Positions 1-64,000 of a DNA stretch of 64,000 nt are shown here, piece after piece. A program made the position numbers and the translations under genes. The DNA is taken from NCBI RefSeq assembly GCF_900104745.1, contig NZ_LT629732.1:3707981-3771980 (forward strand), in the 5' to 3' direction. This DNA is from Actinopolymorpha singaporensis (GTDB taxonomy: Bacteria > Actinomycetota > Actinomycetes > Propionibacteriales > Actinopolymorphaceae). Below the pieces are notes generated by a model, which saw nothing but the letters and a program-made list of their open reading frames with translations, was not told the DNA's origin and did not search any database. How positions within the stretch are numbered: position 1 is the first letter of the stretch; each line of letters begins with the position of its first letter.

Positions 1-162
1 CAACACATGTTCGGTATCAGCCTCCGCCTCAAGAGCGCCCTCGATCTACAGGCCGATCTGGAGGCGCGGCAACGGGTGGGCGAAGCGATCGAGGATCTGG
101 ACGAGACCAGCCGCCAGGTTCGTGCCGTGGTATTCGGACCTTCGCATGACGACGTCGGCTGA
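1..162 (+). pseudogene. C-terminal remnant of a DevS-type sensor histidine kinase (truncated)
   Basis: Frame 1 is open from the window edge to a TGA at 160-162. It reads like the dimerisation/phosphoacceptor helices of HisKA_3 kinases: FGISLRLKSALDL is followed by AIEDLDETSRQVRAVVFGP, matching the family pattern of an acidic helix followed by R-x-IF. In DevS-like kinases an ATP-binding HATPase domain should follow, but the frame stops here. The protein therefore cannot phosphorylate. The 5' part lies outside the window. A fragment of an IS481-type transposase lies just downstream, which may be how the gene was cut. The family call is fairly safe. The cause of truncation is inference. Confidence 0.6.
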
Positions 163-361
163 GGGAGTTCGGGCCTCCGAAGCGCTATCGGTCAAGCTCG
201 AGTACGCCACGTGTGCCTTTTCCGTTCTGTCGAGCTGGCCGAGCAGGGACCGGCGGCCGCTTTGCCCAGGCCGTGGAGCAGAGGCACAACGTCGTCACGT
301 AACCGGTGGGCGTGTCGGCGTGCCTTGCAAGTTGGCTTCGACACCCGTGGCTTACACGGAC

Positions 362-541
362 ACCGCGTGGGCGGACGTGCGGACGGCGCCGGCCACGATC
401 TGCTGGCATCTGCGTCACCGCCACAGTGTGCAGGTACCGTCGGCCACGGTCAGCCGCTACCTGAGCAGGCGCGGGATGGTCGTGCCCGCCCGGACAAGCA
501 GGCCCCGCTCCTCCTACATCCGGTTCGCTCGAGTTAGGTGA
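362..541 (+). pseudogene. IS481-family transposase remnant (N-terminal HTH part)
   Basis: The frame encodes a helix-turn-helix segment typical of IS481 integrases: ATICWHLRHRHSVQVPSAT, then TVSRYLSRRGMVVP, and the hallmark SSYIRF just before the catalytic domain. The frame ends at a TAG two codons later, so the DDE domain is missing. A second fragment of the same type lies near 49650-49820 and contains the part that comes next in the family (YIRFAANLPN, then DFIHYRLTRPDGRPG). Nothing else was recognised between 163 and 770. Confidence 0.5.
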
Positions 542-772
542 GCACAGGTGGACGCGCTTCGTACCCCGTCCCGAACCTTGGGGTACTGCGCCTGCTGAGG
601 CTTCAGTGTCGGCTCGCCTGACACGCGACCGCTCACTGCGTGACCCAGCGTCGTGGCCAGACGGGAACCGGTGGTCGACCTTCGGGGCGACTCCCATGAC
701 TCCAGGTGAGTCTCATAGGGTGGCCGGTCGGTTGCCGGTGCCTTCGCCTCGGGAGAGGCGTGACTGGAGTTC

Positions 773-2734
773 GTGGTGGGCAGTGCGAGCGAGTTGAGTG
801 ACCGTCCGGCTTCGCAGCGTTTCCGCCGTTGGTTGTTGGAGGGTTTGCCGCACAAGAGCAGGCGGTTGGCTCCGCATCCGGAGCCGGCGGCCGCGCATTC
901 CACGAACTCGTGGTGGCAGGTGATGTGCCTGACCGGGTTGGACTATTTCTCCACGCTCGGTTACCAGCCTGCCATTGCTGCTCTCGCCGCGGGACTGTTG
1001 TCCCCGTTGGCCACGCTGGTCCTGGTGCTTGTCACCCTCGCCGGTGCCCTGCCGGTGTATCGCAGGGTGGCCAGGGAGAGCCCACACGGCATGGGTTCGA
1101 TTGCGATGCTGGAACAGCTCCTGCCGTTTTGGCGGGGCAAGCTCTTCGTCCTGGTCCTGCTTGGATTCGCGGCCACGGACTTCGTGATCACGATGACGCT
1201 GTCCGCGGCGGACGCGACGGCGCACGTGGTGGAGAACCCGCACGTGCCACAGGCTCTGCACGGGCACGAGGTGGCCATTACCCTGGTTTTCCTGGTGATT
1301 CTGGGTGCTGTGTTCCTCAAAGGCTTTCGTGAGGCGATCGGGGTCGCGGTGGTGCTGGTGGCCACCTACTTGCTGCTGAACGTCGTTGTGGTGGTGGCCG
1401 GGCTGTGGGAGGTGGTCACCAGCCCGCACGTCGTGCTCGACTGGGGCCGGGCGCTCACCTCGCAGCACACCGATCCGCTGATGATGGTGGCCGTGGCGCT
1501 GGTGGTGTTCCCGAAGCTGGCGCTCGGGCTGTCCGGGTTCGAGACCGGAGTGGCGGTCATGCCGCACATCAAGGGTGATCGGGACGACACCGAGGAACAG
1601 CCCCACGGAAGGATCAGGGGAACGAAGAAGCTGCTGACCACTGCGGCGCTGATCATGAGCGCCTTCCTCGTAACCAGCAGTATCGTCACCACCCTGCTAA
1701 TTCCCGCCAAGGACTTTCAGCCCGGCCAGCCCGCCAACGGGAGGGCGCTTGCCTACCTCGCCCACGAACACCTCGGCAGCGTGTTCGGCTCGGTCTACGA
1801 CCTGTCGACGGTGGCCATCTTGTGGTTCGCGGGCGCGTCGGCGATGGCCGGCCTGCTGAACCTGCTACCGCGCTACTTACCGCGGTACGGCATGGCCCCG
1901 CACTGGGCGCGGGCCACGCGGCCTACGGTGCTCGTCCTCACTGGCGTGGCGTTTCTGATTACCTGGATCTTCGACGCGGACGTGACGGCCCAGGGCGGCG
2001 CCTACGCGACGGGCGTGCTCGTGCTGATCACATCGGCAGCTGTGGCGGTGATGATCGCCGCCCGGCGGGCACGCGAACACGGTTGGACAGTCGCGTTCGG
2101 GATCATCGCCGCGGTGTTCGTCTACACCACATTGGCCAACGTCGTCGAACGTCCCGACGGGGTGAAGATCGGGGCGTGCTTCATTGCCGCGATCATCGTG
2201 GTGTCGTTCCTGTCCCGGTTCCTGCGCGCGTTCGAGTTGCGGGTGACCGACGTCGTATTTGACGAGACCGCAAAGCGGTTCGTCCGTGACTGCGCCCGCC
2301 GGCGGATGCGGCTTATCGCCAACGAGCCCGACGCCCGGGACCCGGCGGAGTACCGAGACAAGATTCGCCAGATGCGCGAGGACCACGATCTGCCCGACGA
2401 GGACGACCTCATCTTCGCCGAGGTCGTCGTCGGCGACCCATCGGATTTCGAGTCCGAACTACGCGTCCGCGGCGAGGTCCTCCACAACCGCTACCGAGTG
2501 CTGAGGATGGAAAGCTCCACCGTCCCCAACGCCCTTGCCGCGCTCGTCCTCCACATCCGAGACCAGACCGGTACCCGACCCCACATCCACTTCGAGTGGA
2601 CCGAGGGCAACCCGGTCACGCACTTCCTCCGCTTCTTCCTCTTCGGGGTCGGTGAGGTCGCCCCCGTCACCCGCGAGGTCCTCCGCGAGGCCGAACCCGA
2701 CCCCTCCCGTCGCCCACACGTCCACGTCGGCTGA
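773..2734 (+). CDS. APC-superfamily amino acid permease with soluble C-terminal domain
   Basis: This 653-residue protein has about 12 hydrophobic segments between residues 50 and 490 and the APC-type first helix ([20 protein letters not shown]). About 160 soluble, charged residues follow (from roughly [12 protein letters not shown] on), rich in Asp, Glu and Arg. This two-part layout is usual in the actinobacterial amino acid transporter-like permeases, whose substrate is not settled. The start is one of two adjacent GTG codons (773 or 776) after a weak GGAG. A hairpin follows the stop. The gene stands alone between remnants. Transport of an amino acid or related solute across the cytoplasmic membrane is inferred from family only. 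Confidence 0.75.
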
Positions 2735-2742
2735 GCGGCCAA

Positions 2743-2787
2743 CGAACCAGCCGCCGGGGAGGCGGTTTCAGTAAACCTGCTGGTTCG
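2743..2787 (+). terminator. Hairpin after the APC permease, possible terminator
   Basis: Perfect 9-bp arms CGAACCAGC (2743-2751) and GCTGGTTCG (2779-2787) enclose an inner CCGCC/GGCGG stem. It begins 9 bp after the permease stop. No strong T-run follows, so termination is only likely from position. Confidence 0.35.
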
Positions 2788-2910
2788 CAGCTGGCCGACC
2801 GGTGTAGGGCGGTGCTGCTCACGACGCAGCACCTGGACGAGGCCGACCAACTCCCCGCCCGGATCGCGATCCTTCATCAAAGTCCCGGATCTGGATCAAC
2901 GCGCCATTGA
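2788..2910 (+). pseudogene. ABC transporter ATPase remnant (DrrA-like)
   Basis: The frame reads AVLLTTQHLDEADQLPARIA then ILHQ and stops at 2908-2910. This is the switch/H-loop region of daunorubicin-type ABC ATPases (TTQ-x-L-DEAD-x-L, then RI-x-x). Walker A, the signature motif and Walker B are absent. It is a short leftover of a drug-efflux ATPase. The region from 2911 to 3250 shows nothing else I recognise. Confidence 0.55.
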
Positions 2911-3250
2911 CGCACGCAGGGCGAGGGCACCACCACTTCATCGGCTGCCTCGTCGCCGAAGTGGCGCTCGCCCGGTTCACGCGGCGCATGGCGGTGGTAT
3001 GACGAGCCTCCGCCGGCCCGACGGGGGGCGGGCCGGCGGAGGGACCTGAGTGAGTCGCCCTAAGTATCGACGTTCGCGGTCTCATGATCGTGCTGGGTGC
3101 ACGCAGGACGTACCGCAGGGTCTTCGATACAAGCGACAACAAACCTTCGTTCGCATCAAGTGGGCCAATCCTTGCCCGGAGCTTCCTTGATGTGATCTTG
3201 GTGCTGGCGGCTCCCTGGTGTGGAGAGGAAAGCTCGGGCACCATGGTCCT

Positions 3251-3286
3251 TTGACCGTGAGGATAGTACTACCAAGTTAGTAGTAC
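3251..3286 (+). promoter_or_regulatory. blaI promoter region with BlaI-type operator
   Basis: A TTGACC -35-like box (3251-3256) is followed by the inverted repeat GTACTAC-caagtta-GTAGTAC at 3266-3286, where a -10 would lie. The arms are perfect over 7 bp with a 7-bp spacer. BlaI/MecI repressors bind TACTAC/GTAGTA dyads of this kind. Position over the promoter of the blaI-like gene implies autorepression. Two sites with the same geometry occur at 7992-8038. Confidence 0.7.
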
Positions 3287-3325
3287 ATTCTGGGTGGGTA
3301 GTTCGGCCGATGACTGGAGGCGTGA

Positions 3326-3718
3326 GTGGCGGGATCGCAGATGCGTCCCCGCGGCGGACTGGAGCGGGAGGTGCTGGCGTGTCTGGCTGCGGCCGACAGG
3401 GCGTTGTCCGCTAACGAGGTTCTCGCCGATCTCGGCGGTGGTTTGGCGTACACGACGGTCATGACCACGCTGGGGAGGCTGCACGCCAAGGGACTGCTGT
3501 CGCGGCAACTGGACGGTCGTGCCTACGTCTACACGCTCGCAGCCGACCCCGGGCAGGTCGACGAGGCGATGGCGGCGCACCGGATGCGTCGTGTCCTCGA
3601 CAGTGGGGGCAACCATGCTGGTGTGCTGGCGCGGTTCGTCGAAGACCTCTCACCCGAGGACGCTCAGGTGCTCGCCGCCCTGTTGGCCCCGACGTCACGA
3701 GACGAACGCAAGGGCTGA
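3326..3718 (+). CDS. BlaI/MecI/CopY-family transcriptional repressor
   Basis: The 130-residue winged-helix protein has the family layout: an N-terminal DNA-binding domain with LEREVLACL and then AYTTVMTTLGRLHAKGLL as recognition helix and wing, and a C-terminal dimerisation helix region (VLARFVEDLSPEDAQVLAALL). Start GTG at 3326 is preceded by TGGAGG. The dyad operator at 3266-3286 lies in its promoter. It is followed after 1 bp by an M56 metallopeptidase, the usual sensor partner that inactivates such repressors on signal. It probably represses itself and, judging by matching operators, the chromate genes starting near 8 kb. Confidence 0.88.
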   Translation: MAGSQMRPRGGLEREVLACLAAADRALSANEVLADLGGGLAYTTVMTTLGRLHAKGLLSRQLDGRAYVYTLAADPGQVDEAMAAHRMRRVLDSGGNHAGVLARFVEDLSPEDAQVLAALLAPTSRDERKG

Positions 3719-3719
3719 C

Positions 3720-4766
3720 GTGGATTACGCCGCCTACCTCCCTCTGGTCGTCAGTGTCCTGCTCTGGCTCACCGGCGCCTCGCTCGGGCGGTGGTTGCCG
3801 CCGCCTACGGCGGTTCGGCTGTTGACCGCGGCAGCATTGGTAACGGCGCTGTCGACGGGCTTCGTCCTGGCCGTCGTGGCGTTCGTCGTGTTGGCCCGTA
3901 TTCCGTTCGTCGCCGCTTTGGGGCACTGGTCGGTCGCGAAGCTCGGGACAGGCGATCGGATACCGACGGCGATTGGTGTGGCGGCGGGAGTCATCGTGGT
4001 TGCGTTGCTCGCGGCCGCGATCCGGCGCCTCTTCATCGCCGGGCGCGACCTCGCCGTGGCCGCCATCACGTGCCGGCAGCTGGGTCCCGCGGCGGACGGG
4101 CTCGTGGTTGTTCAAGACGAACGACCCGACGCCTACACCCTGCCATCCGGCCTCAGCGGCCGGGTCGTCGTCTCCACCGCCATGCTGCGTGCACTGCCCG
4201 CGGGTGAGCGCCGGGTCCTCCTCGCGCACGAGGCCTCACATCTACGCCATCGGCATCACCTCTATGTCCAGGTTGTCGAACTGTCAGCCGCTGCCAACCC
4301 ACTGCTGCGTCCATTGGCGACTGCCGTCCGTGCTGCGATCGAGCGGTGGGCAGACGAGGACGCCGCCGAAGAAGTTTGCGACCGCCGGCTGGCGGCGCGG
4401 GCACTGGCCCGTGCGGGACTTGCGCGTTCCGGCTCACTGCCGGGCGTTGCGCTGGCCGCCGCCGCGTCAGCGGTCTCCGACCGTGCCCGGGCGCTTCTGG
4501 GTGAGCCACCCAGGCGTCGGCGGGGGCTGGCACTGGCGGTCGCCGCGCTTACTGTCGTCGCCCTCGCCGCATCCGCGGAGACCGCCAAGGACACCGACCA
4601 CCAGTTCGAGATCGCCAAGGCCGCCTACATCCGCACCCAACCAGGGAACAGACACGCATCCTGCACGGCGGCCAAGGCACGCGTTGCCGCCACCCAGGAC
4701 GTCCCGCGCTGGACGACATCCGGGGTGAGCCACTCATGCAACAGGCCGCGGCCGTTCATAGCTTGA
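3720..4766 (+). CDS. M56-family membrane metallopeptidase (BlaR1-like partner)
   Basis: The GTG start at 3720 lies 1 bp after the BlaI-type stop, so the pair is one transcript. The N-terminus has three hydrophobic segments (residues about 5-25, 35-60, 80-105). The zinc site HEASHLRH lies at residues 170-177, fitting HExxH. The following helices contain a further conserved Glu/Asp-rich stretch (IERWADEDAAEEVCD), as in M56 peptidases. A last hydrophobic segment lies near residue 280. There is no penicillin-binding sensor domain, so unlike true BlaR1 the signal is unknown. The likely role is site-specific cleavage of the partner repressor. The final 60 residues look poorly conserved. Confidence 0.82.
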   Translation: MDYAAYLPLVVSVLLWLTGASLGRWLPPPTAVRLLTAAALVTALSTGFVLAVVAFVVLARIPFVAALGHWSVAKLGTGDRIPTAIGVAAGVIVVALLAAAIRRLFIAGRDLAVAAITCRQLGPAADGLVVVQDERPDAYTLPSGLSGRVVVSTAMLRALPAGERRVLLAHEASHLRHRHHLYVQVVELSAAANPLLRPLATAVRAAIERWADEDAAEEVCDRRLAARALARAGLARSGSLPGVALAAAASAVSDRARALLGEPPRRRRGLALAVAALTVVALAASAETAKDTDHQFEIAKAAYIRTQPGNRHASCTAAKARVAATQDVPRWTTSGVSHSCNRPRPFIA

Positions 4767-4890
4767 CTCCGATCCGTGCGGACGGACGCCCTCACGACAG
4801 CGCCTCCTCGGCTCCGAGACTGTCGACAGCTTCTTGAGCGGGCTGCGCGGCTCCAGCAGGCTGCGTGTTGTCGACGGTGCCGGGATCGGC

Positions 4891-5538
4891 TCACCTCCCG
4901 GTGCCGTCGGCGGAGTGCGACCGTGCGGCCGTGGGCCGGCGCGATCGGCGGATCTCGAGCAGTACCGATACCAGGGAGAGGATCACGATGACCGCGACGA
5001 TCGGGAGCAGGTAGTGGTCTACGTTCGGGACCGAGGAGCCAAGCAGATAGCCCGCCACGGTGACGCCGACCGTCCACACGGTGCCACCCAGCACCTGCCA
5101 GGCGGTGAAGGTACGGGTGGAGACACCGACGGTCCCTGCGAGCGGGTTCATCACCGTGCGCACCAGCGGGATGAACCGTGCCAGCACCAGTGCTTTACCC
5201 GTCCCGTACCGGTCCAGGGCCTGGCGCGCTCGTTCGATCGCCTGCCCCAACCTTGGGCGGTCAGGTCGATCCAGCAGCCTGGGGCCGACCGTGCCGCCGA
5301 TCCAGAACCCGGTCTGGGCTCCTAGCAGGGCTCCCGCAACCGCGGCGGGGAGCACCGTGGTCAGCGAGAGATGAACTGCCGAAGTCGAGGCCGTGGCACA
5401 CAGCAGACCGGCGGTGAACAACAGGGAATCGCCCGGCAGGAAGAACGCGACCAGCAGCCCGGTTTCGGCGAACAGAACCAGGAAGACACCCAGCGCGCCC
5501 AGACTGGCCAGCAGGCTGTGCGGATCCAGAAGGTTCAT
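4891..5538 (-). CDS. DedA-family (VTT domain) membrane protein
   Basis: The 215-residue polytopic protein has the DedA signature: an N-terminal re-entrant region with FAETGLLVAFFLPGDSLLF, the TGFWIGGTVGPRLL segment, and the Arg-bearing motif LARFIPLVRTVMNPLAG followed by GGTVWTVGVTVAGYLLG. DedA proteins are thought to move lipid carriers or phospholipids across the membrane. The conserved Glu and Arg are present. Start ATG at 5538. The gene lies downstream of the glycosyltransferase on the same strand, separated by about 175 bp, so co-transcription is possible. The C-terminus is short, basic and cytoplasmic. Confidence 0.88.
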   Translation of the reverse strand: MNLLDPHSLLASLGALGVFLVLFAETGLLVAFFLPGDSLLFTAGLLCATASTSAVHLSLTTVLPAAVAGALLGAQTGFWIGGTVGPRLLDRPDRPRLGQAIERARQALDRYGTGKALVLARFIPLVRTVMNPLAGTVGVSTRTFTAWQVLGGTVWTVGVTVAGYLLGSSVPNVDHYLLPIVAVIVILSLVSVLLEIRRSRRPTAARSHSADGTGR

Positions 5539-5714
5539 CCAGTTCCCTCTCTCGGCTCACCGGCCCTGACGCGGGCTCAGCGAAGTCTCGTCGGCACCAC
5601 AAATGAGCGGGACAGTGTGTCGTACTAGGCCCATCAGACAGAGCGGCTGCTCGATGCGGGCGGAGACCGGTACCTGCAAGGTTCCCCACCGACTCGAGCA
5701 ACGGTGATGTGCAC

Positions 5715-7816
5715 CTAGTGCCCGGCGCTGCTCCTGGCCCAGCGACGAATGCGGCCCGCGAGTCGACGTCCAGTCCGGACCGGTCGCTTCCACACGTCGC
5801 CATCCGGAGCGCTGCCCTTCGCGCCGGGAGTGCGCCGTGTCGGCAGCGACAGGGCTTCGACGGCTGGTGTGCCGTCGGGCGTCGTGGTGATCGTGGCCGG
5901 GAGCCGTACGAAGGCGGTGTTGGCGGTGAGGCGGACCTCCACCGACCAGCGTCCTGGATCAAGCTCACCGTGATGGCGGGCCGACAGGATGGTGCCTGCG
6001 GCGGCTGTCGTTTCGGCAGGGGTGAGTACCGCGGGGAGGGTCACCGCGGAGTCGGCGTCCGTGTTCTGCGTCAGCCGCAGGGCGCTGCTGCCGGTGGCCG
6101 GCTGTGGCACGACGGCCGTGAGCGGGACGGAGATGTGCAGGTCCAAGCTGCCGTCGTCGTAGCTGATCTGCGGCAGGTCCCGCATGATGTGCACACTGTG
6201 GAGGCGGTCGGTGTGGTTGCCGACGTCGAGGGTGAGGTTGCCCTTGTCGGTCCAGTAGGGCGTCACCACTGTGTCCGGGTTGGAGAGTACGGCCGGGGCA
6301 CAGTGGAACGTGGCTACTTCGGAGCGATGCGATCCCAGCCGGGTTTCCTTCGTCCAGCCACAGCTGGTGATGCGAACGAAGAGATCCCAGGTTCCCTTCG
6401 GGAGCGGCCGTCCGCTCGCGGCGTTGGCGATGTCGATGGCGGCCCTCGCCTGGAACACTTGTCCGAAGACCGCACCGTGCTCGGCGACTGGGTGGCGGGT
6501 GCGGTTGAAGGTGGTCGGGAGCAGGTATTCGGCCCTGGTGTCCCGGTCCCTGGCGAGTACGTCGACCTTGCTTTTCTGCAGCCGGGATGTGCAGTCCAGG
6601 TCTGCTTCGGTGAGCGCGGCCTGTCCGGCAGGCGACAGCATGGAATTACGTCGAGTCTGTCGCGGCCGTCGCGGTGGGCGAACGTGAGCAGCTTGTCACC
6701 GTTGCGTAGCTCGGCGGTCAGCGTCAGCTGGAGTGCGCCGTCCTGCCATCCGAGGTCGTCGAGCTCGGCCGCGGCGGCGATGTTGTTCTCCCAGTCGGCG
6801 AAGCTGAGTAGATCCTTCAGGAGGCCGGCTTGGGCGAGGCTGCCGATGACACGGTAGGTGGGGGGAAGCGTCGCTGCGACGCCGGGCCCGAACCGTTCGG
6901 CGACCACCAGCCGGACCTCGTCCAGGAGGGGGCCGCGTTGGCCGGCGGGGGTGTCGAGCAGGCGTTTGCCCCTCAGGCGTTCCAGCATCTCCACCCGATA
7001 CCAGCGGCGATAGAGGCGGTCGCGTAGCGGTCCGGGTTCGGTGTTGGCCTCGACGATGTCCAGGGCCTCGCGCAGAAAGCCGAAATAGCTCTTGGGATCG
7101 AGGCACTCGAACCCGGCATTGGAGTCGTCGTCACGGCGGACGTGGTAGTAGCAGACGTAATCGCTGAGTACGGAGATGGTGTCGGCGGCGAAGTAGGCGG
7201 CGATCACGAAGACATGGTCCTCGAGCCGGCGCCGGCCTTCGGGAAAGCGGAGACCGTGCTTGTCGAGAAACGCCCTGCGGAAGAGCTTGTGTGGAGTGAG
7301 GCTGTCGATGAGCGGCGAGTCGGCCAGGGTCGCGGCCGGGTAGGTCTTGCGGAACAGTTCGCGGGGGACGCCGCGGCCCTTGCCGACCATCTTGCCGACA
7401 ACGATGTCGGAGTCGTTGGCCTTGGCAAACGCGTACATGCGGCGCAGCGCCTGCTGGCCGAGCAAGTCGTCGTTGTCGAGGAAGAAGACGTACTCGCCGT
7501 GCGCCGCCTCGATGCCGACGTTGCGTGGCCTGCCGGACCATCCGGAATTCGCTTGGTGGATCACCTGGATGAGGGGGTGTGTCGCTGCGAGGGCATCCAG
7601 GCGTCGTGGACTGTCGTCGGTGCTGCCGTCGTCGACGAAGATCACCTCGAACTCCCCGGCCGGCATGTCCTGGTCCAGCAGCGAGGCGATGCAGTCCTCC
7701 AGATAACGCCCCGGGTTGTACACCGGGACGATCACGCTCACCTTGACTGCAGCCTCCCGCGCGGAAGCGGCCTCCGGTGTCGAGGGGCCCTCGGCAGGCG
7801 ATGTCTGGGACGTCAT
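5715..7816 (-). pseudogene. Family-2 glycosyltransferase, about 700 residues, broken by one frameshift
   Basis: The 5' frame (from ATG 7816) encodes a GT-A fold. It starts with KVSVIVPVYNPGRYL, has the nucleotide-sugar motif FVDDGSTDDS, and a metal-binding FLDNDD. About 390 residues in, at HRDGRDRLDVI (around 6640-6650), the coding frame jumps. The rest of the protein (LSPAGQAALTEADLDC and on to 5715) continues in the next frame for about 300 residues. Both halves have coherent composition, so this is one gene with a single indel, either a sequencing error or a true mutation. The C-terminal half resembles the beta-rich region of polymer-modifying GT2 enzymes such as teichoic acid glycosyltransferases. 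The acceptor is unknown. Confidence 0.75.
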
Positions 7817-7991
7817 GTCCGGCCCTCACTCATCTGGTTGCTGGTGATCGGCGGGCACACCCGGGCGCTGAGAGCGGCGACCAGGAGGAGCCGGCGTGAT
7901 CTACAGAGTCGAACTAGCAGCAAGGCTCATGACTCGTTCGAACATGCGTTTGCCCGCTTCGGTTCCCGGACTCATCTGCCCGGACTTGTGC

Positions 7992-8038
7992 TACTACGGT
8001 CGTGGTAGTTCCCAGAGACTACTACAGACTTTGTAGTT
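7992..8038 (+). promoter_or_regulatory. Two tandem BlaI-type operators before the chromate operon
   Basis: Two dyads have the same form: TACTAC-ggtcgtg-GTAGTT at 7992-8010 and TACTAC-agacttt-GTAGTT at 8020-8038. Both share the 6-bp arms and 7-bp spacer of the site in front of the blaI-like gene (TACTAC-N7-GTAGTA). Centres are 28 bp apart, close to three helical turns, allowing binding on one DNA face. The next genes downstream are a short ORF and chrB/chrA. The minus-strand glycosyltransferase starts at 7816 and could also be affected. Confidence 0.7.
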
Positions 8039-8047
8039 GAGAGCCTG

Positions 8048-8218
8048 ATGACCGTCGCCGTGACGGTGACCGTCGGATCGACCTGGGCGTTCCTCGGAGT
8101 CATCCAGGACGTCCTGAGTTCCGCTCACCTGCCTTCGCGCACCGGGGACACAAGGCTGGATGTGCCCCCAGCGGGCCGGCGCTACCACCCTCATCGCCTC
8201 TCGACTGGTCGCTGCTAG
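8048..8218 (+). CDS. Possible short leader ORF of 56 residues
   Basis: An ATG 10 bp after the second BlaI-type operator opens a frame of 56 codons beginning MTVAVTVTVGSTWAFLGVIQ. It ends at 8216-8218, about 120 bp before chrB. The first 20 residues are mildly hydrophobic and the rest is Arg/His-rich. I do not recognise a family. It may be a leader peptide, a gene remnant or chance. Confidence 0.2.
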   Translation: MTVAVTVTVGSTWAFLGVIQDVLSSAHLPSRTGDTRLDVPPAGRRYHPHRLSTGRC

Positions 8219-8341
8219 CCGGGAGGCCGAGGAGCTTCGTCCAGGACGAGATATCGAGATGCACTGCGGCCCTTCGCCTACTAATCCTATTTGTCTGGGA
8301 GGGTATGGACACCGGGGCGAGGTCTGTGGTTTGGTGTAACC

Positions 8342-8869
8342 GTGGTTGCATCAGAGTCCGGCTCTGGGAGTTGGGTGTTGCTCGTCTATCGGTTGCCGCG
8401 GGCACCTTCCACTCCGCGGATCGCGGTGTGGCGCAAGCTGCGTCGCCTCGGTGTCGCGCAGCTGGGGGACGGGGTGGTGGCGTTGCCCGCCGATGCCCGA
8501 ACCCGTGAGCAGCTGGAGTGGATCGCGGGGGAGGTACGGGAAGCCTCGGGCAGCGCCGGTGTCTGGCTGGCCCGGCCGGGATCGAACGCGCAGGATCGCG
8601 AGCTGGCGGAGTCGATGGCGGCTGCGCGGGCTGAGGAGTACCAGGCGGTACGTCGGGAGGCGGATGCGGCGTTGACGCTCGAAGACAGGGACCGCAGCCG
8701 AGTGTTGCGTCGCCTGCGCGGAGAACTCCGACGCATCAGGCGTCGGGACTTCTTTCCACCAGGCGAGCGTGACGAGGCGGTTGCCGCCGTCGAACTGCTC
8801 GCCGGCGAGCCCGCAGGGTCGGCTGCCACCAATGTGTCGGCGGTCCGGAAGCCGGTGAGGCGAGCGTGA
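8342..8869 (+). CDS. chrB: ChrB N-terminal-domain protein (chromate resistance)
   Basis: The protein matches the ChrB N-terminal domain: SWVLLVYRLPRAPSTPR, then a VWRKLRRLG segment and an Asp/Arg-rich helical half with ARAEEYQAVRREAD and LRGELRRIRRRDFF. ChrB acts as a chromate-responsive regulator or accessory factor for the ChrA pump. I chose the GTG at 8342, which leaves a short leader before the first strand. An upstream TTG at 8291 would add 17 residues. The stop overlaps the next start (GTGA at 8866-8869), so translation of both halves is coupled. Splitting ChrB into separate N and C genes is known in actinobacteria. Confidence 0.78.
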   Translation: MVASESGSGSWVLLVYRLPRAPSTPRIAVWRKLRRLGVAQLGDGVVALPADARTREQLEWIAGEVREASGSAGVWLARPGSNAQDRELAESMAAARAEEYQAVRREADAALTLEDRDRSRVLRRLRGELRRIRRRDFFPPGERDEAVAAVELLAGEPAGSAATNVSAVRKPVRRA

Positions 8870-9298
8870 AGTGGGCGACTCGGCGGGGAGTGCACATCGA
8901 CCGTGCCGCCTGCGCGTGGCTGATCCGCCGCTACATCGACCCCGACCCCCACCTTCGTCTTCGTCGACGACCCCAGCGAGGTTCCGTCCGATGCGACACC
9001 GTTCGACATCCCAGGCGTGGAACTCTCCCACCACGGTGACGACTGCACATTCGAGACCCTGCTTCACCGGCACGAGCTCACCGACCCTGTGCTGTGGCGG
9101 CTCGCTGCGCTGGTCCACGAGGCCGACCTCGACGACGGACGGTACGACGCCCCCGAGGCGGTCGGCTTCGACCTAGCCCTGCGGGGCCTGTCCATGGTCG
9201 AGCACGACGACCAGGTTCTCGAGATCATCCGACCGGTGTTCGACGGCGCCTACGCGTACTTCCGTCGTGAGCTGCTACTGGGTAGGGAGCCCTCGTGA
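8866..9298 (+). pseudogene. chrB2: ChrB C-terminal-domain protein with a 1-base frameshift
   Basis: The frame from GTG 8866 gives MKWATRRGVHIDRAACAWLI then RRYIDPDP, the start of the ChrB C-terminal domain. At the run of five C around 8946-8950 the frame is lost. The rest continues one base on as FVFVDDPSEV, ATPFDIPGVELSHHGDDCTF, and ends at 9298 with the conserved helices of the domain. Deleting one C restores a protein of about 143 residues. A homopolymer sequencing error is as likely as a real mutation. The stop overlaps the chrA start (GTGA), so it sits inside one operon. Confidence 0.72.
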
Positions 9299-10716
9299 GT
9301 GCCGACGAGCAAACCAACACCGACTTGGTTCGTGGCACTGCCGGTAGGTCGCGAGGTACCGGCGACGTGGTGCCGTTTCGGCAGGCTGTGAAGGTGTGGT
9401 TCGCGATCTCGTTGCAGACGTTCGGCGGCCCCGCCGGGCAGATCGCTGTTATGCAGCGCACTCTGGTGGAGCAGCGGCGCTGGATCGGACAGCGGCGGTT
9501 CCTGCACGCGTTGAGCTACTGCACGCTGCTGCCCGGCCCGGAGGCGCAGCAGTTGGCGATCTATGTTGGCTGGTTGCTGAACGGGCTGCGCGGTGGGCTG
9601 GTCGCCGGGGTGCTGTTCGTCCTACCCGGCATGATCGCCCTTCTCGGACTGTCGGCGGTCTACGTCGCCGCCGGCGACTCCACGGTTGTCGCCTCGCTGT
9701 TCGCCGGGCTGGCTCCCGCGGTGCTCGCCATCGTCGCTCAGGCCGTGCTCAGGGTAGGCCGGCGCGCACTGGGAAGCCCTGGCCTGGTGGCTGTGGCGCT
9801 CACGGCCTTCGTCGCGCTGTTCGCGTTCGGTGTGCCGTTCCCCGCCGTGGTCGCGTCGGCGGCCGGTGTCGGCTGGGCGCTGGGCCACTGGCGACCAGAC
9901 GTCATGCCCGCCACGACACGCTCGAACGGCGACGACCACGGCACCGAACCGCTGATCCCCGACGACGCGTTGCACACCGACCGGCCCAGCACCGCCCACA
10001 GCGTCAAGGTGCTCGCCGTCGGGCTGCTCGCCTGGGCCGTGCCCGTAGCGGCGGTCGTCGTCCTCACCGGAACCGGCAGCGTCTTCACCGAGCAGAGCCT
10101 GTTCTTCTCCGGGGCCGCACTCGTCACCTTCGGCGGCGCGTACGCCGTCCTGTCCTACGTCGCCCAACAGGCGGTCCAGGTGTACGGCTGGCTGGCGCCT
10201 GGAGAGATGGTCCGAGGCCTCGCCCTGGCCGAGACCACCCCCGGGCCATTGATCATGGTCGTGCAGTTCGTCGCCTTCGTCGGCGCCTACCGCGACCCCG
10301 GGCCGCTCCACCCATGGGTGGCTGCCACGGTGGCCGCGCTGCTCACCACCTGGGTCACCTTCGTGCCCTGTTTCGTCTTCATCTTCCTCGGTGCCCCCTA
10401 TGTCGAACGACTCCGCAACAACCACGCACTCACCCACGCCCTCAGCGGGATCACGGCAGCCGTGGTGGGTGTCATCGCCAACCTCGCGGTCTTCTTCGCC
10501 CTACACACCCTGTTCGCCGACACCGCAACACTCACGCCGGGCCCACTCCGCGCCGAAGTCCCGGTCCTGCCCAGCGTCCAACCCATGGCATTCGCGATCG
10601 CTCTGGTCGCCGGGTACCTCCTCCTCCGCCGTAACTGGACAGTCCTGCGCACCCTCGCCGTCTGCGCCGCCATCGGCCTAGTCACCGGCCTCGTCACCAC
10701 CAGCCTCGGCCAGTAG
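9295..10716 (+). CDS. chrA: Chromate transporter ChrA, two-domain type
   Basis: The 473-residue membrane protein of the CHR superfamily has two homologous halves. The first begins with the FGGPAGQIAVMQRTLVEQRRW motif (quoted up to the Trp region, residues about 45-65) and has LPGPEAQQLAIYVGW. The second repeats it as FGGAYAVLSYVAQQAV and TPGPLIMVVQFVAFVGAY. Roughly 10-12 membrane segments are separated by a hydrophilic linker near residues 205-235. ChrA expels chromate using the proton gradient. Start GTG overlaps the chrB C-terminal gene. The operon is preceded by BlaI-type operators, an unusual control for chromate genes, where ChrB itself is often the regulator. Confidence 0.92.
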   Translation: MSADEQTNTDLVRGTAGRSRGTGDVVPFRQAVKVWFAISLQTFGGPAGQIAVMQRTLVEQRRWIGQRRFLHALSYCTLLPGPEAQQLAIYVGWLLNGLRGGLVAGVLFVLPGMIALLGLSAVYVAAGDSTVVASLFAGLAPAVLAIVAQAVLRVGRRALGSPGLVAVALTAFVALFAFGVPFPAVVASAAGVGWALGHWRPDVMPATTRSNGDDHGTEPLIPDDALHTDRPSTAHSVKVLAVGLLAWAVPVAAVVVLTGTGSVFTEQSLFFSGAALVTFGGAYAVLSYVAQQAVQVYGWLAPGEMVRGLALAETTPGPLIMVVQFVAFVGAYRDPGPLHPWVAATVAALLTTWVTFVPCFVFIFLGAPYVERLRNNHALTHALSGITAAVVGVIANLAVFFALHTLFADTATLTPGPLRAEVPVLPSVQPMAFAIALVAGYLLLRRNWTVLRTLAVCAAIGLVTGLVTTSLGQ

Positions 10717-10717
10717 C

Positions 10718-10766
10718 CGCTGGGTGTAACTGGTAGCTCGACTCGTTAGGCCCGAACAACCCAGCG
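10718..10766 (+). terminator. Inverted repeat after chrA, possible terminator
   Basis: Arms CGCTGGGT (10718-10725) and ACCCAGCG (10759-10766) begin 2 bp after the chrA stop. The loop is 33 nt and no T-run follows. It is a weak candidate for the operon end. Confidence 0.25.
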
Positions 10767-10878
10767 CAGCTGCAGCAAACGTAACCTTCTGCTGTGCTGG
10801 GCCGCACCACATCGGATCGGCTGGACTGCTGCTGGACTGGACCGGCCGTTTCCGATCGTGTGTCTCCTCGGAATTGTC

Positions 10879-11127
10879 ATGAGTTCCCGCACCGACCGGC
10901 GACTCCTCGACGCCGCAGTTGTGGCGGTAGTAGTGGTCTTGGCTGTGGCGGTTGGGTTGATCCGCCATGAGCAGCAGGTAGTCGGGGTGGCGCTGCCGCG
11001 GAGCAGCCAGGCCAACGGCCGAGCACCGACCCGTTCGCCACCGCAGCAGGGAACAGGTAGTGCGTATGGCTGGTGCCCGCCGGACAATCGTGGGCCCCTT
11101 TGCTACTTCACCGATCCCTCGAACTGA
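10879..11127 (+). CDS. Small single-span membrane or exported protein, unknown
   Basis: ATG 10879 opens 82 codons: a short basic start (MSSRTDRRLLD), one strong hydrophobic helix (AAVVAVVVVLAVAVGLI), then a polar tail that ends with two Cys in AYGWCPPDNRGPLCYFTD. The Cys spacing and exported position could allow a disulfide. It runs opposite to the minus-strand operon that ends at 11103 and overlaps its last 25 bp. I do not recognise a family. Coding is supported only by the clean membrane helix. Confidence 0.35.
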   Translation: MSSRTDRRLLDAAVVAVVVVLAVAVGLIRHEQQVVGVALPRSSQANGRAPTRSPPQQGTGSAYGWCPPDNRGPLCYFTDPSN

Positions 11128-11345
11128 ACATCCTCACCAAGGGTCGAGTCGGCGTCGTCCGACATCGGAGGTGACACCTGCACCGTGACGTCACCTGCCA
11201 GGTTCTTGGGTATGAAGCAGCCCCAATTCCCGAGCCGCATTTGCTGGCAATGCGGGTCACCTGGCGTCGGCCGGGTAGGTGCGGCCAGCGCCGGCGGCCA
11301 TGAGGACGTCGACGAAACCGACGCCTCGGGGAGCTCTGCCGTCAC
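11103..11345 (-). CDS. Small Cys-containing protein, last gene of the lspA operon
   Basis: The GTG start at 11345 overlaps the stop of the 851-residue gene by 4 bp (GTGA), so translation is coupled. The 80 residues are Pro/Ser-rich at first, then carry two Cys in PHCQQMRLGNWGCFIPKN, and end acidic. No signal peptide or membrane helix is visible. I do not recognise a family. The tight overlap is the main support for a real gene. A chance frame is possible. Confidence 0.4.
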   Translation of the reverse strand: MTAELPEASVSSTSSWPPALAAPTRPTPGDPHCQQMRLGNWGCFIPKNLAGDVTVQVSPPMSDDADSTLGEDVQFEGSVK

Positions 11346-13897
11346 AGGGTCACGTCGTTGGTGAGGTGGCCCGTGTCGCCTAGCGTCAGGCGCTCACAGA
11401 GACTTACGCCCGGGACCAGTCCGAGGTCCGTCGCCTCGACGCTGCGGTCGGGACCGATCTGCACGGTGGTCGGCCAGCAGGAGACGCCATAGCGGCGGGC
11501 GATGCTCCGCTCGGGATCGGCGACGAGCGGGAAGGGAAGCTGCTCACGCTCAGCGAGCTGGGCAACCTGCTGCGGGCCTTCTCCGTCCCCGATCCCGAAA
11601 ATGTGGGGCCGGTCCGCCCGACCCGTCTCGAGCGCATCACGCAGCTGGCGGAGCTGTTCGACACTCGGCTCAGAGCACGACGTCCAGAAGCTGAGCACCA
11701 CCGATCCGCCGCGCAGCCTGCGCAGCGCCAGCTGCCTGCCGTCGCCGAGCCGGAGAGGAGCGTCCGGCGCTCGACCGCCTGTGGGCACCGCCAGTCGCAG
11801 GGGCCACCAGGCGACCTTGCCTCCGGGCTCGAGATGTTCGTCGAGCGCCCTGGCGAGCTTCGCGGGATCGAGCGCCTCCTCGTCGTGCCACCGGACCAAG
11901 CCGTTGGGCCCGACGAGCACGGTAGTCGACCGGTTGGAGATCCCGAATGTTTCGGCCCAGCTGCCCGAGGAGTCCTCGGTCAGCAGCACGGTCGCATCGC
12001 CACCCAGGGGTGCCTCTGCGGCGCGTGCGAGTCCGCCCGGCCGTACCACGCCGAGCACGATGAGCGCGGCGTCGCGGAGTCTGGTGGCGGCCAGCGCTTC
12101 GGCAATGGTCCGCGCTGCCTCGGCCCATGGCCGTTCGGCGAAGTGCACGAGCAGGTTGGTGGGCCCCTGGCGCGGTGCGAGACCGGACGCCCAGGGATCG
12201 TAGTGACCGACGACATTGACCCCTTCCTCCGGCCCGCCCGCCAGCAGCGGAAGCAGGGGCCTGCGGCACGGCGCGGACGGGGTCGGCGGTCCCGTCAGAA
12301 GAGGGAGGAGTGCGACGACGAGGGGGCAATCCTCGGCTGCCACCGGCACGAGGCCACCTCCGCGGGTGACCCTGGTGCCCTGAACCGACAGGCATCTTTG
12401 GATCGCCGCGATCGGCTTCTCGGTCACGAACCTGTGCTCCTCGTGGTGACCGTCCCACACGAACCGGTCGATCGTCCCGCCCGGGATCCAGCTCTCGAGC
12501 GCGTCGGCACGGCTGTTGAGGTCCGCCCGCCGCACCGTCACGGGGCGGGACGGCGCCAACGCGACAGTACCGGCAACGACGACCCCGTCGGCGCGGATCT
12601 GCACTCCGGTCAGCGCGACACCGGGGTCAGCCGGATGCAGAGCGCTCATCATCGTCTTGAGGTATCGGCCGATGTCGAGCGCGTCGCGCAGATCTGCCGG
12701 AAGCGGATCCAGCTTGGCCTGGAAGCCCGCCTTGATCGCGTTGCGGGCGGCGTCATTGATCAGCGACTCGAAGGCGAACACCCCGTGCAGCCCGATTTCG
12801 GGATCTCCGACGAGCGCGGGCCGGACCTGCCCGCCGACGACCTGCAGCGTCACTGCCAGCTGAACCGAGAAACTGAAGTCGTCCGTTGTGGAAAGCGGCC
12901 CGACGCCATAGGTGATGCCGCCGTCGCCGCCTACCGAGAACAGGATCCGCCCGGGTTGCAGGTCGAATGTGGCGCCGTTCCAGTCCGGGCGGATACTAAT
13001 GCTCCAGAAGGTCCCCGAGCGCTCGTAGTCGGGTGGGAGCCCGCCGAGCAGCTCGCGGTGGAGCAGACTCAGCAGGTAGTCCCGTCCGACGGCGACCGCG
13101 AAGTCGGCTCCATCGGGGAGGAACCGCGCGCCGACACTGCCCGGGCCCTGCGGGCCGGGGGGCCTGTCGCTGAGGGTGAACAAAAGCATCGCCGACGGGC
13201 GCGCGCCCGTTGGCTGAAGCTTGTAGTCGAACCGATAGACCTCCGGCGGAAGCTGTAGCTCGGCGCTGACCGGCTCGCTGTCGCTGTGGAAGGCGTTGCG
13301 CACGATCCGCTCCACCAGGATGCGCTGCTGATCGGTCAGCGTGGTTCCTGCCGCCGGCTCGAACCGGACCTCGGATTCGGCGCTGTGGTCTAGACCCAGG
13401 AATGTCCTTCGACGCGGGGGGAGCGGGTGCCATTGCCACAGGACGGTCCGCACGAGCCCGGCCGTCAGATACAGGTCACCGTGGAGGAACTCGGGTAGCT
13501 CCGCAGGCGTATCGCGCAACCAGGCCCTCAGCCGGAGTCGGGCGCTGATCCTCGGCCAGCAGGTCGGCCGCCCCCAAGGACTGAGCGGACCTCCCCGGGC
13601 GACCCTCCTGACCGGCTCCCGGCTGCGCGACCAGAACGTGTCGGCCACTGCGTCCACCGGGAGTGCGACGGTCGGGGTGGAGAGTTGGACCTCGACGGTC
13701 GTGCGGACACCGGTCCGTTCGGCCTCCGGAATCGGATCTGCTGCTCCCCGGTAGGTGTCGTCGACGCGGACGGTCAGGCTGTGACACAGCCGCGGGTAGG
13801 CCTTGTTCTCGTTCTCGTGGATCGCCGCCAGGACGCAGTTGACCAACCCGATGCTCACCTCGGTGGCAATGTCGTACTCACCCGTGACACTGGCCAC
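11342..13897 (-). CDS. 851-residue protein of unknown function with two C-terminal thioredoxin-like domains
   Basis: GTG 13897 has a good ribosome site (GGGGAGG, 7 bp before), preferred to the upstream in-frame start at 13951. Residues 1 to about 560 are beta-rich and unrecognised. Two helical stretches (VSIGLVNCVLAAIHENEN near residue 20, and ESLINDAARNAIKAGFQAKL near 390) each begin long strand-rich parts, recalling lipid-binding TULIP folds (inference). Residues about 610-720 look like one redoxin-like domain (TTVLVGPNGLVRWHDEEAL). Residues about 730-840 are a TlpA/AhpC-like domain with VVLSFWTSCSEPSVEQLRQL and a cis-Pro region CWPTTVQIGP. The usual CxxC is reduced to one Cys (SCSEPS), so classic disulfide exchange is unlikely. 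No signal peptide is visible. Confidence 0.7.
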   Translation of the reverse strand: MASVTGEYDIATEVSIGLVNCVLAAIHENENKAYPRLCHSLTVRVDDTYRGAADPIPEAERTGVRTTVEVQLSTPTVALPVDAVADTFWSRSREPVRRVARGGPLSPWGRPTCWPRISARLRLRAWLRDTPAELPEFLHGDLYLTAGLVRTVLWQWHPLPPRRRTFLGLDHSAESEVRFEPAAGTTLTDQQRILVERIVRNAFHSDSEPVSAELQLPPEVYRFDYKLQPTGARPSAMLLFTLSDRPPGPQGPGSVGARFLPDGADFAVAVGRDYLLSLLHRELLGGLPPDYERSGTFWSISIRPDWNGATFDLQPGRILFSVGGDGGITYGVGPLSTTDDFSFSVQLAVTLQVVGGQVRPALVGDPEIGLHGVFAFESLINDAARNAIKAGFQAKLDPLPADLRDALDIGRYLKTMMSALHPADPGVALTGVQIRADGVVVAGTVALAPSRPVTVRRADLNSRADALESWIPGGTIDRFVWDGHHEEHRFVTEKPIAAIQRCLSVQGTRVTRGGGLVPVAAEDCPLVVALLPLLTGPPTPSAPCRRPLLPLLAGGPEEGVNVVGHYDPWASGLAPRQGPTNLLVHFAERPWAEAARTIAEALAATRLRDAALIVLGVVRPGGLARAAEAPLGGDATVLLTEDSSGSWAETFGISNRSTTVLVGPNGLVRWHDEEALDPAKLARALDEHLEPGGKVAWWPLRLAVPTGGRAPDAPLRLGDGRQLALRRLRGGSVVLSFWTSCSEPSVEQLRQLRDALETGRADRPHIFGIGDGEGPQQVAQLAEREQLPFPLVADPERSIARRYGVSCWPTTVQIGPDRSVEATDLGLVPGVSLCERLTLGDTGHLTNDVTL

Positions 13898-13960
13898 GTC
13901 TGCACCTCCCCTACTCGAGCCCGGCGGGAAGCTCGATCTTGAAGTCCCCAACGGCCCCGG

Positions 13961-14401
13961 CTAATCGGAGTAGAGCCCCAGCGCCTGGAAAGTGAAGTCG
14001 TCCGGCGACGAAATGCTGGCCACGAACCTGTACACCCAGTTTCCCGAGTCGGGCATGATGAAATTCCCCGTTGGCGAGACTTTCGGCTTCGGAACGCCGT
14101 TGACGCTCCCTGTCATTGCGCAGTTGACCATCCAGGCACCGATCTCGCGCTCGTCGAACGAGAACACAAAAAGATCCCCTTGCTGCGTCGCGGTCTTGGT
14201 CTCAGGTGTCGTGTGACCGGGCCGAAGGAATGTGAACTTGACGTCGCCAACCACCGTCAGGGGATAGACCACCTGAAGGCTGAACTCCAGCGCCGGGAGC
14301 GTGACTGGTTCTAGACCGCATACGGTGTCGCACCCCGCGAAGCCCAGGAACAGCACCACTACCAGCACCAGCAGTGGCAGGATTAGAGACAAGTTGGACA
14401 C
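13961..14401 (-). CDS. Predicted lipoprotein of unknown function
   Basis: From GTG 14401 the 146-residue product has a hydrophobic signal (LSLILPLLVLVVVLFLGFA) with lipobox GFAGC, so Cys24 would be lipidated by Lgt and cleaved by signal peptidase II. The mature part is mostly beta-strand, with FSLQVVYPLTVVGDVKFTFL and an EIGAWMVNCAMTGSVNG segment, suggesting a small immunoglobulin-like domain. The start lies 17 bp after the stop of an lspA-like gene, and the 851-residue gene begins 63 bp downstream. This pairing of a lipoprotein with its own processing enzyme suggests a dedicated module. I do not recognise the family. Confidence 0.72.
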   Translation of the reverse strand: MSNLSLILPLLVLVVVLFLGFAGCDTVCGLEPVTLPALEFSLQVVYPLTVVGDVKFTFLRPGHTTPETKTATQQGDLFVFSFDEREIGAWMVNCAMTGSVNGVPKPKVSPTGNFIMPDSGNWVYRFVASISSPDDFTFQALGLYSD

Positions 14402-14417
14402 GGCTGCCGCCCCTCCG

Positions 14418-14849
14418 TCATGCGAGGCTCCCCACCAGCACGACTGCGCCGGCGACCATGGCGGCATCCGCGAAGTTGAAGGTCAGTAGAGCTCGCAACG
14501 CGATGAAGTCCACGACCGCGCCGAGCACTAGCCGATCAACGAGGTTTCCGGCCGCGCCACCCGTGACCAGACCCAGACCGACGGCCCCGCCAATGCCCAG
14601 CGAAGACCAATGCACCACGACCAGCAGCCCCGCACACGCGAGCGCTGCAGCCCAGACCAAGATCGCCCAGCGGACAGGCAGCGCGACCACAGCCCCTCGG
14701 TGATTGAGCACCCACCTCAAGGCAGACCGCCAAGCAACCCGGCGCAGGTCGCGACCAGCGAGCAGCCGTCCCGCAACCGCCTTCGAGAGCTGGTCCACGC
14801 AGACCGCCACAGCTCCCGCCGCAAGGAAGGCCACGGCAACCTGAAGCAT
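14418..14849 (-). CDS. lspA: Signal peptidase II (lipoprotein signal peptidase), probably an extra copy
   Basis: This protein of about 143 residues has four hydrophobic helices. It carries the family motifs: VDQLSKAVAGRLL near the N-terminus, the catalytic-Asp motif GNLVDRLVLGAVVDFI, and the second catalytic-Asp motif FNFADAAMVAG. LspA cleaves the signal of lipid-modified prolipoproteins in the membrane. ATG 14849 is chosen over 14852 because GGGAGG lies 6 bp before it. The housekeeping lspA normally sits beside ileS or rluD, which are absent here. Its neighbour is a lipoprotein gene on the same strand 17 bp away, so this copy may be dedicated to that substrate. Confidence 0.85.
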   Translation of the reverse strand: MLQVAVAFLAAGAVAVCVDQLSKAVAGRLLAGRDLRRVAWRSALRWVLNHRGAVVALPVRWAILVWAAALACAGLLVVVHWSSLGIGGAVGLGLVTGGAAGNLVDRLVLGAVVDFIALRALLTFNFADAAMVAGAVVLVGSLA

Positions 14850-14852
14850 CAT

Positions 14853-15590
14853 CAGCCTCCCGCTGGGGACATCTCATCCAAGGTGCGATCTTCCATCTGG
14901 GCGACCACTCCACCCCGGCCACCGAACATCCGAAACGTCTGCCGCCATCTGCCTTCCCCACATCTGCTCCAGACGGGTAATTCCGTGCGACAGATGTTGG
15001 GCGACCGCCGAGAACTAACCTCCAGCGGTCACAGCACCTACTTACCACCCCAAGTCGAGCAGTGCGGTGGATTTACAAAAGGATGGGCGCGGCGGCATAA
15101 CTCGCAAGATGTCGTCGGGAGAGACCTCAACCTCGTGGCCTCAGTCTTGGCCTCATTCGCCTACGTTCGTCGCCGGGCTCATTGTCAGAGCTTTCTGGTT
15201 GTCAGTGGTTCAGCTTCGACACATCGGGGGAGTATCTCCTGGTTGCCTCTCGCCAACTTTCGGGGACGGCCACAGCGGAATGGCCCGCCGTCACGTGACC
15301 TCGAACGGCTGTCGTCGGTTACTTGCATTTGGAGGCAGCGGCCGGATGCATCCCAGATCTAGTACTCGCCCTCGATGACGTGGACCCACTCGACAACCCG
15401 ATTGCTACCGGCCGGGGCAGAGCCGTCTGCGCCCGTGAAGAGGAAAGCAGCGGATCCGAGTTCCTGCGGCACTCTCCTGTGGACCCGCCGAAGCGAGCGG
15501 CCCCTGCACGAAGGTGGGATGTACGGCCCGCCCCGGGCGCGGTGTTCCGGTGGCTGGGGGGAGTCAGCCGCACCGGCCCGGGGCGGGGTC
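14853..15590. other. Region without recognisable genes
   Basis: No frame here shows family motifs or a convincing ribosome site. A plus-strand frame at 15323-15649 has a plausible start (after GGAGGC) but becomes Arg/Pro-rich and overlaps the small zinc-ribbon-like gene on the other strand. I leave it unannotated. Confidence 0.4.
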
Positions 15591-15752
15591 TCAGCGTGCT
15601 ATCTGCTCGGCGCACCGCTCGCACAGCGGTACGAGCCCGGCGGCTTTGACCAGGGCGAGGTACTTTTCGACAGTCAGGCTCAAGCCGTCGTCACAGATCA
15701 CTGTGTCGAGGTCGCGGACCTCACCGCACCGGAAGCAAGTGAGTGCGGGCAC
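15591..15752 (-). CDS. 53-residue protein with two CxxC pairs (zinc-binding type)
   Basis: The GTG start at 15752 is set by GGAGG 6 bp upstream. The 53 residues contain CFRCGEVRDLDTVICDDGLS and end with PLCERCAEQIAR: Cys6-x2-Cys9 and Cys44-x2-Cys47, a likely zinc knuckle holding a short helical hairpin (LTVEKYLALVKAAGL). It is too short for many gene finders. It may follow the 134-residue gene at 16354-15950 on the same strand. Small proteins of this type often belong to integrative elements or act as regulators. I do not recognise the family. Confidence 0.55.
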   Translation of the reverse strand: MPALTCFRCGEVRDLDTVICDDGLSLTVEKYLALVKAAGLVPLCERCAEQIAR

Positions 15753-15949
15753 GGTCTGCCTCCGCACGGTGTAGTGGGATCAGGGTGGGCTTTGGGACAC
15801 GCCTGGCATGGCCACTCGCTTCGCTTGCCGGGGTGGCAGGTTCGCAGTTGCTGTGGACGGTGGTCTTCGCGGGGCGTTCGAGTGCACGGGCGAAGTTGCG
15901 GGGCTGGCCGTTGCGGGGCTGGCCGAGTGCGTGATCGAGATGCCAGGCA

Positions 15950-16354
15950 TCACACACCCCGCAGCACGCGGCGACGTTCGCGCGCTATCACGGCCTCGAG
16001 ACACAGGCGCGGCAGATCCCCGGCCTGCCGCCACGCGGCGGTGTCGATTCCGATGGTGCGGCCGACGATCCAGCACATGCTCAGCAGTGCAGCTGCCCGG
16101 AGTTGGTATGCGGCAGTGGCGCCTTCGTGGTCGAGCGCGTTGATGGCCTCATCGGCCTGTTGGGGGAGCTCGGCAGCTTCGCTGTACTCGACAGGTCGCC
16201 GAACGACGTCAACAGCGACGGCATCGCCGAGTCGAAGTCGCGCGGCACCATGGCGAACTGGGGCGCAGACCCATTCCTCGTTGCCGGTACAGCTGATGAG
16301 GTAGTTACCCGGCGGCAGGAGATGATCACGGGGGAAGGTGATGTGGATGGACAT
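15950..16354 (-). CDS. Hypothetical 134-residue protein
   Basis: The frame from ATG 16354 begins MSIHITFPRDHLLPPGNYLI and is mixed alpha/beta. Its second half is helical (EAINALDHEGATAAYQLRAA, then IGRTIGIDTAAW-like text, and a basic C-terminus RERRRVLRGV). Composition and lack of Arg/Pro/Ser bias support real coding over the competing frames. No family is recognised. It lies upstream of the CxxC mini-gene on the same strand, with about 200 bp between them. That gap holds another overlapping frame (15721-15957) which I do not trust. Confidence 0.45.
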   Translation of the reverse strand: MSIHITFPRDHLLPPGNYLISCTGNEEWVCAPVRHGAARLRLGDAVAVDVVRRPVEYSEAAELPQQADEAINALDHEGATAAYQLRAAALLSMCWIVGRTIGIDTAAWRQAGDLPRLCLEAVIARERRRVLRGV

Positions 16355-16510
16355 CAGACGTCCATGACGGGTCGAGGTCCAGGCCCTGAGCGGAGGGTTC
16401 CGGCTCTGCTATCGGGCTGCATCCCGGTTGTTCGAGGTGCCAGAGGGGGCAACCTTATGGCTAAACCGGCCAGGCCGCAGGGCTTTGCTCAGATCTGCCC
16501 AGGCAATTAG

Positions 16511-17220
16511 TGCCCGACTACAGGTGGCGGAGGGTGGTTCGGACCGGACTCTCCGCCGGACGAGGACGTCGGGGACCGGCTGGTACGCAGTGCGGCGGGG
16601 TGGGGCCTGGATCTGAAGGCGGTGGAGGAGTCGGACCTGCTGCGGTTGGTCTCGGTCTACCCGGAGGCAGCCTCATTGGAGGACCACCTTCTGAGTCTGC
16701 GCAGGAACATCGAGGAGTTCTCGCCAATCCGGCTGGTCATCGACACACTGCCGCGCTGGAGCGGATCGTGTCTCCCCGAGGGCTCCTGGACTTCGTGATA
16801 GCCCTTGGCGCGGTGCTACGGGAGCGCGAGATCACCACGTTGCTAACATCCGCACCGTCCGGCCGCTTCACCTCCACCATCATCCCGGCCATCGCGCTGG
16901 AAAGCACGAGCCTGGCCGACGTAGGTATCAACATCCGCTACGTCGAACACGCCGGCAACATCCAGCGCGCCGTCGCCATCCTGCAAACCCGTGGATCCGG
17001 CCACGACTCCGCCGTACGCCAGGTCACCATGGAAGCCGGACGAGGGATGCGGATCGGCGACCCACCCCACACCGCCCACCTCCTGCCCAACGAGGGCGGG
17101 ATGTCAGGGGCGAACCCGACGACTCCAAGATGGGGGTCCTCCGAGCTGGAGTCTGAGCTGGTGCATCTCGCCCATGGTCGGATCGGATCTCCGGCACCAG
17201 GGTTGTTGATCGGAGTCTGA
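16511..17220 (+). pseudogene. KaiC-like ATPase remnant, frameshifted
   Basis: Two frames together encode the second half of a KaiC/RadA-type domain. The first frame (from about 16511) reads GDRLVRSAAGWGLDLKAVEE, then VSVYPEAASLEDHLLSLRRN and RLVIDTLP. At about 16753 one base is missing and the next frame continues as LERIVSPRGLLDFVIALGAV, TTLLTSAPSGRFT, and RYVEHAGNIQRAVAILQTRG up to MRIGDP. The Walker A domain is missing, so it is dead. KaiC-like proteins in actinobacteria often sit with stress or redox signalling genes. Here an intact GAF-ANTAR gene follows. The last 45 residues to 17220 are not KaiC-like. Confidence 0.75.
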
Positions 17221-17466
17221 CGCCTACCCGCCCCTGGTCTGATGCGATCCTCATCGGGCGCGATGGGGCTATGCGGTGGGCGCTTGTGAAGGTGAATCCG
17301 GCGTATTAACTTATGGGAAACTCACCCTCTCTTGAGCAGCCAGGGGAGGCGGGCACACCGGCGGCCAACGCAGAACCCAGCCGTTGACGGAGGCCGGTCG
17401 TCTCAGGGTGCGCCAGGGGGACGACCGGCATGGCGGGGGCGCCGGTTAAGCCTTTCTGGGGCAAGG

Positions 17467-18174
17467 ATGGAAACCGGTCCGCTCTCCCGCCACATCGCGG
17501 ACGCAGCCCGAGAGCTGCAGGATGAGACCGACGCGCAGGCCACCTTGGACAAAGCTGTCGGACTGGCCGTGCGCCTGGTAGGCGCCGCCGAAGACGCAGC
17601 GATCTCGCTGGTGCACCGTGGCGGCCGAATTGATACCCCGGCCGCCACCAGCGACGTGGCGCGCAGGGTCGACAAACTGCAGTACGAGCTGGACCAGGGG
17701 CCGTGTCTTGACGCGATCCGCAAGGAAGAGCTGGTGCTCGCACCAGATCTCGCGACGGACACCCGCTGGTCTCAGTGGGGCAGCCGTGTCGCCTCGGAAA
17801 CCGGAATCCGCAGCATGATGTGCCTTCGCCTGTTCACCTACGCCCATACCGTCGGAGCTTTGAACCTCTACGCCCGCTCTCGCAATGCGTTCGGCAGGGA
17901 TGACATAGAGCAGGGTCAGGCGCTGGCAGCGCATGCTGCGGTGGCGGTCGTCGGCGCGCAGAGGATCGATCAACTGAGCGTGGCCTTGGATACCAGAACG
18001 GTGATCGCGCAGGCCCAGGGCATATTGATGGAGCGATATCGGTTCACGGCAGATCAGGCCTTCAACGTGCTTGTTCGTGTGTCGTCCCAGGCCAACGCCA
18101 AGCTGCGAGATGTGGCGATAGAACTCGTCGAGACGCGTCGAACCCCGGGGCACAAGCCACCGGAGCCCCCCTGA
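17467..18174 (+). CDS. GAF and ANTAR domain protein (RNA-binding antiterminator)
   Basis: The 235-residue protein, started at ATG 17467 after CAAGG, has a GAF domain (residues about 30-165, with AEDAAISLVHRGGRIDTPAA, LDQGPCLDAI and SMMCLRLFTYAHTVGALNLY). An ANTAR domain follows (about 170-225, with ALDTRTVIAQAQGILMERYR and TADQAFNVLVRVSSQANAKL). ANTAR domains bind paired RNA hairpins and prevent termination. GAF domains sense ligands or redox state. The longer frame from 17332 adds an Arg/Gly-rich unconserved stretch, so I rejected it. The gene follows the KaiC remnant. Its RNA targets are unknown. Confidence 0.88.
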   Translation: METGPLSRHIADAARELQDETDAQATLDKAVGLAVRLVGAAEDAAISLVHRGGRIDTPAATSDVARRVDKLQYELDQGPCLDAIRKEELVLAPDLATDTRWSQWGSRVASETGIRSMMCLRLFTYAHTVGALNLYARSRNAFGRDDIEQGQALAAHAAVAVVGAQRIDQLSVALDTRTVIAQAQGILMERYRFTADQAFNVLVRVSSQANAKLRDVAIELVETRRTPGHKPPEPP

Positions 18175-18517
18175 CGCCGACGGCGTTCGGTTGCGCGAAC
18201 GATCTCTTTGGAGGACATCTGCCAGCCGCCGTCAGCTGATGCTCTGTGCGGGCCTGACGTCCTCCGGGCTGCGCTCGGGGGCAGACCAGCAGTTTCCCTC
18301 TGGGGGCACCGACTGGGGCGCGGGCGCTGGGAGTCGTCCTCGACGTGGCCTCACCTGCCGCGGTTCGCGGCACCCGTTCTGCTGGCCTCGCGGAGGGTTT
18401 GTTGCTCCGGGCTGAGCGTTGCAGGTTTTGTAGGCGCCGTGATGACGTTGACACTGCAGGGCGTAACTGCGAAGGAGAAGCCGGAGCAGACAGCTGAGGC
18501 GGAGATTCGGCGGCGAC
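18175..18517. other. Intergenic stretch without clear genes
   Basis: A plus-strand frame ends at 18525. Its last part, from an ATG at 18442, reads MTLTLQGVTAKEKPEQTAEA and looks protein-like, but it has no recognisable family and overlaps the end of the convergent alpha-galactosidase gene by 8 bp. I see no promoter or repeat that I can support. Confidence 0.3.
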
Positions 18518-20245
18518 TCAGCTGAGGGTCAGGACTGCAGTGCCGTACGGCGCGATGGGCAACTCCACGAGGTCGGCAGCGGATGGGCTGACAGCGCCGA
18601 CGTCGGTCGCGCTCGGCGATCGGAGCACCGCCGCAGTGATCGAGCGAGTATGGGTGCGGACTACGACCGATGAGGCAGGGGTGGCGTTCACCAGCGTGAC
18701 CTCGCTGGGAAGGTCGGCTTCGAGGTCGACCACGACGGGGGCGTAGACGCCGACCACTGCGCGACCGAGTGCGTCGTGAACGGCGCGGACGGTGGTGTAG
18801 CCGCGTTCGGTTCCGGTGACCTCGATGCTGCCTTCCAGTACCACCGGGGCGAGGTCACGCCACCAGCCGATCAGACCGGTGAGCGCCTCGGCCTGGTCGG
18901 CCGGCAGGTCGGCGAGCCGCATCGAGATCTGCGGTACGGAGAACATGCCGGCGTAGATCTGCTGCGCCACTGCCTCCGGTCCACCGTTCGGGCTCCACAT
19001 CATCGGGTCGGTGTGGACGACCTGCCCGACCGACAGCAGTCGGCAGTCGATGGTGGAGCGCAGGTTGACCACCGCATCTGCTGGGCAGTCACTGGCCCGC
19101 AGGATCTGTCCGAAGCGAGCTATGGCCGGGCTCACATACGGCTGGCGGAACTCGAAGACAACGTCGCCATGGCCTGCCTGGTCCAACCTGGTCCGGAGAA
19201 GACCGAGCAGGGCCGCCATCGCCTCACCGACATCGTGGATGTCGCCGACCGGTGGCGTGCCCTGATAGCGCATCGCGGTATCCAGGAAGTCGATCTTGAG
19301 GCCGTCGATCTCGTAGTCGGTGACCAGGCGCAGGCAGACCTCAGCGAGGTGCTCGCGGACCTCACGATGCCGCGGGTCGAGAACGAAGCAGTCGTCCGGC
19401 GTCCGCCTCTGGGTGGCGTACTTGGCCAGATCGGCGTACGCGTCGCTGTTCGTGCCCAGCAGTAACGGAGCCACCCAGAGCACGACACCGGCACCGAGTG
19501 CTCGGACGCGTCGAACGTGGGCCCGTAGGTCGGGGAACTTGTCGGGGTCCGGCACCCAGTCCCCGCAGCCTTGGTAGCCGCGTCCGACGGCCAAGCGCTG
19601 CCAGCCGTCGTCGATGAACACCGTGCGGCAGCCCATGGGCACCGCCAGAGCCGCCTCGGACTCGATCACCTCGGCGCTGATGTCCTGGGTGAAGGTGTAC
19701 CAGGTCGAGTAGACGGGCTCGGTCGCCAACGTTGGTGCCGAGAGAGCAGGCGTGTCGATCCGGGCCGACATCCAGCCTGCCAGCCGCTGGACAACCTCCG
19801 ACACGGATCCACCGGCCGCGGTCAACACCATCTGAAGTCGCTGCTCATCGGCGGCGGCGTGGAGCTCGACGGCGAAGGTCTTGTGCTCCTCCGACACGCC
19901 GTACCGGATCGTCAGCTCGTCGACCGGCCGATCGGCGGCCCAGCCGAACAGGACCTGACCGTCGGCGTTGTAGAGCGCACCCATCGGCGCGGAGTGGACC
20001 AGACTGGTGACCAATTTACCGGCCCAGTCGGCGGGCAGCGTCCGCATCGACCCTTGGCTCGGGTGCCAGTATCCGACGGCGTCCCCGAGCTCGGCCTCGA
20101 ACCGCACGCTCAGCTCGGCCCCTGCGGGGGCCGTCAGCGTTACCGGGACGCCGACCTGAGTGGGAGGTTCGGTGCTCAGGTTGGTGCCGGGTCCGAGACG
20201 CAGCAGAGTGACGTGGGGTAGGACGGTGGCGGCGTCGACGAGCAT
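18518..20245 (-). CDS. GH36-type alpha-galactosidase
   Basis: The 575-residue enzyme has an N-terminal beta-sandwich (residues 1-170) and a TIM barrel with FIDDGWQRLAVGRGYQGCGD and WVPDPDKFPD. The nucleophile motif is GLKIDFLD (Asp near 319) and the acid/base lies in RASDCPAD (Asp near 386). A C-terminal beta domain ends with PYGTAVLTLS. GH36 enzymes release alpha-linked galactose or related sugars. No signal peptide is seen, so it acts inside the cell. ATG 20245 is taken, with a GTG directly before it. No sugar transporter is adjacent. The nearest is the module at 42-48 kb. Confidence 0.88.
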   Translation of the reverse strand: MLVDAATVLPHVTLLRLGPGTNLSTEPPTQVGVPVTLTAPAGAELSVRFEAELGDAVGYWHPSQGSMRTLPADWAGKLVTSLVHSAPMGALYNADGQVLFGWAADRPVDELTIRYGVSEEHKTFAVELHAAADEQRLQMVLTAAGGSVSEVVQRLAGWMSARIDTPALSAPTLATEPVYSTWYTFTQDISAEVIESEAALAVPMGCRTVFIDDGWQRLAVGRGYQGCGDWVPDPDKFPDLRAHVRRVRALGAGVVLWVAPLLLGTNSDAYADLAKYATQRRTPDDCFVLDPRHREVREHLAEVCLRLVTDYEIDGLKIDFLDTAMRYQGTPPVGDIHDVGEAMAALLGLLRTRLDQAGHGDVVFEFRQPYVSPAIARFGQILRASDCPADAVVNLRSTIDCRLLSVGQVVHTDPMMWSPNGGPEAVAQQIYAGMFSVPQISMRLADLPADQAEALTGLIGWWRDLAPVVLEGSIEVTGTERGYTTVRAVHDALGRAVVGVYAPVVVDLEADLPSEVTLVNATPASSVVVRTHTRSITAAVLRSPSATDVGAVSPSAADLVELPIAPYGTAVLTLS

Positions 20246-20377
20246 CACCCGAGGATTCTAGGACGTACCTGCATACGGGTCAGCGCAGGAGCAGCTCATC
20301 GACCCCAACCTGGAATGACGGTCGGCGGTGTGCCTGGCGAGCCCGGCTGTGTTTGAGGGGTCGAGCCCGGCGGATGG

Positions 20378-21361
20378 TCAGGCGGTGGCGGACGGCAACG
20401 TCTCGGTCTCCACCCGGAGCCGGGAGTCGTGGCTCGGCATGATGTGGATCGTGCTACCTGGTCTGAGGTCGAGCCGTCCGGCAAGGCCGCGGGTCACCTG
20501 TGCCCACGCCTCCTGCTCGCCGATCTGCATCTCCACCCGGACCTCGAAGCCCAACCTCACCACGCGGGTGACTCTCGCCGGTGTGGAGCCGGCCCGTGGC
20601 TCGATCGAGAGGTCGATGTCGTGTGGTCGGTACAGCTGGCCGTCGATCTCTGTGACGGGGCCGAGGAACCGCATCACGAAAGGGTTTGCCGGGTTGTCGT
20701 AGATGTCGTGCGGGCTTCCGGCCTGTTCGACCACTCCGTTGGCGAGGACGACGATGGAGTCGGCGATCTCGATCGCTTCCTCCTGGTCGTGGGTGACGAA
20801 CACTGTCGTCACGTGCACCTCGTCGTGCAGCCGTCGGAGCCACGCACGGAGTTCCTTGCGTACCTGAGCGTCCAGCGCGCCAAAGGGTTCGTCGAGGAGA
20901 AGCACCTCGGGCTCGACGGCGAGTGCCCGGGCGAGCGCCATCCGCTGCCGCTGCCCTCCGGACAGCTGCGCGGGGTATCGGTTGGCCATCTGCTCGAGGT
21001 GGACGAGTTCGAGGAGTTCGGTGACGCGCCGGCGGATCTCATCCTTGCCGCGCTTGCGTACCTGCAGGCCGAAGGCGACATTGTTGAAGACCGTCATGTG
21101 CTTGAACGCGGCGTAGTGCTGGAAGACGAACCCCACGTTGCGCCGCTGTGGCGCCACGCGGGTCGCGTCCACGCCGGAGATCCGTACTGTGCCCGAATCG
21201 GGCTGCTCCAGCCCGGCGATCACGCGGAGCAGGGTCGACTTCCCGCCGCCGCTGGGTCCGAGGAGCGCGGTGAGTGAACCGGATTCGACCGTTGCGGAGA
21301 CATCGCGCAGAACCGGTGTGTCACCGAAGGACTTGTTGATGTTGCGGACTTCGATAGTCAT
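20378..21361 (-). CDS. cysA: Sulfate/thiosulfate ABC transporter ATP-binding protein
   Basis: The ATPase has Walker [10 protein letters not shown] (residues 35-43), Q-loop [20 protein letters not shown], signature [16 protein letters not shown], Walker [12 protein letters not shown] and the switch His in [10 protein letters not shown]. The C-terminal regulatory domain has the CysA-type [21 protein letters not shown]. The true start is ATG 21361, which overlaps the cysW stop (ATGA). A longer frame to 21598 is out-of-family. At 327 residues it is slightly shorter than usual. It powers sulfate uptake with the CysT and CysW channels. Confidence 0.93.
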
Positions 21362-22194
21362 CAGCTGCCGCCCTTCGGCCTGAGCAGTTTGGTCACCAGG
21401 AGGGTCACGATCGCGAGCAGCGCGAGAGCGGTGGCCGCGGCGAACGCGGCCGGCTGGTCGAAGTTCTGGAACCGCTCCTCGACGAAGAGCGTGAGCGTCT
21501 GAGTCTGACCGACGAGGCGGCCCGACACGACTGCGACCGCGCCGTACTCGCCCAGGGCCCGGGCGAGGCAGAGGACGACACCGTAGCCGAGTGCCCATCT
21601 GATGCCGGGGAGCGTGATGCGGCTGAAGGTCTGCCAGGAGCCGGCGCCGAGGGTCTGTGCGGCCTGCTCCTGCTCGTCCCCGAGCTCTTCGAGCACGGGG
21701 ACGACCGCGCTCACCACGAGAGGGAGGGAGACGAACACGGTCGCGAGCACCATGCCAGGGATCGAGAAGATCACCTGGATGCCGCGTGACTCCAGCCAGC
21801 CACCTATCGGTGTGAATCTGCCGTACACCAGGGTGAGGGCGAGGCCGACCACCACGGGTGACACGGCCATCGGCAGCTCGATGAGGGCTGCCAGCAGCCT
21901 CTTGCCGGGGAACTCGTGACGTACGAGTAGGAGCGAGGCCCCGACCCCGAAGGCGGTGTTGGCCCCGACCGCCCAGGCTGCGACGACGACGGTCACCCGG
22001 AATGCGTGCACGGCCTCAGGGGAGGTCAAAGCTGTGACGAACGGGCCGATCCCACCACCGAAGGTGCGCCAGGCGATCAGGCCGACCGGCAGAACCAGGA
22101 GAAAGAGCAGGTAGACCAACGCGAGCGTCCGCAGCCAGTACTTCGCGGCGGCCGGCCCGGACGTGCTGACTCCCGTCGCTCCACCGCTAGCCAC
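21361..22194 (-). CDS. cysW: Sulfate ABC transporter permease CysW
   Basis: The 277-residue permease has six membrane helices and the cytoplasmic EAA loop, seen as [20 protein letters not shown] then [20 protein letters not shown]. This is followed by the CysW-type [20 protein letters not shown]. The N-terminus overlaps the end of cysT by 8 bp and the stop overlaps the cysA start, so the genes are co-translated. With CysT it forms the channel for sulfate. Confidence 0.93.
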
Positions 22195-23080
22195 GGCGAG
22201 CTCGCCAGCGTTGAACGAGGTCGAGGAGGATTAGTACGAGCATGGCGACGACCAGCAGTACGGTCGACACTGCCGCGGCGCCGATGGGATCGTCACTCTC
22301 GATCTTGCCGAAGATGTTCACTGCCGCGACCTGGGTCTTGAACGGCAGGTTGCCCGAGATGAGCACCGTCGAGCCGAACTCCGCCATCGAACGCGTGAAC
22401 GCGAGCGCCGTGCCTGCAGTCATCGCTGGTAGCAGGTTGGGCAGGATGATCCGACGGAAGGTCAGCCAGCGTCCGGCGCCCAACGACGCCGCGGCCTGTT
22501 CCATCTCCTGGTCGAGTTCGAGCAGGACCGGTTGCACGGTTCGTACGACGAACGGCAGCGTCACGAACAGCAGGGCGGCCACGACGCCGGTTCGCTTGTA
22601 GGCGAGGTTGATGCCCAGGGGGCTGTTCTGGCCGTAGAGCGCCAGCAACACCAGCCCGGCAACGATCGTGGGCAGCGCGAACGGCAGATCGATCAACGTG
22701 TCGACGACGCCCTTACCCGCAAACTGGTCGCGAACGAGTACCCAGGCGATGACGGTCCCCATCACCAGGTTCACCACAGCGACGATCACCGAGGCGCCGA
22801 CCGTGAGTTGTAGCGCGGCCCAGGAGTCAGGAGTGGTGACCGACCGCCAGAAGTAGCCGGGTCCGTGCCCGGCCGAACGCCACACGACAGCAGCGAGCGG
22901 AATGAGAACGATCAGGCTGAGATAGATCAGTGCCGTGCCCAGGCCGAGCGCCGTACCAGCCCGGCCACGAAACGCGAGCCCAAGGTTCCGGCCGGTGCCG
23001 TCGGCCTGGGACGACGGCACCGGCTCACCCGAGGTCGGGTCTCGGGGCTTGTTCGTGAGTTCCTGGATCGACTCCGGCAC
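22187..23080 (-). CDS. cysT: Sulfate ABC transporter permease CysT (CysU)
   Basis: The 297-residue permease has six helices. The EAA loop is EQAAASLGAGRWLTFRRIIL then PNLLPAMTAGTALAFTRSMA, followed by EFGSTVLISGNLPFKTQVA, which is the CysT signature. A polar N-terminal 40 residues precedes the first helix. It starts 4 bp after the subI-like stop and overlaps cysW by 8 bp. The order subI-cysT-cysW-cysA is the same as in mycobacteria. Confidence 0.93.
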   Translation of the reverse strand: MPESIQELTNKPRDPTSGEPVPSSQADGTGRNLGLAFRGRAGTALGLGTALIYLSLIVLIPLAAVVWRSAGHGPGYFWRSVTTPDSWAALQLTVGASVIVAVVNLVMGTVIAWVLVRDQFAGKGVVDTLIDLPFALPTIVAGLVLLALYGQNSPLGINLAYKRTGVVAALLFVTLPFVVRTVQPVLLELDQEMEQAAASLGAGRWLTFRRIILPNLLPAMTAGTALAFTRSMAEFGSTVLISGNLPFKTQVAAVNIFGKIESDDPIGAAAVSTVLLVVAMLVLILLDLVQRWRARRG

Positions 23081-23084
23081 GGTT

Positions 23085-24113
23085 CTACTTCTTCACCGAC
23101 ACGCCCTTGTCGCGTTCGATAGCCGCGACCGCGCCGTTCTGGGTGTCGAAGAACTCCTTCATCACCGTCGGCCAGCCACCCAGATCCTTGATCGTAAAGA
23201 GGCCTGACGGAGTTGGGAACTTGTCGGCACCGGGGACGCCGTGCTCGACGGGCCGGTAACCGTTCTCGACGAAGATCTGCTGAGCCTGCCTGGAGTGAAG
23301 GAAGGCGACGAACGCTTTGGCTTCCTTCGGGTGCTTGCTCTTGCTCGTCACAGCGACCGGGTTCTCGATGAGGATCGTCGAGTCGGGCAGGGTGTAGTCG
23401 ATGGCCTGGCCGTTCTGCTGGGCGAAGATCGCCTCGTTCTCGTAGGCCAGCATGGCGTCGCCCTTGCCCGACGTAAACGTCTGCAGAGCCTTCCTGGCCG
23501 AGTCGTCCTGCACCGGCACGTTCTTGAACAGGCCCTTGAGGTAGGTGATCCCGGCCGCCTTGTCCGCGCCCTTGTCCGACACCGCGCCGTACCCTGCCAT
23601 CACGTTCCACCGGGCACCGCCGGAGGTGAACGGGTTGGGCGTGATCACCTCGACTCCGGACCTGGTGAGGTCCTCCCAGCTTCTGATGTGCTTGGGATTG
23701 CCCTTTCGTGTAGCGATCACGACCACGGAGTCGGTCACCATGCCCTTTGTCGCACCCGCATTCCAGCTCTTCGCGACCAGGCCGGCGTCGACGAGTCGCG
23801 TCATGTCCGGCTCCAAGGAGAAGGCCACCACGTCGGCGTTCAGGCCCGCCGCCACTGCGCGGCTCTGGTCGCCGGATGCCCCATAGGACTGGGTGAAGGT
23901 GACGTTCTTACCCTCGGGCGTGGCCTGGAAGGCCTTGATGATCTTCTCGTAGGCAGCCTGCGGAGTGGAGTAGGCGACCAGTGACAGCGACACCTTCTTG
24001 CCGTCCGAGCTGCTGCTCGCCGACGACGCGACACCACTGCCGCAGCCGCTGGCCGCCAGTGCAACGGCGGCCAGTGCCGCCCCAACCACGAAGGTCCTGG
24101 CCCTGAGTCCCAT
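23085..24113 (-). CDS. subI: Sulfate-binding lipoprotein of the ABC transporter
   Basis: The 342-residue protein has a lipoprotein signal (LAAVALAASGC, Cys24). It shows Sbp-family motifs: TFTQSYGASGDQSRAVAAGL, DVVAFSLEPDMTRLVDAGLV, RKGNPKHIRSWEDLTRSGVE, and PFTSGGARWNVMAGYGA. These form the anhydrous sulfate pocket at the domain cleft. It delivers sulfate to CysT/CysW. It starts the operon; a promoter and an inverted repeat lie just upstream (24118-24177). Confidence 0.92.
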   Translation of the reverse strand: MGLRARTFVVGAALAAVALAASGCGSGVASSASSSSDGKKVSLSLVAYSTPQAAYEKIIKAFQATPEGKNVTFTQSYGASGDQSRAVAAGLNADVVAFSLEPDMTRLVDAGLVAKSWNAGATKGMVTDSVVVIATRKGNPKHIRSWEDLTRSGVEVITPNPFTSGGARWNVMAGYGAVSDKGADKAAGITYLKGLFKNVPVQDDSARKALQTFTSGKGDAMLAYENEAIFAQQNGQAIDYTLPDSTILIENPVAVTSKSKHPKEAKAFVAFLHSRQAQQIFVENGYRPVEHGVPGADKFPTPSGLFTIKDLGGWPTVMKEFFDTQNGAVAAIERDKGVSVKK

Positions 24114-24117
24114 GAGC

Positions 24118-24177
24118 TTCCCTACTTTTCATACCGAAGCGATAGGGAAAGTTAGCTGAATCTCTGCCGCCGCTCAA
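24118..24177 (-). promoter_or_regulatory. Promoter and inverted repeat of the sulfate operon
   Basis: On the minus strand TTGAGC (24177-24172) and TAACTT (24154-24149) are separated by 17 bp, a good sigma-70-like promoter. Perfect 7-bp arms TTCCCTA (24118-24124) and TAGGGAA (24143-24149) flank the expected transcription start and are 25 bp apart centre to centre. They are likely operator half-sites for a sulfur-responsive repressor, or a short leader hairpin. The regulator is unknown. Confidence 0.45.
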
Positions 24178-24297
24178 CTGGAGCACATCGGGCGGACAGA
24201 ACGCTCACGATGCGCAGTCGTCCGGTACGTACGAAAATATGACAATGCATGGCAAACGGCTACTGGCGCACGGCGGAGCCTGCATGACTGGTTCGCT

Positions 24298-24330
24298 GCG
24301 TTCAGGCTGCGTTCAGGCTGCGTTCAGGCT
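24298..24330. repeat. Short tandem repeat, 3 x 11 bp
   Basis: GCGTTCAGGCT is repeated three times without change (24298-24308, 24309-24319, 24320-24330). It is followed by a partial fourth copy. No gene is associated. Confidence 0.7.
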
Positions 24331-24374
24331 GCGTCGGCTTCGTCCGCAACGACGCCGGTCGGCCGGGTCTGCCG

Positions 24375-24564
24375 CTCAGCCTCACCAAACCACTCGGAAT
24401 CGGCGTCCTGAACTCCCGGCACAAGGCGACCGGCGAGGTCTTCCCGGAGGCGGGTGCCCACCATGACCACGCTCAACCGGGCCGCCGCGCAGACGGCGGT
24501 GGCAGCGGCTGTGCGATGCGCGACCGAAGTCACCGGGTTCGGACTGCTCGGTGCCCTGTACTAG
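24375..24564 (+). pseudogene. selD (selenophosphate synthase) remnant
   Basis: The first frame gives LSLTKPLGIGVLNSRHKATG, matching the LTKPLG-T-G motif of SelD. A second frame from 24463 gives MTTLNRAAAQTAVAAAVRCA then TEVTGFGLLG, matching the MTTLNR and D-VTGFGLLGH motifs. The two motifs are in different frames and closer than normal, and the protein stops at TAG right after GFGLLGALY. Only about 60 codons of a gene of about 340 codons remain, so it is non-functional. Confidence 0.7.
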
Positions 24565-24565
24565 C

Positions 24566-24712
24566 TAGGGCGTGTCCGGATCTCCATCGCGGCAGCAGGA
24601 TGAGGCAGGCGATGAGGACTTCGGAGCGGTAGTAGGCGGCTCGTTTGGCGTAGCGGGTGGCAAGGCCGCGGAACTGTTTGAGGCGGTTGAAGGTCGTCCA
24701 GACCAGACCGCT
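24566..24712 (-). pseudogene. IS5-family transposase C-terminal remnant
   Basis: The minus strand encodes FNRLKQFRGLATRYAKRAAY then YRSEVLIACLILLPRW, the well-known last helices of IS5-group transposases (RLKQFR-x-ATRYDK). The catalytic Glu and the upstream domains are missing. It abuts the selD remnant. A second, different IS5 remnant lies at 56206-56445. Confidence 0.7.
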
Positions 24713-24790
24713 GTGCCCCTATCCACTGGTCGCCCGCTACGACGGCCACGGCAGCACCGACGTCGCGGAGAACTTCACCTGCGCCCGAAG

Positions 24791-26212
24791 CTACGGGAGG
24801 AGCGACAACAGCAGCTTGGCGCGTTCGATGGCGTCGTCGAGGAGTTCGACGTGCTGGCTGGCCCAGTCGAGTCCGGCGAGGATCCGGTGGCACAGACACG
24901 CCGCCACGACGTCCGCGCTGGTGAGTTCGCCCGCGTGCTCGACGACGACGCGCCGATGATCCGGATCGGACAGCGACGGCAGCAATGCCAGCAGGTCCGC
25001 CGCTACGGTGCCCGTCCCGAAGCCCTCCAGATCCACGACCGCACTGAGAGCGTCGCCGTCGAAGAGCATGTTGCGGAACGTGAAATCGCCGTGAGTCAGC
25101 TCACCGGTCGGCAACGCGGGCACCGGCTTGGGCAGGACGGCCAAGGCCTGCCGGGCGTACGCACTGGTCGCCGGATGGAACTCGTGCTCGCCGATCCCGC
25201 CGTTGAGGAACGCCGTGATCATCGCGGACCAGTCGCGGTCGGCCGGCGGGCGAACCGAGCGGTGCAGTTCGGCTGCGGCCAGGGCGGCGTCGAGTTGCCG
25301 CCGGTTCGGCTCAGTCGGAGACGTGCCGCCCGCCCAGGAGGTCAGCAGGTACGAGCGGTCCGCGGACAGCGAGCCGCAGCCGATGACCTCCGGCGTCGGG
25401 TAACCGAGCGTCCGTAGCTCCTGAGAAACAGGCACGAGGCGGTTGAGCTGCTCCCGCCACCACGCGCCCTCCTTCGCCTTGAGGACCGCGCGCAAAGCGC
25501 CTCGCCCCACCAGCACAACGGTGTCGGAGTACCCACCGGTCAACCGGCCCAGCACGGTCCACGGGCCGCCGGTGTGCGCGGCGATCGTGGCCAGGTCCTC
25601 ACGCTCCAAGAGCGGCGGAGGAGGACCGGGCGTATCCACCCGCAGGATTCGATACCCCTGCTTCGACGCGGCCCGGCTGGTCGGGAATCCGCCGTCGCTC
25701 AGCCAGCGCTGCAGGGAGTCGGCTCCCATTGCCTGCTTCACCACGAGCCAGGCCCGCGAGCCGGGATCGAGCCGCGCCAGCCAGTCAGCCAGCAGCTGGT
25801 GGAGCGCATCCTTGCCGATCTTGATCGGCGGATTGCTGTAGAGGCCGCCGAACCGTAGCGACGGGGGAACGTCTCCGGGCTCGGCGACCACGACGTTGGG
25901 GAGGTCGCGAGTGTTGGCGCGGGTGAGGTCGAGCGCCCGGCGGTTGACGTCGACCGCCCAGACGCCGGCCAGCGGCTGACGGAGCGCAGTGGCGACCGCT
26001 ATCGGACCGTAGCCCGTACCCAGGTCGACGACGCCGGTGTACGGGTTCGGCGCGGCGACGTCACGCAGCAGTACCCGCGTTCCCCGATCGATGCCGGAGG
26101 CCGCGAACACGCCCCGATCGGCACGAAGCTCGACCTGCACGTCGGGCAGGCTGAGCTGCATGGTCGTCGGCGCGGAACGACCGGAAGGCTCCACGTCCCA
26201 GTAGCCGGTCAT
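24791..26212 (-). CDS. Fusion of RsmC-like methyltransferase and aminoglycoside-phosphotransferase-like domain
   Basis: Residues 1-195 form a class I methyltransferase: SAM loop VVDLGTGYGPIAVA (62-75), acidic strand WAVDVNRRALDLTRAN, and the base-methylation motif SNPPIKIGK (126-134), as in 16S rRNA guanine N2 methyltransferases. Residues about 200-473 form an APH-type kinase fold: GGYSDTVVLVGRGALRAVLK, the catalytic loop THGDFTFRNMLF (HGD at 374-376), and DLEGFG (394-399) for metal binding. The two are in one uninterrupted frame. I have not met this pairing as a standard architecture. Fragments of other genes surround it, and the start ATG 26212 is near a regulator on the same strand. Substrate of the kinase part is unknown. 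Confidence 0.82.
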   Translation of the reverse strand: MTGYWDVEPSGRSAPTTMQLSLPDVQVELRADRGVFAASGIDRGTRVLLRDVAAPNPYTGVVDLGTGYGPIAVATALRQPLAGVWAVDVNRRALDLTRANTRDLPNVVVAEPGDVPPSLRFGGLYSNPPIKIGKDALHQLLADWLARLDPGSRAWLVVKQAMGADSLQRWLSDGGFPTSRAASKQGYRILRVDTPGPPPPLLEREDLATIAAHTGGPWTVLGRLTGGYSDTVVLVGRGALRAVLKAKEGAWWREQLNRLVPVSQELRTLGYPTPEVIGCGSLSADRSYLLTSWAGGTSPTEPNRRQLDAALAAAELHRSVRPPADRDWSAMITAFLNGGIGEHEFHPATSAYARQALAVLPKPVPALPTGELTHGDFTFRNMLFDGDALSAVVDLEGFGTGTVAADLLALLPSLSDPDHRRVVVEHAGELTSADVVAACLCHRILAGLDWASQHVELLDDAIERAKLLLSLLP

Positions 26213-26239
26213 CCTGCCGAGAGTACTCCGCGCGCCCCC

Positions 26240-26560
26240 TCACCCAGCCGTCTCGAGGATGGCTCGAAGCGCGGCGATGTGACGTGTGTACGCCGACCGG
26301 CCTCCCCTGGTCAGCTTGAGCCACACGTGGTGCCGAGAGTCGGTGAGCACCCGCCGCTTCTCGACGTAGCCGGCATCCTGCAGGTGCGAAAGCTGCTTGC
26401 TGAGCGCGGACGCGCTCACCCCGATCTCCTTCTGCAGTGTGCCGAACTCGACCTCCTGCGCGGCATGGAGCAGCGCGCAGATGCGCAACCGGTTGGTCGG
26501 GTGGATCACCGGGTCCAGGTCCGCGGCGGTGGCGGGAGCCACGCGGCGCGCCACCGTCAT
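26240..26560 (-). CDS. Winged-helix transcriptional regulator (ArsR/MarR-like)
   Basis: The 106-residue protein has a winged helix: PTNRLRICALLHAAQEVEFG, recognition helix VSASALSKQLSHLQDAGYVE and wing KRRVLTDSRHHVWLKLT, followed by a helix (RSAYTRHIAALRAIL). This is the small winged-helix family common in actinobacteria. ATG 26560 fits the family length. Upstream in-frame starts at 26617 and 26656 add an unconserved Trp/Arg-rich stretch. It lies 27 bp upstream of the methyltransferase-kinase gene on the same strand, so it may control it. It is divergent from the binding protein at 26787. Confidence 0.72.
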   Translation of the reverse strand: MTVARRVAPATAADLDPVIHPTNRLRICALLHAAQEVEFGTLQKEIGVSASALSKQLSHLQDAGYVEKRRVLTDSRHHVWLKLTRGGRSAYTRHIAALRAILETAG

Positions 26561-26786
26561 CGCCCCCGGCCGGCGGCTCTTGCCGGGACTGAAGGATCCG
26601 TTGAGCCAGACGATCATGCGCACAACGTCCTTGACACGCCACTGCGGCGTCCGCATGCCGGACAGGCAAGCGGTGGGAGTGGCCGATCCTGGACCGGATC
26701 CTCCGTCAGGTAGGCGTTGCGGCTCGAAATTTCACGCCGAAGTGGAGATGGTGTCGGGTCGACTCGAGCAGAAGGAAGTGTCGAAC

Positions 26787-28913
26787 ATGGCAAGAAGCGG
26801 TGGACTGGACCGGAGAACGTTCCTCTACGGATCGGCACTCACTGCCGGTGCGGTGACGCTCGGCGCCTGTTCGTCGAGTAGTGGATCCGGCGGAAGCGGC
26901 GCCAAGCCCGGCGCAAAGGCGAGGAAGGGAGGCTCGGGCAGAGGTTCGGAGACCAAGCCGCTGCCGGCGCCCGCGAAGTTCCAGGAGTCACCGACGCTCG
27001 CGGCGCGCGTCAAGTCCGGTGACCTTCCGGCGCTGGAAAAGCGACTTCCGCAGGAGCCGTACGTCGTACCTCATCGTTGGCTGGAGCCTGGGAAGTACGG
27101 CGGCAACCTGCTGCTCGCGGTGCCCACCGCGAACGACCTGCAGATCCGACAGTATATGTACGGTCACTCCCTGCTCCGGTTCGTCAACGACGGCCTGGAC
27201 ATCGTGCCCGGCCTGGTCGCGAGCTGGGAGTCCAACGCCGACGCCTCCGAGTGGACGCTGCACTTCCGGTCGGGCCTGAAGTGGTCGGACGGCCAGCCGT
27301 GGACCACCGCGGACATCATGTTCTGGTGGGAGGACATGGTGCTCAACGAGGAGCACCCCGATATTCCTCCCGACGAGGCGAAGTCCGGCAAGGGCACGAT
27401 CATGAAGCTCACGGCCCCGGACGAGCGCACGTTGGTGATGAAGTTCGACGCGCCTGCTCCACTGACCGCCGCTCGACTGGCCGGCTACGTCAACCGCGGT
27501 AACGGCACGACCTGGATGGAACCCAAGCACTACCTGAAGCAGTTCCACCCTCGTTACAACAAGGCGGTGTCGAAGAACTGGGCCACCGCCGACGGTGAGT
27601 TCGAGAAGAAGCGGGACTACTCCTCCAACCCGCAGTCTCCGACGATGACCGGTTGGCGCCTCAAGTCCTACCGGGACGGTCGTCAGGCGATCTGGGAACG
27701 AAACCCGTACTACTGGTGCATCGACAAGGAGGGTCGCCAACTTCCCAACATCGACACGTTGACGTTCTCCGTGGTCGAAGACCCCGAGGTGGCACGCCTG
27801 CAGATGCAGGAGGGAAAACTCGACTACGTCCACGGGCCGTTCAACGGACTTACCCTTGCCGACATCTCCGGGTTCAAGAAGGCCGAACAGCGCAGCGGCC
27901 TCGACGTCTTGTTGTGGGACGGCGGCAGCGGAACCGGGTCGATGTTCTTCTTCAACTACGACCACAAAGACGCCCCCATGCGGAAACTGATCCGCGAACC
28001 CAAGTTCCGCCAGGCCCTGTCGCTGGCCACCAAGCGGGACGAGATGCAGAAGTCGATCTACTTCAACACCGGCGAACAGACGACCGGAACCCTGAGCCCG
28101 AAGGCGGTCGAGTACCAGGTCAACGATCAGGGCAGGAAGGTCTATCACGACTGGCGGGACTCGTTCGTCAAGTACGACCCGGAGAAGGCGAAGGCGCTGC
28201 TCGACCAGATCGGTGTTGTCGACAAGGATTCAGACGGCAAGCGAGAGATGCCCGATGGAACCAAGTTGAAGATCCGTGTCGACTTTCCCGCCGACACCAC
28301 CAAGGACCACCAGCAGAAGAACAACCTGCTCAAGCGGGACTGGGAGGCCATCGGTCTGACAGTGACGCTGAACCCGATTCCGCCCGATGCGTTCGGTGAC
28401 GAGTGGGCGTCCGGATCGCTGGATTCCCAGGCCGCCTGGGAGGTTGGCAACGGGCCGGACCACTTCGCTCAGCCGGCTTGGCTCCTTCCCATCGAGCCGA
28501 CTCGGTGGGCACCGCTCGAAGGGCAGTACTTCGCCCTACGCGGAACGCCTCAGGAGCACGAACAGCGCGACGTCGACCCGTTCAAGCGCACACCACCGCG
28601 GATGGAGCCGGACCCGAAGGGGCCGATCGCGAAGATGTGGAAGCTCTACGACCAGAGCAAGCTGGAACCTGACGCGGTGAAGCGTCGGCAGTTGGCCTGG
28701 GAGATCGACAAGATCCACGTCACGGACGGGCCGTTCTTCATGGGTACGGTTGCCAACACACCCCAGTTGGTCCTTGCGCACAAGGACCTGCGCAACGTCC
28801 CGCGGAAGGAGAACCTTGCCCTCGGGGGCTTCGTCAATCCGTGGCAGCATCCGTCACCTGCGGTCTACGACCCGGAGGCATACTTCTGGGCCAACCCGGA
28901 CCAGCACAGCTGA
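26787..28913 (+). CDS. Family-5 ABC solute-binding lipoprotein (peptide or glycoside), solitary
   Basis: ATG 26787 follows GAAGGAAG. The 708-residue protein has a Tat-type lipoprotein signal (RRTFLYGSALTAGAVTLGAC, Cys28) and a low-complexity Gly/Ser/Lys linker. SBP family-5 features follow: GLVASWESNADASEWTLHFR, SGLKWSDGQPWTTADIMFWW, and later RQALSLATKRDEMQKSIYF. Long members of this kind occur in glycan-use loci of actinomycetes. No permease or ATPase gene is nearby, so it must work with a system encoded elsewhere or be an orphan. Any plus-strand coding before ATG 26787 is unconserved. Confidence 0.85.
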   Translation: MARSGGLDRRTFLYGSALTAGAVTLGACSSSSGSGGSGAKPGAKARKGGSGRGSETKPLPAPAKFQESPTLAARVKSGDLPALEKRLPQEPYVVPHRWLEPGKYGGNLLLAVPTANDLQIRQYMYGHSLLRFVNDGLDIVPGLVASWESNADASEWTLHFRSGLKWSDGQPWTTADIMFWWEDMVLNEEHPDIPPDEAKSGKGTIMKLTAPDERTLVMKFDAPAPLTAARLAGYVNRGNGTTWMEPKHYLKQFHPRYNKAVSKNWATADGEFEKKRDYSSNPQSPTMTGWRLKSYRDGRQAIWERNPYYWCIDKEGRQLPNIDTLTFSVVEDPEVARLQMQEGKLDYVHGPFNGLTLADISGFKKAEQRSGLDVLLWDGGSGTGSMFFFNYDHKDAPMRKLIREPKFRQALSLATKRDEMQKSIYFNTGEQTTGTLSPKAVEYQVNDQGRKVYHDWRDSFVKYDPEKAKALLDQIGVVDKDSDGKREMPDGTKLKIRVDFPADTTKDHQQKNNLLKRDWEAIGLTVTLNPIPPDAFGDEWASGSLDSQAAWEVGNGPDHFAQPAWLLPIEPTRWAPLEGQYFALRGTPQEHEQRDVDPFKRTPPRMEPDPKGPIAKMWKLYDQSKLEPDAVKRRQLAWEIDKIHVTDGPFFMGTVANTPQLVLAHKDLRNVPRKENLALGGFVNPWQHPSPAVYDPEAYFWANPDQHS

Positions 28914-28920
28914 CCAGGAA

Positions 28921-29110
28921 GGCAGTCGACCCCGCCGGTCGTTACCGGACGCCGCCGATTGGCGATATGCACGCGGTGCAGGCCGCGGAGATCCTCGCCG
29001 GGCGTCGTATCGGGGTCCGGCTCGAAGGCGCCACGTGGATGTTCTACGACCTCGACACCCGTGAACCGGCTCAGCCGGGGCCAGATCAGGTGGTCACACG
29101 CATGCGTGCG
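28921..29110 (+). pseudogene. Possible integrase/transposase C-terminal remnant
   Basis: The frame contains AILAGRRIGVRLEG-type text (EILAGRRIGVRLEGATWMFY then DLDTREPAQ). This resembles the C-terminal beta domain of DDE integrases where an EG-x-x-MFYDLDTREL motif recurs. No start codon or catalytic residues are present. It lies between the binding protein and the XRE gene. Confidence 0.3.
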
Positions 29111-29153
29111 GGTTCGCAGCTCCTCTGGTCGCCCGGGCCTCGTCGCATGCCCA

Positions 29154-30008
29154 TCAGCGTTGGGTGGGTCGTTCGGCCATGTCTTGGGTGCCGAGCACGG
29201 TGAGCAGCTCAAGGTGTTCGGCGTCCTCGGTGCCCGGCTGGGCGCTGTAGATCATGATCCGCAGGTCGCTGCCGGCCACGGTGAGCACGTCGCAGTCCAG
29301 GGTCACCGGGCCGACCCGCGGATGGTCGATGGTCTTGCGGGCGGCCTCGTGGTGGCCGACGACGCCGGTGTCCCACAGCACGGCAAACCGGGCGCTGCTG
29401 GCGCGCAGGTCCGAGATCAGCCGCCGCAACTGCTGGTCGTCGGTGTAGCGGGTTGCGGCCTCGCGGAGGTCGGCGACCAGGGCGACCTCCAGGTCGTGTT
29501 TGGCCTCTGGGGTGTAACGGGTCCGGGTGGGGGCGCCGAGGAACTGTCGCCAGACCGCGTTCCGCTCCCGCCCGCGCCAGGCGGAGGGGTCGCCCATCAA
29601 CGCCCCGTACGCCGGGTTGGCAACCAGCAGCGTCCAGGACGCGTCGAACACCGCCACGGGCGTCCCGGTGTGCCGGTCGAGCAGCCGCTGCACACTCGGG
29701 GTGACGTAGGCGGGGACGCTCCGCGAACCCGGCGCGGCGAGCCCGGCCAGCCGGAACAGGTGCCCGCGCTCGGTTCGCGACAGCCGCAAGGCCCGGGCCA
29801 GGGCCTCGACGACCTGCGACGACGGGTTGGCCGCCCGTCCCTGCTCCAGCCGGGTGATGTAGTCCACCGAGATCCCGGCCAGCAGGGACAGCTCCTCACG
29901 GCGCAGCCCGGGCGCGCGCCGGTGTCCGGCGGCGGGCAGGCCCACGGACTCCGGATTTACCTGGTCACGCCAACGGCGCACCGCCTGCCCGAACTGAGTG
30001 GTCGTCAT
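29154..30008 (-). CDS. XRE-family regulator with MmyB-like ligand-binding domain
   Basis: From ATG 30008 the 284-residue protein has an N-terminal helix-turn-helix: APGLRREELSLLAGISVDYI then TRLEQGRAANPSSQVVEALA. The C-terminal PAS-like MmyB domain contains PVAVFDASWTLLVANPAYGA and DPRVGPVTLDCDVL-like text (DHPRVGPVTLDCDVLTVAGS). This domain in actinobacteria binds small molecules such as fatty acids. It is divergent from the SDR gene at 30112, with 103 bp between starts. In this family the adjacent short-chain dehydrogenase is typically the regulated gene. Confidence 0.9.
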   Translation of the reverse strand: MTTTQFGQAVRRWRDQVNPESVGLPAAGHRRAPGLRREELSLLAGISVDYITRLEQGRAANPSSQVVEALARALRLSRTERGHLFRLAGLAAPGSRSVPAYVTPSVQRLLDRHTGTPVAVFDASWTLLVANPAYGALMGDPSAWRGRERNAVWRQFLGAPTRTRYTPEAKHDLEVALVADLREAATRYTDDQQLRRLISDLRASSARFAVLWDTGVVGHHEAARKTIDHPRVGPVTLDCDVLTVAGSDLRIMIYSAQPGTEDAEHLELLTVLGTQDMAERPTQR

Positions 30009-30111
30009 CTCCCCCAGTCTCCCGCACAGCGCCCGCGGGCTGCCTGGCACCGGTGGTCCTAGGAAGATGAGACGACTGGTTGGCAGCGCTCCGCGGCGGC
30101 AGCGTGGAGGC

Positions 30112-30819
30112 ATGACGACAACACTGATCACCGGAGGCAACAAGGGCCTCGGCTTTGAGACCGCGCGGCGGCTCATCGCCGCGGGCCACAGCGTCTACAT
30201 CGGCAGCCGCGATCCCGAGCGCGGCCGCCGCGCCGCCGACCAGCTGGGTGCCCGGCTGGTCACCCTCGACGTCACCGACGAGGAGTCCGTGGCGGCGGCC
30301 GCGAAGAACATCGAGGCCGACGGCGGGCTCGACGTGCTGGTCAACAACGCTGGCATCGAAGGACGCACGCCCGACGGGCGCGTCGTCGACGCCGCGGCGA
30401 CCACCGCCGACCTGATGCGGACCTTGTTCGAGACCAACGCCGTCGGCCTGGTGCGCGTGACGCACGCCTTCCTACCGCTGCTGCAGCACTCGCCGGCCCC
30501 GGTGGTGGTCAACGTCAGCAGCGGCCTGGCCTCACTCAGCCACGTCACCACCCCGGGCACCCCGACCTACGCCTTCCCCGGCATCGCCTACCCGGCCTCC
30601 AAGGCCGCGGTCAACATGATCACCGTGCAGTACGCCAAGGCGTTCCCGGCGATGCGTATCAACGCCGTCGAGCCCGGCTACACCGCCACCGATCTCAACC
30701 ACCACACCGGCACCCAGACCGTTGCAGAAGGCGCCCAGATCATCGTCCGCATGGCGCAGGTCGGCGCCGACGGGCCCACCGGCGGCTACTTCGGCGCCGA
30801 CGGCCCGCTTCCCTGGTAG
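30112..30819 (+). CDS. Short-chain dehydrogenase/reductase (SDR)
   Basis: ATG 30112 follows GTGGAGG. The 235-residue protein has the Rossmann motif TLITGGNKGLGFETARRL, the NNAG motif (LVNNAGIEG), the catalytic Ser region NVSSGLASL and the YPASK motif (Tyr and Lys). PGYTATDLN follows, as usual. It is an NAD(P)-dependent oxidoreductase of unknown substrate. It is probably repressed by the divergent XRE gene product. Confidence 0.9.
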   Translation: MTTTLITGGNKGLGFETARRLIAAGHSVYIGSRDPERGRRAADQLGARLVTLDVTDEESVAAAAKNIEADGGLDVLVNNAGIEGRTPDGRVVDAAATTADLMRTLFETNAVGLVRVTHAFLPLLQHSPAPVVVNVSSGLASLSHVTTPGTPTYAFPGIAYPASKAAVNMITVQYAKAFPAMRINAVEPGYTATDLNHHTGTQTVAEGAQIIVRMAQVGADGPTGGYFGADGPLPW

Positions 30820-31321
30820 AGAATCGACCGGCGTGGCTGTCACGAGATCAAGAAATCGACCCATACCCGGCATCTACCAGCTCGCGCGGACTTCTCGACG
30901 AATCCGACGTCGAACCACGGAGACGACGCGCCGACTCCGTAACGGATCGGCCAGGGTTCGGCTCTTCGGCGCGTCAAGAGCGCATCCGCGTCGCTCCGTG
31001 TTCAATGCCGCGTAGTAAGCCGTTGAGCGTGCTGCGCCGGGTCTGAGGATCCGGGCGCATCTCGCGTCCGCGGCAACATCCAATACCCCAGCTAACGGAC
31101 CTTGCCTCACCGACAAGCTCGTCATGGCGGCGATCGGGACTCGGGCGTCTGAAGATGCTTGAGAAGATCCGCCGGCCGTGTAACGGTCCGGGGTGTGAGC
31201 CGGGGCAGCATCGGATGCCTGCTGAGATAGTCCTGCTGGTCCTTTTCGCTCATCTGACGCAGTACGCACCAGGCCTGAAACCGCTACACAAGCGAGCTGG
31301 TCTGTGCAATCGGGGGTGTCC
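30820..31321. other. Region without recognisable genes
   Basis: Only short Arg-rich frames occur. It lies between the SDR gene and the IS110 left-end candidate and may contain part of the insertion element's flank. No motif was recognised. Confidence 0.4.
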
Positions 31322-31581
31322 GATTAACGGTGGATCGGGCCCGGCCGGACCCGATCCACCGTTAATCCCAGTGACAGGTTTGATGGGTCCGGCGGGTTCG
31401 TTCCACCTGTTTGTTGCCCCGCGGTGGCTACTGTCTGTAGTGCGGCTCGCCGGACCCATCACGACCGGCCGGTGTGGCTTAACGGTGTGGCTTGAGAGGA
31501 GCGTGGCATCGCTCCCCGACTGGGATGTGCCCTCCGACCCGTCCGTGCTCCCCGTTTCGGCTGAAGGAGAACACGGCACCC
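31322..31581 (+). ncRNA. Candidate IS110 left-end non-coding RNA (bridge RNA) region
   Basis: Upstream of an IS110-type transposase start are two strong dyads. The first is an 18-bp perfect stem, 31322-31339 with 31350-31367, and a 10-nt loop. The second is a 14-bp perfect stem, TGATGGGTCCGGCG (31381-31394) with its complement at 31448-31461, which encloses a 53-nt internal region containing a smaller CCACC/GGTGG stem. IS110 elements encode their target-and-donor guide RNA in such a 5' non-coding end. Structure and position fit, but no RNA family comparison was possible. Confidence 0.35.
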
Positions 31582-31857
31582 ATGGTGATTCTTGGGATCG
31601 ATGCGCACAAGCGCAACCACACCGTCGTCGCGGTCGACGAACCCGGCCGCCCACTGGCATCCAGGACGATCGGCACCACGACCGCAGACCATCTTCGGGT
31701 GCTGTGCTGGGTTGACCAGTTCGGCCCAGACCGGCGGTGGGCGGTGGAAGACTGCCGCCACCTGTCGCGGCGCTTGGAGCGGGACCTGCTCGCCGCGGGC
31801 GAAACCATCACCCGTGTGCCGGCGAAGCTGATGGCCCATGTCCGAGACTGTTGATGG
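31582..31857 (+). pseudogene. IS110-family transposase, N-terminal fragment
   Basis: ATG 31582 begins MVILGIDAHKRNHTVVAVDE, where the first Asp of the DEDD RuvC-like site lies in GIDAHK. RRWAVEDCRHLSRRLERDLL follows (Glu). The frame reaches TRVPAKLMAHVRD and stops at TGA immediately after, about where the second Asp region and the Ser catalytic domain should follow. The rest of the transposase is absent. A hairpin spans the truncation point (31846-31883). Confidence 0.82.
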
Positions 31858-31883
31858 GACGTTTTCAACCCGAAGCAACAGTC
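31846..31883. repeat. Inverted repeat at the IS110 truncation point
   Basis: GACTGTTG (31846-31853) and CAACAGTC (31876-31883) are perfect arms with a 22-nt spacer. The dyad begins in the last codons of the broken transposase and ends 18 bp before the PAP2 start. Confidence 0.5.
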
Positions 31884-31901
31884 TGATCGAGAGGTTGCGC
31901 C

Positions 31902-32555
31902 GTGGCGGGACGTACCCATCCGCACCTGCCGGTGGGCGACGCGGCGTCCAAGGACGGCGGAATGTGGCGGAACGCGAAGTCGGCGCTGTCCGGGATGTTA
32001 CGTGACTTCCACGGTGTGGACCGGGCCGTGTATCAGGCAGTGGCGGACATACCCTCTGCACACCTGGACGGCCCGGTTCGCCGACTGTCGAACGCAGCCA
32101 ACCACTCGTTCCTGTGGATGGGCATTGCCGGCGCCATGGCCGTGCTTGGTGGCAGCCGGGAACGCGTAGCTGCCGTCGAAGGCACGCTGGCGATCGCGGT
32201 GACTTCCGCGATCGTCAATCTCGGGGTGAAACCGCTGGCCGGGAGGGCGCGGCCGATGAGAGGCCCCAACGCCTCGGCGAGCCGGCACGTACAGATGCCG
32301 GCCTCCAGGTCGTTCCCGTCCGGCCATGCCGCGTCGGCGTTTGCGTTCGCACACGCGGTCGGCAGACACACGCCGGTACTGGGGGTGCCGATCCACCTGC
32401 TGGCCGCAGCGGTGGCCTACTCGCGCGTCCACACCGGAGTGCATTATCCGGGCGATGTGGTGATCGGCGCGGTGGTGGGATCTTCGACCGCGGCGGCAGT
32501 GGGAGCGGTATGCGATCGGCTGTGCGGACTGACCAGCCATGCGAGGCATGGGTGA
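31902..32555 (+). CDS. PAP2-family phosphatase (membrane lipid phosphatase)
   Basis: From GTG 31902 the 217-residue protein has the three PAP2 active-site motifs: KPLAGRARP, SFPSGHAASAFAFAHAVG and SRVHTGVHYPGDVVIGAVVG. The central Ser-Gly-His and the final His act in phosphate-ester cleavage. Hydrophobic helices surround them. Such enzymes dephosphorylate phosphatidic acid, prenyl diphosphates or similar lipids. It converges with a diacylglycerol kinase-like gene whose stop lies 10 bp away, and the two catalyse opposite steps in lipid phosphorylation. Confidence 0.9.
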   Translation: MAGRTHPHLPVGDAASKDGGMWRNAKSALSGMLRDFHGVDRAVYQAVADIPSAHLDGPVRRLSNAANHSFLWMGIAGAMAVLGGSRERVAAVEGTLAIAVTSAIVNLGVKPLAGRARPMRGPNASASRHVQMPASRSFPSGHAASAFAFAHAVGRHTPVLGVPIHLLAAAVAYSRVHTGVHYPGDVVIGAVVGSSTAAAVGAVCDRLCGLTSHARHG

Positions 32556-32564
32556 TCAGCGTCG

Positions 32565-33542
32565 TCACTCATCAGGAGAGGTCTCCGGCGCCGGTTTCTC
32601 CTGCAACCAACGTGGCTTTCGCGGGAGTGGGAACGGCGCCGATGGCGACATGCCCGGATGTCGAGCGGAGATCCGTACTCGTAGGGCGCCGGGCCGGATC
32701 GCGATCGTCACCGGCGACTCCAGGTCTACCGCCTCGCCGTCGACGCCGGCGTGAACGGTATCCGCCGCGATGACGTCGAGACGGGACGCAGTCCACGCCC
32801 GCGCGGGCGGGTGGGTGCCGTCTCCGGGCGCATGGAGGACGATGACCCCCAGCCGACCTCCGTCAAGGCGCGGGCGCGTTCCACGGGCGAATGGACGATC
32901 CAGCGCGTAGGGATTGTTCGAGACGAGCACGAGGGTGAGCTGACCGGTCTCGCGTCCCGCGTCGTCGATGAGGCGTAGCGATGGTGCTCGTCCACTCGGG
33001 CCGAGCACCTTGCCGGCGGTCTCGATGAGCGTGCGCACCTTGGCATCGCGGTAGCCGGGACTGCGGACCGCGTCTCCGTAGATGCCGAGTGAGACGTTGT
33101 TGAGGAACATCCGGCCGTTCACGTCGGCAACGTCGACTCGTCGTTCGATGCCGTCGGATGTGAACGCAGCGAGTGCTCCGAGGACATCGTGTCGTCGTAC
33201 GCCCAGGTCCAAGGCGAAGTGGTTCCGCGTCCCGACCGGGATGCACACGAAGGGAATCCCGTGTGCGGCCGCGACGGAGGCGACTGCCGCCAGCGAACCG
33301 TCACCGCCCGCCATCCCGAGGGCGTCCGCGCCGGCCGACACCGCCTCCTGCGCCAGCTCCCGCGGATTCTGGCCGGGGGGCAGGACGACGGCCTCGATGT
33401 CGCGTTCGTACGCATGGTCCGCCAGCGCGACACGTACGGCCTTGCCGTCGCCGGACCTCGGGTTGATGAACAGCACAGGATGACGCGGTGCCGCCGAAGG
33501 TCGCCAGCCCTCGCGTAAGAACACGCGGCCGATGGTCTTCAT
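32565..33542 (-). CDS. Diacylglycerol kinase-family lipid kinase
   Basis: The 325-residue protein has the DAGK catalytic domain: VLFINPRSGDGKAVRVAL and the nucleotide-binding GMAGGDGSLAAVASVAA, with PVGTRNHFALDLGV and the substrate-side motif FLNNVSLGIYGDAV. HAGVDGEAVDLESPVTIAIR near the C-terminus completes the fold. It would phosphorylate diacylglycerol or another lipid. The glycine in GTRNHF is Arg-shifted from the common GTGNDF, a variation seen in some actinobacterial members. It converges with the PAP2 gene. Confidence 0.88.
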   Translation of the reverse strand: MKTIGRVFLREGWRPSAAPRHPVLFINPRSGDGKAVRVALADHAYERDIEAVVLPPGQNPRELAQEAVSAGADALGMAGGDGSLAAVASVAAAHGIPFVCIPVGTRNHFALDLGVRRHDVLGALAAFTSDGIERRVDVADVNGRMFLNNVSLGIYGDAVRSPGYRDAKVRTLIETAGKVLGPSGRAPSLRLIDDAGRETGQLTLVLVSNNPYALDRPFARGTRPRLDGGRLGVIVLHAPGDGTHPPARAWTASRLDVIAADTVHAGVDGEAVDLESPVTIAIRPGALRVRISARHPGMSPSAPFPLPRKPRWLQEKPAPETSPDE

Positions 33543-33836
33543 GAGGGGTCCGGGCTCGTCAGCTCCCTACGCAGGCGGCAGTTGCTTGTCGATGCTTATG
33601 TCCACGATCGCGCACGCTGCATGAATCTCCCGCCTAACTAGGGTCCTCCAGTTCCGAGCACTTGGTCCCAGCGCGGGACGAAGGGCGGCGATCCACGGAT
33701 GGACGTTCGGCCCCACGGTCCGTTGTCGTGATCCCCTCCTGGCTTCATGACGAGGTGGTGAGCGTGGTGAGTAGGAGCCGGGACCCTGTGGGCTCGGGCG
33801 CGAGTGCTCTGGACGCGGACGGAATGGGGGTAAGCC

Positions 33837-34055
33837 ATGCGAGTTGTCGTGGACCTGAACCGATGCCAGGCGTACGCGCAGTGCGTGTTCCTCGCTCCCG
33901 AAGTCTTCAGGTTGAGCGGTGACGAGATCGTGACCTACGACCCGAACCCCGACGACACAGGTCGGCTGCAGGTGCGGCGAGCCGCGGCGGCGTGCCCTGT
34001 GCAGGCGATCCTGATCGACCGCCTGGACAGGGCGGAGCCGGGTGCGTCGCCATGA
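33837..34055 (+). CDS. 3Fe-4S type ferredoxin for the adjacent P450
   Basis: The 72-residue ferredoxin has Cys10, Cys16 and Cys53 (RCQAYAQC, then AACPVQAI). The position of the fourth Cys is Tyr13, so a 3Fe-4S cluster is expected, as in actinobacterial P450 partners. It passes electrons from the reductase to the P450. The stop overlaps the reductase start by 4 bp (ATGA). It is the first gene of a three-gene set. The upstream stretch 33543-33836 holds no gene I recognise. Confidence 0.92.
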   Translation: MRVVVDLNRCQAYAQCVFLAPEVFRLSGDEIVTYDPNPDDTGRLQVRRAAAACPVQAILIDRLDRAEPGASP

Positions 34056-35455
34056 CCGTTGCGGCATCGGTTGCGGAGCTGGTGCGGGAGTTCAGAAGTA
34101 CCGGCCGGATCGTCATCGTCGGTGCCTCACTCGCCGGACTTCGCGGTGCTGAAGCGTTGCGCGAGGAGGGCTTCGACGGATCGCTGACCATCATCGGGGA
34201 TGAGCCCTACGAGCCCTACGACCGCCCTCCGCTGTCGAAACAGGTACTGAAGGGCTGGGTGCAGGCCGACCACACGAAGCTCCCGCGCACACGGGAGGTG
34301 GACGCGCATTGGCGGCTCGGTGTGGCGGCGACCGGGTTGGACCGGACCACCAGGACGGTGCACCTGGCAAACGGTGAGCAGGTTCAGTACGACCGCCTGC
34401 TGATCGCAACTGGCACCCGGGCGCGGCCGTGGCCGAACCCAGCCGAGGCCGGCCTGGAAGGGGTGTACAAGCTCCGTACCAGCGAAGACGCGGCGAATCT
34501 CCAGCGGGCCTTGGCGTCGCAGCCCGCACGCGTCCTGATCATCGGAGGCGGGTTCATCGGCTCGGAGATGGCCTCGGTGTGCCGGGAACTCGGACTTGCG
34601 GTGACAGTTGCCGAACGGGGCCCGGCACCGCTGGTGGGCGCCCTGGGCGGAGTGATCGGAGAGATCGCGGCGCAGATGCAGCGCGACCATGGCGTGGACC
34701 TTCGGTGCGGGGTGGGCGTCTCCTCACTGGAAGGCGACGAGAGCGGGCACGTGAGGCGGGCTCATCTGTCCGACGGGAGCACCGTCGACGCGGACGTGGT
34801 GGTCGCCTCGCTGGGGTCGATCCGAAACGTGGAATGGTTGGAGGGCTCCGGGCTGGCAGCCGGGTTCTGGGGCGTCGGCTGCGATGCGGGCGGTCGCGCC
34901 TTCGACATCAACGGCGTGGTGACCGACAGCGTCTACGTGGCCGGGGACGTCGCCCGGGCCCCACACGTGCTGTATGAGTACCAGTTTCTCGCCATGGAGC
35001 ACTGGGACAACGCTGTCCTCGGTGCCGAGGCCGCGGCTCACAACATGGTCAACTTCGAGCCCGGCTATCGCCCGCACCTGCTGCTGCCCAGCTTCTGGTC
35101 AGGTCAGTTCGGCGTCAACGTCAAGTCGGTCGGGGTGCCGCCCTTCGGCGACGAGATCGCCTTTACTCAGGGGTCTGTGGGAACGCGCCGCTTCGCCGCC
35201 GCCTACGGCCGGCGGGGCCGCATCGTGGCGGCGGTCACCTTCAACCAGGGCAGGTGGCTGGAGTACTACGCGCAGCTGATTCAGGAGTCTGCACCGTTCC
35301 CGCCTCCGCCACCGGGCTGGGACTCGTCAGAGGACGCGAAGCCGATGCCGGCCGAGTTCCCCGAACCAGGCGTACCGACCGCGATCCCCGATGTCGTCCT
35401 GACCGGCCACGACCCGAGCGAGCGAACGGCCGAGTTCCGTCCACGAGGGGGCTGA
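34052..35455 (+). CDS. FAD-dependent ferredoxin reductase
   Basis: The 467-residue flavoprotein begins with an extra short segment, then the FAD motif RIVIVGASLAGLRGAEAL and PPLSKQVLKG. The NAD-binding fold is RVLIIGGGFIGSEMASVC, and the second FAD motif is DSVYVAGDVA. This is the putidaredoxin-reductase type. ATG 34052 overlaps the ferredoxin stop. The C-terminal 90 residues include a Pro-rich tail. Electrons go from NAD(P)H to the neighbouring ferredoxin and then to the P450. Confidence 0.92.
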   Translation: MTVAASVAELVREFRSTGRIVIVGASLAGLRGAEALREEGFDGSLTIIGDEPYEPYDRPPLSKQVLKGWVQADHTKLPRTREVDAHWRLGVAATGLDRTTRTVHLANGEQVQYDRLLIATGTRARPWPNPAEAGLEGVYKLRTSEDAANLQRALASQPARVLIIGGGFIGSEMASVCRELGLAVTVAERGPAPLVGALGGVIGEIAAQMQRDHGVDLRCGVGVSSLEGDESGHVRRAHLSDGSTVDADVVVASLGSIRNVEWLEGSGLAAGFWGVGCDAGGRAFDINGVVTDSVYVAGDVARAPHVLYEYQFLAMEHWDNAVLGAEAAAHNMVNFEPGYRPHLLLPSFWSGQFGVNVKSVGVPPFGDEIAFTQGSVGTRRFAAAYGRRGRIVAAVTFNQGRWLEYYAQLIQESAPFPPPPPGWDSSEDAKPMPAEFPEPGVPTAIPDVVLTGHDPSERTAEFRPRGG

Positions 35456-35511
35456 CCAACGGAACCTGACCAAACGACAGACCGAACAGCGCAGAGAAAG
35501 GAGGGAGCCTC

Positions 35512-36735
35512 ATGGTCGAGGAAACCCCGTGGCAGCAGTCCCTCCGCTACGTCAACCGGCCCAATCCGTACCCGTTCTACGAAGAACTCCGCAACACCCC
35601 GGTGTCGCGACAGCCGGACGGGTCCTATGTCGTCAGCACCTATCGAGAGATCGTCCAGCTGTTGCACGACCCCCGAGTCACCTCCGATCCCAGGAAACGT
35701 CCCCCGGAGTACCAGTTCGTCAACCCGTTCGATGGAATGATCATCGCCGAGGACCCGCCCGAACACGACGTGGGCCGTCGGCGGATGATGCGCCACTTCG
35801 GCCCACCCGTCTGCCCGCACATGATCGCCGACCTGGAGCCCGAGATCAGCCGCATCACCGGCGAGCTGCTGGACAAGATGATCGGCAAGACCCGGATCGA
35901 CCTCGTCGAGGAGTTCGCGTTCCCGCTGCCCGTGACCATGATCTGCAAGGTCCTGGGCGTTCCGGCAGAGTCGATCCCTCGGTTCCACGGCTGGATCGAG
36001 AATGCCCTGGATGGGGTCGACTTCGGCCCGGAGGCAACCGATCCGGAGCAGCTGCGCCGCGCGGAGAAGGGCGTCGCCGAGGTTGCCGCCTTACGTGAGT
36101 TCATGACGGCCCTGCTGGACCAGTACGCCAAGCAGCCCGGCCCCGGCATGCTCTCGGCGATGGTCCACGAGAAGGACCCCGAAGAGCGCATGGCCCATGG
36201 CGAGCTGGTCAGGAACGCGATGCTCATGCTCTTCGCCGGGCATGAGACTTCGGTCAACCTGATCTCCCACAGCGTCCTCACCATGCTGCGCCACTCCCAG
36301 GTGCATGACCAGCTGCGCCGTCGACCGGAGTTGGTGGTGCCTGCGGTGGAGGAGTTCCTACGCCTGGAGTCCTCGGTCCAGATCTGGCACACCCGGGCAG
36401 CGCTCGGCGATATCGACCTCGCGGACACCACGATCCCGAAGGGCTCACCGATCTTCCTCGCCTACGGGTCGGCGAACCGCGACCCCGAGCGGTTCGTGAA
36501 CCCCGACCACCCGCATCTCGAGCGCCCGGACAACGAGCATGTCGGTTTCAGCCAGGGCATCCACTACTGCTTCGGTGCCCCACTCGCCCGGCTGGAGGTA
36601 CAGGTCGCCCTGAGGGAGTTCGTCCGCCGGGTGGAGAACCCGCGGGTCGTCGAGGACCCGCCGCCGTACCGCCGCAACCAGATCTTCCGCGGTCCGTACC
36701 ACCTACTACTCGACATCGACGGGATCCGCGACTGA
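35512..36735 (+). CDS. Cytochrome P450
   Basis: ATG 35512 follows a strong AAAGGAGGG. The 407-residue protein has all P450 marks: I-helix FAGHETSVN (residues 241-249), ExxR EFLR (281-284) and heme loop GFSQGIHYCFGAPLAR with the axial Cys353. The threonine of the oxygen-binding pocket is kept (HET). Together with the two upstream genes it makes a complete electron chain. The subfamily and substrate are unknown. An alcohol dehydrogenase fragment starts 25 bp downstream and may once have oxidised the P450 product. Confidence 0.95.
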   Translation: MVEETPWQQSLRYVNRPNPYPFYEELRNTPVSRQPDGSYVVSTYREIVQLLHDPRVTSDPRKRPPEYQFVNPFDGMIIAEDPPEHDVGRRRMMRHFGPPVCPHMIADLEPEISRITGELLDKMIGKTRIDLVEEFAFPLPVTMICKVLGVPAESIPRFHGWIENALDGVDFGPEATDPEQLRRAEKGVAEVAALREFMTALLDQYAKQPGPGMLSAMVHEKDPEERMAHGELVRNAMLMLFAGHETSVNLISHSVLTMLRHSQVHDQLRRRPELVVPAVEEFLRLESSVQIWHTRAALGDIDLADTTIPKGSPIFLAYGSANRDPERFVNPDHPHLERPDNEHVGFSQGIHYCFGAPLARLEVQVALREFVRRVENPRVVEDPPPYRRNQIFRGPYHLLLDIDGIRD

Positions 36736-36760
36736 GTCCGCTTCCGCAAGAGGATCTGCG

Positions 36761-37200
36761 ATGCGAGCCTTTCAGCTGGTCGAATGGCAAAAGCCTCCTG
36801 AGCTGCGGGAGGTCCCGGTGCCGAGACCTGGGCCAGGCGACGTCCTGGTGAAGGTCGCGGGTGCTGGCGCCTGCCACTCCGACCTGCACATGATGCATGC
36901 GGCCGGACCCGCCCCCGGAAACCAAACCAGACTGCCCTTCACGCTCGGCCACGAGAATGCCGGGTGGGTGGAAACGCTCGGGCCGGGCGTCGCCGGTTTC
37001 GTGCCCGGCGATCCGGTGATCGTGTACGGGCCCTGGGGATGCGGGCTGTGCCTCAATTGCAGGCACGAGCCCCGTGGTGAGCACTGGCAGACGTCGTTTC
37101 GCACCCCGTCCGGCACCACGCGCTCGGCTGAGGCTCATGTAGTGGACGCGGCACGGCCACGCACCCTGCCTCGAGCGGTCACCTCGACCGGCGAGCGTGT
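36761..37200 (+). pseudogene. Zinc alcohol dehydrogenase remnant
   Basis: The N-terminal catalytic domain is clear: AGACHSDLHM with the zinc-ligand Cys, LPFTLGHENAGWVETLGPGV with GHE, and YGPWGCGLCLNCRHEP, the structural zinc region. It lacks the last Cys pair. After about residue 100 the sequence is short-circuited (AEAHVVDAARPRTLP is all that recalls the next part), and the nucleotide-binding half is gone. It follows the P450 gene on the same strand. Non-functional. Confidence 0.75.
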
Positions 37201-37206
37201 TGCCCT

Positions 37207-37352
37207 GTGCGAGTCGCGGTCGTCGCTGAGTCGTTCCACCCGCAGGTCAACGGGGTTGCGAACTCCGTAGGTCACCTGGTGGACCATCTTGTCGCGCGCG
37301 ACATCAGGCGCTGGTCGTCGCGCCCGGTCCGGGTGCGGAGCCGGTGTTGCTG
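37207..37352 (+). pseudogene. GT4 glycosyltransferase N-terminal remnant
   Basis: The frame gives MRVAVVAESFHPQVNGVANS then VGHLVDHLVAR, which is the start of PimB'/MgtA-type GT4 enzymes (ESF-PQVNGV-NSV). One base later in the next frame it goes on as HQALVVAPGPGAEPV, so there is a frameshift near 37300. Everything after is missing. Confidence 0.7.
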
Positions 37353-37356
37353 GTCA

Positions 37357-37800
37357 TCAGTCGTGCCGACTCGACCCGGTCTGACCGGCGAGTTCGGTCG
37401 TGCACTGAGCCCAGGTCACAGGTTGCCCCCAGAAACCGGCCAGCGTGTCGAGGAAGTCATGCTTGCGTCGCTGGTCGCCGTCATAGGTGTCGACGCCTTC
37501 GAGCAGCACTGAGGCCGAGTAGCCGCGCAGTCTGATCTCGGTCAGGGCCGCCAGCACGCACACCTCCAGTACAAGCCCCATGATCACGACCGGTCCGCTG
37601 CGGTCCGGCGGACCGATCGTTGTGTCCAGCCAGGTCGCGAAGCCGGCTGGGTCGGGCCGTGCGGGTCCCGGGATGGCCTCGGCGCGTCCGCCGCCGTCTC
37701 GCACCCAGGTCGGCGCGATGGATGCCTTCACCCACGTGCCTGCACTGGACGCGATCCGGTCCCGGCGGGCCTGATAGGACGGTATTTCAAGATCCGACTG
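37357..37800 (-). pseudogene. Isochorismatase-family cysteine hydrolase, C-terminal part
   Basis: The frame contains IPSYQARRDRIASSAGTWVK, WVRDGGGR and the catalytic-Cys region VVIMGLVLEVCVLAALTEIR with RGYSASVLLEGVDTYDGD. The N-terminal third, with the catalytic Asp strand, is absent, because the frame runs into the start of the GNAT gene on the other strand without a clear start. The first ATG/GTG-type start (37731) leaves 124 residues. Probably inactive. Confidence 0.6.
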
Positions 37801-37824
37801 TTTCGACCGATCCGAAAGGCGTTC

Positions 37825-38364
37825 ATGAGCGACACCGTTTTCTTGCGCACGGCGGGGCCTGGGGATGCCTCGGCCCTCGTAGCCGTTATTGGTGCCGCCT
37901 TCGAGCAGTACCGTGGCCAGCTGGTCCCCGAGTCGGGCGCCTTCCGTGAGACGACCGGCACGATCGGCCGCGAGCTCGCGGCCGGGACCGGCGCCATCAT
38001 CGCCGAGCAGGGCGAAGATGCACTTGGTTGCGTAATGCTCAAGCCGGTCGACGGCGATCTCTACTTCGGGCGCCTGGCAGTGACCCCATCGGCACGTGGT
38101 CGCGGTATCGCCCGGCGCTTGGTCAAGGCCGTTGAGGACGAAGCGATCCGGCGAGGGCTGGCGGGTGTCAGGTTGGGCGTCCGCATCGCGCTGACCGAAA
38201 ACCAGCGACTGTTCACGTCGTTGGGCTTTGTCGAAACGTCACGCGAAGCTCACCCCGGCTTCGATCACCCAACCTCAATCAACATGCGGAAGGCCTTGTC
38301 GGCTGACCGTATCGACCACCATGCACCTCACCCCACTCAACCGGTGCGCCCGGAGCCGCTCTGA
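37825..38364 (+). CDS. GNAT-family N-acetyltransferase
   Basis: The 179-residue protein has the GNAT core: AGTGAIIAEQGEDALGCVML, then LYFGRLAVTPSARGRGIARR with the acetyl-CoA loop (ARGRGIAR), and GVRLGVRIALTENQRLFTSL with the N-terminal-half pairing and LGF. The substrate is unknown. It lies among remnants but reads through without damage. The C-terminal 20 residues are His/Pro-rich and unconserved. From 38365 to 38679 I recognise nothing. Confidence 0.85.
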   Translation: MSDTVFLRTAGPGDASALVAVIGAAFEQYRGQLVPESGAFRETTGTIGRELAAGTGAIIAEQGEDALGCVMLKPVDGDLYFGRLAVTPSARGRGIARRLVKAVEDEAIRRGLAGVRLGVRIALTENQRLFTSLGFVETSREAHPGFDHPTSINMRKALSADRIDHHAPHPTQPVRPEPL

Positions 38365-38679
38365 GGCCGTCGCGGTCCTCCTCGACCCCCTACCCGCTGC
38401 CGGTAGCAGGCGGACCCCTCTGACTCTGACATCGGCGCTCCGCGAACGAGCCGACGGCGCCTCTGTGACGCCGAGGCGGCGTGAAGTCGTGGTGACGACG
38501 TTTGCCAGAGGCATCGCTCGAAGGTCACACGGCAAGCTGGAATCAAGGTCAGGTGATGGCAGGCGGCACCCATCGTCGCGGACGAACTCGCCGCCGTACG
38601 CAACGAGCCCACCCCGCACAAGGCGGGATGATCGCTGACCGAGCTGACCAGGGTTGTGATCGACCTCGGCCAATACTCG

Positions 38680-38991
38680 TCAGCGGTCCAGCTCAGGGTC
38701 GTAGGAGCAGAAGGTCCGCGGCGAGGACAGCTGCACGTACCGGCCGGCCTGGGTGGTGGTAAGCAGGTTCCACGTCTCGCGGCCGGTCTGGTCCAGCCGC
38801 GTCAGTGGGTCGGGATCCTCGGGCGAACCCGTGAACGAGAACGTCGCACGCGGCGATCGCCTCGCACATCTCTTCGCCCACGACATCGCGCCGTGGTGCG
38901 TGCGGACCTCGTGCCGGACGCCCAGTGCCGGCCGCAGCAGGAGGTGCAGGATCTCTGGTACCTCGATCAGCAGCAAGTGCGTCCGGGTCAC
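38680..38991 (-). pseudogene. NAD-dependent epimerase/dehydratase remnant
   Basis: Parts of an epimerase-like chain occur in two frames. The start frame from GTG 38991 (VPEILHLLLRPALGVRHEVR) shifts, with CEAIAACDVLVHGFARG in the next frame near 38830-38905, and returns as DQTGRETWNLLTTTQAGRYV then QLSS. The stop codon follows soon. The start overlaps the upstream gene's stop by 4 bp, suggesting it was once the next gene of that operon. Two compensating shifts are inferred, so confidence is modest. Confidence 0.4.
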
Positions 38992-40190
38992 CGCGCTGCG
39001 CCCGTGCCGCCGGCGGCGGTGACCCCGAGCGGCAGCCTGATTCCGGTGTCGGGAACGGCGTCCGCCGGTTGGTACCGGATGGCCAGCGCGGGCGTCCTGC
39101 GGCGTACCCCGCCGTCGTGCCGGGAGTGCATGGCGGCGTCGAGAATGCCGGTGGTGAGCAGGGTGCGCTCGATGGGATACGGCGGCACGCCGGACAACAG
39201 CATGGACTCGATCTGGCGGTCGAGGAAGATGAAGTGTCCGTGCGGGTCACCCTGCAGCCACATCTGGCAGGACATCTCCTGGTCCGGCCCACGACAGGCG
39301 GCGCCGAAGTTGCGGATCACCTCGTCGAAGTGGACCGCGGCCGCACGGAGCCCGTCGGCGTACTCCACGAGAAAGACGTCACTGACGCTGCGCCGCGCCT
39401 GCTCCTCCTGCTCGGGAGTCAGGTCGAACCTCGCCAGCGCGCGGGTCAGCAGGTCGGGGTCGACGGTGCCGTTCCTGCAGGCCTCCACCGCCGCCGGCCC
39501 GGACAGCGTTTGTACGGCCGACACGCCGGACTCGCCGCCGGCCCGGCGCTCCACATGGCACTGCAGGCCCTCGAGGGTATGGAAGCCGTACCCCTCTGTC
39601 CCTCCGTACCCCAGCGCTACCGCCCCTGTCATCGGTGCGCCGAGGGGCCACTGCGTACCACTCGGGATGCGCCACGCGAGCGGTATCGTCGACCCGGCCA
39701 GCAGCGGGATTCCCAATCGACGACCGGTGTCGACCATCGCCTGCGCATCCGGGAACGACCAGGCCAGGTGCTTGTCGGTGAAGACGGGCACGGTACGCCC
39801 GGCTCCCACCATCGTGGACACCGCCGAGTCGAACAGCCGCCGACGCGGGTAGAGCGTCTGGCCGAACTCGTTGCGCTCGTAGTCGCCGTGCTCGCCGATG
39901 ATGACGACCCCGTCGACGTTGACACCGGGCCTCCCGCAGCCGATCGCCTCGGCGACGGTGGGGTAGCGGGTGACCTTGTTCCGATCGGCGATCTGCACGC
40001 CGATGTCCGGGCGGAACTCCTTCCTCACGTGGCCGCCGAGCTGCTCGAGGTACATCGAGACGACCTCGACGCGGGGGATGACGTGCTCGCCTCCCCACTG
40101 GTAGCCCTCCATCAGCCGCGTCCCGAGCACGTCGGCGTGCGAGGCTGCGAAATAGGTCGTCGCGATCAGCGCGACAGTCGGCCGTGCCAT
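38988..40190 (-). CDS. Conserved protein of unknown function, 400 residues
   Basis: ATG 40190 starts MARPTVALIATTYFAASHAD. Conserved-looking blocks are VDGVVIIGEHGDYERNEFGQ, TLYPRRRLF, VFTDKHLAWSF, LLAGSTIPLAWRIPSG and GYGFHTLEGLQCHVERRAGG. I recall a family found in bacteria with many sugar and glycoside genes, with GEHG-type and DKHL-type motifs, but with no assigned reaction. No signal peptide or transmembrane helix is visible. Its mixed alpha/beta form suggests an enzyme or oxidoreductase-like fold (inference). It overlaps the remnant epimerase by 4 bp and follows a remnant ending in a Trp-rich DUF3604-like tail. Confidence 0.7.
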   Translation of the reverse strand: MARPTVALIATTYFAASHADVLGTRLMEGYQWGGEHVIPRVEVVSMYLEQLGGHVRKEFRPDIGVQIADRNKVTRYPTVAEAIGCGRPGVNVDGVVIIGEHGDYERNEFGQTLYPRRRLFDSAVSTMVGAGRTVPVFTDKHLAWSFPDAQAMVDTGRRLGIPLLAGSTIPLAWRIPSGTQWPLGAPMTGAVALGYGGTEGYGFHTLEGLQCHVERRAGGESGVSAVQTLSGPAAVEACRNGTVDPDLLTRALARFDLTPEQEEQARRSVSDVFLVEYADGLRAAAVHFDEVIRNFGAACRGPDQEMSCQMWLQGDPHGHFIFLDRQIESMLLSGVPPYPIERTLLTTGILDAAMHSRHDGGVRRRTPALAIRYQPADAVPDTGIRLPLGVTAAGGTGAAR

Positions 40191-40191
40191 C

Positions 40192-40530
40192 TCAACCCTC
40201 CGCCCAAATCGGCGAGCTCCAGGCCCAGTGGCTGTTGGCTTGGCGTACCCGAAACGTGTACCAGTCGCTGGTCATGGACTCGTCCTCGATCTCGACCGTG
40301 GCGCCGCGGCCTGTGTCGGCGACCGCGCGGGAGAGCCTATACGCGGGGAAGACGAGCCCAGCCACGCAACCGCAGCGTCCGCCCGGAACTCGCCGACCGC
40401 GATAGGCGACCTCTTCCCCTTGATCGTCGCCACGACCCGGCATGCCCCCTCCGTTCCCCGGCGAACCCGACCACGATCGGGTTTCCGGTGACCGCGTACA
40501 CCTGCCGGGACCGGATCGCGTCCAGTGCAG
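40192..40530 (-). pseudogene. DUF3604/PHP-like protein C-terminal remnant
   Basis: The last frame reads SMTSDWYTFRVRQANSHWAW then SSPIWAEG and stops 2 bp before the next gene. This is the typical end of DUF3604-type proteins (YYVRVRQ-DG-AWSSPIW). Further upstream, in a different frame, ALDAIRSRQVYAVTGNPIVV matches the preceding repeat-like domain. Several frames are needed, so it is decayed. Confidence 0.45.
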
Positions 40531-41226
40531 GCGGTGGAGGGTGCAGCGCGCCCCGTAGCGCCGCTGCAGTGCCGGATCGAGCACACGGGCGAGCTCGTCG
40601 TCGAGGTGATCGATGGCTTCTTGATGTACCTGCGGGTTGGTGGCCTGCATCCAGCGCCGAGGGGGTGAGGTCGGCGCGGAGTCCGACGAGCGAAGTGCCG
40701 GTCGCCGCGGGCGACTCCGCCGTTCCAGTCGACGATTCCGCTGATCTGCCCTGCCTGGTCGAAGAGCACGTTGAGCGGGGGGCAGTCGGGATGCACAAGA
40801 TCGTCACCGGTGAGTTCGTCCGGTCCGTCGCGGCCGGCTTCGCGGATCCGGTCGAGCATCCGCCGGGTCCTGGTGTCGTAGTCGACGAGGAGGTCATGCC
40901 GCGGGTACTCGAGGGAGCCGCGCTGCAGCCACAGTTGCTGTGCGGGTACATCGGGACGGGCGGCGAGCGCGTGGGCGAAGTGTTCGTTCATGGCCAGCAT
41001 GCCTCGACGACGGCGGCGTTGGCGACCTTCGGTGGGGTTGCCGGGAAGGCCTTCCTGCAGGACCAGCATCTTCCAGTAGCCGTCGTCGAGAGGGATCGGT
41101 TCCTGTCGTGGAACCCGGTAGGCCCCTCCTGCGCAGGGATTCCAGCACTTCGGCGGTCTGCTGCATCCGCTCCAGTGGCGCATTGGTCCTGGTGATCACG
41201 CCTTCGTGGCTGTCGGGCCAGCGCAC
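40531..41226 (-). pseudogene. Aminoglycoside-phosphotransferase-like remnant
   Basis: Three frames give parts of an APH-fold kinase. The N-part RWPDSHEGVITRTNAPLERM lies at about 41226. The middle reads YWKMLVLQEGLPGN and VHPDCPPLNVLFDQAGQISG then IVDWNGG (catalytic HPD and metal DW). The C-part is VHQEAIDHLDDELARVLDPA then LQRRYGA. At least two frameshifts separate them, so no functional protein is made. APH-like genes are frequent in this window (24.8 kb, here, and 53.9 kb). Confidence 0.6.
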
Positions 41227-41229
41227 GTA

Positions 41230-41477
41230 GCAGGCTCGACCGCGAGGTCCCTGCCGACCTTGAGGTTCACGTGGTGCTGGACAACGCCTCCACCCACAAG
41301 ACCCCGGCGATCAAACGCTGGTTCGCCGCACACCCCAGGTTCGCCCTGCACTTCACCCCGACCAGCAGCTCCTGGCTCAACCTGGTCGAACGCTGGTTCG
41401 GCGAACTGAGACCCGCCGACCAGATCCTCGACTCCATCGCACGCTACTGCACACGCATTAACGACTCACGACACTAG
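41230..41477 (+). pseudogene. IS630-family transposase remnant with internal deletion
   Basis: The frame reads VHVVLDNASTHKTPAIKRWF, FTPTSSSWLNLVERWFGEL (DN at the second catalytic Asp and the Glu after NLVERWF), then directly PADQILDSIARYCTRINDSR. In IS630 proteins a further stretch of about 40 residues stands between ERWF-x-EL and the final ADEIL. The 5' half is also absent. Confidence 0.75.
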
Positions 41478-41885
41478 GGGGCCGGTCGCACTGGCAGACT
41501 GCGATTCGCACCCCGTCCCGCACCCCAAGTGTCTCGGCGCCACCTCGACGCGATGACTCGAGACCCGCCGCTAAAGGACGATGAGCCGGCCGGCGTGCAG
41601 CCTGCACCTTTCGGGGTGCGCTTCCCACCACGCGAGGGGACTGTCTCTATCCGCCGATCTGCCTGTGGCAGCTGTCCTGAGCTTGCAGCCCTCCTGGTAG
41701 CGCCGCACCAGTTCCACCGCGGAACGCATCCCGGGTAACACCGCTGGACAGCGGCTGATCCCAACGTTGCCGTCTTCTCGTCGTCGACAGTCGTCCTGAC
41801 AGGACGCTTCCAGAGCTCCTCCTACGCTGATTTCTTGGCATTTGATTTCGGAGCTGGCCACTGATGGCCGACCCCGGCCGCATCA
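41478..41885. other. Non-coding stretch before the sugar operon
   Basis: No gene recognised. The only notable signals are those at its right end (TTGACA at 41886). Confidence 0.4.
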
Positions 41886-41931
41886 TTGACAGCTCAGTCC
41901 GACGAACCTAGCTTCTCGGGAAATCGATTAC
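41886..41931 (+). promoter_or_regulatory. Promoter and LacI-type operator of the sugar operon
   Basis: TTGACA (41886-41891) and TAGCTT (41909-41914) are 17 bp apart, a consensus-like sigma-70 promoter. A near-perfect dyad with a central CG, GAAATC-GATTAC, lies at 41920-41931, right at the expected transcription start. LacI-family regulators bind such dyads. A LacI gene ends this operon (48365-49429). Confidence 0.55.
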
Positions 41932-41951
41932 TCGGTGCGAGGAGACTGGTA

Positions 41952-43286
41952 ATGAATCGACTTCCTCCCCCTCCCGGCCGACCGAGCTATTCTCGGCGCA
42001 AATTCCTCGGCCGTGTTGGTGGTGCCGCCCTCGTGCCGGCGTTCGGTTCGGTCCTGGCCGGCTGCGGTGGGGAGGGCGATACCGGGCCGGGAGGTGCCAC
42101 CTCCGGCACGGTTACCTTCGTCTATTACGGCGATGCGGAGTCGCAGAAGGCCTACGACAAGCTCTTCACAAAGTTCCGCGCGAAGTATCCGGACATCACC
42201 CTGAAGGCTCAGGGCATCGCCGCAGACTCGTGGGCCGGCTTCGCCAACACGGTGGCCACGCGGCTAGCCGGTGGCCAGTCGCTCGACGTGGTACAGATCG
42301 CGACCGAGGGTCAGCGGATCTTCGCCTCGAAACAGCTACTTGAGCCGCTGGATCCTTATATCAATAAGGACAAGGCGGCAGTAGACGCCTACTACGCCGA
42401 CACGCCGCCCAACCTGCGGAAGTGGCTGAAGGAGTACGCCTCACCCGACGGCAAGACCTATTTCATGCCGGGCGGGTACAACACAATGGCGATGTATCTG
42501 AACACCGAACTCTTCGGCAAGGCCGGGCTGGACATCCCTCAGGCATGGACCTGGGAGGAGTTCCGGGCGGCCGGCAAGACTATCAAGGAGAAGACCGGCG
42601 CATTCCTCACCGTGGCCGGGTCGGGCTACTTCACCGACGTGATGACCTGGCTGACCAACAATGACACCTCGACGCTCAGCGCGGATTGGAAGACCGCGCA
42701 GTACGACTCGCCCGCCGCGGTCGAGGCGCTGACGTTCGCCCGGTCGCTGGTCGTCGACGGCCTGGCTCCCAAACCTGGCGGCAACCTCGAGGCACCAACG
42801 CTAATGGCTCAGGGCAAGCTGGCCACGTTCGGCGGCGGACGGTGGCCGACCAATGACCTTCGCCGGGTCAAGTTCGTAGACAAAGTGAGGCTGGTCCGCT
42901 GGCCGAAGAACGCCGGCGTTGGTTCCCCGGTCGGTTGGGACGCTTGGCCGATCTTGAAGCAGTCGAAGAACAAGGACGCGGCCTGGACCCTGATCAAGTA
43001 CCTGATCTCGGAGCAGTTCGGCGACGCAATCACCATCGGCGGCGGTGGCGCCGTTCCGGCCCGGATCTCCGACGCGACCGGTGCGGAGTTCCTCAAGGAC
43101 GCGCCGCAGAACACCGAGTTGCTGGTCGAGCTGCTTAAGGACGCGACGCCGATCCCGGGGCCGGATCGCGGCGCGGAGTGTCAGAAGGTGATCGAGGAGG
43201 CCTGGCTGCAGGGGATCAGCGGCACCAAGGAACCGCGGGCTGCACTGACCGAGGCCAACAAGAAGCTGCAGGACCTGTTGAAATGA
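41952..43286 (+). CDS. Sugar ABC transporter substrate-binding lipoprotein
   Basis: ATG 41952 follows GAGGAGACTGGTA. The 444-residue protein has a Tat-type signal with RRKFLGRVGG and lipobox LAGC (Cys38). It is a family-1 sugar-binding protein: GTVTFVYYGDAESQKAYDKL, then VDVVQIATEGQ-like text (LDVVQIATEGQRIFASKQLL) and AWTWEEFRAAGKTIKEKTG. It captures an oligosaccharide outside the cell. It is the first gene of the operon. The stop overlaps the first permease start (ATGA). Confidence 0.9.
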   Translation: MNRLPPPPGRPSYSRRKFLGRVGGAALVPAFGSVLAGCGGEGDTGPGGATSGTVTFVYYGDAESQKAYDKLFTKFRAKYPDITLKAQGIAADSWAGFANTVATRLAGGQSLDVVQIATEGQRIFASKQLLEPLDPYINKDKAAVDAYYADTPPNLRKWLKEYASPDGKTYFMPGGYNTMAMYLNTELFGKAGLDIPQAWTWEEFRAAGKTIKEKTGAFLTVAGSGYFTDVMTWLTNNDTSTLSADWKTAQYDSPAAVEALTFARSLVVDGLAPKPGGNLEAPTLMAQGKLATFGGGRWPTNDLRRVKFVDKVRLVRWPKNAGVGSPVGWDAWPILKQSKNKDAAWTLIKYLISEQFGDAITIGGGGAVPARISDATGAEFLKDAPQNTELLVELLKDATPIPGPDRGAECQKVIEEAWLQGISGTKEPRAALTEANKKLQDLLK

Positions 43287-44227
43287 CCGTGGCAACCGAC
43301 GTCGCGGTGCGCGATCGCCACGATACCGGGCGAGCAGGCCGCCCGGCCGGGAGCGGCCGGGCGAACCCATTGGCGGGCTGGCTCTTCCTGTCCCCGTCCC
43401 TGCTGCTGTTCGCCGTGTTCATCCTCGGCCCCTTCATGGTCGGGCTCGGCATGTCGCTGTTCTCCTACGACCTCCTGACCCCGCCGAAGTTCGTTGGCCT
43501 GGACAATTTCCGCCGGGTTGTAGAGGACGGCCTTCTGCTGCACTCGCTGCGCAACACCTTCGTCTTCGCGTTCGCCTCCATGGTCACCCACCTCGCCGGC
43601 GGTCTGCTCCTCGCGATCGCGGTCAACCGCGGCATCAACAAGGTGCTTTCCTACTTCGTCCGGACGGCGGTGTTCTTCCCCTTCCTGATTTCCTGGGCGG
43701 CAGTCGCGCTGCTGTGGAAGTACGTGCTCGACCCGACGTTCGGCATCTTCAGCTACTACCTCAAGGAGCTGAGTATCGATCCGCCGGGCTGGTTCACCGA
43801 TCCGGCCTGGGCGCTGCCGTCGATCATCGGTATCGACTTCTGGCACACCATCGGCTACACGTTCCTGATCATGCTGGCCGGGCTGCAGACGGTGCCGTCG
43901 GAGATGGTCGAGGCGGCCCGCTGCGATGGGGCGAACCGATTCCAGACGTTCTTCCACATCACCTTGCCGATGATGTCGCCGACCATGTTCTTCGCCTCGG
44001 TGATCACCTTCATTGGCGCGTTCCAGATCTTCGACCCGATCCAGATCATCACCCGCGGCGGGCCCAATGATTCCACTATCTCCGTGGTCATGTACCTGTA
44101 CCAGACGACCTTCCAGGCATTCCAGGTCGGCTATGGGTCGACCATCGCACTGGCCGTGTTCGTGGTGATCATGGGGGTCACGCTGCTCCAGTTCTGGGGC
44201 TCGCGGAAGTGGGTGCACAACGCATGA
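43283..44227 (+). CDS. Sugar ABC transporter permease (first, MsmF type)
   Basis: The 314-residue permease has six helices and the EAA loop EMVEAARCDGANRFQTFFHI then TLPMMSP. WLFLSPSLLLFAVFILGPFM forms helix 1. The C-terminal helices contain VVMYLYQTTFQAFQVGYGST. It is co-translated with the binding protein and with the second permease (both overlaps are 4 bp). No ATPase gene is present, so a shared MsmK-type ATPase from elsewhere in the genome is needed. Confidence 0.92.
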   Translation: MTVATDVAVRDRHDTGRAGRPAGSGRANPLAGWLFLSPSLLLFAVFILGPFMVGLGMSLFSYDLLTPPKFVGLDNFRRVVEDGLLLHSLRNTFVFAFASMVTHLAGGLLLAIAVNRGINKVLSYFVRTAVFFPFLISWAAVALLWKYVLDPTFGIFSYYLKELSIDPPGWFTDPAWALPSIIGIDFWHTIGYTFLIMLAGLQTVPSEMVEAARCDGANRFQTFFHITLPMMSPTMFFASVITFIGAFQIFDPIQIITRGGPNDSTISVVMYLYQTTFQAFQVGYGSTIALAVFVVIMGVTLLQFWGSRKWVHNA

Positions 44228-45096
44228 GCACGACCGAACCGCACCTCTCACGGGCCCGCTACCACCGGCGGCGTCCGGTCCGGGCCGGCCGGCTGCTGAT
44301 CAGTGTGGTCCTGGGGGTGATCGGTGTGCTGATGGTGGCGCCACTGGTCTGGATGATCTCCACGAGCCTGACCGAGCCGGCCGAGGCTTTCCAGCTGCCG
44401 CCGCGGTGGCTGCCGGTCCCGTTCAGCCTCCAGAGCTTCACAGACATGGCTGGCCTGATGCCGATCGGCCGAATGGCGCTGAACAGCCTGATCGTTGCCG
44501 TGATCAGCGTGGCCGGTTCGCTGCTCACCGCCTCGCTGGCCGCGTACTCGTTCTCCCGGATCGAGTTCCGCGGCCGCAACCAGGTGTTCCTGCTGTTGCT
44601 CAGCGCGCTGATGGTGCCGGGTCAGCTGACGATCATTCCGATCTTCATCCTGATGCGTCGGCTGGAGCTGGTCGACACCCTGGCGGCGCTGTGGCTGCCA
44701 GCGTTGATCAACGTGTTCGCGATCTTCTTCCTGCGCCAGTACTTCAACACGATCCCGCGAGAGCTGGACGAGGCCGCCCGGATCGACGGCGCCGGGCACC
44801 TGCGGATCCTGTTCCAGATCATGATTCCGCTGGCAGGCCCGGCGCTTTCGGCGCTGGCCATCCTGGGATTCGAGTCCTCCTGGAACAACTACTTCGGCCC
44901 GCTGATCTTCCTCTCCACACCGGAGAAGATGACGTTGCCCATCGGTCTGGTCACCCTCTCGGCTGGGCAGGGCGGCGGGCCGGCCGGCGTGGTCTTCGCC
45001 GGGATCACGATCGTCGTAGTGCCGACGCTGATTGTCTTCATCGCGTTCCAGCGCGCATTCATCGAAAGCGTCGCCTCGGTCGGGATCCGCGGATGA
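44224..45096 (+). CDS. Sugar ABC transporter permease (second, MsmG type)
   Basis: The 290-residue permease has six helices, with LMVAPLVWMISTSLTEPAEA after helix 1, and the EAA loop ELDEAARIDGAGHLRILFQI then MIPLAGPALSALAI. It pairs with the first permease to form the membrane channel. The start overlaps the first permease by 4 bp, and the stop overlaps the next gene by 4 bp (ATGA). Confidence 0.92.
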   Translation: MSTTEPHLSRARYHRRRPVRAGRLLISVVLGVIGVLMVAPLVWMISTSLTEPAEAFQLPPRWLPVPFSLQSFTDMAGLMPIGRMALNSLIVAVISVAGSLLTASLAAYSFSRIEFRGRNQVFLLLLSALMVPGQLTIIPIFILMRRLELVDTLAALWLPALINVFAIFFLRQYFNTIPRELDEAARIDGAGHLRILFQIMIPLAGPALSALAILGFESSWNNYFGPLIFLSTPEKMTLPIGLVTLSAGQGGGPAGVVFAGITIVVVPTLIVFIAFQRAFIESVASVGIRG

Positions 45097-45836
45097 CCAT
45101 GGAATCGCGGGGATGGCCAGTGCTGGACGACGCACCCAGACGGCATCCGGATCCGCTCCGCCGGGCCGCCATGCTGCTGTGGCCTAACCTGCCGGTGCTG
45201 CTCGCGGGCTCCGGCCTGGCGGTGCTGCCGCTCGGCCTGGCCCGTGTGCTGGCACCGGTGCTCGGGATTGTCGGTACGACGATGCTTAGCGTCGCCTTCC
45301 TGCTCGCCGTGGCGCCACTGCTGCAGACCGCGATGGTGCTGCTGGCCGGTGATCACCGAGGCATCGGCGACCTGGCTCGCGGGCTCAATCGGGACCTCAG
45401 AGCGGCCCTGCCGATGGTCGCGCTGCCGGCAGGGGCAGCTGTGCTGACCGTTGCGGCGGTCGAGACCTGGACGGTCTACGGGCAACTCTGGGCGGTCGGT
45501 TCGGCGGCCGCCTGCGCAGCGGTGACCGTGATCGCGACGGCGATCATGATCGTCGCGCTGCCGTATCGGCTGCATGCTGATCAGCTACCTGGGGGCTGCC
45601 CGGCCCGGGAGGCCTGGCTGGTCGGCCTGTACGCGGCCACCCGGCGTCCGGTGCCGGTGCTCGGCACGCTTTGCGCGGTCGGCCTGTTCGGCTCGGTCCT
45701 ACCGTTGGTCAGCCTGGCGCTCGGCTTCCTCGGACTCGGCCCGCTCGCGCTGCTTTGGGCTGCGGCTGCCACCGCCACCCTCGACCACGGCCGGGCCCTC
45801 CTCGACCGCCTCACCAATTCATCCCAAGTAGTTTGA
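45093..45836 (+). CDS. YesL/DUF624-like membrane protein
   Basis: The 247-residue protein has about six hydrophobic segments, and its DLARGLNRDLRAALPM stretch between helices recalls the YesL family of proteins found beside glycan ABC transporters. Its function is not established; a role in membrane supply to the transporter or glycosidase is guesswork. ATG 45093 overlaps the permease stop. The glycosidase follows after 12 bp. Confidence 0.7.
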   Translation: MTMESRGWPVLDDAPRRHPDPLRRAAMLLWPNLPVLLAGSGLAVLPLGLARVLAPVLGIVGTTMLSVAFLLAVAPLLQTAMVLLAGDHRGIGDLARGLNRDLRAALPMVALPAGAAVLTVAAVETWTVYGQLWAVGSAAACAAVTVIATAIMIVALPYRLHADQLPGGCPAREAWLVGLYAATRRPVPVLGTLCAVGLFGSVLPLVSLALGFLGLGPLALLWAAAATATLDHGRALLDRLTNSSQVV

Positions 45837-45848
45837 GACAGGACGACC

Positions 45849-48344
45849 ATGACTGCTGCTGACTGGCCGGTGCTCCGCTCCTACGACGCCGCTCACTTGG
45901 ACCGCATCGCGCTGCCGCTCGGTGGCATCGGCACCGGCACGATCTGCCTTGGCGGCCGGGGCGACCTGCGCGACTTCGAACTCGGCAACCGTCCCGCCAA
46001 AGGGTTCCGACCCGACGTGATGTTCGTCGCTGTCCGGGCTGCCACCGGGAACGGCCACGTGGAGACGCTAGTGGTCGAGGGACCGCTGCCAGTCGAGGAG
46101 TACGAGGGCGCGTTCGGCTCGCCGGCACCCAACCACGGTCTGCCCCGCTTCGCCGAGTGCGGGTTCGATACGGCCTACCCGTTCGGCCAGGTCCGGTTGC
46201 GCGACAAAGCGTTCCCGCTCGAGGTCACAGTGCAGGGCTTCAACCCGCTGGTGTTCGGCGACACCGCGATCAGCAGCCTTCCCGTGGCAGTGTTGCGCTA
46301 CCGGCTGCACAACCGAGGTGACGAACCGGTGCACACCACCATCGCCATGTCGATGAGCAACCTCGTGGGAGCTAACGGGACCGCGGACGAGACCGGCCAC
46401 AACCAGAACACCAAGCGTGAATCCGGGGCACTACACGGCATCACAATGACGGCTCAAGCCCTGCCTGACGACGCAGAGGCCGCAGGCGAGCTGACGATGG
46501 CGATGATCGCGCCCTCCGACGCCAATGTCAGCCACCGCACACGGTGGGCAGACCTGAGCTGGGGCGGCTCGCTACTGGACTTCTGGGACGACCTGACCGA
46601 CGACGGCGTGCTGGGGGAGCGGGAGTCGCAGATCGAGCGTCCGGTGGCGTCGTTGGCCGCGATGCTGGACGTGCCCGGCGGGGGGACGGCCGATGTCACG
46701 TACCTGCTCACCTGGAACTTCCCGAACCGCCGCGCCTGGAGCGGTTCCGGAACGCACCTGGGCGAGTACGGCGACACCGTGATCGGCAACGCCTACTCCG
46801 TCGCTCATCGGGATTCGTGGGCGACCGCCGTCTTGGTGGCCGAGCGGCTCCCCGAGCTCGAAGGCGTGACGCTTGACGCGATTCGCGCAGTGGTCGACAC
46901 CGACGCGCCGGTGACATTGCGGGAGGCGGCTCTGTTCAATCTCAGCACGTTGCGCAGCCCGACGGTGTTCCAGTCCGCTGCCGGGGACTACTACGGCTGG
47001 GAGGGTGTCGGCGACCGGGCCGGCAGCTGCCACGGCACGTGCACTCACGTGTGGGGATATGAATTCGCGACGTCGCTGCTGTTCGCGCCCGTCGCGCGGT
47101 CGTTTCGGACCACACAGTACGCGCGTTGCACCGACGAGTCGGGCCTGATGAGCTTCCGCGCGGGCCTGCCGGTGGAGGACTCACGGGTTTGGCGACTGGC
47201 TGCAGCGGACGGCCAGATGGCGTGTCTGGTCCACCTCTACCTCGACTGGAAGCTGAGCGGAGACCGCGACCTGCTTCGTTCGTTGTGGCCGGCAGCACGC
47301 CGAAGCCTGGAGTTCTGCTGGATACCCGGCGGTTGGGACGCCGACCAAGACGGCGTCATGGAAGGCGTCCAGCACAACACCATGGACGTGGAGTACTACG
47401 GGCCGAATCCTCAAATGGGGTCGTGGTACCTTGCGGCGCTGCGAGCGGCGGAGGAGATGGCCCATGCCGTCGGGGAATCCGACTTCGCCGAGCGCTGCCA
47501 CGCGTTGTTCGAGAACGGCTCGGCCTGGCTGGACGGGAACCTCTTCAACGGCGACTTCTACCGGCACGAGGTGCGCCCGGTCGCAGACGCCGACAAGATC
47601 GCCGAAGGCCTTCGGCACCACAGTATGGGGTCTGCCAACACCGTCGACCCGGACCTGCAGCTGGCTGACGGATGCCTGGTCGACCAGCTCGTGGGTCAGT
47701 ACGCCGCGACGCTGACCGGCCTCGGAGCACTCCTGGACGACGAGCACGTTCGCTCGGCGCTGCTCGCCGTCCACAAGCGGAACTTCCGCCGCGGGTTCGC
47801 ACACCACTTCAACCCCATGCGCAGCTTCGTCCTCGCAGACGAGGCGGCTGTGTTGATGTGCACCTACGACGACGACAAGCGTCCGGTGCGACCGTTCCCG
47901 TACTTCGGTGAGGTGATGACAGGATTCGAGTACACCTTGGCCAGCGGCCTCCTGCAGGTTGGCGAAACCGACCGGGCCATGGAGATCATCGACGCGATCC
48001 GGTCGCGGTACGACGGACGCAGGCGTAACCCGTTCGACGAGGCTGAATGCGGGCACCACTATGCGCGGGCCATGGCCAGTTGGTCAGCGTTCACGACCTG
48101 GAACGCCATCAGCTACTCCGGCGTCAACCAGGTCCTGACGGTGGGGGAGCGGCGCGCATACGGGCCGGCGTTCTGGTCGACAGGTTCGGCCTTCGGCACC
48201 TGGGAGCCGAGCACCAGCGACGGACCAGGCCGGCTGCGGGTGACAGGAGGCGACCTGCCCTTGAAGGCGCTGGAGGTCGCCGGCCGTACGTACCAACCGC
48301 CCAAGGCGGTGCTGCGCGCTGGGGAGGTTTGGAAGGTCACCTGA
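45849..48344 (+). CDS. GH116 glycosidase (glucosylceramidase/beta-glucosidase type)
   Basis: The 831-residue protein has an N-terminal beta-sandwich (LDRIALPLGGIGTGTICLGG, residues about 15-35) and a C-terminal alpha barrel. The nucleophile is expected in GVQHNTMDVEYYGPNP (Glu near 515) and the acid/base in LVDQLVGQYA (Asp near 612). These roles come from family knowledge (Thermoanaerobacterium GH116, GBA2). No signal peptide is visible, so it acts on an imported glycoside in the cytoplasm. It lies in one operon with the ABC permeases and before the LacI gene. The sugar could be a glucoside or xyloside. Confidence 0.9.
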   Translation: MTAADWPVLRSYDAAHLDRIALPLGGIGTGTICLGGRGDLRDFELGNRPAKGFRPDVMFVAVRAATGNGHVETLVVEGPLPVEEYEGAFGSPAPNHGLPRFAECGFDTAYPFGQVRLRDKAFPLEVTVQGFNPLVFGDTAISSLPVAVLRYRLHNRGDEPVHTTIAMSMSNLVGANGTADETGHNQNTKRESGALHGITMTAQALPDDAEAAGELTMAMIAPSDANVSHRTRWADLSWGGSLLDFWDDLTDDGVLGERESQIERPVASLAAMLDVPGGGTADVTYLLTWNFPNRRAWSGSGTHLGEYGDTVIGNAYSVAHRDSWATAVLVAERLPELEGVTLDAIRAVVDTDAPVTLREAALFNLSTLRSPTVFQSAAGDYYGWEGVGDRAGSCHGTCTHVWGYEFATSLLFAPVARSFRTTQYARCTDESGLMSFRAGLPVEDSRVWRLAAADGQMACLVHLYLDWKLSGDRDLLRSLWPAARRSLEFCWIPGGWDADQDGVMEGVQHNTMDVEYYGPNPQMGSWYLAALRAAEEMAHAVGESDFAERCHALFENGSAWLDGNLFNGDFYRHEVRPVADADKIAEGLRHHSMGSANTVDPDLQLADGCLVDQLVGQYAATLTGLGALLDDEHVRSALLAVHKRNFRRGFAHHFNPMRSFVLADEAAVLMCTYDDDKRPVRPFPYFGEVMTGFEYTLASGLLQVGETDRAMEIIDAIRSRYDGRRRNPFDEAECGHHYARAMASWSAFTTWNAISYSGVNQVLTVGERRAYGPAFWSTGSAFGTWEPSTSDGPGRLRVTGGDLPLKALEVAGRTYQPPKAVLRAGEVWKVT

Positions 48345-48364
48345 GCAAGGTCGGGTGGACCAGT

Positions 48365-49429
48365 ATGGACCTTGATGAGGGCTCTGGTACCGCCAGAGGT
48401 CGTCGGCCGATCACACCGCCACGCATGCCTCGTCTTGTCGATGTCGCCGAGGCGGCCCAGGTGTCGGTCGCCACCGTGTCCAGGGCCCTCAACAACACTC
48501 GTTCGGTAGATCCGGCGCTGGCCGATCGAGTGCGAACTGCAGCCGCGGAACTCGGCTACCAGCCGAACGCGATTGCAAGGAACCTCAGGCGGCGTGGCAC
48601 ACGGGTGTGGGCACTGGTCATCCCAAACATCGACAACCCTTTCTATACGGCACTCGCCCGCGGAGTGGAGGAAGCCGCCTCCGAACTCGGCTTCTCCGTC
48701 CTGCTCTACAACACTGACGAGGACGAGGGACGCGAACACCGCTACCTCGACGTGGCCGGGCAGGAACGTGTGGCCGGCGCAGTCCTCGTCCCACGCGCCA
48801 GAGACTCCGACGTCTCCAGCCTGCTCGACGCAGGAATCCCGTTGGTGGTGGTCGATCGCCCACTCGACCGGGGTGGAGATTTCGTGACCGCGGCGTCCTT
48901 CGAAGGCGCGGAGACGGCCACAGAGCACCTGCTGAGCGAGCAATGGCGTCGGCCGGCGTGCATCAGCAGACCGGCCGACACACCGACCGCAGAGCAGCGG
49001 CGACAGGGATACCAGGCCGTCGTCGATCGCCACGGCCTCCCGTCAGTCGTCTGTCAGATCCCCTTCCATGCAGAGGAAGGTGTCGCGATGGTCGACGAAC
49101 TGCTGGCCGGTGAGGATGCTCCGGACTCGTTCCTGACTGTCGACTCTATGTTGGCCCTGGTTGTACTCCAAGCCCTGCGCCGCCGGCGACTTCGGACCGG
49201 CCGTGATGTCGGTCTGATCAGCTTCGACGACGCCGTCTGGGCGCAGGTGGTCGAGCCTCCTCTGTCTGTGGTGGCCCAACCGGCGTACGAGATCGGGGTG
49301 GCGGCTGCGCGCCTGCTCTCGGAGAGGATCCGAGATGGCTTCGACGAGACCGGAGCCCGGACCGTGACTATGCGCACCACACTGATCGTGCGAGGCAGTT
49401 CCCGACCTCCGCCCTCGCCCCGCGGGTGA
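48365..49429 (+). CDS. LacI-family transcriptional regulator of the sugar module
   Basis: ATG 48365 gives 354 residues. The DNA-binding part is RLVDVAEAAQVSVATVSRAL then NNTRSVDPALADRVRTAAAE, followed by LGYQPNAIARNLRRRGTRVW with the hinge helix. The periplasmic-binding-like effector domain starts at VIPNIDNPFYTALARGVEEA. A later start at 48425 (MPRLVDVA) is possible. It lies 20 bp after the GH116 gene and probably represses the operon through the 41920 dyad, with a sugar as inducer. Confidence 0.92.
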   Translation: MDLDEGSGTARGRRPITPPRMPRLVDVAEAAQVSVATVSRALNNTRSVDPALADRVRTAAAELGYQPNAIARNLRRRGTRVWALVIPNIDNPFYTALARGVEEAASELGFSVLLYNTDEDEGREHRYLDVAGQERVAGAVLVPRARDSDVSSLLDAGIPLVVVDRPLDRGGDFVTAASFEGAETATEHLLSEQWRRPACISRPADTPTAEQRRQGYQAVVDRHGLPSVVCQIPFHAEEGVAMVDELLAGEDAPDSFLTVDSMLALVVLQALRRRRLRTGRDVGLISFDDAVWAQVVEPPLSVVAQPAYEIGVAAARLLSERIRDGFDETGARTVTMRTTLIVRGSSRPPPSPRG

Positions 49430-49649
49430 CATGGTTCTACGACCACGCACCGAGACGCCCTGTCGGAGGCGAGTCGGGTGGCGAAGGTCGACCTGCTCCG
49501 TCGCCTCATTCTCGTCGCCGGTGGAAGGGAGATGGGCCCATCCCGACCGGACGCTGTTGAGTGGCCGCAGCCTAGCTAAGCGCTATATACCCTCGGAGTG
49601 CTAGACCTTTCCCCGGCGAACCGGCGGCCACGGTCAGCCTGCTACTGAC
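49430..49649. other. Intergenic stretch without recognised genes
   Basis: An AT-richer run (CGCTATATACC near 49580) lies here. No other signal was found that I can support. Confidence 0.3.
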
Positions 49650-49820
49650 TCGGCGGGAAACGTTCGTGCTGGCCCCGCTCTTGCTACATCCGGTTCGCCG
49701 CCAACCTGCCCAACCATGCCGGGGTGGACTTCATCCACTACCGGCTCACCCGACCGGACGGACGGCCCGGAAGGGTCTCGGCGGAGCCGAACCGGTTCAT
49801 CCCATACGTCACTCATGAGC
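49650..49820 (+). pseudogene. IS481-family transposase remnant
   Basis: One frame gives ATVSLLLTRRETFVL, similar to the HTH segment of the remnant near 0.4 kb. The next frame gives CYIRFAANLPNHAGVDFIHY then RLTRPDGRPGR, matching the IS481 catalytic-domain start (SYIRFAAELPN-W-ADFTHYRL). A deletion and frameshift join the pieces. Confidence 0.55.
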
Positions 49821-50454
49821 GATTCGCGTCCGGCCGCGTTGCCGTGGTCGCGGGTGCGCTGAGTAGCACTGGGCGGATTAGATCGGAAACGTCCGTCCGG
49901 GGCGCCCGAGCGCCCCTGGCGGAGCTGGAAGGTAACCCTCTGATTCCGTCGTTAGGGGCCGGTCAGGCCTGGAAGGCGAGCAAAGTCTGCTACGGGTTGA
50001 CTGCTCACGTGATCCATCGCGGGGAGGGGCGTCAACCACTGCTTGCATGCTGGCACGACTCGGGCCCGCAGTGACAGTCCCGCACGGGGGCCCGACTTCC
50101 AATCGCGGCGGTGCCATTCGACAAGCAGACCTAGCGGGCCCTCCGGCGACGGGGCACTGAGCGACGAGCAAGGACGAAGCAGAAATCGGGATCAGCCAGT
50201 CACCTTCATGCGGCGGAGGGTCCGTAGGGCTGCCAGGTGCGGTGGAGCGGGCGCCGGGCGTTCGGCCAACTGCGACTATTCGGCCGGCGGCAGTCGGTCT
50301 GACCCAGCGCAGTGCTCATGGCCGGCATGTCTGGCATCCCGACAGCGGCGTGGTCTTCGAGGCTGGCGTGAACCTCAGGGCGCGTTCGGTAGGTGTCCGT
50401 ACGGTCGTATCTTGGCGTTGAACGTATTGCGGGTCGCGCATAGAGGTGATCGCT
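49821..50454. other. Stretch before the second APC permease
   Basis: I see no recognisable gene in these 630 bases. A GAGG ribosome site (50443-50446) belongs to the downstream permease. Confidence 0.35.
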
Positions 50455-52104
50455 ATGGCGGGACAGGTACCGCCGGCGCCCTCATCGGGCGGCGTCGGCC
50501 TTCGTCGGGACATCAGGCTGGTGGGTCTGACCTGGATGTCGGTTGGCTCGATCATCGGGTCGGGCTGGCTATTCGGGTCGCAGTTGGCTCTGAAGGCCGC
50601 GGGGCCGGCGGCGCTCATCTCGTGGGGCATCGGTGCCGTAGCCATCATCATTCTTGCGCTGGTGCACGCCGAGCTAGGGGCGATGTATCCGGTGGCAGGC
50701 GGCACGGCTCGGTTCCCTCACTACGCCTTCGGTGGTGCGGTCGGAGCATCGTTCGGTTGGTTCTCCTGGTTGCAAGCGTTGACCGTGGCGCCGATCGAGG
50801 TCTTGGCCATGATCAGCTATGGCCAGCACTACGCGTTCGCCAAAGGCTTCATGACGCGACGCGCTGGGCAGAGCGTGCTCACTCCGTCCGGCATCGTGGT
50901 TGCGGTCGTCCTGATGGCGATCGTCACGTCGATCAACTTCCTCAGCATCCGCAAGCTTGCCAATACCAACAGTGCTGCCACCTGGTGGAAGGTCGGCACT
51001 CCGTTGCTCACGATCATGGTGATCGGCATCGTCAATTTCCACGCCGCGAACTTCACCGCTGCCGACGGGCTCAATCCGTACGGAGTGCGCGGGATGCTGG
51101 GCGCGGTGTCGACCAGTGGCATCGTGTTCGCCTTCCTAGGCTTCGAACAAGCCGATCAGCTGGCTGGTGAAAGCAGGAACCCGAAGCGGGACATTCCGCT
51201 GGCGGTGATCGGATCGATTGTGATCGGGGCGATCATCTATATCGGTCTGCAGTTGGTGTTCCTCGGTGGCCTGCCGGCCAGCCAGATCGGTACCCACTGG
51301 TCGACGAGTGCGTACACGGCGATGACCGGGCCGTTCGCACAGCTGGCCTCGCTGGTCGGCCTCGGCTGGCTCGCGGCCATCCTCTACATCGACGCGGTGA
51401 TCTCCCCAGGCGGCACCGCGCTGGTGTACGGCGCATCGAGCTCTCGGATCTCGTATGGTCTTGCCCGTAATGGATATCTCCCAAGGTGGTATCAGTCGAC
51501 CGATCGGCGTGGGGTGCCATGGCTGGGGTTGATCACCGCGTTCGTGATCGGCTGCGTCTGCTTCCTACCGTTCCCCAGTTGGCGATCACTGGTCGGTTTG
51601 ATCACCGGCGCCAGTGTGTTGATGTATGCCGGCGCGCCACTCTCCTTCGCCGTGTTCCGCAAGCGGTTGCCCGATGCCGAACGCCCGTACCGACTGCGTG
51701 GTGGTGCGGTGATCTCGCCAATCGCGTTCATCGTCGCCAACTTCCTGATCTTGTGGTCCGGATGGGACACCGACTGGAAGCTCGGAATTGCGATCTTGAT
51801 CGGCTATGTCATCCTGGCTGGGAATCGGGTCCTCCGATTGAACCCGATTGCACCCGAGCTGAACTGGCGTGCCGCCCAATGGCTGCCGGTCTATCTAGTC
51901 GGCCTCGGGGTGATCGTCTACCTCAGCGATTTCGGACCACTCAAGCATCCGATCCTCCCACTGTGGCGGGACCTGGCCGCGGTCGCAGCATTCAGCTTGA
52001 TCATCTACTACTGGGCACGCGCCGTGGCCCTGCCGACGGAACGGATGAAGACGATGCTCGATACGATCGTGCGGCCGGAGAGCAGGACGTCCTCGAAACC
52101 GTAG
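50455..52104 (+). CDS. APC-superfamily amino acid permease
   Basis: The 549-residue permease has 12 hydrophobic segments. It begins LVGLTWMSVGSIIGSGWLFG, the APC helix-1 motif with GSIIGSGWLF. It also has TSGIVFAFLGFEQADQLAGE then SRNPKRDIP, the loop after helix 6. Polar C-terminus. ATG 50455 has AGAGG 8 bp upstream; a GTG at 50446 is the alternative. It is similar in type to amino acid or polyamine exchangers. It stands alone between remnants. Confidence 0.88.
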   Translation: MAGQVPPAPSSGGVGLRRDIRLVGLTWMSVGSIIGSGWLFGSQLALKAAGPAALISWGIGAVAIIILALVHAELGAMYPVAGGTARFPHYAFGGAVGASFGWFSWLQALTVAPIEVLAMISYGQHYAFAKGFMTRRAGQSVLTPSGIVVAVVLMAIVTSINFLSIRKLANTNSAATWWKVGTPLLTIMVIGIVNFHAANFTAADGLNPYGVRGMLGAVSTSGIVFAFLGFEQADQLAGESRNPKRDIPLAVIGSIVIGAIIYIGLQLVFLGGLPASQIGTHWSTSAYTAMTGPFAQLASLVGLGWLAAILYIDAVISPGGTALVYGASSSRISYGLARNGYLPRWYQSTDRRGVPWLGLITAFVIGCVCFLPFPSWRSLVGLITGASVLMYAGAPLSFAVFRKRLPDAERPYRLRGGAVISPIAFIVANFLILWSGWDTDWKLGIAILIGYVILAGNRVLRLNPIAPELNWRAAQWLPVYLVGLGVIVYLSDFGPLKHPILPLWRDLAAVAAFSLIIYYWARAVALPTERMKTMLDTIVRPESRTSSKP

Positions 52105-52206
52105 ACTTTATTTGGACAAGCTTCAACGGGTGAGGGTCGACCGCACGGGTCGTCCCCCCGTCTGCTTGAACCCCTGGTGCCGAAACTTCTCGATCGAGGG
52201 CGCCGA

Positions 52207-52255
52207 GTTGAGTGACAGACTGGGCATGGCTGAGCTGTCACACCTGTCACTCAAC
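52207..52255. repeat. 12-bp perfect inverted repeat with extra TGTCA boxes
   Basis: GTTGAGTGACAG (52207-52218) and CTGTCACTCAAC (52244-52255) are exact complements. A third CTGTCA lies between (52235-52240) and a TGACAG follows at about 52282. It may be an operator cluster or the trace of an insertion. No gene motif occurs in the 500 bp around (52105-52604). Confidence 0.55.
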
Positions 52256-52604
52256 CCGCTCCGACCTGGTGACGCGGAAGTGACAGCGGTGTGACGGGCG
52301 AATGCCCCCGCAGAGCTTGCCACTCTCTTAGCAGTGAGCACAATGGGCACCGCAACCGCAACCCGTGTAGGGGTCCGGGTGATAGCCCGGCAGCGCCTGG
52401 GAAGCGCTGGTGTCCAGATGGGGGGACGCCGGGTGCGGCAGCCCGGCGATGTCGAGACCCGGATTAGATGAATAGCGCGGTCAGGGTGTTGATGAGCAGT
52501 GGCACAGCCGGCCCTGGCGAGCCTCTTGAACGGCCGGGCGACCATGAGTGTTCAGCGTGGCCGTGGGCAGGCTGCGTGGTGGGATGTTCCCGGCTGGCGG
52601 TCGG

Positions 52605-53564
52605 TCAGCTCACGGCCATGTCGCGCAGTGCCTTGATGTAGCCCAGGCTGTAGGCCCAAGCCGTGCGCCCGTCGCCGACCATCTGAGGTACGTGGTCCGC
52701 GATCAGGATGCCGTCGAAGTCGACCGCCACCAACGTACGCATCAGGGTGCGCATGTCCGCATATCCGTCGTCGACGAAGGTCTCGGTGAACGTCGGCAGT
52801 GGCGCGCTCACGTTCCGGAAGTGGACCTTCCACAGCTTGCCCAGACCCGCGAAGGCCCGCGCCGCGTCGTCCACCGACCTTCCCATCAGGTCGCCGCCCT
52901 CGAGCCATGTCCCCATGCACAGACACACACCGACGTTCGGGCTGTCCGCGATCTCCAGCGCGCGTACGTATCCGTCGTACGTCCCCAGCACGCACCGCGG
53001 GACGCCGCCGAGCTCGACGGCCGGCGGGTCGTCGGGATGCATGCCGATCCTGACACCGACCTCCTCGGCGACCGGAGCGACCTGGCGGATGAAGTACGTG
53101 TAGTTGTCCCAGAGCTCGTCCTCGGAGTAGCGACGGCCGTGCGTGAGCGGCGGAACGAACTCCTCGCCGCCCCAGTAGCCGTGCGCCGTGTCGAGGTCGA
53201 CGTGCCGGGCCGACGCGTCACCTCGTGTCGTTTCGCGTGCCGAGCTCCAGATCCCGTTGCCCATGTGGGCGTACGTCGTGTAGTCGATGCCCAACCGGCC
53301 GAGCGAGCGGAGGTACTCCTTGTACTGCCCGATCTTCTCGTCCCGGCCCGGCAGGTTGAGCGTCACCTCCGGCATGTTGTGCACATGGGAGTTGCCGATG
53401 TTGGCGAGCATGAGACCGGCGGCCTCGACGCGGGCCTTGACCGTCGCGAACAGATCGTACGTGCCACCTGTCGTGCTCACGCTCACGTAGTCGACGCCGA
53501 GCTGTCGGGCGAACGTCAGGTCTTCATCAGTGAAATCGGGCCGCAGCTGCATCGAGATCTTCAT
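52605..53564 (-). CDS. Mannonate dehydratase-like sugar acid enzyme (xylose isomerase-like fold)
   Basis: From ATG 53564 (GGAGG 7 bp upstream) the 319-residue protein begins MKISMQLRPDFTDEDLTFAR. It has a TIM-barrel Asp/His metal site, with GMHPDDPPAVE resembling the UxuA HPDDPP motif, and HVHNMPEVTLNLPGRDEKIG. The C-terminal AMS-like end is short. Mannonate dehydratase removes water from D-mannonate in glucuronate breakdown. No other uxu genes are adjacent; the nearby APC permease lies on the other strand. Another sugar-acid or isomerase reaction is possible. Confidence 0.8.
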   Translation of the reverse strand: MKISMQLRPDFTDEDLTFARQLGVDYVSVSTTGGTYDLFATVKARVEAAGLMLANIGNSHVHNMPEVTLNLPGRDEKIGQYKEYLRSLGRLGIDYTTYAHMGNGIWSSARETTRGDASARHVDLDTAHGYWGGEEFVPPLTHGRRYSEDELWDNYTYFIRQVAPVAEEVGVRIGMHPDDPPAVELGGVPRCVLGTYDGYVRALEIADSPNVGVCLCMGTWLEGGDLMGRSVDDAARAFAGLGKLWKVHFRNVSAPLPTFTETFVDDGYADMRTLMRTLVAVDFDGILIADHVPQMVGDGRTAWAYSLGYIKALRDMAVS

Positions 53565-53855
53565 GCCGTTCCTCCGGTCCACAGCTCGGACAACGTGCCG
53601 GCCGCCACGATACTGAAGACGATGCTGCCGCCCGAAGTCTCGACGGGCAATGGGGGTCGTTAGGCCGCGGGCCTTCGGTAGACCTTACGGCGCACGTTGG
53701 TCCAGGTGATCTCGGGTGGCATGGGCCTTCATCACTGTTGGCTGCCTGGTGCGGAGCGCGGCAGTTGGATGCCGAAAACCGCACATCGACGTGGCCGGAT
53801 CCGGCCGACGAAGAAGTCGTGCGAGCACGGGCCAGACCTGCCTGGCGTGCCTTCG
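53565..53855. other. Gap without recognisable genes
   Basis: No gene motif seen on either strand. Confidence 0.35.
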
Positions 53856-54310
53856 ATGGACGAGTACGCGGCCCTGCAGGCCTGGAAGGGTGTTGTCGGT
53901 GCGGCCCGAGTCGAGCCGATGGCCAAGGTCCACAACCCGATCTGGAAGGTCACGGGCGAGGACGGGCGAGAGTGGGTGCTCAAGCACCTGCCGGATTGGC
54001 CACCAGGAGTTGGTCCGGTCGAGGAGTACCGGGTGCTGTGTTACCTGCAGGCCAGAGGGCTGCCCGTGGCAGCGCCGATCGTCACCGATGACGGGCTGAT
54101 CGCGTACAACGCCGACAACCTCGGCACCGACCCGAACGAGAAACAACCGACCGGCGCCGACGCGTACGCGCTCATTCCCCTCCTCCCAACGACCCTGGGC
54201 TGCACGAGTCACCGGAACTGGCGCACACCATCGGCGGCGGCATCGGCCGGCTCGACCGGATGCTCGCCGAGTGCCCATGGCACGTGACGTCGTTCACCGA
54301 CCGAGCTGGA
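53856..54310 (+). pseudogene. Phosphotransferase-like (APH fold) remnant
   Basis: ATG 53856 gives MDEYAALQAWKGVVGAARVE, then WKVTGEDGREWVLKHLPDWP, with EYRVLCYLQARGLPVAAPIV, all typical of the N-lobe of APH-like kinases. After ADAYALIPLLP (near 54183) the frame is lost. It continues as LHESPELAHTIGGGIGRLDR then MLAECPWHVTSF. The catalytic HxD part is absent. Confidence 0.55.
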
Positions 54311-54329
54311 CATGCCGGCATGGGCGTAC

Positions 54330-54570
54330 GGCGTCACACTCGCCGTGCGTGGTGTAGGTGGCTTCCTCGTATTCGGCCAGGGGTCCGTTGCGGGTCCAGT
54401 CGGTCAGTCCGAACACCCGTTGGCCCACGGTGAGGCCGGTGGTTCCGTAGCCGAGCTCCACCACGACCCCGGATAGCTCGTGTCCGGGGATGCCGGGTGT
54501 CCGGTCACGGCCGGCCCGATCGGACCACATTCCCGGCCAGTCGAGCTCTCCGGGAGTGAAGCCCGGGGCG
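54330..54570 (-). pseudogene. Zinc-type dehydrogenase (MDR family) fragment A
   Basis: The minus strand reads HAPGFTPGELDWPGMWSDRA, RTPGIPGHELSGVVVELGYG then TTGLTVGQRVFGLTDWTRNG. This is the N-terminal catalytic part of an MDR reductase of the kind seen in actinobacteria. Start and nucleotide-binding domains are lacking. About 95 bp of it is nearly identical to 59540-59640 on the plus strand (fragment B), which carries the true N-terminus (MRAITVRDRDADVGGLALTD). Both come from the same gene. Confidence 0.65.
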
Positions 54571-54752
54571 TGCACCCCGCGGCCGCGAACACGGACGAAT
54601 GAGACGGACTGTCTGCCAGCCTGGCCCGTTGTCACCTCGACGGCATCACGGTGCGACTATTGAAGAAGACGTGTACTTGCCTACCGCTGGTCGGCAGAAC
54701 CTCCCAAAACGACCAGTTCAGCGCCTGGGGACTTTGGGAGGGCAGTTCCAGG

Positions 54753-55355
54753 ATGGCACTCTTGTTCAAGTTCGAACTGTCCACCCACAGTGTCGACAGC
54801 TACGACCACCTCCTCCTGATGTTGGAGGAGGCCGGCGCGAGCTCTCCCCCGGGACGCCTTTACCACGTCGCCTACGGGCCCAAGGACCGGCTGAAGATTG
54901 TCGACGTCTGGGACTCACCACCCACAATGGGCCCGGGTCAATTCCAGGAATTCGCCGAAGCACTCCTCCCCGCCCTCAAGGACGTGGGGATCGTGCTGCA
55001 GGAACCCGACGTCCACGACGTACACACCATCATCCAATCCAAACGAACAGCCACTAGAGGGCCCAGGCGGTTCTTGGTCAAGTTCGATCCACCGGGGATG
55101 ACCGCCGGACAGTGCGACGAGATCGCCAACTCCCTCGACGAAGCAGGGCTCGGCGCACCGGCTGAGCGCCTCTACCACGTCTGCTACCGCGAGGATGACG
55201 AACTCCGCACCATCTCCGTCTGGGAAGGCGAAGAAGCACTCCGGGCCTACTTCGACCAACTCGCCCTTATCGCGGTCGATCTCGGGCTCACCGAGGTCGC
55301 ACGAACGGAGCCCGTGATCGAAGAGGTCTACCACATCATCGACGGGTCACCCTGA
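54753..55355 (+). CDS. Tandem dimeric alpha-beta barrel (ABM-like) protein
   Basis: ATG 54753 gives 200 residues with two similar halves. Half 1 contains RLYHVAYGPKDRLKIVDVWD; half 2 contains RLYHVCYREDDELRTISVWE. Each half begins with a KF-x-x-strand, has an ALLPALKDVGI-type helix and ends with VHDVHTI or EEVYHII. Single ABM domains pair to make a barrel; here one chain provides both halves. Such proteins may be monooxygenases or ligand binders. The upstream in-frame start at 54651 is less likely. The function is unknown. Confidence 0.8.
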   Translation: MALLFKFELSTHSVDSYDHLLLMLEEAGASSPPGRLYHVAYGPKDRLKIVDVWDSPPTMGPGQFQEFAEALLPALKDVGIVLQEPDVHDVHTIIQSKRTATRGPRRFLVKFDPPGMTAGQCDEIANSLDEAGLGAPAERLYHVCYREDDELRTISVWEGEEALRAYFDQLALIAVDLGLTEVARTEPVIEEVYHIIDGSP

Positions 55356-55823
55356 CCTCCTCCCCATCCGCCTCGCAACCGGCCAGACTGAAAGCCCGAG
55401 TGGAGCGGTCAAGGGTCTAAGATCGCGGAGCCACGCCCCACGTCACTGCTCGTCGACCTTTCGCGTCAAGACTCGGCGCAGGCGGAGCCAGGCGGCTGGG
55501 ACCGAGCGACCACTCACTCTGATGGCAGGTTCCCATCTCACCCCGAACCATCCTGACTCTGCTGCCACTCGGCGGGACGGGCTGCATGCGGCCCGAACGC
55601 AGGCCGTGATCAACCGTGAGGGTGGAGGCAGCGCCGACTCCCGCTGATGGACAGCATCCGCGCCGCGTACGCTGAAGCCCGAGGCCAGTTTCTCCCGTTC
55701 CCGCTTGACGCTTGTCGAGACGGACCGGTGGGCCGACCCGTTCCTCGGGCCCAACATGACTGGCGGCGTCCAAGAGAGGGTATCGAGGCGTTCGACCGTG
55801 ACACCAGTCGAAACCGTGCGCAG
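55356..55823. other. Gap without recognisable genes
   Basis: Only Arg/Pro/Ser-rich frames are open. A partial reading at 55647-55760 resembles a conserved start, ALPRAV-like text, but I cannot assign it. Confidence 0.3.
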
Positions 55824-56200
55824 TTACACGCCGAGCAGGTACAACGCCGCGGGGCTCAGCCGGTCACGCGTTCGGACGCGGAGATACTCCGCCTGGTCGA
55901 GCTGTTGCGGCTGGTCGCGCCTGGTGAAGTAGGAGTGCAACGCGCGGCGGGGCCGGTCGCTGTTGTTGCGCGTACCGCCGTGCCACAGATGGCTGTTGAA
56001 CACGACCACCGTTCCGGCGGGCGCGATCAACTGGATTTCGTCCGGGTGGGTGGCTCGCGGGTCGCCGTCGAGTTCGTCGGCGGGCCCGATGCCGCGCTTG
56101 CGGTGCGAGCCCGGCACCACCCGCGTCGCGCCGTTCTCGGCGGTGAAGTCGTCAAGCAGCCAGATCGAGTTGCAGACCTGGTAGCCCTGCCCCTCCTGCA
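55824..56200 (-). pseudogene. Phytanoyl-CoA dioxygenase-family remnant (C-terminal half)
   Basis: The frame reads NSIWLLDDFTAENGATRVVP then GSHRKR, matching the PhyH iron and 2-oxoglutarate site region. Further on are PAGTVVVFNSHLWHGGTRNN and RPRRALHSYFTRRDQ, with the distal His of the iron site and the Arg that binds oxoglutarate. The first iron ligands (HxD) may lie upstream of the break. It starts directly at an IS5 fragment, so an insertion probably cut it. Confidence 0.7.
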
Positions 56201-56205
56201 AAACT

Positions 56206-56445
56206 CCCTTCCGCTGTCGTTCGTCATCACGCCCGGCAACATCAACGACCGCACGCGCGGGATCGCCCACACCATCCCCGAACGTCGCGACCAGCTCGCC
56301 GCCCGCGCCCGGCGCGGACACCGGCGCTGCGGCTTCGACCGTGCGATCTACCGGCGCCGCAACGTCGTCGAAAGCTGCGGAATCGCCACCCGCTATGAAA
56401 AGCTCGCCGCTCACTACCGCACCGCCGTCACCGTCGCCAGTCACA
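56206..56445 (+). pseudogene. IS5-family transposase remnant
   Basis: The frame has LPLSFVITPGNINDRT, then GIAHTIPERRDQLAARARRG, CGFDRAIYRRRNVVESC and GIATRYEKLAAHYRTAVTVA. The order fits IS5 proteins (HTIPEK-DQ, F-x-x-IYRRRNVVER, ATRYDK-A-Y-A-V), with internal deletions. No terminal repeats were found. Confidence 0.65.
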
Positions 56446-56565
56446 CATCCTGTGGATCAACCAAGATCCACAAAACAGGCCTAGCCGACAGTGCCGGCGT
56501 GCTCATCCCTGCACTTGACGGCAGGAGTTGCCGAGGCTCCATGAGAAACCGCGTTTCTCGTCAAC

Positions 56566-57543
56566 CTAACCCGCGTTGGCGCGGCGGGCCGTGCTGAACC
56601 GGCGTTGGTAGGCGGTGGGGCTGATCGACAGCTTCCTGGCGAAAACCCGTCGCATGCTCTCGTAACTGGGGAACCCGGCGAGGACCGCGGCCTGCGTCGC
56701 GGTATGTCCTTGGTCGAGCAAAGCCCTGGACATGTCGAATCGGATGTTTTCCACGTAGCGGGCCGGTGTCGTGGCCAGCTCGTCATGGAAAAGCCGGGTG
56801 AGGTGCCGCGTGCTCACGTTGAGGTGTTTCGCGAGTTCACCGAGCGAGTGGTCCCCGCGGGGGTTCGCCGTCACCAAGTCGGTGATCTTACGGAGAGCCG
56901 GCGAGCGGGGCGGCGGTATTTGCAGCGGGGCCGAGAACTGGGACTGGCCGCCCGCACGCTGCATGTACACCACCAAGGCGCGGGCGACGTCCCGCGCCAG
57001 GTGAGGCCCGTGGTCTTCTTCGACGAGAGCGAGCGCCAGATCGATGCCGGCCGTCACCCCTGCCGACGTGTACGTGGTGCCGTCGCGAACGTAGATCGCG
57101 TCGGGCTCGACGCGGCACGTCGGACAACGGGCGGCGAGCTCGTGCGCGACCTTCCAGTGTGTGGTCGCGCGCTTGCCGTCGAGGAGGCCGGCGGCGGCGA
57201 GAACGAACGCCCCAGTGCAGATCGACGCGATCCGGCCGGCCACAGCCGCCGGTATCCGCGCGGCGTCCGCCAGGTCGCCGGGGACACGAGCGCGCGGATA
57301 GAGGTCGGACCCGGCCACTAGCAACGTGTCGAAAGCCGACTCCGACGAGACGGCGCCGTCGACGGCGAGTTGGACCCCGAGGCTCGACGTGACGCCCGCA
57401 CCGGTCGGCGACAGCAGCACGATCCGGTAGTCGGCGCCGAACCGGTTCGCCTCCTTGAACACCTCCGCGGGACCGGCGACGTCCAGCAACGTCACTCCGT
57501 CGTAGACGAGGATCGCGACGCGATGGGGGGCAGCGTTCACCAC
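56566..57543 (-). CDS. GlxA-type transcriptional regulator (DJ-1/PfpI and AraC HTH)
   Basis: GTG 57543 is preferred because GGAGGG lies 6 bp upstream. The N-terminal domain (about 180 residues) is DJ-1/PfpI-like: RVAILVYDGVTLLDVAGPAE and ASICTGAFVLAAAGLLDGKR with Cys in the nucleophile-elbow-like turn. The C-terminal AraC domain has DHSLGELAKHLNVSTRHLTR, LFHDELATTPARYVENIRFD and TATQAAVLAGFPSYESMRRV. It is divergent from the HD gene at 57933 and probably controls it and the following exporter. Confidence 0.9.
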   Translation of the reverse strand: MVNAAPHRVAILVYDGVTLLDVAGPAEVFKEANRFGADYRIVLLSPTGAGVTSSLGVQLAVDGAVSSESAFDTLLVAGSDLYPRARVPGDLADAARIPAAVAGRIASICTGAFVLAAAGLLDGKRATTHWKVAHELAARCPTCRVEPDAIYVRDGTTYTSAGVTAGIDLALALVEEDHGPHLARDVARALVVYMQRAGGQSQFSAPLQIPPPRSPALRKITDLVTANPRGDHSLGELAKHLNVSTRHLTRLFHDELATTPARYVENIRFDMSRALLDQGHTATQAAVLAGFPSYESMRRVFARKLSISPTAYQRRFSTARRANAG

Positions 57544-57932
57544 TCCGGTCCCTCCAGAGCCGGTGACCGGGGACCCCGGCGGCACCGACCCCGGTCGGGC
57601 CGGCGACGCAGAAGGCAGGAACACCGTTCCTTGGTAGCACACCGTCATCCTGGGATGACGGAGGCCCTCGTGGGCGGGGTTGCTCAACCGGCAGCGGGTG
57701 CCGAAGCCACCCCCCGGCCGCCCTGGGGTGGTTCCGCGGTGCCGCGGCGGGGTGCGGGTCATCACGAGAGTCAGTGCAGCGGTTGTGGTGGAGCACCCGG
57801 CTGCGATTTCGCCCCGTCCGGATTTAAGTGCTTCCTGGCCGGACGAAGGCAGCGCTGCACGCCGCCCCGTCGGCAGCATGGACGTCGGACACACGGTCCA
57901 CAGCCAGCACAGTTCCCAGAAAGTCAGAGGTC

Positions 57933-58571
57933 ATGGCGGAGGTCATCGCGGGGTTGGAGATTCCTGAGACAGTGGCCGTCGCCGAGGCGACCCGGCTCAT
58001 CCAGGAGACGACCAGCCCCCTCATCTACCACCACTCCCGGCGGGTCTTCTTCTTCAGCCTGATTCACGCTCACAGGCTGGGTATGAAGCCGGACCCGGAG
58101 TTGCTCTACGTGGCGGCAATGTTTCACGACACCGGTCTGTTGACTCCCTTTTCCGACGTCGAGCAGCGTTTCGAAGTCGATGGCGCCGACCACGCGCGCA
58201 AGTTCCTCCTGGAGCGGGGTTTCTCGACCGCCGCCGCCGACGCCGTCTGGACGGCGATAGCGCTGCACACCACGCCGGGCATCCCCGACCGGATGGGCGC
58301 GGAGATCGCGACCACGTACCTCGGCGTCTTGACCGACGTGATCGGCTTCGGCCTGGACGGATTGGACCGCGTCCAGCTGGACGCAATCCTCGCCGTCCAC
58401 CCACGAGGGGACTTCAAGAACCAGTTCCTGCGAGCCTACGTCGAGGGGCTGGCAAACCGCCCCGAAACCACGAACGGCACCGTGAACTCCGACGTGCTCG
58501 AGCACTTCATCCCCGGCTTCCAGCGCATAACGACGGTCGAGCGCATGCTCGGCGCGCCCTGGCCGAGCTGA
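57933..58571 (+). CDS. HD-domain phosphohydrolase-like (cyanamide hydratase-like) protein
   Basis: ATG 57933 after CAGAGG gives 212 residues. The metal-binding HD motif is FHDTGLLTPF and preceded by YHHSRRVFFF; a later His in ALHTT completes the set. VAAMFHDTGL is typical of the cyanamide hydratase-like HD family. In related loci it stands beside GlxA regulators and MFS exporters. It hydrates or hydrolyses a small molecule (inference). The stop is 3 bp before the MFS gene start, so they form one transcript. Confidence 0.82.
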   Translation: MAEVIAGLEIPETVAVAEATRLIQETTSPLIYHHSRRVFFFSLIHAHRLGMKPDPELLYVAAMFHDTGLLTPFSDVEQRFEVDGADHARKFLLERGFSTAAADAVWTAIALHTTPGIPDRMGAEIATTYLGVLTDVIGFGLDGLDRVQLDAILAVHPRGDFKNQFLRAYVEGLANRPETTNGTVNSDVLEHFIPGFQRITTVERMLGAPWPS

Positions 58572-58574
58572 GTG

Positions 58575-59380
58575 ATGAACGGTGTCAGTCATGTCGGCAA
58601 CGGGCGTCGTCTCGGACGTCGCGCCTCGTTCGTCGTGCTCGTCTGCACCAACGTGCTGATGATGGCGACTGCGAGCGCGCCGTCCCCGATCTACCCGCTT
58701 TACCGGGAACGCTGGGGCTTCTCGGTGACGATGCTGACGGTGATCTTCGCCGTGTACGTCGCCGGTCTGCTCGGCGCCTTGCTGACGGCCGGTTCGCTCA
58801 GTGATCACATGGGCCGTCGTCCGGTGCTGGTCGCCGCCCTCCTCGTGGCGGCAGCCAGCACGGCGATGTTCTGGGCCGCCGACGGGGTGGGAGCGCTGCT
58901 GATGGCCCGCGTGGTGCAGGGACTCGCGACCGGGACTACGACGGGTGCGCTCGCCGCCGGGTTGGTCGAGTTCGCGCCGGGGCCGCGGGGCTGGCAGCGG
59001 CCCTGATGCTCACCTCGCTGATCGTCTTCGTCATAGGGTCGGTCATCGCCGGACTGGGCGTCGGGTTGACGTTGAACGGAACCCTCCGGGTCATCAGCGC
59101 GGCGACCAGCGCGAAGGCCCGGTCGGAGGTGTTCTCCGCCGCCTACGTGATCAGCTACACGGCACTGAGCGTCCCGTCTCTGGCCGCCGGGCTGCTGGCC
59201 CGCTCGTGGGGGCTGGAGGACACGGCCCACCTCTACATCGCGTTCGTCGCAGTGTTGTCCGTGATCGCCGCGGCCCACGCCGGACGCCCACAGGCTCACA
59301 AGGGCACCGGCGACGGGCGGTCCGCGACCTCCGCGGCCGGGAGCCCGCACCACGCCCGCCACGAGCAGACCTCGTGTTGA
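58575..59380 (+). pseudogene. MFS transporter with internal deletion and frameshift
   Basis: ATG 58575 gives the first four helices: SFVVLVCTNVLMMATASAPS, PIYPLYRERWGFSVTML, then the loop DHMGRRPVLVAALLVAAAST. At about 58985 the protein passes into another frame and resumes with LTSLIVFVIGSVIAGLGVGL and TLRVISAATSAKARSEVFSA, i.e. the last helices. Some 200 residues of the middle are missing. An inactive exporter. Confidence 0.75.
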
Positions 59381-59422
59381 GCCCCCAACCCATACCCAAA
59401 ACGTTCATGAAAGGAGTCGAGG

Positions 59423-59640
59423 ATGCGAGCGATCACTGTACGAGATCGTGACGCGGATGTCGGCGGTCTTGCCCTGACCGACATGCCATATCCCCATGCC
59501 GCGGAGAACCACGTCATCGTGCGTGTGCACACCGACGGACACCCGGCATCCCCCGGGCACGAGCTATCCGGGGTCGTGGTGGAGCTCGGCTACGGAACCA
59601 CCGGCCTCACCGTGGGCCAACGGTGTTCGGACTACCCGCA
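59423..59640 (+). pseudogene. Zinc-type dehydrogenase (MDR family) fragment B
   Basis: ATG 59423 gives MRAITVRDRDADVGGLALTD, MPYPHAAENHVIVRVHTDG, then directly HPASPGHELSGVVVELGYGT then TGLTVGQR. The stretch GFTPGELDWPGMW kept by fragment A (54.5 kb) has been deleted here. One G is missing after VGQR, so the frame is lost. About 95 bp is shared with fragment A in inverted orientation. Confidence 0.65.
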
Positions 59641-59964
59641 ACGGATCGTGTCGGTCTCACCGCGGACGCCGCCCGCCGGCAGGGCATCGACGTCGCGACC
59701 TCGCAGGTTGAACTGCCCGAGGTGATCCATCGACCCGAGACGTACGAGACGAAGCCACGTGGCACTCTCGGCCTCGTCGCTGACCGCCGGCGGAGGACTC
59801 TCGTCGGTGTGTGGGTGATCGCTCCACAGGTCGGGGAGTGGATCCACACTGGTGCTCTGGCGATTCGTGCGCAACTTTCTGTTGACATCCTCGTTGATGG
59901 CATAGCCCAGTTCTCGACCTTCAACGAGGCTTACTACCCAGCTGCGAGTGCCCTGCGCCTGTGA
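59641..59964 (+). pseudogene. Pyridine nucleotide-disulfide oxidoreductase C-terminal remnant
   Basis: The frame reads TDRVGLTADAARRQGIDVAT, HRPETYETKPRGTLGLVADR, RRRTLVGVWVIAPQVGEWIH and SVDILVDGIAQFSTFNEAYY. This is the dimerisation domain of mercuric-reductase-type flavoproteins (GLT-x-x-AR, ARG-x-x-G). It is joined directly to the dehydrogenase fragment (VFGLPATDR), making a chimera. The FAD and NAD domains are absent. Confidence 0.6.
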
Positions 59965-60226
59965 CGCCCGGAGCACCGGAAGTACATGCTGCCGGTGTCA
60001 CCCGCTGCTCTCCGCACCGCGGGACGACCGGCCGAAGTAAGCGGTGACTACTGTGGCCAACGAACGACCGGACTCGATGGCCACGCCCCGAGGGCCTGCC
60101 TCGTCTCCCTGATGAGAACCAACGGACAGACGAAGATGCCCTGCATGTGAACGTGCTGTGCACTCGGGTCGCCTCCACGCGCCCCGAAGGGCGCGGCGAA
60201 GACCACACGAACGAATCAAAGGAACC

Positions 60227-60685
60227 ATGACCGACACCCAGCGCGTCAACATCGGCAAGCAGCACCCGGCCGCCTACAAGGCCCTTATCGCCATGTCGTC
60301 GGGGGTAGAAGAGGCCGCCGCCGAAGCGGGCCTCAACCCGCTCTTGGTCGAACTGCTGAAGATCCGCACCTCCCAGATCAACGGCTGCGCATTTTGCCTG
60401 CGTATGCACACCCGCGCCGCCCTCGAGAAGGGCGAATCCCCCGACCGGATCGCCGTGCTACCTGGCTGGGAAGAGACCGGCTACTTCTCCGAGACCGACC
60501 GCGCCGCCCTCCGCCTGACCGAGGCGATCACACGCGTGGCGGACGGACACGTCAGCGACGAGGACTTCAACTACGCCGCGGCCGTGCTCACCGCGGACCA
60601 GGTGTCGGCAATCGCCTGGCTGGCAACCGTGATGAACGCCTTCAACCGCGTCGCGATCACCAGCCGGTACCCCGTCGGCAGCTGA
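60227..60685 (+). CDS. AhpD-like carboxymuconolactone decarboxylase-family protein
   Basis: ATG 60227 follows AAAGGAACC. The 152-residue protein has the CMD/AhpD motif KIRTSQINGCAFCLRMHTRA: conserved Glu-Leu-x-x-x-R before, CAFC redox Cys pair and the following His. FSETDRAALRLTEAITRV follows. In AhpD the pair reduces peroxiredoxins; orphan members serve peroxide or thiol defence. No peroxiredoxin gene is adjacent. From 59965 to 60226 no gene is recognised. Confidence 0.88.
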   Translation: MTDTQRVNIGKQHPAAYKALIAMSSGVEEAAAEAGLNPLLVELLKIRTSQINGCAFCLRMHTRAALEKGESPDRIAVLPGWEETGYFSETDRAALRLTEAITRVADGHVSDEDFNYAAAVLTADQVSAIAWLATVMNAFNRVAITSRYPVGS

Positions 60686-60849
60686 CCTCACCGGTGACAC
60701 CCGCGGTGAGACTGATTGCTGAGCCTCCACCGTCGTGAGGTGATAGTGGAATCAGTCGGACGCAGGTGCGAGCTGGCGCATGTTTACACAATGCGGAGGC
60801 ATTCGACGGCGTGCGTGGACGGTGAACGGCCAGGGGAGAGGTTGAGCCG

Positions 60850-60872
60850 CTTGTCCAAATGTCAAGGACAAG
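60850..60872. repeat. Short hairpin after the AhpD-like gene
   Basis: CTTGTCC and GGACAAG arms with a 9-nt spacer (around 60850-60872). The gene ends about 165 bp earlier, so it is a poor terminator candidate. The rest of 60686-61169 holds no gene I recognise. Confidence 0.25.
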
Positions 60873-61169
60873 GTGCCGTGCGGCTTGGCGTCCTACCAGA
60901 ACAGGGCGGTCCGTCCGCGTTGCTTCTCGTCCGTCAGCTTCTTCGCCCAATCTGCTCCAGCCAGGCGGCTGGAGCGGCAGCGTGTGGACTGGAACGAGGC
61001 ACCAGCATGTGCAGAGGTCAATCGGCCACCGTCAGCGCCACCCGGTGATCAGACTGGAGGCGTCGACTCGCCGACACAAACGGCGGCGGACCGTGAGGAG
61101 CGTCCGCCGCGTGACTCCTTACCAGTCTGCGAGCCCGCTTGCCGAGTCTGTCCTGCTGAGCTAACAGGT

Positions 61170-61720
61170 CCGCGTGCGCGCGAGCCAGGACATCCGCGAT
61201 CGCTTGCCGGCGCGCGGATCCGAAGCCGGCCAGGGACTTGGCCGCGCATTGGTCGGCTTCGGAGACCTAGGCGGCGTAGACGCGCAAGGTGGTGGCTCCT
61301 CCGCCGCCATGGCCGAGACGGCCGGCGATGGTCCGGACGTCAACGCCGGCGGCGATCAGCTCGGTTGCGGAGTAGTGGTGGAGCTTGTGCAGCGTCGTGC
61401 GGATGCCGAGGCTGGCTGCCATGCGCTCGTACCGTGGGCTGATGGACGCTGGCGCTGGCGGCATATGTCCGCCCGGGTCGGGGGAGAAGACATAGCCATC
61501 AGTGGCAAGCGGTCCGCCCGCTAGCTCGGCTTGCGCCTGGCACACCTGGTGCGGTGGTCGGCGTCGACCCACCGTTGCTGCACCGCGGTCGTCGCCTTGT
61601 CCAAGAAAGACGGCACACCGGTGCGATGCCCGTACCCCCGCAGGTCGGTGGAGCCGTCCGTACGCGACTTGGGCGCTTCCGCATGCGACAGCCTCTCGAT
61701 GGGTCGGCGTCAACAGCGTT
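61170..61720 (-). pseudogene. Tyrosine recombinase (phage-type integrase) remnant
   Basis: The minus strand encodes the integrase catalytic end: GYVFSPDPGG, then LHKLHHYSATELIAAGVDVR then TIAGRLGHGGGGATTLRVYA. The motif box HxLRH is present as HKLHH, so the catalytic Arg is replaced by His. The next codon after VYAA is TAG where a Trp is expected; reading on gives VSEADQ. The N-terminal catalytic Arg domain is in other frames (PSFLDKATTAVQQRWVDADH). No tRNA or att site was found nearby. Confidence 0.7.
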
Positions 61721-61945
61721 CGGGATCAGCGCCCGCCACTGTAATCGTCCTCGCCGGGACTTCTCGGGGCCGTTCTGTGTCTCGTCCTGGATCGGTCGGC
61801 GCATTCAGGCCGGTGTTGCCGCGCCCTCGCGGGAGATGCGCGAGTGTGAAGTCCCACGTGGTCTGTCAGCGGGCATCGTGCCTTCGCCGTTCGCCCCGTC
61901 TGTCCGCCACGTTGCCTTCGTATCTCGACGTAGTGGGGTGTAGCG

Positions 61946-62989
61946 ATGAGTGACACGAGCACAGGATGGCGTCTGAGCATCAGAGACGCACTCCAACGCA
62001 CGAACGACGTCACGAAGCCCGGGATCATCCCCGTCGAAGACGTCTCGGCAGCCGACCTCGGAGACTGGCAGGCGGCGTTGCGCGAGAAGCTCTGGGACCT
62101 GCTCGGCGGGCCGGGCGCACGGGTCGAACCGTGCATCAGGGTCGTGATGGAGGCAGAGGAGGACGTCTACACCCGATCCTTGCTTCACTATGAGACAGAG
62201 CCAGGCGTGGTGACGAGTGCCTGGCTGCTGGCGCCGAAAAGTTCGGCGAACGAGCGACTGCCCGGCTTCCTGGCGCTCCATGGTCACGGACGTGGCAAGG
62301 ATGACGTCCTGGGCATGGTCGTCGACGGCGATCCGAACTCGTATGAGCACGTACGGCGGCTCAACTACGACTATGCGGTCCACCTGGTGCGTCGTGGTTA
62401 CGTGGTCCTGGCGCCGGACGCGCGGGGGTTCGGAGAACGCGCATCCGGAGGGTGTCACGTGCCGGGCCTCGTCTCCCTGTACCAGGGCCGAAGCATTGCC
62501 GGACAGCGACTCTGGGACGACATGCGATCCCTCGACCTGCTGGCAACGCTGCCGATGGTGGACCCTCGGCGACTGGGCTGTGGCGGACTGTCCGAGGGTG
62601 GCAAGCGATCACTGTTTCTCGCCGCGCTGGACGAACGAGTCCAGGTCGCTGTCGTGAGCGGGTACTTCACGAGTCTCCGAACGGAGATAGCCAGGTGGGA
62701 CCGGCTTGCAGGCTGGGACATCTGCAACGTCGTTCCGGGCCTGCTTCGATGGGCCGACCTCCCAGACGTTGCCGCATTGATCGCGCCGCGTCATCTGACG
62801 ATCGAGATCGGCCGTGCCGACCCGCTCTACACACTGGAAGGGGTCGTGACCGGGTACGCCCGAATGGCGTCAGCCTGGCACGCACTGCAGGTGGCCGACC
62901 GCATAGACCTGGACATCTTCGATGGGGCTCACCAGTGGAGCGGCCGGCGTAGCTACCAGCACGTCGATAGCGTTCTCCGTCCGGAATGA
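61946..62989 (+). CDS. Alpha/beta hydrolase (dienelactone hydrolase/esterase-like)
   Basis: ATG 61946 gives 347 residues with the alpha/beta-hydrolase core: oxyanion region GFLALHGHGRGKDD, nucleophile elbow CGGLSEGGK (Ser216), acid RADPLY (Asp292) and catalytic His GAHQW (His329). A cap region lies between residues 120 and 190. The long N-terminal 60 residues are helical. Family members of this size often belong to acetyl-xylan or related esterases. No signal peptide is seen. It converges with a LacI regulator, so sugar-ester use is a plausible context (inference). Confidence 0.88.
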   Translation: MSDTSTGWRLSIRDALQRTNDVTKPGIIPVEDVSAADLGDWQAALREKLWDLLGGPGARVEPCIRVVMEAEEDVYTRSLLHYETEPGVVTSAWLLAPKSSANERLPGFLALHGHGRGKDDVLGMVVDGDPNSYEHVRRLNYDYAVHLVRRGYVVLAPDARGFGERASGGCHVPGLVSLYQGRSIAGQRLWDDMRSLDLLATLPMVDPRRLGCGGLSEGGKRSLFLAALDERVQVAVVSGYFTSLRTEIARWDRLAGWDICNVVPGLLRWADLPDVAALIAPRHLTIEIGRADPLYTLEGVVTGYARMASAWHALQVADRIDLDIFDGAHQWSGRRSYQHVDSVLRPE

Positions 62990-63147
62990 GTCGCGGTTGC
63001 CTGCGATGTGACCCGCGCTGCGCAGCGTTGAGCTGACGAGTCGGCTTCACCCCGGTGTACCGGTGGTCCGGGAAGGGCGGGCCCTGCGACGAGTGCTCGA
63101 AACTTAGGTCTGACGGGCCCGGTAGATCCGCGGATGACAAGGTGTGT

Positions 63148-64000
63148 CTACAGCTCGACGACGGGGCTTGGATCGAGCTCCTTGGCGTCGAGATGACGGA
63201 GGAGAAGGTCGACGGCGATGCCGCCCGCTTGGCTGCCAGGCACGTGGATCGAGGTGAGCGTCGGGTAGGCGACCCCGGACATGGGGCTGTCATCGATCCC
63301 GAGCACGCTGATGTCGCCCCCAACGTGCAGGTGGTGCTCCGCGAGCCTGGCCATCACGCCGAGCGCGATCACGTCGTCATAGGCGATGACAGCTGTGCAC
63401 CCACTGGCTCGCAGCAGATCTGCCGCTCGGACACCAGCCTGCATCTGCGGCTCGAACGGCCCGAACTCTGCGAGCTCGACGCCCTGTCGGGCGCAAGCGT
63501 TTGTCATTGACGTCCGCCGCTGCTCGTTCGACCACGACTGTCGTGGCCCGGACAAGTAGCAGATCCTCCGATGCCCGAGGGCATGCAGATGCTGAACCGC
63601 CTGGTTGATGCCCTCGCTGTTCTCAACGACGACGCTTGGCGCGCCTGTCACTCGTCGGTTCACGAACACGGCAGGAACCAGCTGCAGGATGGCGGGAAGA
63701 TCCTTCTCCGGCGTACGAGGTGAGACCAGGACAAGTCCGTCGACCTGTCGCACGAGAGCACGAGCACGCTCCAACTCGTCCGCGACGTGCTCGTCGGTGT
63801 CCGCTAGCAGGACTGAGACGTCCTTGGTGGCGGCCCGGGCCTGAATGGCCTTGATGACTGGAGGGAAGAAGGGGTTGACTATGTCCGGCACGATCACGCC
63901 GATCGCACCCGTGCGCCCCATCGAAAGCGACCGTGCGCTCCGTGCGTAACCTGCCTTCGGTCCCCGTTCGCCACAGCCCGGTCGGACTCGCAGGACAGAC
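63148..64000 (-). CDS. LacI-family transcriptional regulator, cut by the window edge
   Basis: The frame is open to 64000 on the minus strand; the DNA-binding half lies mainly outside the window. Visible parts include the hinge ARSLSMGRTGAIGVIVPDIV then NPFF, the effector-domain repeats DEHVADELERARALVRQVDG, LGHRRICYLSGPRQSWSNEQ, and VLGIDDSPMSGVAYPTLTSI. The C-terminus is at 63148. It would regulate sugar-related genes, perhaps the hydrolase it converges with. Only the part shown was read. Confidence 0.85.
   Translation of the reverse strand, partial: SVLRVRPGCGERGPKAGYARSARSLSMGRTGAIGVIVPDIVNPFFPPVIKAIQARAATKDVSVLLADTDEHVADELERARALVRQVDGLVLVSPRTPEKDLPAILQLVPAVFVNRRVTGAPSVVVENSEGINQAVQHLHALGHRRICYLSGPRQSWSNEQRRTSMTNACARQGVELAEFGPFEPQMQAGVRAADLLRASGCTAVIAYDDVIALGVMARLAEHHLHVGGDISVLGIDDSPMSGVAYPTLTSIHVPGSQAGGIAVDLLLRHLDAKELDPSPVVEL

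Follow-up and report, generated by a model that had tools for sequence, protein, structure and literature searches.

An accessory signal peptidase II, a lipoprotein with a non-standard signal and an 851-residue protein form a recurrent three-gene cassette in Actinopolymorpha singaporensis

Three minus-strand genes in the 64,000-nucleotide stretch of Actinopolymorpha singaporensis DNA analysed here (the window) form one set, which encodes a second signal peptidase II (LspA), a lipoprotein and an 851-residue protein, hereafter the giant (Table 1). We give about even odds to the view that this set is a module devoted to lipoprotein maturation that moves horizontally and includes a lipid-binding protein. 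A sequence-only reading of the same DNA had described a four-gene operon, and its coordinates, strand and gaps for these three genes (16 bp between lspA and the lipoprotein gene, 63 bp between the lipoprotein gene and that of the giant) proved correct. The proposed fourth gene, an 80-residue ORF, was rejected. DNA similarity to the same-genus genome G001 ends at 11307, and the G001 frame diverges and reaches a stop after 25 codons; this ORF is therefore regarded as a chance ORF. Because lspA is a second copy and the three genes co-occur in eight of the ten giant-bearing genomes, both objections foreseen by that reading (a sole lspA copy in the genome; genes never together elsewhere) fall away for the three genes, though not for the 80-residue ORF. 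A consensus promoter scan of the upstream region found no promoter-like site, and neither promoters nor terminators scored above shuffled sequence in the scans made for them. An RNA element was rejected, as Rfam had no match within 10500-15500, and so was a defence system, as PADLOC had no match among six proteins.

Table 1. Features of the cassette and its surroundings (window coordinates).
Feature	Coordinates	Strand	Basis
80-residue ORF, judged not to be a gene	11103..11345	-	Stop after 25 codons and divergence in G001
851-residue protein (giant), no signal peptide-like start	11342..13897	-	Ortholog 90% identical, dN/dS 0.23
Second thioredoxin-like domain, residues 706-825, SEPS replacing CxxC	11423..11782	-	PF00578, ResA, alignment
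First thioredoxin-like domain, ~residues 575-690, no Cys pair	11828..12175	-	Weak
Region with family signature SWIP[GA]G[RT]I[DE]	12263..12562	-	Conserved core in alignments A2-A4
TULIP-like lipid-binding domain (predicted), ~residues 250-445	12563..13150	-	AlphaFold2 model, Foldseek, VIA
N-terminal domain, residues 1-250, possibly first TULIP-like domain	13148..13897	-	Inferred; low-confidence model
Lipoprotein, 146 residues, mature domain of unknown family	13961..14401	-	Ortholog 76% identical, dN/dS 0.30
Non-standard lipoprotein signal, residues 1-24	14330..14401	-	No Lys/Arg, Phe at -3; motif once in genome
Accessory signal peptidase II (LspA), 143 residues	14418..14849	-	Pfam Peptidase_A8 2.9e-19; second genome copy; both catalytic Asp kept
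Conserved upstream region, perhaps with promoter	14850..15169	-	~81% DNA identity to G001 up to 15169

Seven genome samples that overlap one another and a single collection scan together yielded ten copies of the giant; a first collection scan with P0003 alone gave no match. The distribution of the giant is rare and patchy. It adjoins an extra LspA and a lipoprotein in eight of the ten genomes, which cover two phyla (one full cassette lies in an Acidobacteriota MAG) and four gene arrangements. Six of these eight cassettes also hold an Lgt-family gene, which is absent from those of the window and G001. Each full-cassette genome has two lspA genes, and both giant-only genomes have one. Since these two genomes keep the giant without a cassette LspA and lipoprotein, the giant can work without them. 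G001 retains all three genes (dN/dS 0.53 for lspA; see Table 1 for the other two), and outside the cassette no similarity to G001 was found in 19.9 kb. In the trees, both LspA and Lgt of the Acidobacteriota MAG pair with their counterparts from G723, an Actinobacteria MAG, and the giant of the Acidobacteriota MAG groups with those of G723 and G810. The GC content of the Acidobacteriota cassette is 0.59, compared with 0.52-0.54 in its flanks, and that of the other full cassettes measured differs little from the surroundings. The groupings in the trees, together with the GC content of the Acidobacteriota cassette, fit movement of the cassette as a unit. A phage or plasmid origin was rejected on searches of two collections: viral_contigs, where 12 stretches matched a pattern and no relative was confirmed, and plasmids, where the G723 giant as query found no relative at E<=1e-8. 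Genes that lie side by side without a functional link and are carried along as neutral or selfish cargo could also produce a patchy distribution, a cassette whose similarity to G001 stops at its borders, and a giant that twice occurs without the others. However, the same families stand together in eight genomes, two phyla and four arrangements with dN/dS values of 0.23-0.53, and we consider the cargo explanation distinctly unlikely.

The earlier assignment of lspA, and its status as an extra copy, withstood closer analysis: Pfam Peptidase_A8 scored 70.1 bits (cut-off 25), and the genome holds two PF01252 matches. The window copy is divergent, reaching 44.2 bits on the NCBIfam lspA equivalog against a cut-off of 73.95, which is a naming threshold and not a defining residue. 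All eight accessory LspAs, including the window copy, carry the catalytic aspartate pair in the alignment (VxDF and FNxAD). With the residue list taken from PMC6952399 and the motifs placed by our own alignment, the window LspA was found to keep all 14 highly conserved residues, plus an extra residue in the NxG motif. The other accessory copies keep 9-14 of them, and all ten housekeeping copies keep 14. Because the window copy has all 14, these residues make no case for altered specificity of this LspA. The separation of accessory from housekeeping copies in the LspA tree is weak (62/54), with long branches. The accessory LspA may well act on the adjoining lipoprotein. It could instead be a resistance or bypass copy against an LspA inhibitor (globomycin, myxovirescin), with the lipoprotein as an incidental neighbour. 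There is precedent, as such a role has been proposed for globF and the myxobacterial lspA3/lspA4 in the accounts given by PMC9943842 and PMC8689077, and the accessory LspAs of G270 and G424 lack five of the 14 residues, which according to PMC6952399 cluster around the bound antibiotic. The window LspA, however, has lost none of these residues, a scan of ten selected window proteins from the 4.9-26.2 kb interval found no NRPS or PKS domain, and a resistance role leaves the accompanying Lgt and the odd signal unexplained. We therefore regard such a role as very unlikely. That the accessory Lgt is catalytically dead was not concluded, since the other LGT-family protein of the Acidobacteriota genome, encoded beside the housekeeping lspA there, shows a similar GCxxxGCC variant.

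The lipoprotein had no match in Pfam or NCBIfam, and its mature domain is variable, with LamG in four relatives. A canonical bacterial lipoprotein, as described in PMC8689077, has a positively charged n-region and the lipobox [LV][ASTVI][GAS]C. The cassette lipoproteins depart from this description in two respects: none of the eight has Lys or Arg within its first 10 residues, and all eight have Phe at position -3, whereas -2, -1 and the Cys fit. A motif built from these lipoproteins matched once in each of the eight full-cassette genomes and never in the two giant-only genomes, and a backward-pattern control gave 0 matches in the ten genomes. Because the motif was derived from the same lipoproteins, their recovery is not independent; the independent parts of this result are the singleness of the match and its absence from the two giant-only genomes. 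In a 396-genome phylum sample, the motif was found in 18 genomes and the backward control in six. The 18 include all four genomes with the giant over its N-terminal part. At the other 14 motif loci (2.0-3.0 kb each), four matches resemble lipoprotein signals on visual inspection, each of them with Lys/Arg, and neither LspA nor Lgt was detected at E<=1e-4. A neutral N-terminus could also mean that the segment is inserted in reverse, such that the lipoprotein domain is cytoplasmic, its Cys is not lipidated, and it docks the giant at the membrane. This would suit the absence of n-region charge, the single Arg at -4 in two of the eight lipoproteins and a giant that has no signal peptide-like start. 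It is nevertheless highly improbable, as the hydrophobic segment ends in Gly-Cys in all eight and is always adjoined by an LspA, an enzyme that, according to PMC6952399, has its catalytic aspartates positioned towards the outer surface.

Searches of seven giants against Pfam and NCBIfam gave only thioredoxin-like families above noise. Of the two C-terminal thioredoxin-like domains that had been read from the sequence, the second is well supported (PF00578 1.8e-15 at residues 707-821; ResA as best Foldseek match, E 2.8e-9). The first is weaker: PF21274 matched at E 0.014 with 16.1 bits where the cut-off is 27.5, and a poor model shows alpha/beta secondary structure for it. The CxxC site of the second domain is absent in all ten copies, with that of G810 read as a separate C-terminal frame; the redox role of the sequence-only reading is thus unsupported, and a redox device was rejected. 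At residues 516-534, hydropathy reaches 1.88 in the window copy, and the maxima are 0.94-1.47 in the six other copies tested.

Because the full-length model of the giant was poor (pLDDT 53.7), only the central domain was remodelled. The AlphaFold2 model of this domain has a mean pLDDT of 66.7, with 10-residue means of 60-86 and a first block of 41. At E<=0.001, Foldseek matched the model to five structures, all of BPI (E 3.0e-6), LBP or CETP, and no viral protein gave a fold match at this threshold. Superposition in the top five Foldseek matches is loose, with TM-scores of 0.24-0.30 and rmsd of 8.5-18. VIA gave Z 9-11 against BPIFA1, LBP, YceB, P47 and an OrfX1-OrfX3 complex chain, with a maximum of 11.1 and rmsd of 3-5 over ~140-190 residues. 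It also gave Z 9.5 against Aha1, which we take not to be a TULIP protein. The model thus suggests, with moderate confidence, that the middle domain has a TULIP lipid-binding fold. The N-terminal domain is possibly a first TULIP-like domain; a profile comparison of the two aligned 19 columns (E 0.059), and an internal TULIP duplication was rejected by profile as not significant. The predicted fold also allows the giant to be a P47/OrfX-like accessory of a secreted protein complex, with the lipoprotein as its surface anchor and the enzymes ensuring only that the anchor is made. Similarity of the model to OrfX2, P47 and the OrfX1-OrfX3 complex chain is consistent with this, as are the two TULIP-like domains that OrfX2, P47 and OrfX3 bear according to PMC6791001, and in giant-only G906 the giant is followed immediately downstream by a weak match to metallopeptidase M91 (2.7e-4; 21.8 bits, cut-off 25). 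Sequence-profile searches of PDB chains, taken to E 10, nevertheless found no P47/OrfX chain, so that the similarity is by fold match alone, and we judge a P47/OrfX-like accessory to be fairly unlikely.

In the dedicated maturation module that we prefer, the accessory LspA would mature mainly the neighbouring lipoprotein, recognisable by its charge-free n-region and Phe(-3). The accessory Lgt would take part in most relatives, and presumably another Lgt does so in the window genome. The mature lipoprotein would hold its variable domain on the external side of the membrane, and the giant, which has one TULIP-like domain in the model and perhaps a second, may bind lipid or the acylated lipoprotein. 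Bearing thioredoxin-like domains free of CxxC, it would work together with the lipoprotein at the membrane. Contact between the two is something we infer, as is the meeting of a giant that has no signal peptide with a partner on the outer face, which for that reason would need an export route. The idea of dedicated maturation, proposed in the sequence-only reading, gains from the Lgt-family gene in most cassettes and from the shared odd signal that occurs once per genome, and the TULIP-like model lends weight to that of lipid handling; the redox function and the four-gene set did not hold. The non-standard signal, the Lgt-family gene and the missing CxxC had not been part of that reading. A more far-reaching version, which we rate as rather improbable, is an orthogonal lipoprotein-export pathway: a private Lgt and LspA would read their own class of signal, poorly handled by the housekeeping enzymes, on a single substrate per genome, a tandem-TULIP giant would hold the acylated lipoprotein or its lipid donor, and the unit would move between phyla.

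Lipoprotein maturation is commonly presented as a shared pathway, in which one Lgt and one LspA handle all substrates, and sorting enzymes such as exosortases run private lines. A cassette that brings an LspA of its own, often an Lgt as well, and a single charge-free Phe(-3) lipoprotein suggests that maturation, too, can be split into private lines. It may be a small, rare, apparently transferable and self-contained way to place one protein on the cell surface. The cassette also offers a natural way to test which features of a signal LspA and Lgt recognise, and it ties this recognition to a bacterial TULIP-like, probably lipid-binding protein.

Compared with known systems, the cassette uses the same two enzyme families and the same Gly-Cys junction as the housekeeping Lgt-LspA pathway, but as extra copies, with one adjacent candidate substrate and a signal that lacks n-region charge and deviates from the usual lipobox. 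The C-terminal domain of the giant shares its fold with ResA/TlpA and differs from them by the loss of CxxC in every copy. P47, OrfX2 and OrfX3 are alike in predicted fold (VIA Z 6.7-10.0 to OrfX2, P47 and OrfX1-OrfX3 complex chains), whereas the giant has no PDB profile match, is fused to thioredoxin-like domains and is linked to LspA, Lgt and a lipoprotein. RiPP-lipoprotein hybrids likewise route a special product through lipoprotein maturation, but their precursors, as PMC12636315 describes them, have canonical lipoboxes, and the n-region of DybA is positively charged. The globomycin (globF) and myxovirescin (lspA3, lspA4) clusters resemble the cassette in that a second LspA lies in a special-purpose cluster beside a housekeeping copy; in the descriptions of PMC9943842 and PMC8689077, these genes sit with antibiotic biosynthesis genes and have a proposed resistance or regulation role. 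In contrast, the neighbours of the cassette LspA are a lipoprotein, in many cases an Lgt, and a giant of predicted TULIP-like fold.

The lspA, lipoprotein and 851-residue reading frames of the sequence-only reading were all found on the minus strand where it had placed them. Its lspA is an extra copy, as the genome of the window (G000) holds two LspA genes, the second at 5270292-5270705. G001, from the same genus, shares all three genes and their order; protein identities are 84% (LspA), 76% (lipoprotein) and 90% (the 851-residue protein, here the giant), and dN/dS values against the window are 0.53, 0.30 and 0.23, respectively. When 19.9 kb of G001 was compared, DNA similarity was limited to window 11307-15169, and the cassette is therefore isolated. 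A fourth gene of 80 residues had also been proposed. This is unsupported, because the G001 similarity ends at 11307 and the frame stops after 25 codons in G001. Elsewhere in the window, an ORF with a ChrB C-terminal domain overlaps a chromate transporter gene (9017-10716), likely as a chromate resistance pair, and a single ORF (24794-26212) combines an MTS small-methyltransferase domain and an APH-family phosphotransferase domain.

Coordinates of the cassette in the window and of further LGT-family matches in the same genome
Feature	Position	Strand	Remark
Window	G000:C1:3707981-3771980		
Accessory lspA	14849-14418	minus	
Lipoprotein gene	14401-13961	minus	
Giant	13897-11342	minus	851 aa
80-aa ORF	11345-11103	minus	unsupported as gene
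LGT-family match (L112)	G000:C1:2707298-2708035		inside larger ORF, about 523-526 aa
LGT-family match (L116)	G000:C1:4170038-4170448		inside larger ORF, about 523-526 aa

Seven overlapping genome samples (1,279 genome searches in total) and one signature scan yielded 10 giants. Among 97 relatives, 77 matched the giant, at full length only in G000 and G001; the remaining matches fell within residues 662-843, the thioredoxin-like end, and the full-length protein was absent from four other genomes of the genus (G002-G005). The N-terminal 525 residues matched 3/296 genomes of the class (G000, G270 and G354), and a four-row alignment matched 4/198 genomes of the genus of G270 at E<=1e-12. In the phylum sample, 27/396 genomes matched, with the N-terminal region covered in only four (G000, G270, G723 and G810) and the C-terminal part alone in the other 23. 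In the phylum of G905, 16/199 genomes matched, one at full length. The classes of G723 and G810 each gave one match at E<=1e-20 (1/27 and 1/66), in both cases the already known copy. A single-pattern scan of genome_contigs with the signature SWIP[GA]G[RT]I[DE] returned six loci. Four of them belong to an Actinobacteria MAG (G723), Mycolicibacterium xanthum (G354), Mycobacterium sp. 1423905.2 (G374) and Mycolicibacterium elephantis (G424); the other two, from a Mycobacterium MAG (G906) and from a Pyrinomonadaceae (Acidobacteriota) MAG (G905), were new. Two reading frames encode the giant in the G810 MAG (L075 4835-7500), reflecting either a sequencing error or a real split.

The expectation that the genes recur together held for lspA, lipoprotein and giant in 8/10 giant genomes (G000, G001, G270, G424, G354, G723, G810 and G905), and failed for the 80-aa ORF. 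An Lgt-family gene is also present in six of the eight cassettes, those of G000 and G001 being without it. Searches of 19.9 kb surrounding the G374 giant and 18 kb surrounding the G906 giant found no LspA, lipoprotein or Lgt. Each full-cassette genome has two lspA genes, and G374 and G906 have one. The cassettes show four arrangements: lspA-lipoprotein-giant (G000, G001), lipoprotein-giant-lspA-lgt (G270, G424), giant-lipoprotein facing lspA-lgt (G354, G810) and lspA-lgt-lipoprotein-giant (G723, G905). The steadiest link is that of the accessory LspA with the unusual lipoprotein, together in 8/8 and both absent in 2/2. Directly after the giants of G906 (L080 11607-12299) and G374 (L044 8424-9107) lie ORFs of 227-230 aa with a distant, non-significant likeness (BLASTP E 0.22); that of G906 has a weak Peptidase_M91 match and a HELAH motif.

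The usual signal combines a positive n-region with the lipobox [LV][ASTVI][GAS]C (PMC8689077). All eight cassette lipoproteins open with a hydrophobic stretch that closes with F-[ATIV]-G-C. Their first 10 residues contain no Lys or Arg, and two of the eight have a single Arg at -4. A Gram-positive lipoprotein pattern matched 0/8 of them but two other window ORFs. A nucleotide pattern encoding V-[LF]-[LF]-[LF]-x-F-x-G-C, derived from these same lipoproteins, matched once per full-cassette genome (8/8), each time at the lipoprotein of the cassette. It had no match in G374 and G906, and its backward control gave 0 matches in this test. In the 396-genome sample, the pattern matched 18 genomes and the control six. 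The 18 include all four genomes that matched the N-terminal region of the giant (G000, G270, G723 and G810). Judged by eye, the other 14 matches comprised four lipoprotein-signal-like sequences, with Lys/Arg, and 10 that were not signal-like; no LspA or Lgt was detected at these loci (2.0-3.0 kb each) at E<=1e-4. The mature lipoprotein domains vary. Scans of six (window, G270, G354, G723, G810 and G905) gave Laminin_G_3 in four (G354, G723, G810 and G905), a weak fn3 match for G270 and no match for the window.

Of the 14 conserved LspA residues listed in PMC6952399, the housekeeping enzymes retain all in 10/10 copies, and the accessory enzymes retain 14 (three copies), 12 (three) or nine (two), with both catalytic Asp kept in 8/8. 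Accessory and housekeeping LspAs fall on two sides of the tree, with weak support (62/54) and long branches, and the six cassette Lgts are likewise set apart (76/77). G000 has two further LGT-family genes besides its housekeeping Lgt, and G001 has one LGT in total. The G905 Lgt adjoining the housekeeping lspA (L102) carries a GCxxxGCC variant, as in cassette Lgts, at the position of GNxxNxE in actinobacterial housekeeping copies. The simplest account is a private processing line in which the accessory LspA would serve the unusual lipoprotein through a putative signal preference. Beside this stands the LspA of the window itself, intact at 14/14 residues, its NxG motif having one extra residue. 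A resistance copy of LspA has precedent (PMC9943842, PMC8689077), but no NRPS or PKS domain was found in ten window proteins scanned.

The Acidobacteriota cassette (G905) groups with that of G723 in LspA (97/98) and Lgt (94/91), and its giant groups with those of G723 and G810 (97/98). Its GC content is 0.59 vs 0.52 and 0.54 in the flanks. The cassettes of the window, G270, G354 and G424 lie within 0.013 of their surroundings, and the two giant-only loci are GC-poorer than theirs (0.60 vs 0.65; 0.57 vs 0.64). Taken together, these groupings and GC values fit movement of the cassette as a unit, clearest into the Acidobacteriota MAG, where a binning error may offer another explanation.

The giant lacks a signal peptide-like start. 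In the window copy, one stretch (residues 516-534) reaches a hydropathy of 1.88; the six other copies tested peak at 0.94-1.47. The C-terminal domain is thioredoxin-like, with CxxC in 0/10 copies. Family models gave no convincing match to residues 1-545, and the full-length structural model was poor. Modelled alone, residues 250-545 reached a mean pLDDT of 66.7 (73-86 across most of the strand core) and a pTM of 0.51. Foldseek returned five matches at E<=0.001, two to BPI, two to LBP and one to CETP, and these five superposed loosely (TM-scores 0.24-0.30, rmsd 8.5-18). Next in rank came YceB, OrfX2, juvenile hormone binding protein and the mite allergen Der f 7. VIA Z values were 11.1 for BPIFA1, 10.0 for an OrfX1-OrfX3 complex chain, 9.9 for LBP, 9.8 for YceB and 9.0 for P47; Aha1, which is not known to be a TULIP protein, reached 9.5. 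We are moderately sure that residues 250-545 hold a predicted TULIP-like domain. That residues 1-250 hold a first such domain is a guess, based on secondary structure and a non-significant profile match to the TULIP-like domain. The predicted fold points to binding of a lipid or acyl chain.

No paper describing such a module was found in the open-licence literature searched. Among the related work compared, which also included PMC12636315, bacterial TULIPs are surveyed in PMC6791001, the main text of which does not contain the word "thioredoxin", and orfX-p47 clusters are surveyed in PMC7020563.
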